A stretch of DNA of 64,000 bases, taken from Melioribacteraceae bacterium. Lineage in GTDB: Bacteria > Bacteroidota > Ignavibacteria > Ignavibacteriales > Melioribacteraceae. Positions within the stretch are counted from its first letter, which is position 1, and each line of letters starts with the position of its first letter. Location: assembly GCA_022181065.1 (NCBI GenBank), contig BQMY01000090.1, positions 1-64,000 on the forward strand, in the 5' to 3' direction. Shown here piece after piece: positions 1 to 64,000 of the stretch. Made by a program: the position numbers and the translations under genes. Under the pieces are notes generated by a model. It did not search any database and was not told the origin of the DNA. It saw only the letters and a list, made by a program, of their open reading frames with translations.

Positions 1-149
1 TCCTGCCGCGACAGATAAAGGAGAAGGAGTCAGGGGATGAGGTCAGCTTTGAAAAGACTGGATGCCCGATGGGGCTTGGGCATGACAAAAATAAAAACGA
101 ATAATTTAATCTGTCAAATTGGGGATTTAATTGATATAACGAAGGATTA
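1..149 (+). repeat. Direct repeat copy 1, possibly cut by the window start
   Basis: This copy matches 362-511 with only a few mismatches and one extra A in the second copy. It contains half of an AGGAGAA-type hairpin, then a CTGGA-hairpin-TGACA element at 58-87 with stem tgcccga/ttgggca. Confidence 0.85.
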
Positions 150-200
150 TGGGGTAACCCACAACCCAAATCGTTTCATTAAGACGAACAATCCAGCGGA

Positions 201-229
201 TGTCATTCCGCACTTGATGCGGAATCCAG
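201..229 (-). repeat. TGTCA-hairpin-TCCAG palindromic element
   Basis: The constant flanks tgtca and tccag enclose a self-complementary stem (ttccgca/tgcggaa) with a short loop. Almost the same element recurs at 28473-28501. It is the reverse orientation of the CTGGA/TGACA elements at 58-87 and 419-448. Confidence 0.8.
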
Positions 230-361
230 TTTCTTTTATTTTACCACAATGTGGTATCAGTACCCACTCCCGACTCGTGCGCCTATATTTTACTTCCCCT
301 CGCTTGGCGGGATAAATTTTGCAAAATACAAGGGGGAAATCAATTTTTGTTCCTCTTCTCC

Positions 362-511
362 TCCTGCCGCGACAGATAAAGGAGAAGGGGTCAGGGGATT
401 AGGTCAGCTTTGAAAAGGCTGGATGCCCGATGGGGCTCGGGCATGACAAAAAATAAAAACGAATAATTTAATCTGTCAAATTGGGGATGTACTCGATATC
501 ACAGAGGATTA
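362..511 (+). repeat. Direct repeat copy 2
   Basis: This is the second copy of the repeat at 1-149. Its hairpin element at 419-448 has the perfect stem tgcccga/tcgggca, whereas copy 1 carries one mismatch (ttgggca). The preceding ttctcct/aggagaa arms at about 355-386 form a second hairpin. Confidence 0.85.
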
Positions 512-662
512 TTTAATACATTCTTGTAACCATTGGTTATACTGCATCAATACGCTGATCTGCAAAAACCGGTACATTTTTTGAATACATGAATGTTTTT
601 ATTGAATTATATTTCATTTCTATCAGTTATTTACTATGATTGAATGAATTTAGGAATTTGAT

Positions 663-2303
663 ATGAAATTTTACTTTTTATTGATTCTTTTTCTCCTTTC
701 CGGTTCTCAAGCTATTGCTCAGAACGCTGAAGACTATTTCCCCGACGATACCGGCAGGAAGTGGTACTTCAGAGTAACACCGATCGATTCGCTCGGACAG
801 CTAATGACAGAACTAAGTGTTATAAAAGTTGATTCTTTTGGTGTGGAAGCAAATCTGTTTGGACGGGAAAGTAAAGGACTCTTAACTAAAGCCGCCCCGC
901 AGAACGCGGTCCCCTTTTTACCATTCGCGGATACTCTCATTTATTCTGTTGATGGTAACACAGTTAGTCAATATTTCGATTTCGGGGCTTATGTTGATAC
1001 CTCTCTTATCGGTGATCCCGGACTTGTAGCGCTGCTAAATTCCCTCAGAGACTGGTACCCGATTTATGATTTCGACCAGCCAGTTGGAAATGATTATGAA
1101 CTTTTTTCAAAAGATACAACCATTACGATAGATGATCAGAATATCCCGCTAAGACTTGAAGTAGATGCGACTCGTGATAATGATGAAAATATAAGCACAA
1201 TATTGGGGAATCTGGATACCAAAAAATTTGAAGTATCATTCAAATTGTCATTTTTGATCAATCTGCCGCCACCGCTACCTCCAATTCCGGTAAGATTACT
1301 TACTTATCCAAACTACTTCTGGATTGCCGAAGATCACTGGATTGTTAAAGAATACGCGCCCGAAAGTTTTGTTGATTTATCAAATTTGGGGTTTGAATCC
1401 TTTTTCATACCGGGGCGTGATCAGGAGTTGATCGAAGCACCAGCGTATATTTTTATAGAGGAGCCGTTACCCGGCGATATTCTCTTTAATGGTGATACAA
1501 CTAATATAGCCTGGCGAAGCAGAAACACAGAAAACGTAAAAGTCGAAGTTTCGGCTGATAGCGGGAGTGTGTGGAGTACGATTTATGATTCCTACCCGAA
1601 TACTTCAGGTTCTGCGCCCTGGATAGTGGCAGGGGAAGTTTCACAGGAATATTTTGTGAGAGTAACTTCTCTGGAAGATACATTTGCCATCGCGACTAAT
1701 TTGCTTCCGTTTGAAGTTCGTAACAAACCAGTACTGAACATCACAAATCAATTTGCGGGATTGGAACTTGCAATTGGAGATACGGTTTCATTGACCTGGG
1801 AGAGTGAATTCTCGGATAAAATAAATATAAATCGGATAGATTTGGCAACGGGAAGTAGTATCCCTATCGTAAATGAAATTGAATCGGAAACTGGTAGCTA
1901 TGAGTGGATCGTATCGGGTCCGATTTCCGATTCTTCACTTTTCCGAATTGAAGAGAGTTTGTACCCACGGTTTTATACTGAAAGTGAACGATTTGCAATA
2001 ATTGAAATAACGAATCTTGATTTGAGTACTGTAGTACCGGAAGATTTTGTGTTGAATAATCCGTATCCTAATCCGTTTAATCCGGCTACAACAATATCCT
2101 TTGGGTTACCGGAAAACTCGGATGTCAAAATTGTGTTATATAATATTCTTGGACAAAAAATAGAAGTGTTGGCAGAAAATGAATTTCCTGCCGGGTATCA
2201 CAGTTTGAGGTTGGAAGCAAAAAATTTACCTTCAGGTATTTATTTTGTGACAATGCTAACAAATCATTATAAATTCACAAAAAAAGTAATTCTTGCGAAG
2301 TAA
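663..2303 (+). CDS. T9SS-secreted protein with Ig-like domains
   Basis: This is a 546-residue secreted protein of unknown function. It has an N-terminal signal peptide (about residues 1-20, ending AIAQ). The first half (20-260) is not recognised. Two Ig-like modules follow at about 265-350 and 355-445, with the pattern PGD...ITW, S.DSG..W and a closing F.V strand. The last 80 residues are a type IX sorting domain with NPYPNPFNP, VLYNILGQ, GIYF and a basic end. T9SS cargo are exported by Sec, moved across the outer membrane and usually surface-anchored or released after CTD cleavage. The ATG lies after a weak GGA site. The gene stands alone, 81 bp before pepF. Confidence 0.8.
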   Translation: MKFYFLLILFLLSGSQAIAQNAEDYFPDDTGRKWYFRVTPIDSLGQLMTELSVIKVDSFGVEANLFGRESKGLLTKAAPQNAVPFLPFADTLIYSVDGNTVSQYFDFGAYVDTSLIGDPGLVALLNSLRDWYPIYDFDQPVGNDYELFSKDTTITIDDQNIPLRLEVDATRDNDENISTILGNLDTKKFEVSFKLSFLINLPPPLPPIPVRLLTYPNYFWIAEDHWIVKEYAPESFVDLSNLGFESFFIPGRDQELIEAPAYIFIEEPLPGDILFNGDTTNIAWRSRNTENVKVEVSADSGSVWSTIYDSYPNTSGSAPWIVAGEVSQEYFVRVTSLEDTFAIATNLLPFEVRNKPVLNITNQFAGLELAIGDTVSLTWESEFSDKININRIDLATGSSIPIVNEIESETGSYEWIVSGPISDSSLFRIEESLYPRFYTESERFAIIEITNLDLSTVVPEDFVLNNPYPNPFNPATTISFGLPENSDVKIVLYNILGQKIEVLAENEFPAGYHSLRLEAKNLPSGIYFVTMLTNHYKFTKKVILAK

Positions 2304-2384
2304 ATTAAAATTTTCAATCTATGATCGAGTTGAATTATTCCTTAAGTTTAGTAGTTGATTTCGCTATTAACTTGAGGAAAAACT

Positions 2385-4292
2385 ATGTGTAACAAATCTA
2401 TTATTAAAAGAACGGAGATATTCTTTTTGGCTTTAATATCACTACTAACTGTTGCTCAAACAGGATTGCTTAATGCCCAGGATGGTGCGGGTGAATTGGT
2501 TAAACGTGAAAATATTGACCCTAAATATACCTGGAATCTTACAGATATTTATGAAACTGAAGACCTTTGGGAAGCGGATTTCAAATGGCTCGAGGAAAAT
2601 TATAAAAAATACGCTGATTTTGAAGGCACTCTTGGCAATTCTGCGGATGCTTTCCTTAAAGCGATAAAATTTGATGAAGAAATTGGTATTAAAATAGGCA
2701 GACTTCATCTGTATGCTTTTCTTGCAAAAGATTTGGATCTCACGGATACCAAATATCAGGCGCTCTACAGCAGATTAATGGGTCTTAATACTAAAATTTC
2801 AACCGAAAGCTCATACATGCGTCCGGAAATTCTTTCTGTACCTGAAAACAAATTGTTTGGATTTCTGAAAGAAAAAGAAGAACTGAAAGAATATGATGTC
2901 TGGTTGAAAGAGCTACTTAGATCGAAAGAACATACACTTAGCAAAGATAAAGAAGAATTGATGGCGATGGCAGGCGAGATGGCACGAGTTCCCTCCGATG
3001 TTTTCTCGCTCTTTAAAAATGCGGACATTCAATTCCCAAAAGTTAAAGATACAGAAGGAAATGAAATACAGATCAGTGACGGTCGCTACTACGCGGCATT
3101 ATATTCAAACGATCGTGCCTATCGTGAAAGAGTTTACCGGGGTTATTACGAACCTTTCGAAACTTATAAAAACACTCTTTCTGCAATGTTTAACGGTAAC
3201 CTGAAAGTAGCTGCGTTCAACGCCAATGCCCGTAATTACGAATCAACTCGTGCTGCTGCTTTAGACGCGAATAATATTCCATTAAGTGTTTATGATAACC
3301 TTGTTAAAACCTGCCGTGAAAACGCTGACCCGCTTCACAGATGGTGTGAACTTAAGAAAAAAGTTCTTGGTGTTGATGAAATGCACGCTTATGATACTTA
3401 TGTAACTTTATTCCCTTCTGTAACTAAAGATTATACTTATGACGAAGGAGTTGAGCTTGTATTAAACTCACTTAAACCTTTGGGTGAGGATTACATCAAA
3501 AGTCTGGAAATGGCATTCAATAACAGATGGATCGATGTTTACGAAACAAAAGGTAAACGCAGCGGCGCTTATTCTTCCGGTACCACTTATGGAATGCACC
3601 CGTACGTACTGCTTAACTGGAACGAACAGTTGAATGATGTATTTACTCTTGCGCACGAAATGGGTCATAATATGCATTCTTACTATACAGGTCAGACTCA
3701 ACCTGTACAGTACGCGGATTATTCAATCTTTGTCGCGGAAGTTGCCTCAACGATGAACGAAGCCTTTTTACTCGATTACCTTATTGAAAATGCTGAATCA
3801 AAAGAAGAGAAATTGGCGCTTATCGAGAAAAACCTTAATAATATTACCACAACATTTTATCGTCAGACAAGATTTGCTGAATTCGAGCAGCTTGCGCACG
3901 AAAAATTTGCTGCGGGTGAATCGCTAACTCCCGATAAATTGAGTGAATATTATGGCGAAATGTACCAGGCGTATTGGGGACCTTCAATGGTAGTTGATGA
4001 TGAAGAAAAACTTACATGGGCAAGAATCCCGCACTTCTACTATAATTTCTATGTTTACCAGTATGCTACAAGTTTCGCGGCTTCACAGGCACTTGCGGCA
4101 AAAGTAAAAGAGGAAGGTCAACCTGCGATAGAACGTTACCTTAACTTCCTTAAAGCAGGTAATTCTATGAGTCCTATAGATGTGCTAAAATATGCCGGTG
4201 TTGATATGACCTCACCCGAACCTATTTTGGCTGTTGTTAAAAAGATGCACTCACTTCTTGATCAGATGGAAGCTTTGTTAGCAGAAGAATAA
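2385..4292 (+). CDS. pepF: Oligoendopeptidase F, M3 family, with signal peptide
   Basis: This is a zinc metallopeptidase of the M3B family (PepF), 635 residues, which hydrolyses short peptides. An N-terminal domain of about 200 residues precedes the M3 catalytic domain. The zinc site HEMGH is at residues 424-428, followed by the expected MNE stretch about 25 residues later (VASTMNEAFLLDYL). PepF is usually cytosolic at about 600 residues. Here a hydrophobic leader ending LLNAQ (about residues 10-31) predicts export to the periplasm or outer membrane. That points to degradation of scavenged peptides rather than intracellular turnover. The gene is followed by a hairpin-slot repeat and a terminator. 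Confidence 0.92.
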   Translation: MCNKSIIKRTEIFFLALISLLTVAQTGLLNAQDGAGELVKRENIDPKYTWNLTDIYETEDLWEADFKWLEENYKKYADFEGTLGNSADAFLKAIKFDEEIGIKIGRLHLYAFLAKDLDLTDTKYQALYSRLMGLNTKISTESSYMRPEILSVPENKLFGFLKEKEELKEYDVWLKELLRSKEHTLSKDKEELMAMAGEMARVPSDVFSLFKNADIQFPKVKDTEGNEIQISDGRYYAALYSNDRAYRERVYRGYYEPFETYKNTLSAMFNGNLKVAAFNANARNYESTRAAALDANNIPLSVYDNLVKTCRENADPLHRWCELKKKVLGVDEMHAYDTYVTLFPSVTKDYTYDEGVELVLNSLKPLGEDYIKSLEMAFNNRWIDVYETKGKRSGAYSSGTTYGMHPYVLLNWNEQLNDVFTLAHEMGHNMHSYYTGQTQPVQYADYSIFVAEVASTMNEAFLLDYLIENAESKEEKLALIEKNLNNITTTFYRQTRFAEFEQLAHEKFAAGESLTPDKLSEYYGEMYQAYWGPSMVVDDEEKLTWARIPHFYYNFYVYQYATSFAASQALAAKVKEEGQPAIERYLNFLKAGNSMSPIDVLKYAGVDMTSPEPILAVVKKMHSLLDQMEALLAEE

Positions 4293-4309
4293 TTTGATAT
4301 TTAATTGAA

Positions 4310-4433
4310 GTCCTCCTTCTGAAGGAGGTGGATTCCGCCTTGGGCGGAAGACGGAGGATGATTTATCCCGTCAATTGCGACTTTTGGTCATCCCCCGTCC
4401 CGAAAAATCGGGACACCCCCTTCAAAGTGGGAC
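4310..4433 (+). repeat. Hairpin-slot interspersed repeat, copy 1
   Basis: This 124-bp element matches 55592-55719 in inverted orientation. The backbone blocks are shared: cctccttctgaaggaggtgg, agacggaggatgattt, cttttggtcatccccc and ccccttcaaa. Two internal hairpins occupy the same slots in both copies with unrelated stems: ttccgcc/ggcggaa at 4333-4349 and gtcccga/tcgggac at 4397-4414. Confidence 0.85.
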
Positions 4434-4468
4434 TAAAGAGTATAAATTGACAATTTTGCAACATGCTC

Positions 4469-4492
4469 AGGCGGGTATCTCCCGCCTTTCTT
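4469..4492 (+). terminator. Rho-independent terminator
   Basis: The stem aggcggg/cccgcct with loop tatct is followed by ttctt. It lies downstream of pepF and the repeat element, just before the next gene. Confidence 0.7.
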
Positions 4493-4512
4493 GTGTTTAA
4501 TTAGAGGATTTT

Positions 4513-5529
4513 ATGAAAGTATATTCAAAAGCGGAATTAAATAACTACAATCTTTCACTAACTTATGATGATATAAGTCTGATCCCCACTGAGGTGTCAC
4601 CACTAAAAAGCAGATCAGAGGCTTCCACTAAAAGGAATTTTATGGGAGTTGACCTTGGAATACCCGTTGTATCAAGCCCAATGGATACAGTTAGCGGATT
4701 GCGTATGTGCTCTGAGCTACAGGGAATGGGTGCAATGGGAGTATTAAACAGATTTGATACATCTCTCGGCGATTTTGTTACGAGGGGAGAGGAGTTCCCC
4801 GAAATAATAGCAGTTTCGGTCAGCTTGCATAACGATGATAATGTTCTCGACAGGTTGAAAGACCGTGTAAAAGTTGTGTGTATTGATACAGCAAACGCCA
4901 ATAATATCTGGGTGCTGAAAAGGTGTGAAGAGATAAAACGTAAATATAACCTTAAAGTGATGATCGGTAATATTGCTCATGGCGGTACCCTCAAAGACCT
5001 TGTTAATGCGGGAGCGGATTCCGTACGTATCGGAATTGGCGGCGGCAGTGTTTGCACCACATCCGTACAGACCGGTATAGGAATCGGACAAGTATCATCT
5101 CTGCTCAACGTTTATTACGCCCGTGAGAAAGATAATCTGAACATAGAACTTATTGCTGACGGTGGAATTAAATCATCCGGTGATGTGGCAAAGGCAATTG
5201 CTTTGGGGGCTGACGCCGTCATGCTCGGAAGAATGCTCGCCGGTACCAAGGAGACCCCTGGAGAGGTAATAAAATACAACGACCAGCTTTGGAAAAAATA
5301 TCGCGGTTCCGCTTCATTTGGTGTGAAGATGAAAAGTGAGTTTATCGAAGGTGAAGAAACGATGGTGCCGTATAAAGGTCCTGTCCAGAACGTTATCAAC
5401 GGAATTTATGACGGTCTCCGTAGCGCGATGAGCTACATGAGCTGCTCCACACTGGATGAGTTAAAAGCGAAGGATACTTTCGCGGTATTGAGTAACAGTT
5501 CCTATCTTGAAAGATTACCAAAGAAATAA
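4513..5529 (+). CDS. IMP dehydrogenase/GMP reductase family protein
   Basis: This is a purine nucleotide enzyme with a TIM-barrel fold, 338 residues. It has no CBS insert, so it matches GMP reductase length (about 340) rather than IMPDH (about 490). Visible features are [10 protein letters not shown] at the start, the dinucleotide/phosphate region around SSPMDTVSG, the catalytic loop with C181-T182-T183, and [14 protein letters not shown] followed by [11 protein letters not shown]. The flap region lacks the Arg-Tyr pair of IMPDH, which favours NADPH-dependent GMP reductase (GMP to IMP). The loop reads GGGSVCTTS where both families normally have GPGSxCTTR, so substrate preference is uncertain. 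The ATG at 4513 follows AGAGG at a good distance. Confidence 0.8.
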
Positions 5530-5576
5530 TTTGGACTTTGACTCTATTTGCTTTTATATTCAGGCTGTTTTTTTGT

Positions 5577-5617
5577 AAAGACGGCATCAGCCAAGATGCA
5601 AAAGCTCTGCCGTCTTT
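5577..5617 (+). terminator. Hairpin after the IMPDH/GMPR gene, probable terminator
   Basis: A ten-base stem (aaagacggca/tgccgtcttt) encloses a long loop and is followed by aagtttttatcttt. It sits between convergent genes. Similar AGACGGCAT/ATGCCGTCT arms recur around 19311-19366 and 28563-28607, so it may also be a repeat element. Confidence 0.55.
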
Positions 5618-5618
5618 A

Positions 5619-5661
5619 AGTTTTTATCTTTCACTCAGCACTTTGTACTAACCACACAGCA
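5619..5661 (-). repeat. Shared 3'-trailer motif, copy 1
   Basis: The stretch immediately past the stop codon (cactcagcactttgtacta on the plus strand) recurs just after the stop codons at 8177 and 10611. In transcript sense it can form the small hairpin AGUAC-AAA-GUGCU (with one G-U pair). Confidence 0.7.
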
Positions 5662-7782
5662 CTATTTCACCAAAATCATCTTTTTTGTGATGGAATTTTC
5701 CGGTGTTACAAGTTGATAGAAATAGATGCCTGATGATAAATTTGTACCATTAAACTTAATATTATGTTCACCTGCGGAAAGCGTCTCATCAATAAGTATT
5801 ACTAATTCCTTTCCCAATATATTGTAAACTTTTAGTGAGACTTTTTGAACTTCCGGTATTGAAAAGGTGATAGTCGTTGTAGGGTTGAATGGATTCGGGT
5901 AGTTATCACCGAGTGAGAAAGAAAACTCCTGATCGACATTTTCCGAATCTTCCACACCAACCGGAATGGGTTCGGAGATAGTTGAGATTATACCTCCACT
6001 TACATCGGCAATCCAGATTTGATCATCATTAAACCCAAAAATTTTACGAGGGTCTTTCATCGGTATAGTGGTACTATCCCAGTTTTGACCACCGTCGAAA
6101 GTTTCATAATAGTCACCATATTCTGAAATTATTGCTACATGGTTTTTATTGAAAAGGTGAAAATCGGCCAGTCCATATTGACGGAATACTTCTTCCCAAC
6201 TCTCACCAGCATCTTCAGTTTTAATAACAAAAGAAATGCTGAAATTTTCTTTCCCCATTGCCCACGCTGTGGTAAGATCAAGACTCTTAATAGTCTTGAA
6301 CTCTTGATTCCCCATACTGTAAAGCATATTATAATTACTTCCATCCGTGGTTTGAAGAACTACACCGGGAGTATTTGTCCGTCCACCACAAATCCACCCT
6401 TTGGTTGGCGAGTGAAAGTGACTATCCCATACATGGGAGAGTCCGGCGTAAGTTTTCTCCTTTGACCAGAAATTACCACCGTCCGTGGTTTTGAAAATAT
6501 AAAGGTCATTGGTTGTAAGATAACCAACCTTCGAAGTTGGAAAACTCATTGAATATCCTGCTGGTGTATTTTTAGTTGACCATGTAATCCCGGCATCAAA
6601 ACTTTTATAAAGTTGCCCTGTTATTGAATACGCAAAAATTGTATCAGGTGAAATAACTTCTATGTCCCTAACCTGAGCACCCGGGATACTAAGTACCTCG
6701 GTCCAGCTAAAACCACTGTCGGAAGTTCTGTTCAAACCCCGGTTATGCCCACTGAAACCAATTTGACCGTTTCTAAAAACAAGTTTTTCTCCTCCCCCTT
6801 GAAGTTTGCTCATCATCGGTTGCCAATTTGCCCCCAAATCAGAGGTTTTTCGCAATCTGATTTTATTTCCATTAAGATAGTAAACACCCGAATTCTTTAA
6901 AATTACCTGGGCGTTTTGATTTGAACCTTCCGAGAAACCGTTTACCATTTCCCATGTCAAACCCCCATCTGAAGTTTTGCTTATTTTGTCTGGAAAATAT
7001 GCATATCCATTATTGACATCATCAAATTCAATTTCCTTTATATTCTCGAGATTTGTGTTTACCGATTCCCAATTAATTCCCGAATCGAATGTCTTTAGTA
7101 TTTTAACCATTGTTGTTACACTGAAATCGCTTTTTACCGCAACGAATGTTGTTGTGTCGTCGAGAGGGATAATTTTATCAAGATATGCGTCGGCGTTATG
7201 AATCTCACTCCAGCCTGGATTGCTTTCTATCATCTTAAAAATTTTCCCTTCATTCGAAACGATCCAGATATCGCCATTTTTAACAATTTTAATGTCGGTT
7301 AGCTTATGATTGCCGGAAGTGAGGTTTGTGTGGGTCCAGATGTGCCCCGAATCAGCAGATGTGAAAACATCATTATTTGTAATAAAATAAAACTTGCCAG
7401 ATTCGGAATTAACTAATTTGTAAGCACCATAATCTCCAAAATCGAATATTTTCTCCCATGTCTTGCCACCGTCATAAGTTTTAGCAAAATAATACTGCCC
7501 TGTGATATAATCATACTCACTAAACGCCGCAACACCGTACTCCGGGGAAAAGAATTTAATATAATTGAAAACTCTGTTTTTATAAAAGGTGAGCACATCC
7601 CAATTTTGACCTGCATCAGTCGTTTTCGCGACTGTACCATGATAACCTGCTACCCATATTTGGTTGTCATTTAGCACGTCCATACACTTCCAGCTTTGAG
7701 ATGATTCTTCGGGATAAATCCAGTTCCATTGGCCAAAAATTGATATTGAAATACTTAAGAAAATCAGGATTGTCCTTAACAT
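5662..7782 (-). CDS. T9SS-secreted beta-propeller (BNR/Ycf48-like) protein
   Basis: This is a 706-residue secreted protein. A signal peptide (residues 1-17, ending IFGQ) is followed by about a dozen repeats with the pattern KTxDGGxxW, typical of Ycf48/BNR/sortilin-like propellers (about residues 20-620). A type IX sorting domain lies at about 635-706 ([35 protein letters not shown]). Propellers of this type often bind glycans or act as surface adhesins. No catalytic residue can be assigned. The ATG at 7782 has AGAGG nine bases upstream. The sequence just past the stop codon is shared with the next two minus-strand genes. Confidence 0.82.
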   Translation of the reverse strand: MLRTILIFLSISISIFGQWNWIYPEESSQSWKCMDVLNDNQIWVAGYHGTVAKTTDAGQNWDVLTFYKNRVFNYIKFFSPEYGVAAFSEYDYITGQYYFAKTYDGGKTWEKIFDFGDYGAYKLVNSESGKFYFITNNDVFTSADSGHIWTHTNLTSGNHKLTDIKIVKNGDIWIVSNEGKIFKMIESNPGWSEIHNADAYLDKIIPLDDTTTFVAVKSDFSVTTMVKILKTFDSGINWESVNTNLENIKEIEFDDVNNGYAYFPDKISKTSDGGLTWEMVNGFSEGSNQNAQVILKNSGVYYLNGNKIRLRKTSDLGANWQPMMSKLQGGGEKLVFRNGQIGFSGHNRGLNRTSDSGFSWTEVLSIPGAQVRDIEVISPDTIFAYSITGQLYKSFDAGITWSTKNTPAGYSMSFPTSKVGYLTTNDLYIFKTTDGGNFWSKEKTYAGLSHVWDSHFHSPTKGWICGGRTNTPGVVLQTTDGSNYNMLYSMGNQEFKTIKSLDLTTAWAMGKENFSISFVIKTEDAGESWEEVFRQYGLADFHLFNKNHVAIISEYGDYYETFDGGQNWDSTTIPMKDPRKIFGFNDDQIWIADVSGGIISTISEPIPVGVEDSENVDQEFSFSLGDNYPNPFNPTTTITFSIPEVQKVSLKVYNILGKELVILIDETLSAGEHNIKFNGTNLSSGIYFYQLVTPENSITKKMILVK

Positions 7783-8176
7783 GTTTTGCCTCTTTTTTTA
7801 TTTGCCCTGATTAAAATTACATAGATTTTAATGGTATGTCAAAGTATTTTAAAGGGCAATAATCTTTCTCGAAATGAACGGTGGATAATAAAAAAAGAGC
7901 CCACCGGAGCGGACTAAAAATTATATGAGGGTGTTAAATTATTTTGTGAAGGGCCATGACCCTTAAAATACAAAGGGATGGTCGGTGACCATCCCCTACG
8001 AAAACTTTGTAATTATTTTCTGAAGCGGAAGTAGGTTCCTCGCAAACCGGACAGACGACAAGCGTCGCCCTGAGCTTTTACCTGCCCCGTGTAGCGGGGT
8101 CGAAGGGCTCACCAACCTGATCCCACCTCAACGTTTTTAATCTTTTTACTCAGTACTTTGTACTAACCACTCAGCA
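7783..8176 (-). other. Intergenic region with duplicated 3' trailer
   Basis: No gene is visible. From about 7927 to the stop codon at 8177 the sequence is nearly identical to 10365-10610. It contains an aagggNcatgaccctt palindrome, a gggatggtc/gaccatccc hairpin (nine-base perfect stem), a GGTTCC...CTCACCAACC repeat and the shared motif next to the stop codon. The terminator of the upstream gene is at 7891-7915. Confidence 0.8.
7891..7915 (-). terminator. Terminator for the minus-strand gene at 8177
   Basis: On the minus strand the stem agtcc/gggct (one G-U pair) is followed by a run of seven T. It lies beyond the duplicated trailer. The equivalent terminator at 10325-10351 has a different stem. 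Confidence 0.55.
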
Positions 8177-8447
8177 CTATTTAATCAGCATCATCTTGCG
8201 CGTCTGGCTAAAATTCTGACCATCGTCACCTCTTGCTTCAATAGCGTATATGTACACTCCAGATGACAATCTTGAAGCGTCGAGATTAACTTCATGCAGA
8301 CCCGCAGTTAATTTCTCATTGACCAAGGTTTGTACCTGCTGACCCAACATATTGTAAACAACCAATTTCACACTGGTAGCAACAGGGATAGCAAATTTTA
8401 TGTTTGTCGTTGGGTTGAATGGGTTCGGGTAATTCTGATCCAGCTCA
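7927..8447 (-). repeat. Duplicated T9SS 3'-end cassette, copy A
   Basis: This cassette of about 520 bp comprises the last 90 or so codons of the gene (its sorting domain) plus about 250 bp of trailer. It matches 10365-10881 with scattered substitutions and small indels. Identity falls away upstream of the sorting domain. Confidence 0.85.
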
Positions 8448-10198
8448 AATTCAACCGGGAGTGAGTTTGAGCTTACATTAAGTCTATTCAATCTGTTATC
8501 AGAAATAACCACAGGATGACCATCGGAAATTGTCCCTGAAAAAATATTACCCCCAAAGTTATCCTCAATCTTTACCGACTCTCCTGAAACAGCTATCTCT
8601 ATCGGGTAAGATGCTGAGTTTATTTCAAGGATTTGTGTCCCGGAAGAAGCGACATAAAACCCATCATTGAACCTTACATCAAAAACACTAGTTGGAGGTA
8701 AAGGGGGAAGTTCATATAAGTTTTTATCCGATATGTTTTCAGCCAAATATAATGTTGCAGTATATCCATCAGCATCAGTGATTTTAATTGTTGTGCCGTG
8801 TTCCAAGTCAATGGAGTTGGAATTATTCTTGGCAACTGCATTGACAATAATTTCACCTGCTTGCGAAGTTTTAACCCAATATCCAAAACCCTGTTCCATC
8901 ATATCAACAGCGGTATAGCCGCCTTCAAAAACAAAAATCTGGGATGTGATTATCCCGGAAGGTTGAGTAACAATAGACGAAACACTAATTTCCTCATTAA
9001 ACGGACCAATAATATTCCAGCCGGCAAGCAGAGGGATATTCCCCGCTGGAACTAATCCTTCCAAAGATAGCATTTCCGAGGCTCCAAGCTTAACCCAGTA
9101 TCCTTCGCCATTAACCAATTGAGTCGTTGCAGTATAACCATTATCAAACTTAAATACTTCAGAGACTGCGTTAGGAAATACAGATGCAGTACTCATGTCA
9201 TCCAAAAGAACCGGTACTGAAACGGTATTCCAACCCTGAATTAAATCATAAGTAACTGTTACAGTTGAAGCTACTTCCTGCTTTATTATTGTGCCGCCTC
9301 TTCCAACAACTACTAAAGACCCATCGCTGAATTGACCAATTCCAAACATTCCATTATTAGTGGGCAGGTTGTCTTCAACTACCCAGGTTTCACCATCATC
9401 TACCGATAGAAGCATTGCGCCGCCTTCTCCTACAGTAATGGCTTTCGTGTCGTCATAAAAAATTACATCTCTCATGAGTGATGTTGTTAATCCTTCACCA
9501 ACCGGATACCACGACAAACCACCGTTAGTGGTTCTGAAAATTTCACCGGAATAAGCCGAAGCAAGACCAATGGTTGCGTTTTTGAAGATTATTCTATCGC
9601 AGGAATTTGTAATCCCAACGCTAACAACTTCCCAGTTTTCACCAAGATCAGTTGATTTTTTTGTTGTCCCGCCAAGACCTGCAGTAAACAGGGTATCACC
9701 ACTTTGAATGGCAACAGTATAAAGACTACTCGCGCCACCGGTAGTTTGTTCATTCCAGGTTTCTCCAAGATCGGTAGTTTTGTAAACTTTACCTCCATTT
9801 GATGAAGCAAAACCGAGGTTATCGTTTAAAAATAGCATCTCATATAGCAGATTTGTTCCAATACCTGTGCTGGTTAACTGGGTGAAGGTAACACCGCCGT
9901 CGGTAGTTTTAATATATTCTCCCGATAAACCTGCTGCAATGAATGTATTTTCATCAAATGCGTAACCTGACCACAGGTTACCGCTAATATTGGTGTTGAG
10001 CATAACCCATGTGTTTCCCAAATCGGTAGATTTGACTACCGTGCCCGCATTACCATAAGCATAGGCAACATCGTTTTCGGTGATGGTTACACCATAAAAT
10101 TGTTGACCTGTCCCGCTGGTTTTTAATACCCATTCTTGCGAGAAAGTATGAGCAGAAAAAACCAAAAAAAGAATTGCAATCAATCGTAACTTGTTCAT
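8177..10198 (-). CDS. T9SS-secreted Ycf48-like propeller protein
   Basis: This is a secreted protein of 673 residues. I place the start at the ATG at 10198 rather than 10261: it has AGGAG eight bases upstream and opens directly into a signal peptide ([14 protein letters not shown]...FSQ). A propeller with repeated KSTDLGxxW / KTTDGGxxF motifs covers about residues 20-300. Two tandem modules of about 80 residues follow, each beginning GWN and ending GYWVK. A linker then leads to the sorting domain ([12 protein letters not shown] ... MMLIK). The last 90 residues are almost identical to those of the next upstream gene, while the rest is unrelated, so the sorting domain was copied between genes. 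Function is unknown; a surface-exposed binding protein is likely. Confidence 0.82.
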
Positions 10199-10610
10199 TA
10201 TACATCTCCTGAGTGAGTTTGAGTGAGGATATAAAGTAATGTTAAATAAATTAACTAACAAATAACAAAAGTTAAATTATTTATTTCGATTTGATTATCC
10301 TGTTTGTGTTAAGATATTTTTTATAATAAAAAAGAGCCCGCCCAGGCGGGCCCCCAAATCAGGAGAGGGTGTTAAATTATTTTGTGAAGGGTCATGACCC
10401 TTAAAATACAAAGGGATGGTCGGTGACCATCCCCTACGAAAACTTTGTAATTATTTTCTGAAACGGAAGTAGGTTCCTCGCAAACGGGACAGGCGACAAG
10501 CATTGTCCTGAGCTTTTGCCTGCCCCGTCGGGGTCGCAGGGCTCACCAACCTGATCCCACCTCAACGTTTTTAATCTTTTCACTCAGCACTTTGTACTAA
10601 CAACACAGCA
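10199..10610 (-). other. Intergenic region with trailer of the 10611 gene
   Basis: Bases 10365-10610 are the second copy of the duplicated trailer, containing the same palindromes as 7927-8176. The terminator is at 10325-10351. The remaining 100 bases are AT-rich and should contain the promoter of the 8177-10198 gene, but I cannot pick a clear box. Confidence 0.75.
10325..10351 (-). terminator. Terminator for the minus-strand gene at 10611
   Basis: On the minus strand a seven-base GC stem (gcccgcc/ggcgggc) is followed by tctttttt. Confidence 0.75.
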
Positions 10611-10881
10611 CTATTTAATAAGCATCATTTTGCGTGTCTGGCTGAAGTTTTGACCATTTTCACCTTGCGCTTCGATGGCGTATATGTACACTCCGGAGGA
10701 GAATCTTGAAGCGTTAAGATTTACTTCATGCAGACCTGCGGTCAATTTTTCATTCACCAATGTCTGTACCTGCTGTCCCAGCATATTATAAACAACCAGC
10801 TTAACGCTACTCGCCACCGGTAACGCGAATTTTATGTTAGTTGTCGGGTTGAACGGATTAGGGTAATTCTGCCCCAAACTG
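10365..10881 (-). repeat. Duplicated T9SS 3'-end cassette, copy B
   Basis: This is the partner of 7927-8447. It spans the sorting-domain codons and the trailer. The palindrome aagggtcatgaccctt is perfect here, while copy A carries one change. Confidence 0.85.
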
Positions 10882-13724
10882 AATTCAACGGGCATAAAAT
10901 CAGCCTCAACTGTTTCGGAATAATTCACACTTCCGTCAAAATCTACCTGCTTTAATCTGTAATAATATGTGCCTGCGTTTAAGTCATAGTCGGTATAACT
11001 GTAAACTTGTCGTTCGGAGGTTGTACCAAAACCGTCAATGTAGCCGATAGTATTGAATTTTGTGTTGTCATTACTTCTTTCAATTTCGAAGCCTCTGTTA
11101 TTGGTTTCGGTGGCTGTTACCCAATTTATTGTCACCGCTTCACCTGTTACATTGGCACTGAAGCTACTCAACTCCACAGGTATAGGAGCGTTATAGTCAA
11201 CAATCAGCTTGAGTTCTGTCAGACTCGTATTAGTTACAACTACCTGTCCGATTCCTTCATTCAAAGTTTCATTAACAAGAACTCCGCCAAACGGATCCTG
11301 AACTGTCATGGTCACTGAGCCGGGGATTTCGGGTATATTTACATCGAGTGTGAAGCCTGTCGCTCCATCACCAAGCTGATATTTGAGGGTATAGGTAATC
11401 TGACCTGTATAGTTAGCGTCGCCGTTCCTGTAATCCGCAGGAGAACCGGTTGTGCCATCAGCAAGAATTAAACGTGCGTCATAGACCCCTGCAGGTGGTA
11501 GTGGAGGTAGTTCAAGCTCGCCGAGCTCGTCATCAATTCCATCTGTAGCCATCGGGTCAATACCCAATTCGAGGTCATAACTTCCCGCGGCCCCATCATT
11601 TGACATCAGTTCTATTGTGTAAAGCGGACCATTTGCGGAAGGCGAGCCGGTACCAAGATGCCCGAACATTCCGAAATCCGTACCAACAAGCAGCTCATCA
11701 TAATAGAGGAAGTTAATTCGTGTTCCAATCGGGTAAGTGTATCCGTTCACCCATGTCGCCCCTGCAGTACCTAAATCAAGATAATAAACTTCATTATCAA
11801 CTGCACAATAAACTGTATCAATACCAATTGTAGTTGCTGTAGCTTCTTTTCCCGGTGCGATCGGGAAACCTGAAAGAGTAAATGGTGTCCACAATCCGGT
11901 TGTGTTAAGGGGTTTATAATATGAGATAGGATGATTTGTACCAGCGTCAGTACCTGCCGCGAAGATTGTATCGCCTGTGGTGCTCACCTGGAGATCCCAA
12001 ATTGTAGCGGTAATCGCATACCCGACACTTGTGCCTGAAGCGTCCATATCCTGTGAAGGTGTCCATGTCGAACCGCTTTTAACCAATCTGTAAACACTAC
12101 GTCCCTGAGGTGCTGATAAATCGTATATTGCTGATACATAAGCTACTGTATCCGATCCCTCGATATTAAAAACTATATCGGAAACATCTATATCCTGCCC
12201 TACAGAAGAAGCTTCCATCAATATTTGATCCCAGTTTGCTCCAGCATCAGTAGAGTAAAACAATCCACCCTTGTCAGTATCCTGAATTTCGAAGCCGGCG
12301 AAAACAATATTCGGATCATTATCGTAAACTTCAATAGCGAGAGCCTTTGTCCCAACATTGCTAAAGTTGTATGGCGGGTTCTCGGGAGTGAATGCCTGGT
12401 TCCAGTTCGAGCCATTGTCAGTCGTTTTGTAAACTCTTACGTTCCCAACATAAACTGTAGTTGTGTCAGTCTGGTTCATCTCCGCTGAATAGTAGGGTGA
12501 ACCATCACCGTTAGGGAATATCGCGTTTGTCCATAAAGGAGAGTTTACGTAATCATTTACTCTTCTAATTCCTGATTTTGAAGCGAGCCATCCGGTATAT
12601 TTTGTTGGAGTCATATCAAAATCTCTTGTCCAGACTGCTTCCACACCTTCATTTATTTCAAAAATTGTCGCTCCGTTATCGGTTGAAGCGCCAATTCCCT
12701 GGTCGGTGGTCATGTAGCAAATAGCGGGATTAACCGGATCGGTATAAACAGAACCATCGTTTGGATGTGTTTCATCACCACCGGGAACGCCAAATCCCTG
12801 CCATGCACCGGGAAGTCCGTTATTGTTATTGTAGCAACTTGCGAAATACATATAAAAATTGAGAGAATCGCCGCTAAAATCAAGATTAGGTCCACCAACA
12901 CCGCCTATTGAGGTTGTGTAGGAAGTCCATGTAACCTCATCATCCGAGTACGCAATTGTTTTATTCATTCCGTTTTCGCCTGCAAGGAATAATCTTCTGT
13001 TTGGCGCGATTCCAAACGCAGACCAGTTAGCAAGTCCTGAAATTGAAGTAAGAGAAATTGAACTTACAGTCGTTGACCCCGAGAGCGAGTTATATGGGTC
13101 TGACAGTTTATAAAGAGCAGGAGAGGAGGACGCGACGAAAACATACACCGAGTCGGTTTTGGGGTGAACGACAATGTCCAAACCTGGTCCGCCGCTCCAG
13201 GGGATAACAATCGGCGAACCTGAGCCGGCGGTGAAGTTTCCGGCCGCGTCCAATGTGCCAAAGTATAAATGTGGCCCATCTGAAAACATTATATAATCAT
13301 CGATAATTTCTACTGCGTGATAATAACCTCCACTTGTAACTGTAATATTGGAGGAGGAGGATGGAGTTGTTCCGTAAACACCACCTTCATGCGCGAAATA
13401 AAGATAGCCTGAAGTTTCGTGCACATCCATGCTGCGGATTGATAAACCGTATCCTGCAAGCGCGTCCGCACCGGGCATTACCTGAAACGCGTTAAATACC
13501 GGGGTTGCGGTGTTAGCATACACATCAGCGTAAAAAATTGAGTTTGCGCTTTCGGTCGATATAAATATTCTGCTTGTATCTACGGTGAGCGCATAACCGG
13601 TAATTGAATTGATTCTTCCGCCGTAAACGCTTTCAACGTCCGGGGGGCTTAATTGTGCAATTAGTGAAGTTGTAATAAACAAACTCAGCACCAGTATAAA
13701 AATTGTATTAGTTAAACGTTTCAT
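10611..13724 (-). CDS. T9SS-secreted large beta-propeller protein
   Basis: This is a secreted protein of 1037 residues. I choose the ATG at 13724, preceded by GGAGG and opening into the signal peptide MKRLTNTIFILVLSLF...IAQ, over the upstream start at 13769. The body (about 20-830) reads as BNR/sortilin-like propeller repeats (STDNGATIF, KTTDNGSNWN, STDAGANWD). A Bacteroidota-type fibronectin-like module with PVELSSF and ETNNRGFEIERS follows at about 850-950. The sorting domain is last. The protein probably sits on the cell surface or is released; no enzyme motif is seen. It shares its sorting domain and 3' trailer with the next gene downstream. Confidence 0.82.
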   Translation of the reverse strand: MKRLTNTIFILVLSLFITTSLIAQLSPPDVESVYGGRINSITGYALTVDTSRIFISTESANSIFYADVYANTATPVFNAFQVMPGADALAGYGLSIRSMDVHETSGYLYFAHEGGVYGTTPSSSSNITVTSGGYYHAVEIIDDYIMFSDGPHLYFGTLDAAGNFTAGSGSPIVIPWSGGPGLDIVVHPKTDSVYVFVASSSPALYKLSDPYNSLSGSTTVSSISLTSISGLANWSAFGIAPNRRLFLAGENGMNKTIAYSDDEVTWTSYTTSIGGVGGPNLDFSGDSLNFYMYFASCYNNNNGLPGAWQGFGVPGGDETHPNDGSVYTDPVNPAICYMTTDQGIGASTDNGATIFEINEGVEAVWTRDFDMTPTKYTGWLASKSGIRRVNDYVNSPLWTNAIFPNGDGSPYYSAEMNQTDTTTVYVGNVRVYKTTDNGSNWNQAFTPENPPYNFSNVGTKALAIEVYDNDPNIVFAGFEIQDTDKGGLFYSTDAGANWDQILMEASSVGQDIDVSDIVFNIEGSDTVAYVSAIYDLSAPQGRSVYRLVKSGSTWTPSQDMDASGTSVGYAITATIWDLQVSTTGDTIFAAGTDAGTNHPISYYKPLNTTGLWTPFTLSGFPIAPGKEATATTIGIDTVYCAVDNEVYYLDLGTAGATWVNGYTYPIGTRINFLYYDELLVGTDFGMFGHLGTGSPSANGPLYTIELMSNDGAAGSYDLELGIDPMATDGIDDELGELELPPLPPAGVYDARLILADGTTGSPADYRNGDANYTGQITYTLKYQLGDGATGFTLDVNIPEIPGSVTMTVQDPFGGVLVNETLNEGIGQVVVTNTSLTELKLIVDYNAPIPVELSSFSANVTGEAVTINWVTATETNNRGFEIERSNDNTKFNTIGYIDGFGTTSERQVYSYTDYDLNAGTYYYRLKQVDFDGSVNYSETVEADFMPVEFSLGQNYPNPFNPTTNIKFALPVASSVKLVVYNMLGQQVQTLVNEKLTAGLHEVNLNASRFSSGVYIYAIEAQGENGQNFSQTRKMMLIK

Positions 13725-13951
13725 TTTAGCCTCCGTGTATTTAGTTGTTCTGTTGCAAAGATATATCATGGAGGGTCAAAAAATTTTGGTGCTCGTCATA
13801 ATCCAGTTTTTCAGGCTGTTTTGTGGTATTTTATGTGACAAAAGATACAGTATGCCGGTTGTGTCGTTTAAGTTTTAATCAATTATGATTTAAAGCATAC
13901 CATTTTTTATTATAATTTATTATAAATGTTTAGCTTTAGGCATAAACTGCT

Positions 13952-13959
13952 TATCTTTG
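13952..13959 (+). promoter_or_regulatory. TAnnTTTG -7 box upstream of the exonuclease-MBL gene
   Basis: TATCTTTG matches the Bacteroidota -7 consensus TAnnTTTG. A weak TTTA lies about 20 bases upstream. It is 48 bases before the ATG at 14007. Confidence 0.45.
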
Positions 13960-14006
13960 CGTCACCAGAATTTTTGTTAAAAATATAAGATGTTTTATCC
14001 CGCTTG

Positions 14007-15350
14007 ATGAATTTTACCGCTATTGATTTCGAAACAGCCGACCAAAAACGAGATAGTGCCTGCGCGGTTAGCCTCGTAAAAGTTAAAAACTCAAAGATTG
14101 TTGACCGACAATTTTATCTTATTAAACCTCCGCGAAGAAACTTTATATTTTCGTATCTGCACGGAATTACATATGACGATGTTAAAAAGGCGCCGAATTT
14201 CGGAGTATTATGGAAGGAAATAGAGTCTTTTATCAAGGATTCTGATTTTCTCGCTGCACATAATTCCTCTATGGATAAATCGGTACTAAAGGCTGTATGT
14301 GCCTTATATAACATCCCGATGCCTGATATTGAGTTCAGATGCAGCATGAAATATTCACGCGAAAAGTGGGAGATTTATCCCACCCGTCTCGAGAATGTAA
14401 TCTCCCGGTTAAATCTGAAAATCCCGGAAACCCCTTACAAAAACGCGGAGGCATGCGCACTGATATTTTTGCACGAAAAAGCAAGTCAGGTAAAGGAATC
14501 AACACCCGAATATGGAATTGATTTTATCGATAGTGGTGTGAGAGTTAATGTTTTAGGGAGCAGTTCAGCGGGGAATTCTACACTAATCAGAAGTGAAAAC
14601 GCCGGGATATTGGTCGATATCGGGTTTGTGCCAAAGTATCTCATGAATGCTTTTTCGGAAGTGAACTTCGACCCCAAAGAGTTGAAGGGAGCTGTCATCA
14701 CTCATTTACACGGTGACCACGTTAAAGCAAATACGATAAATTATTTTGCTAAAAATAATTTACCTGTTTATATCCATTCTGTAATGAAAAAAAGTTTATT
14801 GCTTACCTATAAAGCCGCGACAACTCTAGATTCAAAAGGATTATTGCGGGAATTGGAAGATAACAAATGTGACATTGCCGACTTCTATATTGAAGCATTT
14901 GATGTTCCGCACGATGCAGCCGGAGGATGTTTCGGGTATAATATTTATTACGGTAGTGGAAGAGTAAAAAAGAAAATCAGTATAGCAACTGATATTGGAT
15001 ATACTACTGACTTTCTTGTAGAAAAATTCAGCAATTCAGATGTGATAATTATCGAATCGAATCATGATATTGAAATGCTGGAAAACTCAAATCGTTCATT
15101 ATTCTTAAAACAAAGAATAAAATCGAGCGGGCATCTTTCGAATATAGAGTGCAGGAATTTTTTATTCGATGTTTTCGGCGCATCAACATTGCATCCTTCG
15201 GCGGTAATCCTGGCACATCTTTCCCGGGATTGTAACATGCCCGGAATAGCAAACAGAAATATAATCTCTCTGCTCGAGGAGTTCTCATTAAGCGGCACCG
15301 AACTGATTGTGAGTTCGAAAGATAAACCGACAAAAACCGTATATATTTAA
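14007..15350 (+). CDS. Fusion: DnaQ-like exonuclease domain plus YycJ-like MBL-fold nuclease
   Basis: This 447-residue protein has two nuclease-type domains. Residues 1-165 are a DEDD exonuclease domain: ExoI D7-x-E9 (IDFET) and an ExoII AHNSSMD block. The ExoIII block, normally HxxxxDA, reads E141-x4-N146-A, so the catalytic His and last metal-binding Asp are replaced. Residues 172-447 are a metallo-beta-lactamase domain of the YycJ/WalJ type with GSSSAGNST, H233-x-H235-x-D237-H238, DVPHDA and IATDIGY, all intact. YycJ proteins are linked to DNA processing and repair in other bacteria. I infer that the MBL half is active and the exonuclease half may bind DNA without cutting. The ATG at 14007 is preferred to the TTG at 14004; no clear SD is present. 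Confidence 0.8.
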   Translation: MNFTAIDFETADQKRDSACAVSLVKVKNSKIVDRQFYLIKPPRRNFIFSYLHGITYDDVKKAPNFGVLWKEIESFIKDSDFLAAHNSSMDKSVLKAVCALYNIPMPDIEFRCSMKYSREKWEIYPTRLENVISRLNLKIPETPYKNAEACALIFLHEKASQVKESTPEYGIDFIDSGVRVNVLGSSSAGNSTLIRSENAGILVDIGFVPKYLMNAFSEVNFDPKELKGAVITHLHGDHVKANTINYFAKNNLPVYIHSVMKKSLLLTYKAATTLDSKGLLRELEDNKCDIADFYIEAFDVPHDAAGGCFGYNIYYGSGRVKKKISIATDIGYTTDFLVEKFSNSDVIIIESNHDIEMLENSNRSLFLKQRIKSSGHLSNIECRNFLFDVFGASTLHPSAVILAHLSRDCNMPGIANRNIISLLEEFSLSGTELIVSSKDKPTKTVYI

Positions 15351-15433
15351 TTTTGGGTGTTTTTTAAGGGAAATTATAGTTATTATACATTGATAAATCA
15401 GACCGTTTACAACCATGTTTTGCAGGAATTTTT

Positions 15434-18400
15434 ATGACATATTTGAAATCTTTAAACCTTAAGGCAATTTTATCTTTTATTTTGTTCTCGGTATTAGTAG
15501 CAGGAACTACTTCGGGGGCGGGATATGAAATTGAGGAAGGGTACATAATTAACCCGTATGAAGTACCTTCGGGTATTGTTTTTACCGATGAGTATGAAAG
15601 TACCGTTTACCTTCATTCTGAAAATATCACAAAAAAATTGTTTTCCTCACCCGGCGCCGGAAGATACCTTTCGTTTTCTCATGATGGTAACCTGATTGGA
15701 TTTAAGTATATAAATCCACAAACCGGTTTGCAGCAATCTGCCGTATATGATATTACGCGAGGAGAAATTACTTACCTGACCGAGCCTGTTATCCAGGCGG
15801 GACAAGTCTCCTTCTCTGATGACGGTACAATTTCTTTCACCATTGAGAATACCTTATTTGTAAAATCGGGTGAATCTGTTGCACAATATGATCTCGGTTA
15901 TTATAACAACCGGGTATATTTATCTCCGGATGGTCAATTTCTAATCTACAAGGATATTACAGAACAACTATTTCTGTTGGACCTGGTTTCAGGATCTTCA
16001 GAGCAGATCACTAATCTTGATGACGGACTCGGAAATATCGACTGGTCTTTCGATTCAAAACAGATTGCTTTCGAAACCATAGATGCCCGTATTTTTGTGC
16101 TCGATCTTTCAACTCGTGATTTGAATTTTGTGAGCGAAGGCGAAGAACCAAAATGGGCTCCTGATGAAGCTAAACTGACCTTCTACAAGAAAGAGATTAA
16201 TTTTAACACTTTCACTTTTATTAACTCGGATGTTTATTCTTACGATCTAAATTCACAACGTGTGGAAAATCTTACCAACACCCCTGATCGTAAAGAGATT
16301 ACTCCTGTTTACTCCGGAAGTGACATTTTATATTCAACATACTTCGACCGTGAAATTATAAAACAGAATTTTGCCACAGAAAGTCAAAAATCTTTGTTGG
16401 TGCTTGATACCCCTCTTAAACCGGATTTCTTTGCAGAATACAGGGGAGTTACAGCAGCTATTGAAGATGTACCCGATTATGTTCACATACATCAGGTTTA
16501 TGATACAAAACAAAGCTGGGATCAGGGAAGGGTATGCTGCGGTGCTGCATCCGCAATGGAAGTGATCGCCAGCTACGAAATATTGGATCCCGCCCCTATT
16601 CAGACTTACGGTCATACAAGTGATTTCGGTTATTATATTTCAGACCCTTATACATACAACAACTATACATACACAGGATTTACAGGCAGATGGTCGCATG
16701 GTGGTCATGGGTACCTTTGGAATACTTCCTCCATCTGGGGCTCATCTCCATATTCCAACACAAAAAGTTATCTCGAAAAACATGATATAGTCGCCAGCCG
16801 TTCTGATTATATCTCCTGGTCGATGGTTCAGAATGAGATGTTGATGGAATATCCATACATCCTTTGTTCAACCGGATTGACGAGCGGGCATATAGTTGTA
16901 GCGGTAGGATTGTACGGCTCGACTCATACAATATACGCAAACGATCCTTATGGTGACAAAAACGTTGGAAGCTATGGCTATATCCGAAATGGCAAAAACG
17001 CTATTTACGACTGGTCGGACGCAAATACCGGACATGTTAAAGTTACTCCTGTTGTTTGGGCAGTTAAGGCACACTATCAATACAGGATGAAAGTTAAATC
17101 AGTTTACCCTGAAGATAACATCACAGACGCAAGTTGTTCTATCGAAACCAGAATTCAGTTTGATGTAGCGGTTAATCCAAATTCACTCGAAGGCAAAATA
17201 ACAATCAAAGATGAAGAGGGTAATTCAGTACCTGTTAGCATTAATGAAGATTTACTTTCAGAAGGTTTATTATGCTTTGAACCTGCTGAAATGCTTCAAC
17301 CTTTCGCGTATTATACAATTACTGTGAAAAATGGTATTCAGAATATCGAAGGCAATCCACTTAAAGATGATATAGTAAGACACATTAAAACCGGCGCTGA
17401 TTTTGTGCCCGAAGGTGTTGTGCTGGACGATTTTGATAATGCAGCCAACTGGATGGATATAAGCAGTAATCCGGCTACATTTGGTATTAATGGTGCTAAC
17501 ACTTCGTTTGAGATTATTAACAACCGCGCTTATAACGGCGCAACTTCCGGCAGGGTAAATTACGAGTCAGCCGGAGGTGAATTTGAAGTACGCCTTGAAG
17601 CAACCGAGAGAGTATTTATCAGTGAATCGGTTGATACAGCAATAGCTATTGCGCTTTTTGGAGACTACAGCCACAATGAAGCAACACTTTACCTTGAAAA
17701 TGAGGCGGGCGAAATATATCCTTTCCTTCTCGATACGCTCGATTACACAGGATGGAAAGTCAAATTTGTTCCTCTTACGAAAGTTCCTTTCACTGGAAGT
17801 ATCTATTTTAACTCTCTAGCGGTTAAATCAAAAACGGGTGGTGCTGTTTCAGGCAGTGTCTTTTTTGATATGTTAATGGCGGGCAAGACCCCAACCGTTA
17901 TATTATCACATTCCCCTATTGACAAACAGATAGAAGTACTTGTTGGTGATAATATCGAGGTATCCTTTAATAAACCCATGAATACCCAATCTGTTGAATA
18001 TGCGTTCACAATAACTCCGGATGTGGATGGAACTTTTTCATGGAATAATGACAACTCCGGATTTACGTTTAATCCTGATAATGATTTTGAGGGAAAAACT
18101 GATTACCTCGTCAACATTAACGCCTCTGCTATTGATGAAAATGGCGTCCCTTTTTACGATGATTATCATTTTGAGTTTACAACCGAAAGGATTGAATTAC
18201 TCATGATGGATAATTATCCATCCAATGGCATGATTGATATCAGCAGAACGGTCGAAATCAGGCTGGCGTTCGATGGACCAATCGATCAGTCAACTCTGGG
18301 TGGACGAATTTTCCTGTATGATGATAATAATAACAAGGTAGGAGTTCGTGTTAATACCGGTGTTTATAGCGAAGGTAAGATAATTTTTGAGCCGCAATCT

Positions 18401-19282
18401 GAATTGAGAAGAAATGCGGAATACATGGTAGTCTTGAATCAGGGTATTGCAGATGAAGGCGGATTATTGCTAAACAGCACTAAAGAAATAGTTTTCAGAA
18501 CGGAAGCGACAGAAGTTGTTTCCGGTAATATAATTGACGGATTTGAGGATTTCGATAGCTGGAAGCAACCTGATGAGTCTGTTTTCAGTTATGGTCTGGA
18601 TGCTGACGAAACCAGCGTAACTGTGCAGAGCATGAAAAAAGTTGAAGGTTACAAATCTATTCAGCTGGATTATACTTTTAACGCCGATAGCGCGCTTTGT
18701 GTATTATATAATGAAGATAAACCCAATGTTGGTGCTGATGGTGAATTTGGTATCTGGATATACGGCGACCGAAGTGGCAATACTATCGAATACTTCTTTA
18801 ATTCCTCTGAAGAAATTTTTATTGAAGTAGATAAAATTGACTGGACCGGCTGGAAATTCAAGTCGATAAATCTTGGTGAGTACGCGGTCGGCAATGACAA
18901 GGCTTTCTTCTGGATAGCAGTAAAACGTGAACAGGATGGTGCGGCATCCGGAAGATTATACATAGATGGTATGCAGAATGATGTTGTCACCGATGTGAAT
19001 GAAGATACAGATTTGCCACTCGAATATACACTTGGGCAAAACTATCCCAACCCGTTCAACCCGAGTACAAAAATTACTTTCTCGATTCCCGAGACAGGTA
19101 TGGTGAAACTGGCTGTTTATAATATTCTTGGTGAGAAGGTTAGTACGCTTGTGAATCGTGAAGTTAAAGCAGGTGTACACGAATTTGAGTTCAACGCGTC
19201 GAACCTGAGCAGCGGAGTTTATTTCTATCGTCTGGAAGCGGGTAGCTTCACCGAAGTACGCAAGATGATAATGCTGAAATAA
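15434..19282 (+). CDS. T9SS-secreted protein: TolB-like propeller, C39-like peptidase, Ig-like domains
   Basis: This is a 1282-residue secreted protein. A signal peptide is at about 1-30. Residues 40-330 resemble TolB/WD40-like propeller repeats (FSHDGNLIGF, LSPDGQFLIY, SFDSKQIAFE). Residues about 345-545 form a papain-like C39-type domain: Q364, C369 in CGAAS, H486 in SGHIVV, and N503-D504. Then come Big_5-like Ig modules (VYPEDN, SHSPIDK and NYPSNGMID starts) alternating with two jelly-roll-like carbohydrate-binding regions (DDFDNAANW, DGFEDFDSW). The type IX sorting domain ends the chain ([10 protein letters not shown] ... RKMIMLK). The architecture suggests a surface-associated or released peptidase with substrate-binding modules; the substrate is unknown. 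A strong terminator follows. Confidence 0.8.
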   Translation: MTYLKSLNLKAILSFILFSVLVAGTTSGAGYEIEEGYIINPYEVPSGIVFTDEYESTVYLHSENITKKLFSSPGAGRYLSFSHDGNLIGFKYINPQTGLQQSAVYDITRGEITYLTEPVIQAGQVSFSDDGTISFTIENTLFVKSGESVAQYDLGYYNNRVYLSPDGQFLIYKDITEQLFLLDLVSGSSEQITNLDDGLGNIDWSFDSKQIAFETIDARIFVLDLSTRDLNFVSEGEEPKWAPDEAKLTFYKKEINFNTFTFINSDVYSYDLNSQRVENLTNTPDRKEITPVYSGSDILYSTYFDREIIKQNFATESQKSLLVLDTPLKPDFFAEYRGVTAAIEDVPDYVHIHQVYDTKQSWDQGRVCCGAASAMEVIASYEILDPAPIQTYGHTSDFGYYISDPYTYNNYTYTGFTGRWSHGGHGYLWNTSSIWGSSPYSNTKSYLEKHDIVASRSDYISWSMVQNEMLMEYPYILCSTGLTSGHIVVAVGLYGSTHTIYANDPYGDKNVGSYGYIRNGKNAIYDWSDANTGHVKVTPVVWAVKAHYQYRMKVKSVYPEDNITDASCSIETRIQFDVAVNPNSLEGKITIKDEEGNSVPVSINEDLLSEGLLCFEPAEMLQPFAYYTITVKNGIQNIEGNPLKDDIVRHIKTGADFVPEGVVLDDFDNAANWMDISSNPATFGINGANTSFEIINNRAYNGATSGRVNYESAGGEFEVRLEATERVFISESVDTAIAIALFGDYSHNEATLYLENEAGEIYPFLLDTLDYTGWKVKFVPLTKVPFTGSIYFNSLAVKSKTGGAVSGSVFFDMLMAGKTPTVILSHSPIDKQIEVLVGDNIEVSFNKPMNTQSVEYAFTITPDVDGTFSWNNDNSGFTFNPDNDFEGKTDYLVNINASAIDENGVPFYDDYHFEFTTERIELLMMDNYPSNGMIDISRTVEIRLAFDGPIDQSTLGGRIFLYDDNNNKVGVRVNTGVYSEGKIIFEPQSELRRNAEYMVVLNQGIADEGGLLLNSTKEIVFRTEATEVVSGNIIDGFEDFDSWKQPDESVFSYGLDADETSVTVQSMKKVEGYKSIQLDYTFNADSALCVLYNEDKPNVGADGEFGIWIYGDRSGNTIEYFFNSSEEIFIEVDKIDWTGWKFKSINLGEYAVGNDKAFFWIAVKREQDGAASGRLYIDGMQNDVVTDVNEDTDLPLEYTLGQNYPNPFNPSTKITFSIPETGMVKLAVYNILGEKVSTLVNREVKAGVHEFEFNASNLSSGVYFYRLEAGSFTEVRKMIMLK

Positions 19283-19310
19283 AGATTTGTACTGTAGATG
19301 CGGCAGATGG

Positions 19311-19366
19311 TTCCCCGCGAGCGGGGCAGGCAGACAGGCTCACCAACCTAATGCCGTCTGTACGCA
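19311..19366 (+). repeat. GGTTCCCCGC...CTCACCAACC palindromic repeat
   Basis: The core is ggttccccgc-gag-cggggcagg followed by ctcaccaacc, bracketed by agatgcggca and atgccgtct arms. Related copies occur at about 8036-8120, 10470-10550, 28693-28722, 31849-31890 and 32156-32197. Confidence 0.65.
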
Positions 19367-19377
19367 AAATGATTGTT

Positions 19378-19410
19378 TTAAGGAGGGTTGTCACCCTCCT
19401 TTGTTGTTTT
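19378..19410 (+). terminator. Rho-independent terminator
   Basis: The stem aaggagggt/accctcctt with loop tgtc is followed by ttgttgtttt. It is downstream of the 1282-residue T9SS protein. Confidence 0.8.
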
Positions 19411-19552
19411 AAATAGAAGCGGCTATTTTATAATGGAACCCTCCCACACTAAAGGTGCGTAAACTTTGGTAAAGGGAAGCAATCAGGATGGGTTTCCTTT
19501 TATAACTTTGTACAATGACCAAGTTAAATTTTTCTACCAATTCTGCAACACT

Positions 19553-20011
19553 TCAATAAAAACTCACTTCATGGTTTACATAATTACCATTGTTATAATT
19601 AAATTTTGCCGAGAAAGTTTTTCCCTTGAACATCCAGTCGATAAATATTTTATCGCCATCCCAGAGGTTAAGTTCGGAAAGCTTGTCATCATCTATCCAG
19701 GCTAGTTCGCCTTCGGGGGAATCTTTTAACTCACCCTCCCAATCAGTAATGAAATAGAGCCACACGTACCAATCGTCCTTGCCATCAAACAGAGGAAAAG
19801 TTATAAAACCCTTGAGCTGTAAATCCTTTACGATCAAACCGGATTCCTCAAATACTTCTCTTCGCGCACAATCTTCCGGGGATTCACGAATTTCCAGTTT
19901 TCCGCCGAGACCATTCCATTTCCCTTCGTGATAATCGTTCTCTTTTTTATTCCGGTAGAGCATTAAAGTTTTATTTCCATCCTTAACATAGCAGAGAGTT
20001 GCGAGTTTCAT
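19553..20011 (-). CDS. Nudix hydrolase, MutT-like
   Basis: This is a 152-residue Nudix phosphohydrolase. The Nudix box G-x5-E-x7-REVxEExGL is complete at residues 37-59 (G37, E43, R51-E52, E55-E56). The fold start (ATLCYVKDGNKTLMLYRNKK) resembles 8-oxo-dGTP diphosphatases of the MutT/YtkD type. The likely role is removal of oxidised nucleoside triphosphates, but the exact substrate cannot be read from sequence. It is transcribed away from uvrA, which starts 149 bp to the right, so two genome-maintenance genes lie back to back. Confidence 0.85.
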   Translation of the reverse strand: MKLATLCYVKDGNKTLMLYRNKKENDYHEGKWNGLGGKLEIRESPEDCARREVFEESGLIVKDLQLKGFITFPLFDGKDDWYVWLYFITDWEGELKDSPEGELAWIDDDKLSELNLWDGDKIFIDWMFKGKTFSAKFNYNNGNYVNHEVSFY

Positions 20012-20160
20012 AAATTCCCTTGAATCAATTTTATTGTTTGGTTGTTATATAACTGTTAAAATATTGAAAACATTTTAGATAAAAAATAACAGCTATAAGC
20101 TAAATCATTCGCGATAAATTTTGTAATTTTACTGATTAGCTTTTTTTGAAACGGAATATT

Positions 20161-22941
20161 ATGAGCGACACAGAATTTAACGATATAGATAAAATTATTA
20201 TTAAAGGGGCTCGTGAACACAACCTCAAATCGGTTGATCTTGAAATCCCCCGCGATAACCTGATAGTTTTCACAGGCGTGAGCGGCAGCGGGAAATCGTC
20301 CCTTGTTTTTGACACAATTTACGCTGAAGGTCAGCGACGCTATGTTGAGAGTTTATCATCTTACGCTCGCCAGTTCCTTGAAAGAATGAACAAACCTGAA
20401 GTAGATTTTATTAAGGGTATTAGTCCGGCAGTCGCGATAGAACAGAAAACCGGTGCCCGGAATCCGCGATCAACTGTTGGTACAAGTACAGAGTTATACG
20501 ATTATCTCAGATTGCTCTTTGCCCGTATTGGGAAAACTTACTGTTTCAAGTGTAATAAAGTTGTAAAAAAAGATACTACCGGAACGGTGGTGGATTGGCT
20601 TGAACAGCAGGATGCAGAGGGGCGATTTTACCTCGGATTTCCGATACATGCTCATGAAGGCAGAACTGTTAAGGAAGAACTTGAGCTACTCAAGAAAAAA
20701 GGTTTTTTCCGCTTATTTTATAAAAATAAACTTGTCGATCTGAATGAAAATAATGGTGGAATACGCAGTAAAAACAATCTTTACGTGGTTATTGACAGAT
20801 TTAAAATCAAAAAAGGTGAAGTGCGTGAAAAACTGGCTGATTCAATAGAGGTTACTTTCAAGGAAGGTGAAGACAGATTAGCAATAATTAATGCTGATAC
20901 AAACAAGGTTGTGCAGTTCAACAAGTTTTATGAGTGTTGTGGAATCAGGTATGAAGAGCCGGAGCCAAGATTTTTCTCGTTTAACAATCCCTTTGGCGCT
21001 TGTCCCGTTTGTCAGGGCTTCGGAAGGGTGATGGGTTATGATTCTGAACTGGTAATTCCTAACAAAAATCTTACGATTCTCGAAGGCGCTATAGCACCAT
21101 GGAGAACTGTCAAGTATAGCAAGTATTTGCGGGATCTGGTTCGTGACGCAAAAGTCGAAGGAATTCCCGTGAACGTTCCATTTAAGGAATTGACCACGAC
21201 TCAGGAAAACAAAATCTGGAAAGGATTCGGGAAATTTGTTGGAATACAGGGTTATTTCAATAAACTTGAAGAAAAAACCTACAAGATGCACATTCGCATC
21301 CTTCTCAGCAAGTATAGAGGATATACGAAGTGCCATGCCTGTAAAGGTTCGCGATTACGACGGGAAGCGCTTCAGGTAAAAATTGATGATAAATCGATTT
21401 TCGATATTGTTAGTATGTCCATTGAGAAAGCATATGAATTTATAAAAGGGATTCAGCTTTCGGATTACGAGATTGCAATTGGAGAAAGGGTTCTTACCGA
21501 AATTGAAAAACGATTGTCATTCCTCAATAATGTAGGACTTGGTTATCTTACTCTTGACCGATTGAGTAGTACACTTTCGGGTGGAGAAACACAGAGGATA
21601 AATCTCGCTACTTCGCTTGGATCAGCATTAATTGGAACGTTGTATGTACTGGACGAACCCAGTATTGGTTTGCATCCGAGAGATAACGCCCGATTGATAA
21701 ATATATTAAAATCCCTGCGTGATATTGGTAATACTGTACTCGTGGTTGAGCACGACGCGGAAATGATGCGAGAAGCAGATTATATTGTTGATATGGGTCC
21801 CGCCGCCGGTTCAGGCGGAGGAGAAATTGTAGCATATGACAAGTATGACAATATACTCAAAGACAAAAATAGTCTTACCGGAAAATATTTATCGGGCAAA
21901 CTTGAAATTCCCGTTCCCGAAGAAAGAAGAACAGAAAAGAGTGCGGCAATTTCGATTTACGGCGCGAGCGAAAATAATCTCAAAAACGTAAATGTTGATA
22001 TTCCTCTGAATAAGTTTGTTGTGATCACAGGTGTATCGGGCTCAGGTAAAAGCACGCTCATCCATGACATCCTTTACGGTGGGGTGACCAAAATGATGGG
22101 CGGCAATCCTCCAAAACTTGGCAAATATACCGAGATAAAAGGCTACAAGGAAATTGAGGAAATTCAGATAGTTGATCAATCACCTATCGGCAAATCGCCA
22201 CGCTCAAATCCGATAAGTTACGTTAAGGGTTATGAAGCTATCCGTGAAATGTTCGCAAATACCCGAACCGCAAAATCTCGAGGCTATAAACCGGGGTTTT
22301 TCTCCTTTAACGTTCCGGGAGGACGTTGCGAAACGTGCCAAGGAGAAGGTTTTGTAAAAATTGAGATGCAGTTTCTCGCCGACCTATATCTCGAATGTGA
22401 AGATTGTAAAGGTACGCGCTTCAAAAAAGAAGTTCGTGATATACTGTACAAGGGTAAAAATATTGTTGATGTACTTGATATGACAGTTGATGAAGCCCTG
22501 GAATTTTTTGAGGATCATAAGAAGATCAAACCGTACATTCAGGTACTTGCTGATGTGGGAATGGGGTATATCAAGCTCGGACAGCCATCCAACACATTAT
22601 CAGGCGGTGAAGCACAGCGGATTAAACTTGCTCAGCACCTGGCACAGCAGAAAAGAGAGAAACATAATTTGTTTATCTTTGATGAGCCTACAACTGGTCT
22701 GCATTTTCATGACATATCAAAACTTCTTAACTGTTTTAATATGCTGCTGAAAAATGGTAACTCGGTAGTAATTATAGAGCATAACCTTGATATCATCAAA
22801 TGCGCTGATCATATTATTGATTTGGGGCCTGACGCGGGTGATAAGGGAGGTGAAATTGTTGTAACCGGCACTCCGGAAGAAGTTGTGTTATGTGAGAATT
22901 CTTTTACGGGTAAATTCCTTAAAGATTATTTGAAAGGATGA
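20161..22941 (+). CDS. uvrA: Excinuclease ABC subunit A
   Basis: This is the damage-recognition ATPase of nucleotide excision repair, 926 residues, which loads UvrB onto lesions. Two ABC modules are visible: Walker A at about 38-46 (GVSGSGKSS) and 624-632 ([10 protein letters not shown]630). Signature motifs LSGGETQR and LSGGEAQR are followed by DEPS and DEPT. Zinc-binding cysteine pairs include [15 protein letters not shown]723-x2-C726 and CEDCKG. I choose the ATG at 20161 (MSDTEFND) over the TTG at 20146. Its stop overlaps the next gene by ATGA, indicating co-translation. Confidence 0.97.
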
Positions 22942-23600
22942 TCTACCTTATTTTATTGATACTGCTGATAGTAATCTACACTATTGTTTATGCCATAATT
23001 GCTCTGATGTTCGCTTCCAGTCAGCAAACGGCAAAAACGAAATTGGGTGTTGTGTTTAATCACCGCTTGGAGAAAAATGGTATTTTATCGGATGCTTCTG
23101 TATTGAGACTTGAACATTGCGCTTATATGTACAAGCTTGACAAGTATGAAAATGTATTTTGCGTTGGAGGATATGACCCTGAAAAATTCATCTTCTCATC
23201 GGAGATAAATTCTCAGTTCCTGATAGAATCCGGAATAGAACCTGAAGATATTCATGAGGTTTCGTATTCGTTTAATACATGGTCAAACTGTACAGAAACA
23301 TTAGATATCATGCGGGAATATAAATATTTCAGCGCTACTTTGATCTCATCGCCACTTCACTTACTGAGAATTGCCGCAACATTAAACAGGATAGGATTTG
23401 AAGTGCAAATATTGTTTTCATCACCCGATATATTTTCTTATTTCAGCGGTATCAGTTTTTTATCAATCGCACGGGAAGTGTTGGAAGAATCAATAAAAAT
23501 AATGACGCTCTTGATTCCGAAACATTTATATCAAAAAATAATTCTTGGATCACTTCAGAGTGGAAAACTTAAACGATTCAGACGAATTTCCAAATTTTAG
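22938..23600 (+). CDS. DUF218 (YdcF/SanA-like) membrane-anchored protein
   Basis: This 220-residue protein has one N-terminal transmembrane segment (about residues 2-26). A DUF218-like domain follows: VVFNHRLEKNG start, SSEINSQFLIESGI, SNTWSNCTET-like spacing (SYSFNTWSNCTETLDI) and SSPLHLLRIAATLNRIGFEV. DUF218 proteins such as SanA and YdcF are associated with envelope integrity; their biochemistry is not settled. The first ATG overlaps the uvrA stop by four bases, so it is translated from the uvrA transcript. Homology is moderate and the family call is by pattern only. Confidence 0.65.
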   Translation: MIYLILLILLIVIYTIVYAIIALMFASSQQTAKTKLGVVFNHRLEKNGILSDASVLRLEHCAYMYKLDKYENVFCVGGYDPEKFIFSSEINSQFLIESGIEPEDIHEVSYSFNTWSNCTETLDIMREYKYFSATLISSPLHLLRIAATLNRIGFEVQILFSSPDIFSYFSGISFLSIAREVLEESIKIMTLLIPKHLYQKIILGSLQSGKLKRFRRISKF

Positions 23601-23625
23601 ACTGATATTTTATATCGGAAATCCT

Positions 23626-23633
23626 TAAGTTTG
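23626..23633 (+). promoter_or_regulatory. TAnnTTTG -7 box upstream of the haem cluster
   Basis: TAAGTTTG matches the Bacteroidota -7 consensus and lies 24 bases before the ATG at 23657. It could drive hemH-hemG-hemB-hemL independently of uvrA. Confidence 0.45.
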
Positions 23634-23656
23634 CACAAAAACAAGACTTGAAAATC

Positions 23657-24610
23657 ATGTCGAAAACAGCCGTTGTTATATTAAGTGCCGGTGAACCTTT
23701 AAAACCGGATGCTCTTAAAAATTTCTTTTTACGACTGTATAATGATCCGTACCTATTCGCGTTTCCGTACTTCAGAAATTTATTAACCAAATTTCATGCA
23801 GGTCGGAAATTAAAACCGGCTATCTTTGAGTACGAGTCTGTAATAAATCAGTCAGAATATAAAAATAGCGTTCGCGAATTTGTAAATAAGTTAAAGGGTG
23901 AGTTAAAAGCCCGCAATCTTGACGCCGATGTTTACCACGCGGCAAGATATACTGTTCCGCTGATAAGGAAGATATCAATAAAAGTAACTGACGGGAATTA
24001 CGATTCAGTTGTAGTAACTACCGTAAATCCTTTTTATTCAAAAGTAATTTCGGGATCTTTTTTCAGGGAGTGGGAAAAAGTTCACGGTCAGAAAAAAAAC
24101 AGCGTGAATGTAACTGAATTTTATAATCAGAAAAATTTTGTTGCGGCAGTGAGTGAACGAATTGCTATCACACTCAGGGATCATCAACTTGAAAAACCGG
24201 ATAATCCTCTGATATTATTCGCTGCTGAAAGCGCTTCCCCAATCGAAGTGGAAAACGGTGACCCGTACGTTGATCAACTCAAGGAAACTTGCGAACTTGT
24301 GATGTCAAATTTTTCAGGTTATAAATATAAACTCGGGTACTACAATCATTTGATTCTGGATAAAATGTTGTCCCCCTCTGTTGACGATCTAATAAAAAAC
24401 GCGGATACTAAAAATGTTGTCGTCGTCCCGTTAAGTTCACCAGGACTAGATTTCCACACGTTTTATAAATTGAAAATTGAGTTGAAAAATATAGCCACAG
24501 CAAGCGGCATTAAGACTTATTGTGTAGCCGGTGGAATTTTGGAAAGTGAGAAATTTAACACATGTATGGTAAGCATTGTTAAAGGCGCGTTAAAATTTGC
24601 TGAAATGTAA
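23657..24610 (+). CDS. hemH: Ferrochelatase homologue with swapped catalytic residues
   Basis: This 317-residue protein is of the HemH/CpfC family, which inserts Fe(II) into proto- or coproporphyrin. Family features run end to end: AVVILSAGEP start, FFLRLYNDPYL, a Y-x2-I region, and GDPYVDQLKET. The active site departs from the family. In characterised enzymes the metal-insertion residues are His in SAH (H183 in Bacillus subtilis) and Glu in DHLE (E264). Counting back from the shared GDPY without gaps, the first position is E191 (AAES). Counting from the VP motif, the second is H267 (LDFHT). Both are replaced, reciprocally. The frame is intact and the gene sits in a haem operon, so this looks like a working variant rather than a pseudogene. 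I prefer the ATG at 23657 to the TTG at 23648. Confidence 0.82.
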   Translation: MSKTAVVILSAGEPLKPDALKNFFLRLYNDPYLFAFPYFRNLLTKFHAGRKLKPAIFEYESVINQSEYKNSVREFVNKLKGELKARNLDADVYHAARYTVPLIRKISIKVTDGNYDSVVVTTVNPFYSKVISGSFFREWEKVHGQKKNSVNVTEFYNQKNFVAAVSERIAITLRDHQLEKPDNPLILFAAESASPIEVENGDPYVDQLKETCELVMSNFSGYKYKLGYYNHLILDKMLSPSVDDLIKNADTKNVVVVPLSSPGLDFHTFYKLKIELKNIATASGIKTYCVAGGILESEKFNTCMVSIVKGALKFAEM

Positions 24611-24631
24611 TTATTATCACAGTTGGTATTT

Positions 24632-26020
24632 ATGGAAAATAAAAAAAGAAATATTGTTATAATTGGTGCCGGAATTTCAGGATTGGCTACTGCGCATCTC
24701 CTTGAGAAAGCCGGATATAAATCAACTATTATTGAGTCGGGCTCAAACCCGGGCGGCGCGATGCAAACTTTGATAGAGGATGATTTCCTCGTTGATTTTG
24801 GTCCTAATAGCGGACTCGAGACTACCCCGGTAATAAGTGAAATCGCGAAAGATGTCGGACTTAAAGAAGAAATGATTTACGCCAACGAGGAATCTAATAC
24901 TCGTTACATCCTTCGTAACGGGAAATTGATGGCGTTACCTACTTCCGGTCCGGCGTTTATAAGTTCAAAATTGTTTTCTCTTTCGGCAAAACTGAGATTG
25001 ATGAAAGAGCCTTTTGTGGGAAAATCTGACGATGGGTATTACCAGTCAATCGCGGATTTTGTACGTAGAAGATTGGGTAGTGAATTTTACGATTACGCAA
25101 TCGATCCTTTTGTATCTGGCGTGTTTGCGGGAGACCCTGAGAAACTCTCCGTTAAATCAGCTTTTCCTAAACTGTACCGACTTGAAGAACTATACGGCGG
25201 ATTGGTCAAAGGAATGATTCGTGGTGCGCGTGAAAGAAAGAAAAACGCTGAAAAATCTAAACAGAACGCGAAAATGTTCTCCTTCCTTTACGGTATGCAA
25301 ACTTTCCCCGAGGCAATAGCAAAATCTTTAAGGTCTAAAAAGATTTATAACACCTCCGTGCAGAAAGTTGAAAAAGTTGAAACCGGATATAAATTGAACA
25401 TAAAAACCGGGGAGGAGATAAAAGAAATTTCTGCAGATTTGGTGATATCTACATCTCCGGCAGTGGCAACCGGAAAGATATTCGGTGGAATCGACGCAGA
25501 ACTCAAACGCCATCTCGATGAAATATATTATCCGCCTGTAATGGTATTGTATCTCGGGTATAATAAATCGGATATTAAACGTCCTCTCGACGGGTTTGGA
25601 TATCTGATTCCGAGCAAGGAGAAGCGGAAGTTTCTCGGCGCAATCTGGTCATCAACTATATTCCCCAACAGATGCGCATCCGATAAAGCCTCTTTTACGG
25701 TTTTTGTGGGGGGAGCGCGTAATCAGGAATTGATGAAACAGGACGCCAACAAGATTGTTGACGATGCGATCGCTGAATTTTCTGAAATAACAGAAGTAAC
25801 CGGAAAACCGGTGTACATCAAGCATAAAATCTGGGAAAGAGCAATACCCCAATACAATCTGGGACATATTGAACATGACCGCTATTTCGAAAAATTTGAA
25901 TCCGATAATGCAGGTTTGTTTCTTAGCGGAAACTATCGCGGTGGTATATCGGTAGGCGATTGTGTTAAAAGCGCCGACTTGACCGCCAAACGTGTAATTG
26001 AATTTATAGAAAAGAAATAA
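24632..26020 (+). CDS. hemG: Protoporphyrinogen/coproporphyrinogen oxidase, FAD type
   Basis: This is an FAD-dependent oxidase of the HemY/CgoX/PPOX type, 462 residues. It converts protoporphyrinogen IX (or coproporphyrinogen III) to the porphyrin. The N-terminal dinucleotide fold reads [19 protein letters not shown] with a glutamate at the second strand end (IIES). Further family blocks are [35 protein letters not shown] and, near the end, [13 protein letters not shown]. It directly precedes ferrochelatase action in the pathway and follows the hemH homologue by 21 bases. The start is the ATG at 24632; the TTG at 24623 is less likely. Confidence 0.93.
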
Positions 26021-26033
26021 ATGCGAGGAATTT

Positions 26034-27020
26034 ATGGCTAATTATCCAACACAAAGATTGAGAAGATTGAGATATAATCCCGTTGTGAGGGATATGGTTC
26101 AGGAAACCAAACTCGACAAAAGTGATTTTATTTATCCGCTGTTTGTCGTTGAAGGTGACAACATAAAAAAAGAAATAAAATCGATGCCGGGAGTATTTCA
26201 GCTCTCAATAGATAAACTTGTTGAAGAGTGCAAGGAACTTGTTGAGTTGGGAATTCGCTCAATAATTCTTTTTGGCATTCCGGCGCACAAGGATGAAGTC
26301 GGCTCGGAAGCATACAACGAAAACGGCATTATTCAGCGAGCTATTCGCGCGATAAAAGGAAACGTTGAGGGAATGCTCGTGATCACCGATGTTTGCCTTT
26401 GCGAATATACATCCCACGGTCATTGCGGTGTGCTGAACGGTGAAGAAATATTGAATGACGAGACCGTATCGCTCCTTGCGAAAGAAGCGATTTCGCATGC
26501 CGAGGCGGGTGCTGACATGATCGCACCATCCGATATGATGGACGGAAGAATCGCGTCAATCCGCAAAGCCCTTGATTATAAAGGGTTCACACATATTCCG
26601 ATAATGAGCTACGCCGTGAAATATGCCTCGGGATTTTACGGACCATTTCGTGATGCGGCAGAATCGACTCCGGCATTTGGCGACAGAAGATCACATCAGA
26701 TGGATATCGCCAACATCGAGGAAGCAATCAGGGAGGCGGAATCCGATATTCAGGAAGGCGCTGACATTATCCTGGTCAAACCTGCTCTTGCGTATCTTGA
26801 CGTAATCAAAACTTTGAAGGACAGATACCCCGTACCGATGGCAGCCTACCAGGTGAGTGGTGAATACTCAATGATCAAGGCAGGCGCGCAACTTGGCTGG
26901 ATTGACGAAGAACGAGTAATGGTTGAATCTCTTACCTCAATAAAACGCGCCGGCGCGAAGATGATTCTCACCTATTTCGCGAAGGATATGGCTAAATATC
27001 TTGATAAAACGAGAAAATAA
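26034..27020 (+). CDS. hemB: Porphobilinogen synthase (5-aminolevulinate dehydratase)
   Basis: This enzyme condenses two 5-aminolevulinate molecules to porphobilinogen. It has 328 residues, normal length. The zinc-site cysteines are C121, C123 and C131 in the [12 protein letters not shown] block, so it is the zinc-dependent type. The Schiff-base lysines are K196 (YAVKYAS) and K249 (ILVKPA). The ATG follows GAGGAA. It lies 13 bases after hemG and 15 before hemL, clearly in one operon. Confidence 0.97.
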
Positions 27021-27035
27021 AATTTTGGAGTTGTA

Positions 27036-28325
27036 ATGAATATTACGAGAAGTAAAGAACTTTTTACAGAAGCACAAAAATATATACCGGGTGGCGTGAA
27101 CTCTCCGGTTAGGGCGTTTAAGTCGGTTGGCGGCGACCCGCTTTTTATTGAAAGAGGAGAAGCGGCGCACATGTACGATACCGATGGTAACGCTTACATT
27201 GATTATATCGGAAGCTGGGGACCGCACCTTTTCGGGCATAACCCCACCTTCATCATGGAAGCCCTTTACAAGGCTATGGAAAACGGTACATCATTCGGCG
27301 CGCCTACCGAAATGGAAGTTAAAATGGCAAAGCTGATTACCGAACTTGTGCCCTCTGTTGAGCGTGTACGAATGGTAAACAGCGGTACAGAAGCAACCAT
27401 GAGCGCAATCCGTGCAGCACGTGGCCACACAGGAAAAGAAAAGTTTATCAAGTTTGAAGGCTGCTATCATGGTCACGCCGATTATTTCCTGATTAAAGCC
27501 GGTTCCGGTGCGTTGACGCTTGGTGTACCCACTTCGCCCGGTGTTACAAAAGGTAACGCCGCTGATACACTTCTTGCCGATTTTAACGATATTGAATCCG
27601 TTAAAAAAGTAGTTGCAGCAAATAAAGGTGAAGTCGCCGCGATTATTATTGAACCTATCGCCGGAAATATGGGAGTTATCCCTGCTACTAACGAGTTCCT
27701 TACACAGTTACGCCAGATTTGTGACGAGGAAGGTATTGTCCTTATATTCGATGAGGTTATGACCGGATTTCGTGTAGCTGCAGGTGGAGCGCAGGAAGTT
27801 CTCGGCATCACACCCGATCTTTCCACATTTGGTAAAATTATCGGTGGCGGACTACCGGTTGGTGCGTTTGGTGGTAAAAGAGAGATTATGGAAACAATCG
27901 CTCCGGTTGGACCTGTTTACCAGGCGGGTACGTTAAGCGGTAACCCCCTCGCTATGAGTGCCGGATACGCCGCGTTGAAGTATATTCAGGATAACCCGCA
28001 GGTTTACACAGACCTTGAAGAAAAGAGCAAATTCCTCAATGACGGACTTGCAGACAATCTCAAACAGCTCGGCAAAAATTACTATATGACACGCATCGGC
28101 TCAATGAGTTGTATGTTCTTCACCGAGGAAGAGGTAACAGACTTCCAGTCCGCTGTGAAATCGGATACAGCATTGTACGGCAGGTATTTCAACGAAATGT
28201 TGAAGCGTGGTGTATATCTTGCTCCGGCACAGTTCGAGGCTATGTTTGTCTCTACCGCCCACACCCGGAGCGACCTTGAGCATACAATTAAGGCGCATTA
28301 CGAAGCGTTGAAAGCGATAATATAA
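27036..28325 (+). CDS. hemL: Glutamate-1-semialdehyde 2,1-aminomutase
   Basis: This PLP enzyme makes 5-aminolevulinate from glutamate-1-semialdehyde in the C5 pathway, 429 residues. The PLP lysine is K267 in the TFGKIIGGGLPVGAFGG block. MVNSGTEATMSAIRAARG and CYHGHADYFL are also typical. The ATG follows TTGGAG. It ends the haem operon. Its presence shows that this organism makes 5-aminolevulinate from glutamyl-tRNA; hemA, hemC, hemD and hemE are not in the window. Confidence 0.97.
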   Translation: MNITRSKELFTEAQKYIPGGVNSPVRAFKSVGGDPLFIERGEAAHMYDTDGNAYIDYIGSWGPHLFGHNPTFIMEALYKAMENGTSFGAPTEMEVKMAKLITELVPSVERVRMVNSGTEATMSAIRAARGHTGKEKFIKFEGCYHGHADYFLIKAGSGALTLGVPTSPGVTKGNAADTLLADFNDIESVKKVVAANKGEVAAIIIEPIAGNMGVIPATNEFLTQLRQICDEEGIVLIFDEVMTGFRVAAGGAQEVLGITPDLSTFGKIIGGGLPVGAFGGKREIMETIAPVGPVYQAGTLSGNPLAMSAGYAALKYIQDNPQVYTDLEEKSKFLNDGLADNLKQLGKNYYMTRIGSMSCMFFTEEEVTDFQSAVKSDTALYGRYFNEMLKRGVYLAPAQFEAMFVSTAHTRSDLEHTIKAHYEALKAII

Positions 28326-28345
28326 TTTATTAACCTCACCCCTGA

Positions 28346-28371
28346 CCCCTCTCCTGGATTCAGGAGAGGGG
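28346..28371. repeat. Perfect inverted repeat after hemL
   Basis: The eleven-base arms cccctctcctg and caggagagggg have a four-base loop. There is no T tract, so it is more likely an interspersed palindrome than a terminator. Related ttctcct/aggaga arms occur at about 355-386 and 31648-31675, next to the same ggggtcagggg/ggggttaggggg flank. Confidence 0.65.
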
Positions 28372-28427
28372 AACTATAATTTTCTCGTTCTTCCCGCTAA
28401 AGTGAGGTTAAGGCCCGACCGGTAATG

Positions 28428-28455
28428 TGTCATTCCCACGGAAGTGGAAATCTAT
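28428..28455 (-). repeat. TGTCA-hairpin element, diverged
   Basis: The flank tgtca leads into the stem attcccac/gtggaaat. The right flank tctat differs from the usual tccag. Confidence 0.6.
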
Positions 28456-28472
28456 ATAGTGAAAGCCTTTCC

Positions 28473-28501
28473 TGTCATTCCGCACTCGATGCGGAATCCA
28501 G
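28473..28501 (-). repeat. TGTCA-hairpin-TCCAG element
   Basis: Flanks tgtca and tccag enclose the stem ttccgca/tgcggaa. It is nearly identical to 201-229, 28 kb away. Confidence 0.8.
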
Positions 28502-28772
28502 TGTTTTTTATCTTTTTCTAATTAGCCTCACCAATTATTCAATACAATAATTGTATTGTAAAGACGCCATTAGGTTGGTGAGGCTCTCGAACCATATGGC
28601 GTCTCTACATCCTCAATAATGGTGTGTACGAAAGATATACTGTCTCGATTTTAATTGAAGTTTTGCTATTACGCGGAAGATAGGTTCCTGTGGTTCCCCG
28701 CTTACGGGACAAGCGATAAACTCACCAACCGGAGCCAGTCTTATAAGACCAGACTAAGACAGGAGGACTTGA

Positions 28773-29399
28773 TTAATTCAGGTAGCCATCCCGCATGACT
28801 ATATCTTTTACGACATCGTTGTTGTCGAGGTATGATTCAAGGTAGGTGAAGTGTTTCAGAAGGAAGTCGATACGTTTTTTTTCACTTTGCAGATTAAGTA
28901 AATTCTGTTGCTGTTTAATATTGAGACCCGATTTTTCGGCAATCTTGAAGGACTTCTTGTTACTGTTGTCGAGAGTGTTCCAGAAGTTTTGCGATAACTC
29001 GATTTTGGTCTTTTTCAGAATATTCTGAAATTTGCTAAGGACGGTCTCCTGAGTTTTCAGGTCAGATATTGAACTGTCTTGGTCGATGTAATCCTCCACC
29101 TCGCTCTGGAGGTAGCCATCGGGGTGCATGCCATGGTTTTTCTTGCGGAATCGTTTAATCCCCTTGACGATTATATCCATACTTCCATTATCGTAAATGT
29201 TGATAATCTCCACGAGTTTTACATAACATCCGACCGGTGCTATTTCCTCATCAATTTTCGACACAATCCCGAATCCTTCATCATTTAGCTGGCAACGCTG
29301 AATCATACGTTTGTACCGTTCTTCAAAAATGTGGAGCGGATACACCGAGCCGGGGTACATAACAAGGTTGAGGGGGAATATGGGTATTAGTTCATTCAT
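28773..29399 (-). CDS. Lon N-terminal (substrate-binding) domain protein
   Basis: This 208-residue protein resembles the free-standing Lon N-domain family. The start IPIFPLNLVMYPGSVYPLHIFEERYKRMI is characteristic, followed by GFGIVSK. It has no ATPase or protease domain. Such proteins are thought to bind peptides or modulate proteolysis, but their role is unproven. The C-terminal 90 residues are helical and lysine-rich. It stands alone, 99 bp from the sod gene stop on the same strand. Confidence 0.85.
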   Translation of the reverse strand: MNELIPIFPLNLVMYPGSVYPLHIFEERYKRMIQRCQLNDEGFGIVSKIDEEIAPVGCYVKLVEIINIYDNGSMDIIVKGIKRFRKKNHGMHPDGYLQSEVEDYIDQDSSISDLKTQETVLSKFQNILKKTKIELSQNFWNTLDNSNKKSFKIAEKSGLNIKQQQNLLNLQSEKKRIDFLLKHFTYLESYLDNNDVVKDIVMRDGYLN

Positions 29400-29497
29400 A
29401 TATAAAAAAAGCTGACTCCGTTATACAGGAAAATAATTTAAATATCTTCAAATTAAAATCAAGAACAGAGTCAGCCTCTTACCAATATTTTTACTTT

Positions 29498-30229
29498 TTA
29501 TTTAGCGGCGTTGTAATTTTTCGCGACTTCATCCCAGTTAATTACATTGTAGAAAGCCGAGATGTAGTCAGGGCGTCTGTTCTGATAGTTCAGATAATAT
29601 GCATGTTCCCAAACGTCTATACCAAGGATTGGAGTTCCCTGAACATCGGCAACATCCATCAATGGGTTGTCCTGGTTCGGGGTAGATGTTACATGAAGTT
29701 TACCATCTTTTACAATCAACCATGCCCAGCCGGAACCGAAACGGGTTGCCGCTGCGTTTGAAAATTCTTCCTTGAATTTATCGAAAGAACCGAATGCGCT
29801 GTTGATTGCTTCAGCAAGTTCACCTGAAGGCGCGACACCTTTATTCGGACCCATTACTGTCCAAAATAGAGAGTGGTTATAGTGTCCACCACCATTATTT
29901 CTAACAGCAGTAGGGAATTTTGAGATATTTTTCATTAAATCTTCAAGTGAATGGCTTTCCATCTCTGTACCTTCAATCGCACCGTTAAGTTTCGCTACAT
30001 AACCGGCGTGATGTTTGGTATGATGGATTTCCATAGTGCGTGCGTCAATGTGCGATTCAAGCGCGTCATACGCGTAACCAAGTTCGGGTAGAGTATATTT
30101 TCCCATTTTATTACTCCTTATACTTTTATTATTAACAGAATTAAAATTTTTTGTTAAGGCAAAAATATTGCCTGTACTTCCGACCAGCGATGCCAGTCCT
30201 ACTGCTGTTAAAAATTTTCTTCTATTCAT
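29498..30229 (-). CDS. sodA: Superoxide dismutase, Mn type, with Tat-like leader and internal start
   Basis: This enzyme dismutates superoxide. Metal ligands are visible in [19 protein letters not shown] and [11 protein letters not shown]; the GGG and NQD residues fit the Mn-type rather than Fe-type pattern. The full frame is 243 residues and begins [17 protein letters not shown], a Tat-like signal (RR, then a hydrophobic stretch). A second ATG at 30106 ([11 protein letters not shown]) starts exactly at the mature SOD and gives 202 residues, the usual length. It has AAGGAG seven bases upstream, much better than the GAAAG before the first ATG. Both exported and cytosolic forms are plausible. 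It ends the rrf2-iscA operon, 18 bp after the Fe-S carrier. Confidence 0.93.
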
Positions 30230-30247
30230 ATTTTTTCTTTCAATAAA

Positions 30248-30598
30248 TTAAACACCAAAAGATTCACCGCAGCCGCAAGTTTTAGAGGCGTTAGGATTAT
30301 TAAAGATGAAACCTTTACCATTAAGGCCATCACTGAAATCGAGTTCTGTGCCCATGAGGTAGAAAAGTGATTTACCATCCACAAGAAGCTTAACTCCTTT
30401 ATCCTCAATGATTGTGTCGCTCGTTTTAGCTTCACCATCAAAACCCAGTTTGTATGTCATACCGGAACATCCGCCACCTTTAACCCCGATACGAAGACCG
30501 AAGTTGGAGTCGATGTTATTTTCGTCCATAATTTTTTTGATTTGCTCGGCAGCTTTGTCTGTTACCGTGATATCACTCTGTACGGTTGTTTCTGACAT
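30248..30598 (-). CDS. A-type iron-sulfur cluster carrier (IscA/SufA/ErpA family)
   Basis: This 116-residue protein delivers Fe-S clusters to apo-proteins. The three conserved cysteines are present: C44 (GGGCSGM), C108 and C110 (TCGCGESF). The ATG follows AGGAGTAACAGG. It lies between a small unknown protein and SOD in an operon headed by an Rrf2 regulator, consistent with a response to oxidative or iron stress. IscA, SufA and ErpA cannot be told apart here. Confidence 0.93.
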   Translation of the reverse strand: MSETTVQSDITVTDKAAEQIKKIMDENNIDSNFGLRIGVKGGGCSGMTYKLGFDGEAKTSDTIIEDKGVKLLVDGKSLFYLMGTELDFSDGLNGKGFIFNNPNASKTCGCGESFGV

Positions 30599-30602
30599 CC
30601 TG

Positions 30603-30929
30603 TTACTCCTTCTCTACTTTGCTATCTGTTTCAACCCCGGCGTTCTCTGTAACACTATTATGGGGTGTAAAATTCACTTTCCAAACGTTTTTATCAATTT
30701 GTACCAATTTCCCGTTTGCGGTAAGATAAGCCAGAAATTCAACCGCGGTTTTTTCATATACCGAATAGGGCAGCTCAATGTTATCTTTTCTAAAGTAGCT
30801 CTTGATACCATATTGAACATCGCGCAGGAAAATGTTGGAGTTAAAATACATATGATATTTTTCCCTTAGAAAGGCGAGGAAAATTTCTTCGTTTTTTTTC
30901 AATTCTTCTGTGTAATTCATATCTACCAT
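30603..30929 (-). CDS. Small hypothetical protein in Rrf2/Fe-S operon
   Basis: This 108-residue protein is not recognised. It is charged, with an N-terminal helical part, a middle segment (DVQYGIKSYFRKDNIELPYSV) that could be a small winged-helix-like fold, and an acidic, probably disordered tail. It has no cysteine, so it does not itself bind a cluster through thiolates. The ATG at 30929 overlaps the rrf2 stop (TGATG), indicating translational coupling. The Fe-S carrier follows four bases after its stop. Position suggests a role in Fe-S assembly or its control; that is inference only. Confidence 0.7.
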   Translation of the reverse strand: MVDMNYTEELKKNEEIFLAFLREKYHMYFNSNIFLRDVQYGIKSYFRKDNIELPYSVYEKTAVEFLAYLTANGKLVQIDKNVWKVNFTPHNSVTENAGVETDSKVEKE

Positions 30930-31339
30930 CAATTTATTAAATCATTTAATGTCGTTTCAATAAAAACATTTTCAAGTCGTTTTTGCAAGTTAAGTATCGG
31001 AGGACGAATACAGCAAGTTTCTACTCTGCCGCAATCATCGGTCGTGGCGTTTTCAACCATACATTCCGTAACCTGAATTTTTTGCTCAAGCGAGTTTGCA
31101 AGCCTGAACAGGTTAAGGTCTTCCTTATCGACTATCAGGTTATATCCACCGCGATTTCCCTGAACAGATTCCAGGATTTTTTTGCGTACAAGATTCTGCA
31201 GGATTTTCGCCAGAAGAGTGTAGGGAATATTCTCCCTTTCCGATATCTCCCGCGCACTCGGGTAGTGACCTGACGGACTTTCGGATATATATTTGAGTGC
31301 CAGTATGGCGTATTCTACAGATTTTGCGAGTTTTAACAT
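30929..31339 (-). CDS. Rrf2-family (IscR-like) transcriptional regulator
   Basis: This 136-residue regulator opens with the Rrf2 winged helix (KLAKSVEYAILALKYISE, then IPYTLLAKILQNLVRKKILESVQGNRGGY). Four cysteines lie in the C-terminal half (ECM, DDC, TCC), where IscR and related SUF regulators bind a 2Fe-2S cluster. I place the start at the ATG at 31339, after AGGAA, which matches Rrf2 length; the upstream open frame to 31456 reads promoter sequence. A perfect IscR-type operator lies 18 bp upstream, so the gene probably controls itself and the following genes in response to Fe-S status. Confidence 0.9.
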   Translation of the reverse strand: MLKLAKSVEYAILALKYISESPSGHYPSAREISERENIPYTLLAKILQNLVRKKILESVQGNRGGYNLIVDKEDLNLFRLANSLEQKIQVTECMVENATTDDCGRVETCCIRPPILNLQKRLENVFIETTLNDLIN

Positions 31340-31356
31340 ATTCCTGTTTTCTTGTG

Positions 31357-31371
31357 CGACTAAATTAGTCG
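31357..31371 (-). promoter_or_regulatory. IscR type 1-like operator
   Basis: The 15-base palindrome cgactaaattagtcg contains a core that fits GACTRWWWYAGTC, the centre of the known IscR type 1 (Fe-S form) site. It begins five bases downstream of the predicted -10 box, where bound protein would block transcription. Confidence 0.7.
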
Positions 31372-31376
31372 TATTA

Positions 31377-31405
31377 AACTTACAATTAAAAAGATAGAAA
31401 GTCAA
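31377..31405 (-). promoter_or_regulatory. Promoter of the rrf2 operon
   Basis: On the minus strand TTGACT (31405-31400) is separated by 17 bases from TAAGTT (31382-31377). The second box extends to TAAGTTTA, close to the TAnnTTTG consensus. The IscR-like palindrome lies immediately downstream. Confidence 0.6.
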
Positions 31406-31466
31406 GTATTTGGAGAATGCTTTGTTTTTGAGGATTATGAACCTGCGAGTCGACACCTAAACCGGT

Positions 31467-31494
31467 TGTCATACCTGCGCAGGCAGGTATCCAG
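31467..31494 (-). repeat. TGTCA-hairpin-TCCAG element with a different stem
   Basis: Flanks tgtca and tccag are the same as at 201-229 and 28473-28501, but the stem is tacctg/caggta. Confidence 0.75.
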
Positions 31495-31763
31495 AGATAT
31501 CGTATTATTGCAAAATAATAATTTGAACACACCACCGCGCAAGTCGTAAGTCAATAGTCGCCAGTCTGTAGTCAAAAAATAAAAAACAAAACCTAGATAC
31601 CCGATCATTTCTCCAAGGTCAAGCTTATGACTAAGTAGTTTTTTGCTCCCCTTCTCCTGTTTATAGGAGAGGGGGTTAGGGGGTGAGGTCATTTTTTAAG
31701 TTGTTCCTTAACAACGCCAGCCCTAAAGCGTTCGGGGTACGTTCAAAAGGAGGAGAAAAAAGA

Positions 31764-32430
31764 CTGGATACCTGCCTCCGCCCACCCGAGGCGGCTAAAC
31801 AGGAATGACAATAGAATTAAACGATGTCATTTCCGCGCATTCTCCCGGGTGCTTCCCCGCGCACGGGGCAAGCGACAGCTCAGCAAACCTTGAAAAATAG
31901 GTCCCTGAGTTAAATCGAAGGGCCGGGCTATGTAGAGAATGGACAGGCTATGTGCAAAATTTGAGTATTCAAAAACTGGATACCCGATGGGGCTCGGGTA
32001 TGACAAACTACTTCATAAAATTTTCCGGTTTTGTCATTTCCACGAAAGTGGAAATCTAATTTTTCTAAAACTGGATGCCTGCCTCCGCCCACCCGAGGCG
32101 GCTAAACGGGAATGACAAACGAATTGAATTATGTCAATTCCGCGCATCCTCTCGGGTGCTTCCCCGCGCACGGGGCAAGCGACAGCTCAGCAAACCTTGA
32201 AAAATAGGTCCCTGAGTTAAATCGAAGGGCCGGGCTATGTAGAGAATGGACAGGCTATGTGCAAAATTTGAGTATTCAAAAACTGGATACCCGATGGGGC
32301 TCGGGTATGACAAACTACTTCATAAAATTTTCCGGTTTTGTCATTTCCACGAAAGTGGAAATCTAATCTTTCTAAAACTGGATTCCTGCTTCCGCCCACC
32401 CGAGGCGGCTAAACAGGAATGACAAAAGAA
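31764..32430 (+). repeat. 307-bp tandem repeat, two full units and part of a third
   Basis: Matching points recur exactly 307 bases apart (31771, 32078, 32385). Each unit holds a long CTGGA...TGACA element (31764-31810, 32071-32117, 32378-32424; inner stem ccgcc/ggcgg), a ccccgc/cggggcaagcgacag repeat, a short CTGGA element with stem tacccga/tcgggta (31976-32005, 32283-32312) and a TGTCA element with stem atttccac/gtggaaat (32032-32059, 32339-32366). Units differ by only a few substitutions. Confidence 0.9.
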
Positions 32431-32499
32431 TTGAATAATCTCCATTCCATGAATTCGTATGGGGTGGAGTGTATCCAGATAATTGATAAAGTTTCTGGA

Positions 32500-35400
32500 T
32501 CAATTTACTGCTACCTTTTCATCAAGTTTTGCTTCGATAACCTGATTGGTTATTTCTTTACTGAATCCGATAAGGTAATCGAGCATAAGCTCGGGTGATG
32601 AGAACCTGTTGAGAACCTCCAGTTTCATCACATCCCTGTCTTGCTTGAAATTAATGTTTTTGGCGTGTCGATCAACGATGTATTGCATAAAGACCGAAAA
32701 CTTGTTCTGGTAGAAATCTTCTTTATCGCTTTTGGGGAGGATGATTGTCATGCGGTCACGCAAGATGATAATTCTTTCAAACAATGCGTAAGATGCAAAA
32801 TATCTTAGCTCGGCCGTTTTAAGAAGTCTTTCAACTATCACCGGAGGTTTACCGAATCGATCTTCAAGCTCCTCGATAATCTCTTTCATTTCGTCCCACT
32901 TGTCGATTGAGAATAGAGCGGTATAGAAGCTCAAACGATCTGCCTGTTCAGGCATAAAATCTTTCGGGATACCAATTTCAAAGAAGGTATCGATTGTTGT
33001 TTCAGAACGTTCACGGTGTTTTGGAAGTTTATCGAATACATTTTTGAACTCTGTTTCTTTCAATTCTTCTACAGCTTCATCAACCAGCTTGATATACATA
33101 TCAAATCCCACCGAATCGATAGAGCCGCTTTGTTCAGTTCCGAGGAGGTTACCCGCGCCACGGATTTCAAGATCCCTCATCGACAGGTTAAATCCTTCGC
33201 CGAGGTCGGTATATTCCTCAATAGCCTGCAAACGTCGTACAGCTTTTTTTGTTATCGTATTGAGTGAAGGCACGAGGAAATAAGCGTATGCCTGTTTATC
33301 TGAACGCCCCACACGCCCGCGAAGTTGATGCAGTTCTGCAAGACCAAATCTGTCAGCACGATTTATGATGATTGTATTTACATTCGGGATATCGAGCCCC
33401 GATTCAATTATTTTCGTAGCGAGAAGCATATGATACTTTTTGCCGAGAAAATCATGAATAACATTCTCAAGCTGGCCAGCCTTCATTTGTCCGTGAGCAA
33501 TGGCGATATTTATTTCAGGAATATACTTCTGGATGTATAACGCGATCTTATCTATCGATTGCACACGGTCGTGGACAAAATAGATCTGTCCGTTTCTCTT
33601 GACTTCCTCGAGTACCCACTCCCTGACTTTATGGATATCAAAAAGGTCCACTTTTGTATAGATAGGCTGACGGTTAGGTGGTGGAGTCGCGATTATTGAT
33701 AAATCCCTTGCACCAAGCAATGAGAGGTTTAAGGTTCTCGGAATTGGTGTAGCTGTTAGTGTGAGAGTATCAACATTCGCGCGAAGTGTGCGTAATTTCT
33801 CTTTTGCCATAACACCGAATCGCTGTTCTTCATCAATGATAAGTAACCCCAAATCCTTAAACTTGATATCTTTTGAAAGGAGTCTGTGAGTGCCTATAAC
33901 TACGTCAACTTTACCTTCGGCTAGACCTTTTACAATCTCTGTTTGTACTGTTTTGGTCTGGAATCGTGATAGTGCCGCCACTTTAACCGGAAATTGCGTG
34001 AGACGATCCCTGAATGTATTAAAATGCTGTTCGGCAAGAATAGTAGTTGGGACAAGCAGCCCGACCTGCTTCCCATCATTAACCGCCTTGAAGGCCGCGC
34101 GGACCGCAATTTCTGTCTTCCCGAAACCCACATCACCGCAAACCAGGCGGTCCATAGGGTTTTCCGATTCCATATCAAGCTTTACTTCTTCTGTTACCTT
34201 TGCCTGGTCGGGCGTATCTTCATAAAAGAATGAAGCCTCAAGTTCCTTCTGCCATATCGTATCGGAGGAATATGCAACACCGGGGGTTGATTTACGTTTT
34301 GCGTACAGAGTGATCAGTTCACGAGCGGCTTCTTTAATTTTAGTCTTGACCTTTTTCTTTGTGTTCTTCCACTCGTTGCTGCCAAGAACAGAAAGTTTGG
34401 GAGGAGAGCCTTCCTTTGATGAAAACTTTTTGACAAGGGAGAGATAATTGAGGTTTACATAAACCACACCGCCCTCGGCGTAGTTAATTTTAATACTCTC
34501 TTGCTCGACCATACCGATTTTGATGTTTTTAAGTCCGGCATATTGCCCGATACCAAAATTTTCATGAACGACAAAATCGCCATGCTTAATCGATGCAAAA
34601 TCCTTAACACGTGATTTTTTATACTTTTTCGATGTTGATAATCTTGTACGATATGGTTTGTTGAATATCTGGTAATCGGTAAGCACCAAATAATTTGATT
34701 TTTTGGCGTGAAATCCATCTTTGATCGCCAACACTTTAATTTTAAGCAAACCTTCCCTGAGTAGATCATTTAACTCCTGCTTGAACTCGGAGAGGAGATC
34801 AAACAACCGTTTCCCCTGGATTTCGTTTTCCGTGCTTATATATACGGTGTTTCCTTTATCTGCAAATTCTTTAATGACCTTAAACAGAATTTCAAAATTG
34901 GAGTCTATTTTGGGTGGAGCAAATAGTTCAAGTTTTATTCTGTCATCGTATTTCCCGAGTTCATCTTCTATCATCCATCGACATTCTTTTTCGAAAAGCT
35001 CTTTCACATCGGATGATATATAATCCGATTTAATTTCTTCCTGGACAGGATATTCTTCAGGTGTCTCATTGTTGTAGAGTTCTTCTTTCAGTTCGGAGTC
35101 CATATCGGAAATATCAATCGATTTTTCTTCTTTCTTTACCTTTTCAGCGAATATATCGTGAAGTTCGTAATCGGAAGCGAATATTAAAGGATTTTCCAAA
35201 TATTCAAAGATGTCTGCTTCCTTTAACGTTTCGCCTGTATTCAGTGCGGGTGCCAGGGAGACTTCCTCAATACGGTCGGATGATCGCTGTGATTCCGCAT
35301 CAAAATGCCTTAACGATTCAAGAAAATCACCATCGAACTCTACTCTTGTCGGCTGCCTTTCGCTATAAGACCAGAAGTCTATGATGCTTCCTCTAACCGC

Positions 35401-35886
35401 GAAATCTCCCGGCGATTCAACATGCTTGTCCTTCTTGTAGCTGTACATCCCCAGGTATTCCAGGAGCTCATCGTAAGAAATATCCGCGCCAACGTGGAGC
35501 TGCAAAGTGTTTTTTTCGAGTTCAAATTTTTGGGGTAGTTTTATTTTAAGTATTTCATACGGTGCCAGTATAATAACTCTCTCTTTTTTACTGATACTCG
35601 TCAATCTCTGCTGGAGTGTTTCCTTGTTTAATTCATCAAGGGCTACTGTATCGTTCCCCAGTCCAAGGACATTTAGTTCAACTTTTAATTCGTTCACCCT
35701 TTGAACCCCCGGGCATAAGATTAGCATGTTTTTTTCAAATGCCGCAAGTAGCTTTATCAGAAGGCTACCCGAGGAACCGGGTAATCCCGATATGTGATGA
35801 ATTTTTGTTTTTGATGTTTTGATTTTATCAATTAATGAAGATATTTGAGGTATCGAAGAAAATTCGATCAGCAGAGGAAGTTTCAT
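32500..35886 (-). CDS. mfd: Transcription-repair coupling factor
   Basis: This DNA translocase removes stalled RNA polymerase and recruits UvrA to the transcribed strand, 1128 residues. Visible parts are the UvrB-like N-terminal domain (FAVRGSIIDFWSY, PTRVEFDGDFLESLRHFD), the RNA polymerase-interacting domain (GDFVVHENFGIGQYAGL), and the superfamily 2 helicase motifs CGDVGFGKTE, DEEQRFG, TATPIPRTL and QLRGRVGR. The TRCF C-terminal domain is last. Length and order are normal. It is divergent from the Lon-like gene, separated by 255 bp. Confidence 0.97.
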   Translation of the reverse strand: MKLPLLIEFSSIPQISSLIDKIKTSKTKIHHISGLPGSSGSLLIKLLAAFEKNMLILCPGVQRVNELKVELNVLGLGNDTVALDELNKETLQQRLTSISKKERVIILAPYEILKIKLPQKFELEKNTLQLHVGADISYDELLEYLGMYSYKKDKHVESPGDFAVRGSIIDFWSYSERQPTRVEFDGDFLESLRHFDAESQRSSDRIEEVSLAPALNTGETLKEADIFEYLENPLIFASDYELHDIFAEKVKKEEKSIDISDMDSELKEELYNNETPEEYPVQEEIKSDYISSDVKELFEKECRWMIEDELGKYDDRIKLELFAPPKIDSNFEILFKVIKEFADKGNTVYISTENEIQGKRLFDLLSEFKQELNDLLREGLLKIKVLAIKDGFHAKKSNYLVLTDYQIFNKPYRTRLSTSKKYKKSRVKDFASIKHGDFVVHENFGIGQYAGLKNIKIGMVEQESIKINYAEGGVVYVNLNYLSLVKKFSSKEGSPPKLSVLGSNEWKNTKKKVKTKIKEAARELITLYAKRKSTPGVAYSSDTIWQKELEASFFYEDTPDQAKVTEEVKLDMESENPMDRLVCGDVGFGKTEIAVRAAFKAVNDGKQVGLLVPTTILAEQHFNTFRDRLTQFPVKVAALSRFQTKTVQTEIVKGLAEGKVDVVIGTHRLLSKDIKFKDLGLLIIDEEQRFGVMAKEKLRTLRANVDTLTLTATPIPRTLNLSLLGARDLSIIATPPPNRQPIYTKVDLFDIHKVREWVLEEVKRNGQIYFVHDRVQSIDKIALYIQKYIPEINIAIAHGQMKAGQLENVIHDFLGKKYHMLLATKIIESGLDIPNVNTIIINRADRFGLAELHQLRGRVGRSDKQAYAYFLVPSLNTITKKAVRRLQAIEEYTDLGEGFNLSMRDLEIRGAGNLLGTEQSGSIDSVGFDMYIKLVDEAVEELKETEFKNVFDKLPKHRERSETTIDTFFEIGIPKDFMPEQADRLSFYTALFSIDKWDEMKEIIEELEDRFGKPPVIVERLLKTAELRYFASYALFERIIILRDRMTIILPKSDKEDFYQNKFSVFMQYIVDRHAKNINFKQDRDVMKLEVLNRFSSPELMLDYLIGFSKEITNQVIEAKLDEKVAVN

Positions 35887-36141
35887 TCTTTTTCCGTTAA
35901 AATAGACTCTTGTGTATGATTATGATTTTTAAAATATATAGAGTTGCTCGATTCACGAACAGAAACATCTTAAATTAAGTATAAAAACAGAAAAACGAAA
36001 TAAAGAGTTCTTAAACTTGCTCATTAACAGAGTATAATTCCAATTACAACAAAAACTTGTGAGATTTTATACTTTATTAACAGATAATGTTTTTAAGTAA
36101 ATATTATTTTATATTGAAAAATACACAGACCTGGAAGAAAA

Positions 36142-38574
36142 ATGGCTCTTACAAAAGCACCCGAATATTTACCTCTCAGCATCGAAGACCTGAAGCTGGT
36201 TTGTAACCTCGATGACCTCGATTTTGAAAATACGAGAACGGTAAAACCTGTTGATGGTATAATCGGACAGGAAAGGGCACTTAAAGCTATCAAGCTTGGT
36301 GTTGACATCAAAGCTAAAGGCTATAATATTTTTGTTACCGGACTTTCCGGTACAGGGAAAGGGACAACAGTAAAAGAAATGCTCGAAACATTGGCACCCG
36401 CTGACAAGCCTCTTTCCGATTACGCTTACGTAAATAATTTTGAAAATGAAGATGCCCCGACTCTCCTTGTTTTCCGTGTGGGGGATGCGGTAAAATTTCA
36501 GAAAGAACTGAGTTCAGCATTAAAATTTCTGCAGACAAATATTCCCAAAGTTTTGGAAAGCGAGCAGATTGTCGCGCGAAAACAAAAACTCGTTGACAGA
36601 TTTAACAATGTCCAGATCGAACTGCGAAACAAGTTTGAGCAAAAACTGAATAACGAAAATTTTACTTTAGGTCAGGTAACGGTTGGAAATATACCCCATC
36701 CTGAAGTAATGGTGGTGATAGAGGATGAAGCTATTCCTGTCAATCAGTTGGATGAGCTAAGAAAAGAAGAAAAAATTACAGATAAAAAAGCTGAGGAGTT
36801 GATAAGCAAATACACAACTTTTCAGAATGAATTAAGACTTATGTTCAAAAAAACTATGGATCTGAAGAGGAAAACCGAGAAGGATATTATTTCTCTCGAG
36901 GTTGAATCGGTTGACCATCTCATTCAGGTTACGATTGATGATTTGAAAGAAAAATTCAAGTATGAGAAGGTTCTTGATTTTCTCGACGGATTAAGAATCG
37001 ATATTCTGGAAAACCTTGATTTATTTAAGTCCGGGGGGGAGGAAAAAGATGAAAACGGCGAGATTGTTGAAATTGATATGCTCAAGCCATACGATGTTAA
37101 TATTTTGCTCGATAATAGTTCCGTTCACAATGTACCTGTAATTGTTGAAACCTCACCCACATTTACAAATCTTTTCGGGAGTATTGAAAAGTTCAGTGAT
37201 GGCAGGGGTGGATGGTACGCTGATTTCAGTTGTATAAAGGCGGGCTCGCTGCTAAAAGCGAACGGAGGTTATCTCGTTTTGCATGCCGGGGATACTTTCT
37301 CTGAGCCTGGAGTCTGGAAATCATTAAAAAGAGTTTTGTTATTTGGTAAACTTGAAATACTTGATAGTAACGCTGGTGGGCCCTACTCATCAACCTCAAT
37401 GAAACCTGAACCGATTGAGATTTCTACTAAAATAATCATGATCGGCAACAGCTATATCTACTCGTTGCTATCATCACAGGAAGATGATTTTAACAAAATT
37501 TTCAAGATAAAAGCCGATTTTGACTATGAAATGAAGCGCACAAAACAAAGTGTCGGGGAATATGCCCGGGTTGTGAAAAAACTTGTGGAGAAGGAAAATC
37601 TGCTTGAATTTGATCAATCAGCTATTGCACAACTTGTGGAACTTGGTTCAAGATATGCGGGAACAAAAGAGAAACTTACTACCCGTTTTGCCTACATTGC
37701 CGATCTTGCCCGCGAAGCTGATTTCATAACAAGAGATAACGGTGGTGAGATTGTTACAGGATTTGATATTGCTGAGGCGTACAAATTAATGCTTGAACGT
37801 CACGGTTTGTATGAAACAAAAATGAAAGAGATGTACCATAGAGGTGATATTCTCATTGATGCAGAAGGTAAAAAAGTTGGACAGGTTAACGGATTAGCGG
37901 TTTATGGCACCGATAAGTTCAGCTTTGGTAAACCGGTCAGGATTACCGCATCGGTCTCTATTGGAAAAGGGGATATCATTAACGTGGAACGCGAAGCCGG
38001 TTTAAGTGGAAATACTCATAATAAGGGACTATTAATCATTTCAGGTTACTTCAGGCAGATATTTGGTAAAAAAATCGTACCTGCGTTCAAAGCAAGTATC
38101 GTTTTTGAGCAAGGTTACGGAATGATTGATGGCGACAGCGCGTCTGTTACCGAAATTTGTGCTTTGATCTCTGCCATTTCTGATATACCTGTGAAACAAT
38201 CATTGGCAATCACCGGGTCTGTTAACCAGAAGGGTGAAATTCAGCCGGTTGGCGGGGTTAATGAAAAAATTGAAGGTTTCTTTGAGGTCTGCAGGCAGAA
38301 AGGATTGACTGGCAAACAGGGTGTGATACTCCCGGCACAAAATGTAAAAGATTTGATGCTTTCTGATGAAGTGATCGAAGCAGCCCGGGAAGGTAACTTT
38401 TCAATCTTTCCAATCTCCACTGTTGAGGAAGCACTTGAGCTACTAACAGGAATAAAGGCAAAAAGAATTCTTAAATCGGGTGAGTTCAGCTCAAAAACTA
38501 TATTTGGTGTTGTTGAAAATAGCTTGAAACAAATGCATAAATCTGCTGCGATTTTTGAGAAAAAGAATAAATAA
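36142..38574 (+). CDS. Lon-like AAA ATP-dependent protease
   Basis: This 810-residue protein belongs to the Lon-related family with an AAA ATPase part and a C-terminal Lon protease domain. Walker A is GLSGTGKGT near residues 71-79. A long helical, glutamate/lysine-rich insert follows (about 110-300). The protease dyad is S666 (DGDSAS) and K709 (GGVNEKIE), 43 residues apart as in Escherichia coli Lon (S679, K722). It lacks the classical Lon N-domain; a free-standing Lon N-domain protein is encoded at 28773-29399, which may or may not be connected. The role is probably degradation of damaged or regulatory proteins. Confidence 0.9.
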   Translation: MALTKAPEYLPLSIEDLKLVCNLDDLDFENTRTVKPVDGIIGQERALKAIKLGVDIKAKGYNIFVTGLSGTGKGTTVKEMLETLAPADKPLSDYAYVNNFENEDAPTLLVFRVGDAVKFQKELSSALKFLQTNIPKVLESEQIVARKQKLVDRFNNVQIELRNKFEQKLNNENFTLGQVTVGNIPHPEVMVVIEDEAIPVNQLDELRKEEKITDKKAEELISKYTTFQNELRLMFKKTMDLKRKTEKDIISLEVESVDHLIQVTIDDLKEKFKYEKVLDFLDGLRIDILENLDLFKSGGEEKDENGEIVEIDMLKPYDVNILLDNSSVHNVPVIVETSPTFTNLFGSIEKFSDGRGGWYADFSCIKAGSLLKANGGYLVLHAGDTFSEPGVWKSLKRVLLFGKLEILDSNAGGPYSSTSMKPEPIEISTKIIMIGNSYIYSLLSSQEDDFNKIFKIKADFDYEMKRTKQSVGEYARVVKKLVEKENLLEFDQSAIAQLVELGSRYAGTKEKLTTRFAYIADLAREADFITRDNGGEIVTGFDIAEAYKLMLERHGLYETKMKEMYHRGDILIDAEGKKVGQVNGLAVYGTDKFSFGKPVRITASVSIGKGDIINVEREAGLSGNTHNKGLLIISGYFRQIFGKKIVPAFKASIVFEQGYGMIDGDSASVTEICALISAISDIPVKQSLAITGSVNQKGEIQPVGGVNEKIEGFFEVCRQKGLTGKQGVILPAQNVKDLMLSDEVIEAAREGNFSIFPISTVEEALELLTGIKAKRILKSGEFSSKTIFGVVENSLKQMHKSAAIFEKKNK

Positions 38575-38587
38575 TATAGAGGAAAAA

Positions 38588-40018
38588 GTGGAAAATAATA
38601 TAGCCAAAACAAAAATTCTGGCAACACTCGGGCCATCTACCGACAGCATTGAAAAGCTCGGTGTTTTAATAGACTCGGGTGTTGATGCCTTACGTCTTAA
38701 TTTTTCACACGGTGATTATGAATATTTCGAAAAAGTATTTAAAAACATCCATGAGGTTTGCGTTTCGAAATCGATGCCGATACCAATTTTGATGGATCTT
38801 CAGGGACCTAAAATAAGGGTTGGTGAACTGGCGGTTCCTGAAATTGAAATAACCACCGGTGATGAAATAGAGATAACAACTGAATCAGTTATTGGTACCG
38901 CTGAAAGAATTTCCACTTCATACCATCTTTTAGCGGAGGATGCGGATATCGGGGATAAAATTCTGATTGATGATGGATTAATAATGCTGGAAGTTGCAAG
39001 AAAAACTGAAAAATCTGTTATCTGCAAAATTATGGCAGGGGGTACTCTCAAACCACGAAAAGGAATGAATCTTCCCGGGATGAAACTTTCAACTCCCTCA
39101 ATTACAGAAAAAGATTTTAACGACCTGGAGTTTGGACTAAAACACAGAATTGATTTTATCGCGCTCTCTTTTGTAAGAAACGCCGAAGATATAATCAAAT
39201 TAAAAAATTACCTGAAAGAGAAAGGGAAAAGTATTCCGGTTATCGCTAAAATTGAGAAACCGGAAGCTGTTGATAATTTCACAGACATTCTTCATGCCGC
39301 GGATGGAATTATGGTTGCGAGGGGTGATCTTGGTGTTGAGATGAAACCTCAGGAGGTACCTATAATTCAGAAATCGGTTATAAGGCAATGTAAGGAAGTT
39401 GGTAAACTTGTTATAACCGCGACTCAGATGCTTGAATCGATGATAACCAATCCCGTGCCCACAAGAGCAGAAGCATCTGATGTGGCGAACGCTGTAATTG
39501 ATGGTACTGATGTAGTTATGTTAAGTGGTGAAACATCAGTCGGGAAATATCCGGGACGAGCGGTAAAGGTAATGAACGATATACTTATTAATACTGAAAA
39601 TCACGCAAACCTGACTAACCCGATTAAATTTGATATACCGGAAGATTTTATTGATAATGTTTTTGACGCGACGGGCAAAGCTATTTCAACTATGTCGGAG
39701 CAAATAAAAGCAAAGCTAATTGTCGCGTTTTCGGAAAATGGCAGACAGGCAGCTGTAATATCGAAATTCAGACCACGGGCAAAAATCATCGCTCTTTCCA
39801 AAAAGTTCGAGGTGTTGAACAGGCTAAATTTATATTACGGTATAATTCCTTATTATATGGAGGATACAGACGGGGAGGAAGATTGTATAAAAAAAGCCCT
39901 TAAAATACTGGAGGAAAAGGATCTGGTAAAAAAAGGTGACTTAATTTTATTCACTGCCGGTGATCCTGCTGAAGGTGGTCAGTCGCGCCACTGGATGAGG
40001 TTTGTTCCGGTTAAATAA
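38588..40018 (+). CDS. pyk: Pyruvate kinase
   Basis: This enzyme converts phosphoenolpyruvate and ADP to pyruvate and ATP in glycolysis, 476 residues. Family blocks seen are KILATLGPST, LRLNFSHGD, MDLQGPKIRVG, the Mg/active-site region IAKIEKPEAV and MVARGDLGVE, and the signature TATQMLESM. The frame extends upstream into the protease gene, but the GTG at 38588 has AGAGG six bases before it and places the family start correctly. It follows the protease stop by 13 bases, so the two may be co-transcribed. Confidence 0.95.
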   Translation: MENNIAKTKILATLGPSTDSIEKLGVLIDSGVDALRLNFSHGDYEYFEKVFKNIHEVCVSKSMPIPILMDLQGPKIRVGELAVPEIEITTGDEIEITTESVIGTAERISTSYHLLAEDADIGDKILIDDGLIMLEVARKTEKSVICKIMAGGTLKPRKGMNLPGMKLSTPSITEKDFNDLEFGLKHRIDFIALSFVRNAEDIIKLKNYLKEKGKSIPVIAKIEKPEAVDNFTDILHAADGIMVARGDLGVEMKPQEVPIIQKSVIRQCKEVGKLVITATQMLESMITNPVPTRAEASDVANAVIDGTDVVMLSGETSVGKYPGRAVKVMNDILINTENHANLTNPIKFDIPEDFIDNVFDATGKAISTMSEQIKAKLIVAFSENGRQAAVISKFRPRAKIIALSKKFEVLNRLNLYYGIIPYYMEDTDGEEDCIKKALKILEEKDLVKKGDLILFTAGDPAEGGQSRHWMRFVPVK

Positions 40019-40026
40019 CTTTTGAA

Positions 40027-41046
40027 ATGGAGCGAAATTTAAAAATAGCTGATTGGTGGGAAGAGGCTCCCAACGGAAAATTGTTATGTACTCTTTGTCC
40101 GAGGTATTGTACTATTGGAGAAGGACAAAAAGGATTCTGCTACATCCGTGAAAATATTGATGGTAAGTTATACTCCACCGGATATGGCAGACCGATCGGG
40201 TTTGCCGTTGATCCTGTTGAAAAAAAACCGTTGAACCATTTTTTACCCGGCACGGAAATACTCAGTTTCGGTACCGCCGGGTGTAATCTTGGGTGTAAGT
40301 TTTGTCAAAACTGGACCATGAGTAAAGCAAAACTTGATGATGTGAACTCAATGAGGGTATCGCCAGAAGAAGTAATTAAAATCGCTAAGAAAAACAATGT
40401 GCCTTCCATTGCATATACCTACAATGACCCCACAATATTCGGCGAGTATGTTATTGATGTATCAAAAATTGGAAGGGAGGCCGGACTTAAATCAGTTATG
40501 GTTACGGCGGGATATATCGATAAAAGAGCAAGAAAGGATGTTTACAAATTTATTGATGCGGCAAATGTTGATTTAAAGGCATTTACAGAACAATTTTACC
40601 ATCACCTAACCTTTTCGCATCTTAAAGATGTGCTCGATACTTTAGTCTGGCTAAAACATGAAACAGATATCTGGTTTGAAATTACAACGTTGTTAATCCC
40701 CGGCGAAAACGATAGTCGTGATGAAATTGGTAGAATGACCGAATGGATACTTGAAAACCTCGGTGAAACCGTACCTTTGCATTTTACAGCGTTCCATCCC
40801 GATTTTAAATTTAGAGATAAATCGGCTACACCTGCATCAACACTTGTTTCGGCAAGAAAAATAGCACTGAACGCAGGCTTAAAATATGTTTACGTCGGTA
40901 ATGTATTCCATGATGAAGGGCAAAAAACATATTGTAAAAATTGTGGTACACCATTGATCAGCAGAACCTGGCACCGGGTGAATTTTAATAAAATAAATTC
41001 GGGTAAGTGCCAAAATTGCGGTACACTTCAGGATGGTGTGTTTTGA
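40027..41046 (+). CDS. amrS: AmmeMemoRadiSam-type radical SAM protein
   Basis: This radical SAM protein has 339 residues. The 4Fe-4S site is C86-x3-C90-x2-C93 (AGCNLGCKFCQNW). The N-terminal CTLCPRYC...GQKGFCYIREN block and the C-terminal CKNCG/CQNCG ribbon fit the AmrS subgroup of the AmmeMemoRadiSam system. Its substrate is not established to my knowledge. The usual partners AmrA and AmrB are not in this window. It begins nine bases after pyruvate kinase and is followed by a GNAT gene. Confidence 0.85.
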   Translation: MERNLKIADWWEEAPNGKLLCTLCPRYCTIGEGQKGFCYIRENIDGKLYSTGYGRPIGFAVDPVEKKPLNHFLPGTEILSFGTAGCNLGCKFCQNWTMSKAKLDDVNSMRVSPEEVIKIAKKNNVPSIAYTYNDPTIFGEYVIDVSKIGREAGLKSVMVTAGYIDKRARKDVYKFIDAANVDLKAFTEQFYHHLTFSHLKDVLDTLVWLKHETDIWFEITTLLIPGENDSRDEIGRMTEWILENLGETVPLHFTAFHPDFKFRDKSATPASTLVSARKIALNAGLKYVYVGNVFHDEGQKTYCKNCGTPLISRTWHRVNFNKINSGKCQNCGTLQDGVF

Positions 41047-41061
41047 ATACAGGAGCGATTT

Positions 41062-41523
41062 GTGGATAATTTGCAAATTATTTCAGTGAGAGAAAACCCG
41101 GAGTATGCACACGAAGCGGTAAAATACTTTCAGAGTGTCTGGAAAAGTAATTCCCCTGAAATTTATGAGGATGCTATCACAAACTCGGTAGGCGCTTCAA
41201 GACCTCTACCACAGTGGTACCTGTTACTAAAGGAGAATGAAATTACAGGCTGTGCCGGATTGATAACGAACGACTTCATCAGCAGAATGGATTTGTACCC
41301 GTGGGTTTGTTCCATATTTGTTGCTGAAGAACATCGTGGGCATAACTATGGTAAATTGCTGCTTGATAAAGCACTTACAGATGCAAAGACTGCCGGATTT
41401 GATTCAATTTATCTTTGCACCGATCATAAAGGATATTACGAAAAGTTCGGATATAAATTTATTGGTTTCGGATATCATCCCTGGCACGAGATTTCGAGAA
41501 TATATGAACTGAAAATCAGCTAA
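41062..41523 (+). CDS. GNAT-family N-acetyltransferase
   Basis: This 153-residue acetyltransferase has the acetyl-CoA loop EEHRGHNYGKLLLDKAL (about residues 92-108), matching the Q/RxxGxG/A-type motif in variant form (HRGHNYG). The acceptor is not predictable. The GTG at 41062 is supported by AGGAG seven bases upstream. It lies 15 bp after amrS, probably in the same transcript. Confidence 0.85.
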   Translation: MDNLQIISVRENPEYAHEAVKYFQSVWKSNSPEIYEDAITNSVGASRPLPQWYLLLKENEITGCAGLITNDFISRMDLYPWVCSIFVAEEHRGHNYGKLLLDKALTDAKTAGFDSIYLCTDHKGYYEKFGYKFIGFGYHPWHEISRIYELKIS

Positions 41524-41710
41524 AACCAGTGTTGATAATACATTCCATTTGTTCTGAATATCTCCCCGCAATCAAAAATTAAAAATCGCTGTTCCCCGGG
41601 CAAATCCGCAAAAGATAAAAATGTAATAATTTAACTAATTAATTAAATCCGAAGTTAGAATTTCGGGTAAGTTTTTGTATTTTAAAAAGATTAAAAATTT
41701 TGAAAAATAA

Positions 41711-43357
<1,647 letters not shown>

Positions 43358-43372
43358 ATCAACAGATAAATT

Positions 43373-43400
43373 AAAAGCCGGACCCCTCACCGGCTTTTAT
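43373..43400 (+). terminator. Rho-independent terminator after pyrG
   Basis: The stem aaaagccgg/ccggctttt with an eight-base loop and terminal T run lies 15 bases after the pyrG stop. Confidence 0.85.
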
Positions 43401-43418
43401 CTTCTTGCGGAAACGTCT

Positions 43419-44912
43419 ATGCAAAAAATTGTTGTTCTCCTGCTTGTACTCGTTATTAGCAGCTATGGAAAAGATGACACCAAATTACTTAACAAGGTTA
43501 TAAAATTAACTTATAATCTTAATCTTGATGAGGCGGAAAAAATTCTGCTCAACTGGAGTCCGGAGAATACCATTGAGCAGGCGGAAAAATATTATAATCT
43601 CACAAGAATTGAATTTCTCAAGTACTTGGGAACCGCGGATTCCGCAACGTATCTTAAATTTGAGTCATATTCCGATTCAGCCCTGATTTTTGCTGCCGGT
43701 GCACAAAACATGGAAGTTTCAGCTTACCTGGCATACTACCTTGAAGGCACAGTTTATACAATGCGCGCGTTCACCCAATCGAGAAAAAACAGTACGATAA
43801 AAGCTTTTCTGAATAGCAGCGACGCGGTTTCAGCTTTTGAAGAATCGATTGAACTGAATGAGGAGTTTTACGACAGTTATCAGGGACTTGGTTTGTTCAG
43901 TTACGCTCTCAGTTATGTACCGGGAATTTACAATATAGCATTGAGCCTTACAGGGTTGTCCTCAGATAAGAAAAAGGGGCTTGACTATCTTCGACTCGCG
44001 TGGGAGAAGGGGAGCTACGACCGACCTGATGCCGGATTTAATCTCGCCAAAATTTACATGGATTACGTTGCTGAATATGACAGTTCCGAAGTAATCTACA
44101 AGGAATTACTGAAACAGTTTCCTGGAAATGTTCTCTATGCATATCAGTACGCCATATTGAAATTCCGTACAGGGAAATACAAGGAATCTCTTAACTTACT
44201 CGATGATGTTATCAAAAGGAATCACCCTTATTTTAAGCAGACTACTGCGTATGCCTACTTCCTGAAAGGGGATATATACCTGAATATTGGCGAATATGAA
44301 AAAGGTTTGGAGAACTATGAAATATTCCTCAACAGGACACTGAATATTGACTATCTGGGTATTGCCAACTACAGGGCTGCGGTCTGCGCCAGACTTATTG
44401 AGGAGTCAGCAAAGATGAACAAACATCTTATGCTTTCAGGAAATGGCAACCCGGAACTGGCAGAAGACAAGTTTGCTGCCGAAAAAGGGAATTACCTGCT
44501 CAAAAACGGATTCAGTGAAACTGAGCTTAACCTTCAGAAAATTGAGACACAATTATATTTGCGTAAGTACCAATCTGCCTACAAGGAATTGCATAATATG
44601 GTTGATTCGGCAGATTATGACCAATCACAGGAAGCCCTGGTGTTTTATTATGCGAGTAAAACCGCTTTTGAACTTCGAGATTACGGCATGGCGGAAAAAT
44701 ACGCGAAAAAAGCCATCGATGCTGATAAAAACCTGGATATGTGGGTTGTGACCGGTTCATATCTGATTCTGGCGGAAATTTATATCTATGCGGGAAGGTC
44801 TGAAATGGCAATCGATTTTCTTGAAAACGCAGAAGATGAAAACAGTTATCAGAAAAGTGAAATATTCGAATCGGAAATCAATTCTCTTAAAAGGAGATTG
44901 GGTGTTTTGTGA
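43419..44912 (+). CDS. Secreted TPR-repeat protein
   Basis: This 497-residue protein has a signal peptide (MQKIVVLLLVLVISSYG) and then helical TPR-like repeats throughout: EKYYNLTRIEFLKYLG, SDAVSAFEESIELN, YLRLAWEKGSYD, SSEVIYKELLKQFPGN, YKESLNLLDDVIKRN and YEKGLENYEIFLNR. TPR scaffolds mediate protein contacts; the partner is unknown. It starts 19 bases after the pyrG terminator and is followed by purN after 85 bp. Confidence 0.75.
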   Translation: MQKIVVLLLVLVISSYGKDDTKLLNKVIKLTYNLNLDEAEKILLNWSPENTIEQAEKYYNLTRIEFLKYLGTADSATYLKFESYSDSALIFAAGAQNMEVSAYLAYYLEGTVYTMRAFTQSRKNSTIKAFLNSSDAVSAFEESIELNEEFYDSYQGLGLFSYALSYVPGIYNIALSLTGLSSDKKKGLDYLRLAWEKGSYDRPDAGFNLAKIYMDYVAEYDSSEVIYKELLKQFPGNVLYAYQYAILKFRTGKYKESLNLLDDVIKRNHPYFKQTTAYAYFLKGDIYLNIGEYEKGLENYEIFLNRTLNIDYLGIANYRAAVCARLIEESAKMNKHLMLSGNGNPELAEDKFAAEKGNYLLKNGFSETELNLQKIETQLYLRKYQSAYKELHNMVDSADYDQSQEALVFYYASKTAFELRDYGMAEKYAKKAIDADKNLDMWVVTGSYLILAEIYIYAGRSEMAIDFLENAEDENSYQKSEIFESEINSLKRRLGVL

Positions 44913-44997
44913 TGCCTGAAATTAAAACAGGTGTTCGTTTTGAGATTGATTATGTGGCTAAATTATTGTATTTTAATTACTTAAAATCATTTGGAAT

Positions 44998-45615
44998 ATG
45001 TACAAAATAGCGGTATTTGTTTCCGGAAGAGGCTCAAACCTAAAAGCGATATTAAATTCTTTTCCCCCGGGAAACAGAACTGTAGAAGTTTCTGCTATTA
45101 TCAGCAACAAGTCTGATTGTCCCGCAGTGGAAATTGCCGTTGAAAATAAAATCCCCTACTATTTTGTATCTCTCAAAGAAAAGCAGGGATATGTTTCCCA
45201 CGTTGAATTGGCTGATAAACTAAAAGCTTCAGGAGTGAGCCTTATTGTACTTGCCGGTTATCTTAAAAAGATTCCTGAAAATTTTATTGATCAGTTCGAT
45301 AAAAAAATTATAAATATTCATCCGGCATTGCTCCCTTCATTTGGTGGTAAGGGAATGTACGGGATGAATGTCCACAAAGCTGTTTTTGAAAAATCGTGCA
45401 TGGTATCAGGCCCTACGGTTCATTTTGTGGATAAAATATACGATAACGGCATTATTATAGCTCAGCGATCTGCAGATATTTCAAAGGTTAAATCTCCCGA
45501 GGAAATCGCTTCCGCTGTTCTTAAACTCGAACATGAGCTTTTGCCGTTTGTGGTTGGCAAGTTCGCTGAAAATAAAATCAGCTTGGAAAATAACAGAGTT
45601 TATATAAAAGATTAA
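44998..45615 (+). CDS. purN: Phosphoribosylglycinamide formyltransferase
   Basis: This folate-dependent enzyme formylates GAR in purine synthesis, 205 residues. Family blocks are VFVSGRGSNLKAIL, VLAGYLKKIP, INIHPALLPSFGGKGMYGMNVH (with the catalytic Asn-His-Asp set) and SGPTVHFVDKIYDNGIII. purH follows 14 bases downstream. Confidence 0.96.
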   Translation: MYKIAVFVSGRGSNLKAILNSFPPGNRTVEVSAIISNKSDCPAVEIAVENKIPYYFVSLKEKQGYVSHVELADKLKASGVSLIVLAGYLKKIPENFIDQFDKKIINIHPALLPSFGGKGMYGMNVHKAVFEKSCMVSGPTVHFVDKIYDNGIIIAQRSADISKVKSPEEIASAVLKLEHELLPFVVGKFAENKISLENNRVYIKD

Positions 45616-45629
45616 CTGAGGTTTTTTAA

Positions 45630-47150
45630 TTGAAAAAATATGCGTTAATAAGTGTGTCGGATAAAACCGGACTGGTAGATTTCGCAAAAAGAATCGCTAG
45701 TGCAGGTTATGAAATTCTTGCTACCGGTAACACAGCCAAAATGATAAGGGAAAATGGAATTAGCTGCACTAATATTAGTGATTTTACAAAGTTTCCGGAA
45801 GTTTTTTCGGGTAGAGTAAAGACTTTACAGCCTGCTATATTTGGCGGGATATTGATGAGAAGAGATGATGATAACGATAAGATGCAGGCTGAAGAAAATA
45901 ATATAGCACCAATTGATATAGTTTGTGTTAACCTTTACCCATTTCCACAGGTTGTGAACAGAAAAGATATATCACTTGCTGAAAAAATTGAAAATATAGA
46001 TATCGGCGGTCCTTCCTTAATTCGCGCGTCGGCAAAAAATTACAAGTATGTGTCGATCCTGACAAATCCTGAACAGTATGATTCCTTTCTTACAGAACTT
46101 GAGTCGGGTGAAGTCTCATCTTCAACTCGTGAAAAACTTGCTTACGCCGCGTTTTCGCATACAGCATACTACGATACTCTCATCTCAAACTATTTTGAGA
46201 AAGAATTCGGCTTTGACGCTGAAGCGGTAAGATTAAACTACAAAGCGTTAAATCCACTAAGATATGGAGAAAACCCTCATCAGAGCGCAAAGATGTTCGG
46301 CGACTTTTATGACTATTTCGAAGTGAAACATGGGAAGGAACTTTCGTATAACAACATTATCGACCTTGCTGCCGCTGTTGATCTTGTACAGGATTTAGAT
46401 GGTAACTCCTGCGCGATTATCAAACATACCAATCCATGTGGTGCGGCTACCCGCAGTAATATATATGATGCTTATGTTGAAGCGCTTTCATGTGATCCTG
46501 TTTCTTCATTTGGCGGTATCGTTGCGTTCAACGAAAAAGTTGACCTTAAAACCGCGGAAAAATTAAACGAAATCTTTCTCGAAATTGTTGTCGCGCCCGA
46601 TTTTGATAAAGACGCGTTCACTCTTCTAACAAAAAAGAAAAACAGAAGACTTGTAAAAGTATTAAAAGAATTAAAAACCGACCCTACCCCCAATGTAAAA
46701 AATATTCCGGGCGGTTTGATGCTTCAGGATAAAGATCATTCGCTGCTGGAAGATGATAAACTAAAACTGGTTACCAAAAGAGAATATTCAGAAGATGAGT
46801 ATGATAATCTTAAATTTGCGTGGGCGGTTTGTAAACATACAAAATCGAACGCTATAGTGTATGTAAAGGATAAAAAAGCTGTGGGTGTTGGTGCGGGACA
46901 AATGTCCAGAGTTGATTCGGCACGAATCGCGGCAGAAAAAGCGGTTAATTTCGGTCATGATCTACAAGGTGCGGTGGCAGCATCCGACGCGTTTTTCCCG
47001 TTCGCTGACGGGCTTGAGGAAATTATCTCGAAGGGTGTTACGGCAGTTATTCAGCCGGGCGGCTCCGTTCGTGATGATGAAGTAATTGAAGCGGCGGATA
47101 AAAATAACGTATCTATGGTCTTTACCGGTATAAGAAACTTTAAACACTAG
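45630..47150 (+). CDS. purH: Bifunctional AICAR formyltransferase/IMP cyclohydrolase
   Basis: This enzyme catalyses the last two steps of IMP synthesis, 506 residues. The MGS-like cyclohydrolase domain starts ALISVSDKTGLVDFAKRI; the transformylase domain has LRYGENPHQSA and IIKHTNPCGAA. The start is the TTG at 45630, preceded by GAGG nine bases upstream; no ATG lies before the conserved N-terminus. Together with purN it forms a short purine operon running into mreB after eight bases. Confidence 0.97.
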   Translation: MKKYALISVSDKTGLVDFAKRIASAGYEILATGNTAKMIRENGISCTNISDFTKFPEVFSGRVKTLQPAIFGGILMRRDDDNDKMQAEENNIAPIDIVCVNLYPFPQVVNRKDISLAEKIENIDIGGPSLIRASAKNYKYVSILTNPEQYDSFLTELESGEVSSSTREKLAYAAFSHTAYYDTLISNYFEKEFGFDAEAVRLNYKALNPLRYGENPHQSAKMFGDFYDYFEVKHGKELSYNNIIDLAAAVDLVQDLDGNSCAIIKHTNPCGAATRSNIYDAYVEALSCDPVSSFGGIVAFNEKVDLKTAEKLNEIFLEIVVAPDFDKDAFTLLTKKKNRRLVKVLKELKTDPTPNVKNIPGGLMLQDKDHSLLEDDKLKLVTKREYSEDEYDNLKFAWAVCKHTKSNAIVYVKDKKAVGVGAGQMSRVDSARIAAEKAVNFGHDLQGAVAASDAFFPFADGLEEIISKGVTAVIQPGGSVRDDEVIEAADKNNVSMVFTGIRNFKH

Positions 47151-47158
47151 GGAGATTT

Positions 47159-48184
47159 ATGGGGATTTTCGATTTTTTTTCCACTGATGTCGCAATGGAT
47201 CTTGGTACTGCAAATACCCTGATCTACATAAAAAGCAAGGGGATAGTATTGAATGAACCTTCGATTGTGGCATTCGATCGAAAAACTAAAAAAATTATCG
47301 CGCTCGGAAACGAGGCAAAAGAGATGCAGGGGCGAGAACACCGTGAAATCAGGGTTACACGTCCTATGCGTGACGGTGTAATCGCTGATTTTGAGATTGC
47401 CGAAGGTATGATCCGCGCGTTTATCAAGAAGGTAAGCGCGGGTACATTTTCGACAAGAAGAATTGTGGTAGCGGTTCCGAGTGGTGTAACGGAAGTTGAA
47501 AAACGCGCCGTGCGTGACAGCTCTGAACATGCGGGCGCGAAGGAAGTTCATCTTCTTGCTGAACCAATGGCAGCAGCTATCGGAATTGGTATTGACGTTG
47601 ACCAGCCTGTTGGTAATATGATAATTGATATCGGTGGCGGAACAACCGAGATTGCTGTAATCGCTCTTTCCGGAATTGTGAATGAAGAGTCGATCAGAAT
47701 AGCGGGTGACGAAATGAACAACGCTATTATGCAGTACTTCAAGAAAAACTTTAACCTGCTGATCGGTGAAAGGACAGCGGAAGCTATTAAATGTGAAGTT
47801 GGTTCGGCCCTACCACTGAAAGAAGAAATCACAATCCATGTTAAGGGTCGTGATCTCGTGGGTGGTATTCCAAAAACCGCGGAGGTAAGTTCTGTAGAAA
47901 TCAGGGAAGCTCTGAATGAAAATATTTCCCAGATAGTTGAAGCGGTAAAACGGACTCTTGAGAGAACACCACCAGAACTTTCTGCCGATATACTTGATCG
48001 TGGAGTAATGCTCACAGGCGGTGGCGCTCTTCTTAAAGGTCTGGATGAACGTATCCGCATGGAAACCAACTTGCCCGTGCATGTCGCCGAAGACCCGCTT
48101 ACAGCGGTTGTAAGGGGCGCAGGTAAAGCAATAGATAACATGAACAAATTTTCTAAAGTATTTATAAGGAAAAGAAGTTATTAA
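47159..48184 (+). CDS. mreB: Rod shape-determining actin homologue MreB
   Basis: This bacterial actin directs lateral wall synthesis, 341 residues. The phosphate-1 motif is AMDLGTANTLIY, phosphate-2 is IIDIGGGTTEIAVI and the adenosine motif is LTGGGALLKGLD. The ATG follows GGGAG. Its stop overlaps the mreC start (TAATG). It heads the shape operon mreB-mreC-mreD-mrdA-rodA. Confidence 0.98.
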   Translation: MGIFDFFSTDVAMDLGTANTLIYIKSKGIVLNEPSIVAFDRKTKKIIALGNEAKEMQGREHREIRVTRPMRDGVIADFEIAEGMIRAFIKKVSAGTFSTRRIVVAVPSGVTEVEKRAVRDSSEHAGAKEVHLLAEPMAAAIGIGIDVDQPVGNMIIDIGGGTTEIAVIALSGIVNEESIRIAGDEMNNAIMQYFKKNFNLLIGERTAEAIKCEVGSALPLKEEITIHVKGRDLVGGIPKTAEVSSVEIREALNENISQIVEAVKRTLERTPPELSADILDRGVMLTGGGALLKGLDERIRMETNLPVHVAEDPLTAVVRGAGKAIDNMNKFSKVFIRKRSY

Positions 48185-49014
48185 TGCAGAGGTTTTTGCA
48201 ACAATTTTTTTTTCTTTTTAAAGAATATATAGTGCTGGTAGTACTACTGCTTACCAGCCTTTCCATTATCTCGTTAAACGATTCTCCCCGGATTAAATCT
48301 TTACGTACACTCTCTATTGCGGGATTTTCCTTCACATCCTCGGTAATTGATTTTACTATTTCTATATTCCGACCGGATGCTGAATTGATAGCTCAGAAAA
48401 AACTCAATGCCGAGCTGATGCTCGAGCTCAATCTTCTGCGTGAAGCCGAGAGAGAGAATAACACTCTCGGTAAGATGCTCGCATTTAAAGATTCGGTTGA
48501 TTTCCCCCTAACTGCCGCGCGAATAATCTCGAAAACTGTTAATGCAACTCAAGGGGGTTATATCATCAACGTCGGTGAAAATGATAGTATAAAAGTTGGT
48601 ATGCCAGTAATTACGGAATCCGGTCTTGCGGGAATAGTGAATCTTACGACAACTGAATTCTCATACATCCGCACTTTGGAAAACAGTTTAATGAAAGTGG
48701 CAGTTGAAAATACCCGCTCGAAAGTATCAGGTGTGCTTGGATGGAACGGAAAGGATGTGGTGATAAAGAATATTCCATCAAGTTATGATATTGAGCCGGG
48801 TGACAAAATTATTACCTCGGAGTTTAGCACAATATTCCCGCCAAGTATTCCGGTTGGATATGTAACCAGGATTGAAGAGACCACTTCAGGCTTACTGACA
48901 AATGTTTATGTTGAACCCAATGTAGATTACGTAAAATTGAAAAATGTATTTGTTGTTAAACTAATACCCGATAAACAAATTGATTCCCTGAACCTAAACC
49001 TGCTTCACCGATGA
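48184..49014 (+). CDS. mreC: Rod shape-determining protein MreC
   Basis: This 276-residue inner-membrane protein has one TM segment (about 14-30), a coiled coil (about 62-95, ELIAQKKLNAELMLELNLLREAERE in register) and periplasmic beta domains with GENDSIKVGMPVIT and GDKIITS. It links MreB to the penicillin-binding proteins. The start overlaps the mreB stop, and the stop overlaps mreD by four bases. Confidence 0.94.
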   Translation: MQRFLQQFFFLFKEYIVLVVLLLTSLSIISLNDSPRIKSLRTLSIAGFSFTSSVIDFTISIFRPDAELIAQKKLNAELMLELNLLREAERENNTLGKMLAFKDSVDFPLTAARIISKTVNATQGGYIINVGENDSIKVGMPVITESGLAGIVNLTTTEFSYIRTLENSLMKVAVENTRSKVSGVLGWNGKDVVIKNIPSSYDIEPGDKIITSEFSTIFPPSIPVGYVTRIEETTSGLLTNVYVEPNVDYVKLKNVFVVKLIPDKQIDSLNLNLLHR

Positions 49015-49499
49015 ATTACAGACATCTGATACCGGTTCTAATTTTTACCATTGTGGCATTGTTCCAGATAACATTGCTTCCCTGGGCGGCCATTAATAAG
49101 GCAATTCCCCAGTTAACCGTGATAGTGCTTGTATTATATACTCACGTGAACGGACAATTATATGGAACTGTTTCAGGATTTGTTTTCGGGATTATCTTTG
49201 ATCTGCTTTCAGGTGGATTGCTCGGACTTGGAATGTTCAGTTATACAGCCGCGGGGTTTATGGCAGGTTACTTCCATAATGAAAATAAAATTGCATTTTA
49301 TGATGAACCCCACTTTTTTATTTTAAGTGTATTCATAAGTAGTCTTGTTTATTCATTGTTATATTCACTTGCATCCCTTGGTGATATCTCTTACAATTTT
49401 TGGATTCTCTTAATTGAATACTCACTATTGCCCGCTGCATATACAACCGGTGTGGCTTTGATACTGCCTGTATTCAGAAAAGTAAAGAATTTTAGATGA
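49011..49499 (+). CDS. mreD: Rod shape-determining protein MreD
   Basis: This 162-residue protein has about five membrane segments and completes the MreBCD complex. The pattern FGIIFDLLSGGLLGLGMFSY is typical. ATGA overlaps link it to both neighbours. Confidence 0.88.
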   Translation: MNYRHLIPVLIFTIVALFQITLLPWAAINKAIPQLTVIVLVLYTHVNGQLYGTVSGFVFGIIFDLLSGGLLGLGMFSYTAAGFMAGYFHNENKIAFYDEPHFFILSVFISSLVYSLLYSLASLGDISYNFWILLIEYSLLPAAYTTGVALILPVFRKVKNFR

Positions 49500-51319
49500 C
49501 GGTTCATTTCAACAATATAGAAACGAGAAAAAAAATTATTCTGGTTATTATTCTGGGATTTTTTGGGGTAATTGTATTCCAATTATATAAAATGCAGATA
49601 CTGGAAAACAATGTTTACGAGAGTAAATCTGAAGAAAACAGTATAAAAAAGAATATTGTTAATCCTCCACGAGGAATATTTTTCGATCGTAATTTTAATA
49701 TTCTGGTTAGTAATAAACCATCCTTTTCACTCGAAATAACACCCGACGATTATGATACGACCTACAATAGCGTAATTGAAAAGATGAGCGGAATATCGCA
49801 GGGGAGAATAAATTCGGTTTTTGCCGACTATAAAGGTTATTCCCGTTTTATACCGAGGAAGATAGTCAAGGATATTAACTTTGATTTCATTGCGTGGTAT
49901 GAGGAGAATAATGAAAAGCTGGACGGTGTTGATTATAAAGTTGAAATGAAACGTGATTACAGCTACGGGATTAATGGATCACATCTATTCGGGTATATAA
50001 AGGAAATTCCCAGATCATTATATTCTGTTAATAAATCGGTTTACGATTTAGGTGATCTGGTAGGTTATACTGGTGTTGAAAAAAATTATGAACCACTTCT
50101 GCGTGGTAGAAAGGGATATGCGCTCACTCTTGTTGATTCAAGACAAAAAGTTATTGGTCGTTATCTTGAAGGAACACTGGATAAAAAACCTGTAAAAGGC
50201 GCTGATCTTGTACTCACAATAGACAGAGCTACACAACAGGCTGCGGAGTTTGCCATGCGGGACTACAAAGGTGCTGTTGTAGCAATAGAACCCACAACAG
50301 GTGAGATCCTTGCATTTGTGAGTGCTCCCGGTTTTAATCTTGATTTTTTCGGTTCTGTAACTTCTTCTGATATTTGGAAACAACTGATGGAAGACCCGGA
50401 TAAACCAATGTTCAATCGCGCCACTATGTCGATATACCCACCCGGTTCAACGATTAAAATGCTTGAATCAATTATCGCTCTTGAAGAAAACATCTGGGAT
50501 TCCGAGCATTCCGTAAGATGCGGAGGTGCCTTTCAGTTTGGTATTCGTCCGTTCAAGTGTACCCACGTGCATGGCAAAGTTGATATGATCCGGTCCATCG
50601 AAAAATCGTGTAATGTTTATTATTATCAGCTTGCGCTCAAAATCGGATTAAAAAGATGGGGCGAATATCTCAGGAAGTTTGGATTCGGGTATAAAACAGG
50701 TGTTGACATCCCTGAAGAGATAGCCGGATTTATTCCCGATAGCTCCTATTATAACAGAGTATATAAAAATGACTGGACTGATGGCATCCTTTTAAGTTTG
50801 GGAATCGGGCAGGGCGAACTCTCCACAACTCCCATTCAGTTGGCGCAATATGCTGCTTTATTGGCTAACTATGGTAAGTCTGTCAAGCCACATTTTGTTA
50901 AAGGTATCATTGACCCCGAGACAAATGAATATATAGAACCCGAATATGAGGAAATTAATACGGGTCTGAAAAGAGAATCGTTTGAGATTGTTCGCGAAGG
51001 TATGTATAAGGTTGTTCATGCGGATGGAACCGGAAGATGGATAAGGCAGCCTGATTTTACGATAGCGGGCAAAACCGGTACAGCCCAAAATCCTCATGGT
51101 GAGGATCACGCTATATTTATAGCCTTTGCACCTTACGAAAACCCGAAAATAGCAATTGCGGTATTCGTGGAAAATGTTGGTTACGGATCAACTTACGCCG
51201 CGCCTGTAGCAAGGGATGTGATAAAAGCCTACATGAAAACAGGCGGCAAAAAGTTTGATGACTTAAAAAATAATAATGTTGATTTAGCTTCGGAAGTTAG
51301 AGTTAACGATGAAAATTGA
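49496..51319 (+). CDS. mrdA: Penicillin-binding protein 2
   Basis: This is the elongasome transpeptidase, 607 residues. It has an N-terminal TM segment (about 15-34), a pedestal domain and a transpeptidase domain with S318-T-I-K321, the SCN triad (KSCNVYYYQ) and KTGTAQ. It cross-links peptidoglycan with RodA as its partner glycosyltransferase. It overlaps rodA by 11 bases. Confidence 0.96.
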   Translation: MTVHFNNIETRKKIILVIILGFFGVIVFQLYKMQILENNVYESKSEENSIKKNIVNPPRGIFFDRNFNILVSNKPSFSLEITPDDYDTTYNSVIEKMSGISQGRINSVFADYKGYSRFIPRKIVKDINFDFIAWYEENNEKLDGVDYKVEMKRDYSYGINGSHLFGYIKEIPRSLYSVNKSVYDLGDLVGYTGVEKNYEPLLRGRKGYALTLVDSRQKVIGRYLEGTLDKKPVKGADLVLTIDRATQQAAEFAMRDYKGAVVAIEPTTGEILAFVSAPGFNLDFFGSVTSSDIWKQLMEDPDKPMFNRATMSIYPPGSTIKMLESIIALEENIWDSEHSVRCGGAFQFGIRPFKCTHVHGKVDMIRSIEKSCNVYYYQLALKIGLKRWGEYLRKFGFGYKTGVDIPEEIAGFIPDSSYYNRVYKNDWTDGILLSLGIGQGELSTTPIQLAQYAALLANYGKSVKPHFVKGIIDPETNEYIEPEYEEINTGLKRESFEIVREGMYKVVHADGTGRWIRQPDFTIAGKTGTAQNPHGEDHAIFIAFAPYENPKIAIAVFVENVGYGSTYAAPVARDVIKAYMKTGGKKFDDLKNNNVDLASEVRVNDEN

Positions 51320-52538
51320 GTATAAAATACAAGATCGTTTTGACTTTGGCTTATTCATCCCCGCTTTATTGCTCGGGATTATCGGGTTGGTCGCAATATA
51401 CAGCTCAACACTGAATCACCCAACAATGAGTGGTAATTTCGATAAGCAGGCATTCTGGCTTGTTGTTTCATTGGCTGCTTTTTTTGTAATATACTTTTTG
51501 CCTCAGCCTACTTTCAAGTGGTCTGCGATTTTGCTTTATGTGGTTGGATTACTGCTGCTCATTGTAGTGCTGGTTGCGGGGAAGAAAGTTTATGGCGCAA
51601 GATCATGGATAAGTTTTGGGTCTGTCGGGTTTCAGCCCTCCGAGTTTATGAAGATGGGAATGATCTTCCTTATGGCTTTCTGGTTATCAATGCGGAACAG
51701 GAATGTCGACAGAGTATATGATATTGCCATTGCGCTGGCAATTGGTGCTTTTCCGATCATGCTGATTTTGCTTCAGCCGGATATGGGTACTTCGATTGTT
51801 TATATGCTCATTGTCTTGTCAATGATCTTTTGGGGAGGTATTTCTCTCTTTACACTGTTTGTTGTAATTTCTCCCGGGGTTGTAATCTTCGCGTCACTTT
51901 TTGGGATGATTCCATTTATATCTACTTTATTGCTTGTTGGTGTGGCATTGTTCTTTTTTAAGAGGCATATTTTTACATCAGCCAGTGTTTTTGTATTAAA
52001 TCTTGCCGCCGGTTTTTTCTTCGAGTATATTTTTACTTTACTCCAACCGCACCAGCAAAGAAGAATTGAAACATTTCTTAAACCTGATTCCGACCCGTTG
52101 GGAAGCGGATACAATGCGTTGCAGGCAAAAGTTGCCATTGGGTCAGGCGGGCTTTGGGGAAAAGGTTTTCTTGAAGGAAATCAGACTCAGTTAAGATTTA
52201 TTCCTGAACAATGGACAGATTTTATTTATTGTGTTATTGGTGAGGAATTTGGATTTTTCGGGAGTGTTTTAACTTTGGCGCTTTTCCTAATTATTTTTAT
52301 CAGATTATTTAACCTTTCATTTAAGGCAAAAGATAATTTTAGCAGTCTGGTTGTAATCGGGATACTAACTTTATTATTTGTACATTTTGCTATAAATATA
52401 GGAATGAACCTGGGTATTACCCCTGTTATCGGACTCCCATTACCATTTGTGAGCTATGGTGGTACTTCGCTTTTGCTCAACTTTTCTTTGCTTGGAGTAG
52501 CGGCAAACATCTATAAAAACAGAATTCAGACAACGTAA
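51309..52538 (+). CDS. rodA: Rod shape-determining glycosyltransferase RodA
   Basis: This 409-residue SEDS-family polymerase has about ten TM segments. Family blocks include YGARSWISFGSVGFQPSEFMK, LLQPDMGTS and GLPLPFVSYGGTSLL. It polymerises glycan strands with PBP2 and closes the shape operon. The AUG lies inside the mrdA end, indicating coupling. Confidence 0.96.
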   Translation: MKIEYKIQDRFDFGLFIPALLLGIIGLVAIYSSTLNHPTMSGNFDKQAFWLVVSLAAFFVIYFLPQPTFKWSAILLYVVGLLLLIVVLVAGKKVYGARSWISFGSVGFQPSEFMKMGMIFLMAFWLSMRNRNVDRVYDIAIALAIGAFPIMLILLQPDMGTSIVYMLIVLSMIFWGGISLFTLFVVISPGVVIFASLFGMIPFISTLLLVGVALFFFKRHIFTSASVFVLNLAAGFFFEYIFTLLQPHQQRRIETFLKPDSDPLGSGYNALQAKVAIGSGGLWGKGFLEGNQTQLRFIPEQWTDFIYCVIGEEFGFFGSVLTLALFLIIFIRLFNLSFKAKDNFSSLVVIGILTLLFVHFAINIGMNLGITPVIGLPLPFVSYGGTSLLLNFSLLGVAANIYKNRIQTT

Positions 52539-52549
52539 TTGGTGATAGA

Positions 52550-53104
52550 ATGATACTTTCGGATAAGCAAATACTGAAAGAAATTGAAAATAAAAATATT
52601 GTTATTGAGCCCTTTAGCAGGGACAATCTGGGTACCAACAGCTACGATGTACATCTTGGAAAATGGCTGGGAGTTTATGAAAATGATATCCTCGATGCGC
52701 GCGAACATAATAAAATCAGCAGATTTGAAATCCCGGATGAAGGATATACTTTGCTACCTTCAAAGTTATATCTCGGTGTAACTGAAGAATATACAGAAAC
52801 TCATAAACATGTACCTTTCCTTGAAGGTAAATCATCTGTTGGCAGATTGGGAATAGATATACACTCTACCGCGGGAAAAGGTGATGCCGGTTTTTGTAAT
52901 ACATGGACTCTGGAAATTTCCGTTAAGCAGCCTGTGAAAATTTACGCGGGTATGCCTGTTGGACAAATAATTTATTTTGCGATAGATGGCGATATTGAGG
53001 TACCTTATAACACAAAAAAAAACGCGAAGTATAATGAACGTACAATCTACCCGGTGGAATCGATGATGTTTAAAAATTTCAGGAGACAGGATGACCGCGC
53101 GTGA
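52550..53104 (+). CDS. dcd: dCTP deaminase
   Basis: This enzyme deaminates dCTP to dUTP, 184 residues. Family features are MILSDKQIL, SYDVHLG, EGKSSVGRLG and the catalytic-site block with GDAGF and TLEIS. Whether it is monofunctional or also releases dUMP is not clear from sequence. It begins 11 bases after rodA and overlaps pyrF by 14. Confidence 0.92.
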   Translation: MILSDKQILKEIENKNIVIEPFSRDNLGTNSYDVHLGKWLGVYENDILDAREHNKISRFEIPDEGYTLLPSKLYLGVTEEYTETHKHVPFLEGKSSVGRLGIDIHSTAGKGDAGFCNTWTLEISVKQPVKIYAGMPVGQIIYFAIDGDIEVPYNTKKNAKYNERTIYPVESMMFKNFRRQDDRA

Positions 53105-53903
53105 AAAATTATTGAAGAAGTTTAATGACGGATTACATATCTGTGTTGGACTTGATACAGATATTAACAAAATCCCGGAATTTTTAAGAGAAAAGCCAAA
53201 TGCGCTTCTTGAATTTAACAAAGCTATTATTGAAGCGACCAAATCGGAAACAGCCGCATACAAGATAAATCTGGCATTTTATGAAAGTCTTGGACAGGAA
53301 GGTCTCTTACAAATGGAAGAGACGATTAAACTTATTCCCGATGATATCGCGGTTATAGGGGATGCCAAACGGGGTGATATCGGTAATACATCGAAGATGT
53401 ACGCCAAGTCGTTATTTGATCATTTCAAGTTTGATTGCTCCACACTCCATGGATATATGGGGATAGATTCACTCTCACCCTTCTTCGAATATAAGGATAA
53501 ACTTCACTTTGTGCTCTGCCTCACATCCAATCCCGGCGCGCAGGATTTTGAAAAATTAAAACTGGAAAGCGGTAAATTCTTGTATCAGGAAGTTCTTGAC
53601 AGGGTAAAAGAATGGAACACAGAAAATAATCTGGGTATTGTATTCGGGGCTACCAATGATGAAGAATTAAAAGCAAATGTTGGTAATTTCGGCGATTTGA
53701 TTGTTTTGCTTCCGGGTATAGGGGCGCAAAAAGGAAATCTTGAAGAAGTAATAAAAGCATTCCGGAATGTTGACAGTAACAACTATCTGATCAATATAAG
53801 TCGCGGGATAATATATGCCGGGAATGATGAGAATTTCGCTGAGATTGCTCGCGAGGCATTAATATCTTACAATTATAAAATAAAAGATTTAACAATTACT
53901 TAA
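53091..53903 (+). CDS. pyrF: Orotidine 5'-phosphate decarboxylase
   Basis: This enzyme makes UMP, 270 residues. It is of the longer (type 2) form with CVGLDTDINKIPEF at the start. The catalytic block is D91-x-K93 (GDAKRGDIGNT). The later LPGIGAQKG and NISRGIIYA motifs bind phosphate. The ATG overlaps the end of dcd. Confidence 0.95.
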   Translation: MTAREKLLKKFNDGLHICVGLDTDINKIPEFLREKPNALLEFNKAIIEATKSETAAYKINLAFYESLGQEGLLQMEETIKLIPDDIAVIGDAKRGDIGNTSKMYAKSLFDHFKFDCSTLHGYMGIDSLSPFFEYKDKLHFVLCLTSNPGAQDFEKLKLESGKFLYQEVLDRVKEWNTENNLGIVFGATNDEELKANVGNFGDLIVLLPGIGAQKGNLEEVIKAFRNVDSNNYLINISRGIIYAGNDENFAEIAREALISYNYKIKDLTIT

Positions 53904-54032
53904 TGTTAGTAGCATTTAGCATTCTATAATACTATTTTATAAGAACAGTTCTTTATCTTTTTATGAAAGGATGTAACACAACTCATAATAATACTTGCGT
54001 GTTTTATTTTGTTTGAATAATCGGGATGATTT

Positions 54033-55514
54033 ATGGAGCGCTCGCCAAAAATTTTAGAGAAACAGCTTTATGATATTTGGCTGAAACAGGAATTCTGCCA
54101 ACCACTAACAACAGTTTCGGGTGAGGAGGTTGTTGTACTCGACACCGGAATTGTAACGCCGGATTTATCCGGTCCCGATTTTAAGAACGCAAGAATAAGA
54201 ATTGGTAATCTCACGTACGTGGGAGATATAGAAATTGATACCAATTATACCGACTGGAAAGCGCACGGTCACAGTATCGATAATAAGTACAATAAAATTG
54301 TTCTGCATGCCTGCTTGCACAACAAGCATGAACAACCTTTCGTTTATACCAAAGAGGGAAGAAAAGTACACACCCTTGATCTTACCGAACACATAGATTC
54401 CAATAAACTTGAAAACATTGAAGAAGAAGTCCACGTAGTTGAACAAAAACACTCGCAGTTTTTGAAATGCGCCGAATCGGTTGTGGAAATTGACTATAAA
54501 ATTAAAGAAAAATTATTGAGCGAGCTTGGTTTCAAGCGTCTGGATAAAAAATGTAAAAGAATTTATGCCCGTCTCAAAGAACTCGCTTACCTCAAGGAGA
54601 TGCACGTAAAAGAACCTGTGGTGGGTTATGAATTAACCCGTGAGCTTGATGAAAGAGAATTTACCCATGAAGATTTTCAAGATCGTGAGTTGTGGGAACA
54701 GCTATTTTACGAAATGGTTTTTGAGGCGCTTGGTTATAGCAAAAACAAAAATATAATGCTTCATCTGGCACAATCTGCGGATATATCTTTCTTGCGGAAA
54801 CTGGGTCTGGATGATGAGTTTACCGAGAGAGTGGAATCCGCTCTATACCATATTGGCGGACTTGTACCTGAACTGGATTCATATCCCGGTGAGGAGATAG
54901 AAAAATATGTTCGAAAGATTGAAGAGCACTGGGATAACATACGCAGAATATACGATGCCGAGATATACGATGAAACTCAGTGGCATTTTTTCAAACTTCG
55001 TCCGCAGAACTTCCCGACAATCAGAATAGCGGGCGGTACACGAATAGTGAAAGAGATTCTCTACGGTAACCTGATAGATGTTTTTGTTAAAAAGATCACC
55101 GAAATAAGAAACTTCAATGTATTGATCAATATCCTCCGCTCAATTTTGGTTGTTAAAAGTGATGGCTTCTGGAAGCATCATTATGTATTTGACAAGCCAG
55201 CAAACGGTGAAATAAAGTATTTTGTAGGTGTATCCCGCGCAGATGAAATTATAATAAATGTTTTATTACCTTATTTTACAATTTATTTCGATGTTTTTGG
55301 TGAAGAGGCACTTGCTAAGAAAGTGTTTAAACTTTACGCGTTCTTCCAGCAAAAATCTGAAAATAAAATTGTCCATGAAGTAGCGGAAAATCTTGGTGTT
55401 GGTAATCTTACCAAAAAAACATTGTACCAGCAGGGTATGATTGAACTGTTCAGAAACTTTTGCTCCAAGGGGCGGTGTATGGATTGTGAGATTGGTAAAA
55501 TGGTTTTTGATTAA
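54033..55514 (+). CDS. DUF2851 family protein
   Basis: This 493-residue protein matches the DUF2851 pattern found in Bacteroidota and relatives: GDIEIDTNYTDWKAHGH near residue 65, HACLHNK, a central helical part with LFYEMVFEALGYSKN, PQNFPTIRIAGGT and the terminal CSKGRCMDCEIG cysteine cluster. Function is unknown; the cluster of three cysteines could bind zinc. It is monocistronic, with a 129-bp leader. Confidence 0.82.
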   Translation: MERSPKILEKQLYDIWLKQEFCQPLTTVSGEEVVVLDTGIVTPDLSGPDFKNARIRIGNLTYVGDIEIDTNYTDWKAHGHSIDNKYNKIVLHACLHNKHEQPFVYTKEGRKVHTLDLTEHIDSNKLENIEEEVHVVEQKHSQFLKCAESVVEIDYKIKEKLLSELGFKRLDKKCKRIYARLKELAYLKEMHVKEPVVGYELTRELDEREFTHEDFQDRELWEQLFYEMVFEALGYSKNKNIMLHLAQSADISFLRKLGLDDEFTERVESALYHIGGLVPELDSYPGEEIEKYVRKIEEHWDNIRRIYDAEIYDETQWHFFKLRPQNFPTIRIAGGTRIVKEILYGNLIDVFVKKITEIRNFNVLINILRSILVVKSDGFWKHHYVFDKPANGEIKYFVGVSRADEIIINVLLPYFTIYFDVFGEEALAKKVFKLYAFFQQKSENKIVHEVAENLGVGNLTKKTLYQQGMIELFRNFCSKGRCMDCEIGKMVFD

Positions 55515-55533
55515 ATTGCCTTTAATATTCTAA

Positions 55534-55558
55534 ACAAAAAAGCCGCTTGATGCGGCTT
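55534..55558 (-). terminator. Terminator facing the minus strand
   Basis: The stem agccgc/gcggct with loop ttgat is followed, on the minus strand, by ttttttgttt. It would end the transcript from the lipoprotein gene at 55776, but lies on the far side of the repeat element. Confidence 0.65.
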
Positions 55559-55591
55559 GAGTTTGTTGAAAAACTTTTAGGTTAATTTTTT

Positions 55592-55719
55592 GTCCCCCTT
55601 TTGAAGGGGGAAATTCCGATGTAATCGGAATGGGGGATGACCAAAAGTCACGAAAAAAGTAACAAATCATCCTCCGTCTTTCGACTGTCGTCGAAATCCA
55701 CCTCCTTCTGAAGGAGGAC
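55592..55719 (-). repeat. Hairpin-slot interspersed repeat, copy 2
   Basis: This is the inverted copy of 4310-4433, 128 bp. The backbone blocks are conserved, but the two variable hairpins are attccgat/atcggaat (55613-55631) and tttcgac/gtcgaaa (55679-55696) instead of gtcccga/tcgggac and ttccgcc/ggcggaa. Confidence 0.85.
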
Positions 55720-55751
55720 CTCAAAACAAAACGACTTTGCAAACAGTCTGA

Positions 55752-55774
55752 AGCTGCTTTATGCGGCTTTTTTT
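55752..55774 (+). terminator. Terminator for the DUF2851 gene
   Basis: The stem agctgc/gcggct (one G-U pair) is followed by a run of seven T on the plus strand. It is nearly the same hairpin as 55534-55558. Confidence 0.65.
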
Positions 55775-55775
55775 A

Positions 55776-56699
55776 TCAGAAAAATTCGTATTCGTATTTT
55801 GTAAAGATTACGGGTGTTTCTTCCCCGTCTGTTTTTATCCTTGATTTGATCAACCCTTTTTCGTTGTATTCGAAGATGAGCTTCTGCTGCAAAAAACCAT
55901 CCTGATTATAGGCGTATTCTTCTAACACATCGCCATTTTGATTATATATGAACGTCCTCCTGAAATACCCTTCATCAATTTCTAATACACGCCCGGCGGA
56001 ATCAAACTTGTAATCTGTTTTATTAGAGAAGTGTTCACCCTGTTTCAATAGTTCGGTATCTACATATCCGAGTGAATCGTAAGTGTATAATCTTTCATCT
56101 TTCAACTTACCATTTACATCGAAATTTTGTAAATGAATAATATTACTGTCCGAATAGGTATAAACGGTTCTTGTTACAACGCTGCCTTTAGCTTTCCTGA
56201 GAAGTTTTTCAGTTAGCAATTTATTCTCATCGTAAGTAAAGAGAGTTTCGAGTTCATCTGAACCTTTCTTTTCCCGTTCTTCACGTTTAATCTCATCGCC
56301 TTCATAATTATACTCCGATTCTCGATAGTATAATTCTTTGCCGTACATGTCGGTAGTTCTGGAATAGCGCATGTTACCGTCGTCATCGTAATGCCATTCG
56401 TACTGTAAATCGATCAATCCACCGGCAGCATATCTTATCTGCACAGCTTTATTCCCAATCTCATCGTAAAATATTTCTTCTACAACATATCCCAGGTCAT
56501 TCAATTTTGCGTCAGGCTCATAGAAGTAGGTAGTCAGGGTTCTGCTTTTAACCCCAATTTCAGTCGCTTTTTTCTCTTCACGCATATCCTGGGTAACAAA
56601 TTCAGTGCTGTTTAGCTTTGTTTCCTTACGCTTTTGCTCTGTGGAACAACTTGATAACGCAATTACGAGTAACAAGATAACAGTAAGTTTTTTTAACAT
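55776..56699 (-). CDS. Lipoprotein with YD/MORN-like repeats
   Basis: This 307-residue lipoprotein starts at the ATG at 56699 after GAGGAA; the upstream extension to 56777 lacks a signal. The lipobox is ALSSC with Cys18. The mature part is a series of short beta repeats with tyrosine-aspartate patterns (WHYDDDGNMRYSR, FTYDENKLLTEK, YTYDSLGYVDTE, FIYNQNGDVLEE, FEYNEKGLIKS), as in YD-repeat or toxin_15-like proteins. No toxin domain is present. It is probably an envelope protein of unknown role, next to porQ. Confidence 0.75.
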   Translation of the reverse strand: MLKKLTVILLLVIALSSCSTEQKRKETKLNSTEFVTQDMREEKKATEIGVKSRTLTTYFYEPDAKLNDLGYVVEEIFYDEIGNKAVQIRYAAGGLIDLQYEWHYDDDGNMRYSRTTDMYGKELYYRESEYNYEGDEIKREEREKKGSDELETLFTYDENKLLTEKLLRKAKGSVVTRTVYTYSDSNIIHLQNFDVNGKLKDERLYTYDSLGYVDTELLKQGEHFSNKTDYKFDSAGRVLEIDEGYFRRTFIYNQNGDVLEEYAYNQDGFLQQKLIFEYNEKGLIKSRIKTDGEETPVIFTKYEYEFF

Positions 56700-56817
56700 T
56701 AATTCCTCTGAGTTACTTAACGAGATTGATGTTATACAATATAATTTCTTAGTAGTGCCAAAAAAAATCCGGTACAAGAAAAAATCCAGTACCGGATAAA
56801 TAAAATATATCTGTCAG

Positions 56818-57753
56818 TTAAAAAGAGGTGGCAATGCCTATGCGATGAAATGCACCTATTGAACCAAGAGAAGAGAACGCATAATCCACAAAATAATCTG
56901 AAACTTTAACGCCCAGACCAATATTGAATCCCGCAAGACCGGCAGTTGTGCCAATTTTCAATTCTTTCCTTTTTTCATTGTCGTATCCGAAACGAAGTTT
57001 GATAACCTTGCTGAGTCTGAATTCACCACCAACGGTAAATTGCTTAAATCTATCCAGAAACTGATCAGCGTCCTCATTAAGGTGATTTATTGAGAAGTAA
57101 AACTTGAATGGCATGTGAGCCAATTCCTTTGAAAAACCGATACGAATATCTAATGGCAGGTCTTCTTTTGCGTCAAGATACGAGGAAATCTGACTTCCGA
57201 TATTTAATGCGGAGAATCCGAAGACCCATTTGCTTTCAGGAATGAGATAATTTACACCAATATCCGCGGCAACCGCTGAAGAACTTTGGTCACTGATTGC
57301 AGACTGAATTACTTTAAAGTTCACTCCGTAGTTGAAGTTTTTATCAATTTCGTTTGCGTATCCCAGAATAAGAACCATATCATATGCGCTAAATTCACCA
57401 AGACGGTTTCCGTATTCATCAGCTTTGGTAAATTCGCCGTAATTTATATACTGAAGTGCGGCTCCGAATCTACCCCAATCTTCAAAAACATGTGAAGCGG
57501 ATATATTCGCGGCGTTTATATCAAGTAAATGATTTAGATATGAGAAAGATACCGGTGTACCTTCAAGAGTATTAATGGCAGCCGGATTATAATAAATCAC
57601 ATCAGGGTCTTCGGTTCCGGCTACATAACTTCCAGCCAGAGCAGCTGCCTTCGGACTTGCGTCAAGACGTAAAAAATCATAGACCGATTGTGATATCAGG
57701 CTTCCGGAAAGGAATAAAAGTAGTAAAAATATTCCAGCAATTTTGTTGTGCAT
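56818..57753 (-). CDS. porQ: Type IX secretion system protein PorQ
   Basis: This 311-residue outer-membrane beta-barrel has a signal peptide (ending LISQ). The family start VYDFLRLDASPKAAALAG and PDVIYYNPAAI fit the PorQ/PorV group, and its length fits PorQ. PorQ binds the T9SS attachment complex (PorU, PorV, PorZ), which processes cargo bearing C-terminal sorting domains like the five in this window. No other T9SS machinery gene is present here. Confidence 0.85.
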   Translation of the reverse strand: MHNKIAGIFLLLLFLSGSLISQSVYDFLRLDASPKAAALAGSYVAGTEDPDVIYYNPAAINTLEGTPVSFSYLNHLLDINAANISASHVFEDWGRFGAALQYINYGEFTKADEYGNRLGEFSAYDMVLILGYANEIDKNFNYGVNFKVIQSAISDQSSSAVAADIGVNYLIPESKWVFGFSALNIGSQISSYLDAKEDLPLDIRIGFSKELAHMPFKFYFSINHLNEDADQFLDRFKQFTVGGEFRLSKVIKLRFGYDNEKRKELKIGTTAGLAGFNIGLGVKVSDYFVDYAFSSLGSIGAFHRIGIATSF

Positions 57754-57842
57754 AAATTCCCCGTAAATTTGATTGTCATTTTAAGTATAAATGGAAATAA
57801 AGGCAAGTCATTTACGATTATTTACCCTATGCTACCATGTTA

Positions 57843-57866
57843 TTGACCGGGAACATATTTGACCGG
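57843..57866. promoter_or_regulatory. Tandem TTGACCGG repeats between porQ and htpX
   Basis: The octamer TTGACCGG occurs at 57843-57850 and again at 57859-57866, a 16-base period. It lies just upstream of the predicted htpX -7 box and may be an operator. Confidence 0.4.
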
Positions 57867-57874
57867 AATTATGT

Positions 57875-57882
57875 TAAATTTG
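57875..57882 (+). promoter_or_regulatory. TAnnTTTG -7 box upstream of htpX
   Basis: TAAATTTG matches the Bacteroidota -7 consensus and lies 25 bases before the htpX ATG. Confidence 0.45.
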
Positions 57883-57906
57883 CAATTAAAATAATGGAGA
57901 AATAAA

Positions 57907-58752
57907 ATGAATGGTGTAAAAACCGCTGTATTGATGACTGTAATGATGGTTCTCTTTATCTTTGTCGGAAGATTGCTCGGCGGGGATTCAGGTATGGTCA
58001 TAGCATTCGTCTTTGCACTTGCCCTGAATTTTGGGTCTTACTGGTTTTCTGATAAAATCGTATTGACTATGTACAAAGCGAAGAGAATCGAAAGAGAGCA
58101 GTCACCCCCTTTGTATGATATGGTGAAAAACCTTTCTGAGAAAGCGGACATTCCCATGCCGAAGGTTTATGTGATTGAATCGAATACACCTAATGCTTTC
58201 GCGACCGGCAGAAATCCGGAGAATGGGGCTGTAGCCGTAACCACAGGTATTATGGAAATTTTGAGCCGCGAGGAGCTGGAAGGTGTGATAGCTCATGAAC
58301 TGGCGCACATTAAACATCGTGATATTTTGATAAGCACCATAACCGCAACTCTTGTTGGTACAATCACATTCGTTGCAAGTATGGCAAGATGGGCGTTTAT
58401 TTTTGGTGGAAGAGACGAAGAGGACGGGAATTTATTCTCTTCACTTGTGCTGATGATTTTAGCCCCGATTGCAGCAACGCTGGTACAGCTCGCGATTTCA
58501 CGCTCGAGAGAATATTCCGCTGATGCCGGGGGCGCTGAGATATCCGGTAATCCTAAAGGTCTGGCATCCGCGCTGGACAAACTTTCACGCGCAAACGAAA
58601 TTGTTCCGATGCGGAATGCGAGTCCGGCATCTGCCCATATGTTCATAGTCAACCCGTTTTCGGGCAAATCTTTGATGAAATTGTTTTCAACTCACCCACC
58701 AATGGAACAAAGAATTTCACGTTTGGAAGAAATTGCCGCCGGAAGAAGATAA
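57907..58752 (+). CDS. htpX: Membrane zinc protease HtpX
   Basis: This M48 metalloprotease degrades misfolded inner-membrane proteins, 281 residues. It has two N-terminal TM segments and the zinc site H130-E131-x2-H134 (AHELAHIKHRD). Two more TM segments follow, then REYSADAGGAEI with the third ligand glutamate. The C-terminal FSTHPPMEQRISRL block is typical. A clear terminator follows. Confidence 0.96.
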   Translation: MNGVKTAVLMTVMMVLFIFVGRLLGGDSGMVIAFVFALALNFGSYWFSDKIVLTMYKAKRIEREQSPPLYDMVKNLSEKADIPMPKVYVIESNTPNAFATGRNPENGAVAVTTGIMEILSREELEGVIAHELAHIKHRDILISTITATLVGTITFVASMARWAFIFGGRDEEDGNLFSSLVLMILAPIAATLVQLAISRSREYSADAGGAEISGNPKGLASALDKLSRANEIVPMRNASPASAHMFIVNPFSGKSLMKLFSTHPPMEQRISRLEEIAAGRR

Positions 58753-58783
58753 AATTTACTGTTTAATTTGTTACCACATAAAT

Positions 58784-58811
58784 CCCGTGGGTTAACTCAC
58801 GGGTTTTTTTT
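58784..58811 (+). terminator. Rho-independent terminator after htpX
   Basis: The stem cccgtg/cacggg with an eight-base loop is followed by a run of eight T. Confidence 0.85.
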
Positions 58812-58911
58812 GTTCTGATACACATGAATTATATTGTTGATATTTTATTCCGAACCATATTATTACCCTGTATAAAAATCTCCTTCACTTTTAATTTTAT
58901 CCTGTTACGAT

Positions 58912-58919
58912 TATATTTG
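58912..58919 (+). promoter_or_regulatory. TAnnTTTG -7 box upstream of the 58952 gene
   Basis: TATATTTG matches the Bacteroidota -7 consensus and lies 33 bases before the ATG. Confidence 0.4.
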
Positions 58920-58951
58920 TTACAAGACTAAATCATTAAACCCGGTAGGAT

Positions 58952-59533
58952 ATGAATTTGCATGCAGCCCTGTTTCTCCTCGGAGTAGTTATTACTCTCA
59001 ACGCGCAAACTAAATCGAATTACGATATAATCCTCGAGATGATGCCGGAAAGTGTAAGTGAAGTTGCTTATGCGTCGGGAAATGAAGAAACGGGCATTGT
59101 TGTAAATTTACCCGCGGGGGGGTCAATATTAAGTAATCGTGTATTAAGTTCTGCCGTGGAGATAAATAAAAAGATTATTTCCGGAACATTTGACGATAAA
59201 AAAAATATAATCTATACTCTTGAAAATATTGAGGTACTTTACGGAGAGTTATTTCACCAGGGGTTTCCCGGAGATTATTATTGTGAACGAACAATTAAGC
59301 TCGGCGGTGTGAACATACTGAAATCAGGCGCGGGAATTGAATCATATCCTTTTGATATTTCCAGAAAAGATACCGTGGAATACGACTCAATTAAGGAACT
59401 TGAACAAGGTGCTTCATTTACCAGAGGTGAAAAACCGGAAGAGCCTTTTTTCAGAAGCATTATTGAACCTGTGATAGCGGTTACTGCCGCGATAGTTACT
59501 GTTTACCTCTTGTTTGATGTAAGGAGTAAATGA
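58952..59533 (+). CDS. Hypothetical envelope protein with C-terminal TM
   Basis: This 193-residue protein is not recognised. It has a signal peptide (about 1-18, ending LNAQ), a mixed alpha/beta middle part and one C-terminal membrane segment (IIEPVIAVTAAIVTVYLLF, about 168-187) with a short basic tail. It lies between htpX and bamD on the same strand. The context suggests envelope biogenesis, but nothing in the sequence confirms it. Confidence 0.65.
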   Translation: MNLHAALFLLGVVITLNAQTKSNYDIILEMMPESVSEVAYASGNEETGIVVNLPAGGSILSNRVLSSAVEINKKIISGTFDDKKNIIYTLENIEVLYGELFHQGFPGDYYCERTIKLGGVNILKSGAGIESYPFDISRKDTVEYDSIKELEQGASFTRGEKPEEPFFRSIIEPVIAVTAAIVTVYLLFDVRSK

Positions 59534-59606
59534 TTCTGGTTTTATTAGTCCCTTTTTTTAACTAATTTTAACGTTTGGAATTTTTATTGTTGGAGATTTT
59601 ATTCAG

Positions 59607-60353
59607 ATGAAATTGAAGATTTTCGGATTATTATTATTTGCCCTGGTGTTATCTGCATGCGGAGATGATATAAATACAAATTTATTCAGTCCTGAAGAGT
59701 ATTTTGAATACGCGCGGGACTTATACCTTGATGAAGATTATGAGCAGGCGCTTAGAGAGTTTCAGTCAATTATACTGCAATATCCCGGTAGCACAATAAC
59801 GGATGATACCCAATATTTTCTTGGTATGACCTATTTCAAGAGGGAAGAATTCCTTCTTGCCGCATACGAATTCAGCAAACTTATCAGGGATATCCCGGCA
59901 AGTGAATTTGTTCCGGAATCACAGTTTATGCTTGCGGAATCATATTATCAGCTTTCCCCCAATTATCAGTTAGACCAGGCATATACTAAAAAGGCTGTAG
60001 AAGAGTACCAGGCTTTTATTGATTTTTTCCCGCTTGATAATAAAGTTGAAGAAGCTGAGAAAAAAATCAATGAAATGAATATCAAGCTGGCTCGAAAAAC
60101 ATATTCCAATGCATATATATATGAAAAAATGGAATATACCAAAGCAGCATTGAAGTATTATGATAAAGTAGCATCAACTTATCACGACACAGAATATGCC
60201 CCGCAGGCACTTTACAGAAAAATAAAAATGAATATGGATAAAAATAATACCGGTGAAGTGTTAAAGGATATCAACTCATTCTTACAAAAGTACCCTGATG
60301 ATCCTAATGCTACTGAGTTATCGGAAATCGAACAGGAATTGCTTGGTAATTAG
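59607..60353 (+). CDS. bamD: Outer membrane assembly lipoprotein BamD
   Basis: This 248-residue lipoprotein has lipobox LSAC with Cys18. Five TPR-like repeats follow, starting EEYFEYARDLYLDEDYEQALREFQSIILQYPGS and including AYEFSKLIRDIPASEFVPESQFMLAESYYQL, the usual BamD pattern. It works with BamA to insert outer-membrane barrels such as PorQ. It is two bases from the thioesterase gene, so they are co-transcribed. Confidence 0.9.
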   Translation: MKLKIFGLLLFALVLSACGDDINTNLFSPEEYFEYARDLYLDEDYEQALREFQSIILQYPGSTITDDTQYFLGMTYFKREEFLLAAYEFSKLIRDIPASEFVPESQFMLAESYYQLSPNYQLDQAYTKKAVEEYQAFIDFFPLDNKVEEAEKKINEMNIKLARKTYSNAYIYEKMEYTKAALKYYDKVASTYHDTEYAPQALYRKIKMNMDKNNTGEVLKDINSFLQKYPDDPNATELSEIEQELLGN

Positions 60354-60355
60354 CT

Positions 60356-60835
60356 ATGAATGATGCAAGAGATTTTAAATATGTGCGTGAGTCAGAAATT
60401 ATTATGACCGAACTTGTACTGCCGAACCACACAAATCAACTTGGTAATCTTCTCGGTGGACAATTAATGCACTGGATAGATATCGCAGCGGCGCTTTCAG
60501 CATCGAAACACGCAAATATTGTGTGTGTTACCGCTTCAGTTGACAAGATTGATTTCCTGCATCCAATTAAATTAGGCAATGTTGTAAATATGGTTGCTTC
60601 CGTTAACCGAGTTTTTAATACTTCGATGGAGGTTGGGGTTAAGGTATATGCCGAATCGCATATCGAAGGTACCCGTATCCATTCAAACTCCGCTTACCTC
60701 ACTTTTGTCGCGGTTGATGGCGAAGGCAAACCCCTAAAAGTAAAGAAACTTATTCCGGAAACAGATGAAGAGAAAAGGAGATACGAAGGAGCTGAATTCA
60801 GACGCGAGCAGAGACTTAAATCGCGACCTGTTTAG
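60356..60835 (+). CDS. Acyl-CoA thioesterase, hotdog fold
   Basis: This 159-residue hotdog protein is of the YciA/ACOT type. It shows NHTNQLGNLLGGQLMHWIDIAAALSASKHA with the active-site Asn/Asp-Gly region, then VDFL-like KIDFLHPIKLGNVV. It hydrolyses acyl-CoA thioesters; chain-length preference is unknown. The start follows the bamD stop within two bases, and its 3' end overlaps the next gene by 71 bases. Confidence 0.9.
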   Translation: MNDARDFKYVRESEIIMTELVLPNHTNQLGNLLGGQLMHWIDIAAALSASKHANIVCVTASVDKIDFLHPIKLGNVVNMVASVNRVFNTSMEVGVKVYAESHIEGTRIHSNSAYLTFVAVDGEGKPLKVKKLIPETDEEKRRYEGAEFRREQRLKSRPV

Positions 60836-62873
60836 TTTCAGTTTGATTTTTTTATTCCTCAGTATCTCTCTGTTCGCGCAGGTTGATATTGACGGATTAG
60901 TCGTAACTTCCAAATACAAAATACCGGAGGGTTTTGAATCTTTTCTGCAATTGGATTACAATAATGATAAACTGACAGATATTGTTGTTTACGGAAAAAA
61001 CAGCAAAGAGTATATTCTTTTCAATGGCGATCAAAAGCTTACTTTTAAAAAACCTACCGAACGATTCTATTTTTATCCTCTTACTGATCTTGCCAAATTA
61101 CGGGACAGAAAAAAACTTGGCAATGTAAAACTTTTTATTTCCAGAGCAGAAAGAATAGCCGGTCTCTCAGCTTTCACTAATTACGGTACACTCCAGCTTT
61201 TAACCCAGATCAAACTGGATTCCTATCCGGATAATATTGTAACAGGTGATTTTGATAAAAACGGATCCAATGAAGCAATACTTTTCGGACTAAATTTTAA
61301 TGGAATCGAGTTGATTCGTGAAAAAAAACTTTCTCTGGAGAGCACCAAGATCGTGAAGAATAAAATCTTCAAATCTGTTTTTCCGATCGACCTTGATTAT
61401 GACGGCTATCCGGATCTTGTCGCGCTTGATCTGCTTGAGAATGGAATCACTATTTTTATTAATGATAAAACGGGTAGCTTTTACAAACAGAGAACCTTGA
61501 ACTATCATTTGAACATTAACGATATAAATCTCGCAGATCCTAATCGAGACGGTTTTACTGACATTGTAATTTATACGGAAAACAGCATTGATGCGTTTCG
61601 TGGTGATTCGGTTTACTCTTTTGGGGAAACCTATAATATTCTTAAAAATACTTCATCAGAATTACTTTGTATCGATAATACATCATTAAGTAATGACGCG
61701 AATTTCTTCCTATACAATAACACCACTTCCTCACTTGATTATTACAAGCAACAGACGGGCTCACAGGAATATGCTGTTTATCCTGTACTGAGAGATTCAG
61801 GTATAACCAAAGTTGAAAAATTGGAGGGGAGTTCGAAGTATGTAGCTCATTCAAAAAAGGGGTGGTTATACATACTGGAAAAATTAACCCCCGATGAAAA
61901 AGTCAGTTTCTACCCCGGGCACGAATTTAATACAATTACATTAAAGGGAAATAATAATGAAACATTTGTTGCCTTATATGATACTTCGGCATTTCAGGCA
62001 AGGTTGTATAAAATTGATGATAATTTGATCCCATGCAATTTTTTTGAAAGTAATCTCAACTACCATTTTAACAGACTGGATTATCTCTATTATGAACAAA
62101 ATAATCTGTTTGTTTTGTGGCGTTACGGTGAAAAGGTAATTGAAATCTTTACGATTACCAACGAACGAATAGTAAAGAGGGAATATATCTATTCCAGATT
62201 GCCTGTTACAAGAATGAAACTTTACTATTCGGGAGTGAAGTCTGATGTAAATCTTATGCTATATGGCGGTACCAATGGAAATATCCTTAGCGAAAATATA
62301 ACCCTGAATTCCAAAGTTATTGAAGATCTGCCCCTCAATTTCGTTGACAGTAATATAGTCGCGCTGGTTCCGGATGTTAAAGAGTATCTTGCGTTACATG
62401 CCTGGAAAAAAGAGGCGGATAGTTTGGTTTATCAGGTTTATAAACCGGGAAACATAAGCAAATATTCCACGGATCAATTGCTTGAATTCCCGGACGAGAA
62501 TAATATAGCCGGATTTTTTGAACTTTCAGAAAATGGCAGCCTGACCCTGATTGAAAGCGAAGGCACAATTAAAGCATTAGTTTTCGATAATGAAAAGTTC
62601 AGTTCCCTGAAAATTGCAAAGCCTGAATTACTCAAGCGAAAATCGAATTTCAGATTTTTTGAATCAGAAAACCAGTTTCTTATTACTTGTGATGATGGAA
62701 AAAAACTATATTCTATCCGCAATGATAAGACGGGATTGAAAGTATCCGAAATAAAAGGGATTGAATTGAAGAATATCAATGACTATTTTATCTTTTCGAT
62801 ACGTAGTAATTGGTATATTGCTTACCTTGATAAAAATTATTTTGTAAATATTGAAAGAATGAATGAAAAATAA
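60765..62873 (+). CDS. Secreted FG-GAP/VCBS-like repeat protein
   Basis: This 702-residue protein has a hydrophobic signal (FSFSLIFLFLSISLFAQ) preceded by about 21 polar residues if the ATG at 60765 is used. It then has repeats with calcium-binding-like loops DYNNDKLTDIVVY, DFDKNGSNEAILF, DLDYDGYPDLVAL and DPNRDGFTDIVIY, as in FG-GAP/VCBS propellers. The second half is less regular. No sorting domain is present. The start is uncertain because it overlaps the thioesterase gene by 71 bases, and a non-ATG start nearer the signal is possible. Confidence 0.72.
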   Translation: MKRKGDTKELNSDASRDLNRDLFSFSLIFLFLSISLFAQVDIDGLVVTSKYKIPEGFESFLQLDYNNDKLTDIVVYGKNSKEYILFNGDQKLTFKKPTERFYFYPLTDLAKLRDRKKLGNVKLFISRAERIAGLSAFTNYGTLQLLTQIKLDSYPDNIVTGDFDKNGSNEAILFGLNFNGIELIREKKLSLESTKIVKNKIFKSVFPIDLDYDGYPDLVALDLLENGITIFINDKTGSFYKQRTLNYHLNINDINLADPNRDGFTDIVIYTENSIDAFRGDSVYSFGETYNILKNTSSELLCIDNTSLSNDANFFLYNNTTSSLDYYKQQTGSQEYAVYPVLRDSGITKVEKLEGSSKYVAHSKKGWLYILEKLTPDEKVSFYPGHEFNTITLKGNNNETFVALYDTSAFQARLYKIDDNLIPCNFFESNLNYHFNRLDYLYYEQNNLFVLWRYGEKVIEIFTITNERIVKREYIYSRLPVTRMKLYYSGVKSDVNLMLYGGTNGNILSENITLNSKVIEDLPLNFVDSNIVALVPDVKEYLALHAWKKEADSLVYQVYKPGNISKYSTDQLLEFPDENNIAGFFELSENGSLTLIESEGTIKALVFDNEKFSSLKIAKPELLKRKSNFRFFESENQFLITCDDGKKLYSIRNDKTGLKVSEIKGIELKNINDYFIFSIRSNWYIAYLDKNYFVNIERMNEK

Positions 62874-64000
62874 GTTAGTTTATCTTCTGCTGTTAAATTT
62901 ACCCATATTCATTGGCGCTCAGAATCTTGATTCCTTGTATAATAAATTTCTGAAATTTAAAACGCACGATGAGCAAGCGTTGTTAAATAAAACCGCGGGG
63001 ACTCATTTTCATGAAGAAAAATGCGGATTTGGTATTCTCGCGAGTGTGGCTGAAAACTTCCAATCATTCACGAAGGAACAGCAAGAGACGATAACTTCGT
63101 TAATTACCCGACCGCAGCTCGATACAAGTATAGTTACTCCAAAAGGTTATTTCCGTATTCATTTCGACACCTCAAATAATCTCAATAATCAGCCGGGTTA
63201 TGATGTTGATTCGCTTGCCGCCGTACTTGATTTTGTCTATGATTATGAAACAGAGGTTTTAGGTTATCCGGCAGCTCCGGGTGACAATGGTGAAGGCGGG
63301 GATGAACTTTACGACTTTTATATTCAGAATCAGTCCCCCGGCTATTATGGTTATACACAGCCCGAATCGATGATCGCAAATTCTCGATGGAGATGTTATT
63401 CGGTTATTGATAACGACTTTAAGGGATATGCATCCGCCGGTCTTGATGGCGCGAAAGTTACCGTTGCTCATGAATATCATCACGCAATACAGATTGGCAG
63501 ATATATTAATAAGTACACTACCGAAGGCTATTATTATGAGATCAGCTCAGTAGCAATGGAAGAGTTTGTGTATGATGATATTAATGATTATTACAACTTT
63601 ATGGGTAGCTACTTTAAAAATAGCCACAGAATGCTTTCTTCAAATAGCGGATATAATACCGGTCATTGGAATATGTTTCTTGAACAGAGATTCGGGCAGC
63701 AGATACTGGTCAGAATTTGGGAATTGATGGCTGAGGGTAATGAATCACTTGTGGCGATGTCGAAAGCTGTAATGGAAAATGGATCCAATTTGAAAACCGA
63801 ATTCAGCACTTTCGGAGTTTGGAATTATTTTACCGGTGAACACGCTGACCCAGAGTTATATTTTGAGGAAGGGGAGCATTATCCTTCTATTACACCATGG
63901 ACAACTCTCAATTTTGATCAGCCGACGAACAGTAATAAGAATACGATAAATATGGAAACTCAGCCGGTTTCCAATTTATACATTCAGGTTGCCAACCAGA
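62863..64000 (+). CDS. Secreted metalloprotease-like protein, cut by the window end
   Basis: An open frame of at least 379 codons starts at the ATG at 62863, overlapping the previous gene by 11 bases, and is still open at the last base. It has a signal peptide (MKNKLVYLLLLNLPIFIGAQ). A zinc-protease motif H203-E204-Y-H-H207 (VAHEYHHAIQIG) is followed by SSVAMEEFVYDD, whose Glu could be the third ligand. The pattern resembles the MXAN_6640/M6-like group of putative secreted metalloproteases. A T9SS sorting domain may follow beyond the window. Confidence 0.72.
   Translation, partial: MKNKLVYLLLLNLPIFIGAQNLDSLYNKFLKFKTHDEQALLNKTAGTHFHEEKCGFGILASVAENFQSFTKEQQETITSLITRPQLDTSIVTPKGYFRIHFDTSNNLNNQPGYDVDSLAAVLDFVYDYETEVLGYPAAPGDNGEGGDELYDFYIQNQSPGYYGYTQPESMIANSRWRCYSVIDNDFKGYASAGLDGAKVTVAHEYHHAIQIGRYINKYTTEGYYYEISSVAMEEFVYDDINDYYNFMGSYFKNSHRMLSSNSGYNTGHWNMFLEQRFGQQILVRIWELMAEGNESLVAMSKAVMENGSNLKTEFSTFGVWNYFTGEHADPELYFEEGEHYPSITPWTTLNFDQPTNSNKNTINMETQPVSNLYIQVANQ

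Follow-up and report, generated by a model that had tools for sequence, protein, structure and literature searches.

The window analysed here, 64,000 nt from the beginning of contig BQMY01000090.1 of a Melioribacteraceae bacterium (GCA_022181065.1), includes a run of genes in the order uvrA-like, DUF218, winH, hemY, hemB, and hemL, where winH designates a gene for a ferrochelatase-like protein with an exchanged catalytic pair (Table 1). The gene upstream of DUF218 is presumed to be uvrA-like from the look of its sequence, and the names hemB and hemL are likewise presumed. A sequence-only reading of this DNA had put the ferrochelatase gene at 23657-24610 on the + strand, in agreement with the list of open reading frames; depending on the start codon, the product has 320 residues (TTG at 23648) or 317 (ATG at 23657), and the residue numbers Glu191, Asp265, and His267 used below are counted from the ATG. 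The spacing to the hemY gene 3′ of winH is given as 12 (TTG) or 21 (ATG) bases. Promoter-like and terminator-like sites around winH showed no excess over shuffled sequences.

Table 1. Positions, within the 64,000-nt window, of winH, codons of interest within it, and neighboring genes.
Feature	Position	Strand	Basis or remark
DUF218 gene	22938..23600	+	directly upstream of winH; 5′ codons overlap 3′ end of uvrA-like gene
winH, ferrochelatase-like protein with exchanged catalytic pair	23648 (TTG) or 23657 (ATG)..24610	+	ORF, PF00762, TIGR00109, predicted fold
Tyr59 to Ser66, corresponding to human Y123 and S130, which bind propionate 6; both kept	23831..23854	+	alignments; PMC9133952
Codon of Glu191, aligned with the catalytic His (human H263, B. 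subtilis H183)	24227..24229	+	alignments
Codon of Asp265, aligned with human H341, the third residue in the lower hydrogen-bond network	24449..24451	+	alignments; PMC9133952
Codon of His267, aligned with the catalytic Glu (human E343, B. subtilis E264)	24455..24457	+	alignments
Protoporphyrinogen oxidase (hemY/hemG type)	24623..26020	+	TIGR00562 327.1 bits, cut-off 97.85
Presumed hemB (porphobilinogen synthase)	26034..27020	+	73-80% identity to gene in haem loci of four relatives
Presumed hemL (glutamate-1-semialdehyde aminomutase)	27036..28325	+	71-79% identity to gene in haem loci of five relatives

The product belongs to the Pfam ferrochelatase family (PF00762, 135.3 bits against a cut-off of 27, over residues 6-312 of 320), and at 109.8 bits it falls below the 124.6-bit cut-off of the NCBI hemH equivalog TIGR00109, which is passed both by a native hemH of a relative (L034, 346.1 bits) and by a second ferrochelatase of the same genome (L001, 252.5 bits), to be discussed below.

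The catalytic His of ferrochelatase (human H263) is absent from winH, with Glu191 in its place, and so is the lower-network Glu (human E343), with His267 in its place. Alignment to human ferrochelatase and 56 relatives bears out both halves of this exchange as first proposed from the sequence: Glu191 lies in a gap-free block around AAESASPIEVENGDPY, and His267 in the gap-free block VPLSSPGLDFHTFY. By homology, the two would face each other. The order and class supplied 133 aligned rows (80 from the tree set plus 53 retrieved in addition; the small fragments G325 and G331:C423 and the weak matches of the order-wide search are excluded). Of these, 130 have His/Glu at these positions and winH alone has Glu/His; the remaining two come from a single gene divided between contigs, each with one catalytic position. 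Both positions are invariant among the native-type relatives. From amino acid frequencies, we estimate that if both positions changed at random, the combination of Glu and His would arise in perhaps one of every several hundred to a thousand cases. The reciprocal exchange is somewhat tidier than simple loss would suggest.

The exchange is not an isolated event. The rest of the family pattern had been thought to be retained, but winH keeps 27 and changes 30 of the 57 columns that show no variation across 50 native-type relatives (drawn from the family, order, and class), making the exchange part of a wholesale alteration. Known active-site contacts provide a frame for these changes: as set out in PMC9133952, the human enzyme holds propionates through Y123, S130, and R115, has an upper network of N75, M76, R164, and Y191, and a lower one of H263, H341, and E343. 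In human numbering, the changes in winH are N75S, M76A, Y191N, H263E, Q302Y, S303N, W310M, F337S, D340L, H341D, E343H, E347K, and D349K, and F110, Y123, S130, R164, and Y165 are kept; the counterpart of R115 depends on the alignment, being Lys51 by hand in the 56-relative alignment and Leu52 in the alignment used for invariant columns. The machinery for metal and protons is thus mostly altered, with contacts to one propionate remaining. Losses are not significantly concentrated in the catalytic loops, which for this comparison were of our own choosing: 9/31 invariant residues are kept inside them and 23/45 outside (p 0.063).

Could a protein altered in this way still be an enzyme? With the triad His263/His341/Glu343 replaced by Glu191/Asp265/His267, an acid-His network could persist, and winH could conceivably be an active chelatase or dechelatase in which His and acid have exchanged roles under the porphyrin, inserting another metal, removing metal, or acting on another porphyrin of the haem route. 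The retention of Y123, S130, and R164, the intact reading frame, and the intact predicted fold are in keeping with this, as are two cases from related chelatases: the metal-binding His207 of the cobaltochelatase CbiK is contrasted with Glu264 of B. subtilis HemH (PMC4063343), and FetB is described as inserting manganese (PMC13402209). Such an enzyme is nevertheless unlikely: the residues proposed as upper metal ligands (N75, M76, and Y191) are changed, as are the gate residue F337, W310, and E347; the arrangement appears in no other relative among the 133 rows; and according to PMC9133952 every H263 variant studied is inactive. The E343K variant described there is also inactive, yet co-purifies with protoporphyrin.

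A search of the genome for a second hemH, suggested in the sequence-only reading, had a positive outcome. A gene at G000:C82:89303-90298 (L001; PF00762, 322 bits) encodes a ferrochelatase with the normal pair in place, reading SYHGLPE and ADCLET at the catalytic His and Glu; it precedes a gene that looks symporter-like. The protein carries a Cys-x4-Cys-x10-Cys-x4-Cys insert, which fits the CX(1,11)CX(1,11)C motif given in PMC8529089 and so points to a [2Fe-2S]-type ferrochelatase; the same paper reports the insertion motif in one of two Ignavibacteriae sequences. The C82 copy is probably the working enzyme of this genome, and winH has both sequence marks of a pseudoferrochelatase: its essential His is absent, and a second ferrochelatase with that His is present in the genome. 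Profiles for HemQ and CbiX had no match in the genome; the tetrapyrrole-methylase profile had two, both of which look like RsmI by their motif. With these three profiles, the protoporphyrin route (HemN, HemY) was the sole tetrapyrrole branch found, so that any porphyrin ligand of winH would come from the haem route.

These two ferrochelatases represent distinct sequence groups, and winH can be assigned to one of them. It scores 184.1 bits with a profile of the native type, 142.5 bits with one of natives from other families of the class, and 21.4 bits with one of the second, [2Fe-2S]-insertion type, whose insert it lacks. It is 30-33% identical to four native copies, which share 61-75% with each other; by comparison, the adjacent hemY is 56-62% identical to those of five relatives, which share 60-68% among themselves. 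In the tree, winH falls with 38 native rows of the order at 100/96, in an analysis whose bootstrap had not settled; its end branch, at about 8 changes per column against a median of 0.19, leaves its exact place unsure, and grouping it with the second type is not rejected by an AU test (p 0.182). It is therefore gene order and profile scores, rather than the tree, that point to native hemH: judged by its position and sequence, winH is the native hemH of this lineage.

Gene order was compared with the haem loci of relatives, where it runs ccsA-hemA-hemC-hemD-hemE-hemN-(hemH)-hemY, the names other than hemH and hemY having been assigned by the look of the sequences. In G237 and G302, hemH and hemY are separated by other genes; where the available stretch reaches, hemB, hemL, or both occur farther along the loci. 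The proposal that the haem operon is preserved around winH holds for its downstream part, with hemY, hemB, and hemL following, and fails for its upstream part: ccsA to hemN, including hemA-C-D-E-N, are on contig C76, which has no hemH. The haem genes of this genome are therefore split between C76 and the window, where winH stands behind the genes at 20146-23600, and are together in the relatives whose loci were read. Contamination and a mixed assembly were rejected as explanations, since the assembly is rated 100% complete with 0.1% contamination and contigs C76 and C90 carry complementary haem genes.

Both types of ferrochelatase are found across the family, in varying combinations. A PF00762 match is present in 71 of 79 family genomes, mostly of the native type alone. 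G157 and G322 have both types, each with a normal pair; in G319, G332, and G301 the second type is the only match, and the haem loci examined there have no hemH beside hemY, with hemN followed directly by hemY in G319 and G332 and by one opposite-strand gene and then hemY in G301. Second-type copies from family genomes are 65-69% identical to the C82 copy. In the neighboring family f2, 21 genomes have a match (the class-sample table includes these and two from f3), 13 to the second type only and eight to the native type only. The family thus includes genomes with the native type only, with both, and with the second type only, the present genome having both with its native copy transformed; from these states in relatives, we infer that the native type came first and the second type later.

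One genome of the same order has two native-type hemH genes with normal His/Glu (L195 and L196, on G386:C86 and C27), and several genomes from other classes of the phylum, among them G670, G501, G510, and G658, contain two or three ferrochelatase-like matches each, in open frames 374-486 residues long. No ferrochelatase match was found in 120 of 294 class genomes or in eight of the 79 family genomes (G299, G274, G300, G312, G316, G317, G321, and G336); these eight also have either no hemY match or a weak one (best E 6e-11), and haem synthesis may have been lost in them.

The presence of both genes in one genome raises the idea that the two proteins are both needed for a single ferrochelatase activity, perhaps forming a mixed dimer with winH as its non-catalytic subunit; human ferrochelatase works as a dimer (PMC9133952). 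The C82 type, however, is the sole match in G319, G332, and G301 and in 13 of the 21 f2 genomes, and so needs no partner there, and winH belongs by profile to the other group. A division of labor of this kind is accordingly very improbable.

Redundancy could also have a simpler outcome: with the C82 enzyme present, winH might be a functionless gene in drift that has yet to acquire its first stop codon. Other fates of the gene are on record among relatives, including the three genomes just named, with no hemH beside hemY, and G278 of the same class, where pieces of a broken hemH with stop codons (G278:C4:22774-23489) lie beside an intact hemH (L015), another fate of a redundant ferrochelatase gene. 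The base composition of winH is also compatible with drift: GC content at the three codon positions is 0.454, 0.319, and 0.347, at the low end of the neighboring genes, whose third positions range from 0.350 to 0.466. Against this, when native hemH was allowed to evolve neutrally in simulations, all 300 runs acquired stop codons at each of six divergence levels, spanning 70 down to 31% identity, so that even at 70% an open frame was not retained by chance. The alignment of winH with its relatives has few gaps, its length is almost unchanged, and a fold is predicted (pLDDT 89.6, pTM 0.89): the model has the ferrochelatase fold, with a Foldseek TM of 0.89 to human 4kmm and a Z of 37.0 to human ferrochelatase 1hrk (rmsd 2.3 over 316 residues). 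Most likely, then, winH is no drifting relic, and decay caught before its first stop is improbable. One part of the model is less secure. The lip of the pocket, residues 31-70, including Y59 and S66, has a pLDDT of 65-73, against 82-96 in a native relative modeled from the same set, and this weakens the case for porphyrin binding.

Searches for other examples of the exchange yielded none. A degenerate DNA pattern for Ala-Glu-x9-GDPY-x2-Gln-hydrophobic, requiring an exact fit, had 17 matches in 84,980 species genomes (a collection that may not include the present genome), none ferrochelatase-like by eye; blastp of the 13 with frames of more than 100 residues gave short, weak matches, the best with an E of 0.078. 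A protein scan of the same 84,980 genomes confirmed no swapped sequence. Protein searches of the family (79 genomes), order (164), and phylum (395) had no match above 152.1 bits except winH, but these missed the C82 copy of its own genome as well, and are therefore blind to distant copies. The catalytic residues were read for the order and part of the class, and within this range winH is the only sequence of the Glu/His kind found. Literature searches, which left most subscription papers outside their reach, found nothing on this His/Glu exchange in ferrochelatase, nor on ferrochelatase paralogs or duplicates with regard to the catalytic histidine.

The reading favored here, to which we would give a probability of roughly 0.6, is that winH is a pseudoferrochelatase retained under selection once another chelatase had taken its place, and probably serves as a non-catalytic partner that binds porphyrin or haem or has a regulatory role. 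A second ferrochelatase, of the [2Fe-2S]-insertion type and represented here by the C82 gene, would at some point also have been present in the lineage, and its product most likely now makes the haem. The operon copy, freed from iron insertion, would then have lost its His, its Glu, and most residues around the porphyrin center, remaining folded (as predicted), full-length, and encoded directly ahead of hemY. It most likely no longer inserts iron; beside HemY, it may hold or pass on protoporphyrin or haem, or tune HemY itself. Three readings had been offered from the sequence: loss of catalysis in a genome that encodes another chelatase, inverted active-site geometry, and a shift in metal preference. 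The first fits best, with the C82 gene found, and the other two are weaker, with both faces of the porphyrin site changed. That Glu191, Asp265, and His267 form a working inverted network, giving a chelatase or dechelatase with a new metal or porphyrin preference that evolved in place after the takeover, is accordingly doubtful.

Some consequences follow for annotation and for the study of this fold. That a gene is called hemH from its haem-operon position is no guarantee that it encodes the chelatase. Surveys can lose ferrochelatase homologues that lack the essential His, as with the 14 sequences removed in PMC8529089. The winH locus presents such a case in context, with an open gene before hemY, an evident replacement enzyme, and relatives with one gene, both, or only the other, and offers a test of what role a chelatase fold may take once iron insertion ceases to be its job. 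An inverted pair, if active, would bear directly on the separate roles of His and Glu.

Among known proteins, winH is most readily compared with the native HemH of its relatives (PF00762, TIGR00109). It shares their fold, length, position before hemY, GDPY block, Y123, S130, and R164; it differs in that their His and Glu are unexchanged, and in its changes at H341, W310, F337, Y191, and E347.

The class II chelatase-fold proteins CbiK, SirB, and FetB (of Porphyromonas gingivalis) have the same fold, and in the structure comparison of the winH model they are listed below 40 ferrochelatase rows, with Z of 17-21. They are shorter, act on other metals or substrates, and lack close sequence kinship with winH; the His207 of CbiK probably sits at the very place of HemH Glu264. 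The [2Fe-2S]-insertion ferrochelatases, such as the C82 copy (L001), belong to the same Pfam family as winH, but form a separate sequence group and carry the Cys-x4-Cys-x10-Cys-x4-Cys insert.

Closest in kind are the His-less duplicates. Of the 14 sequences without the essential His mentioned above, 11 are described in PMC8529089 as duplicates beside a functional copy, and a C. elegans pseudoferrochelatase is named in PMC9133952; as described, they share with winH the absence of the essential His and the presence in the genome of a second, functional-looking ferrochelatase, and pseudoferrochelatases as a kind are thus already known. Set beside the published description of the 14, winH additionally has His in place of its Glu, keeps its place before hemY, and has relatives representing stages of displacement. 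What winH adds to this kind is the double exchange, its retained position before hemY, and the range of states found among its relatives.
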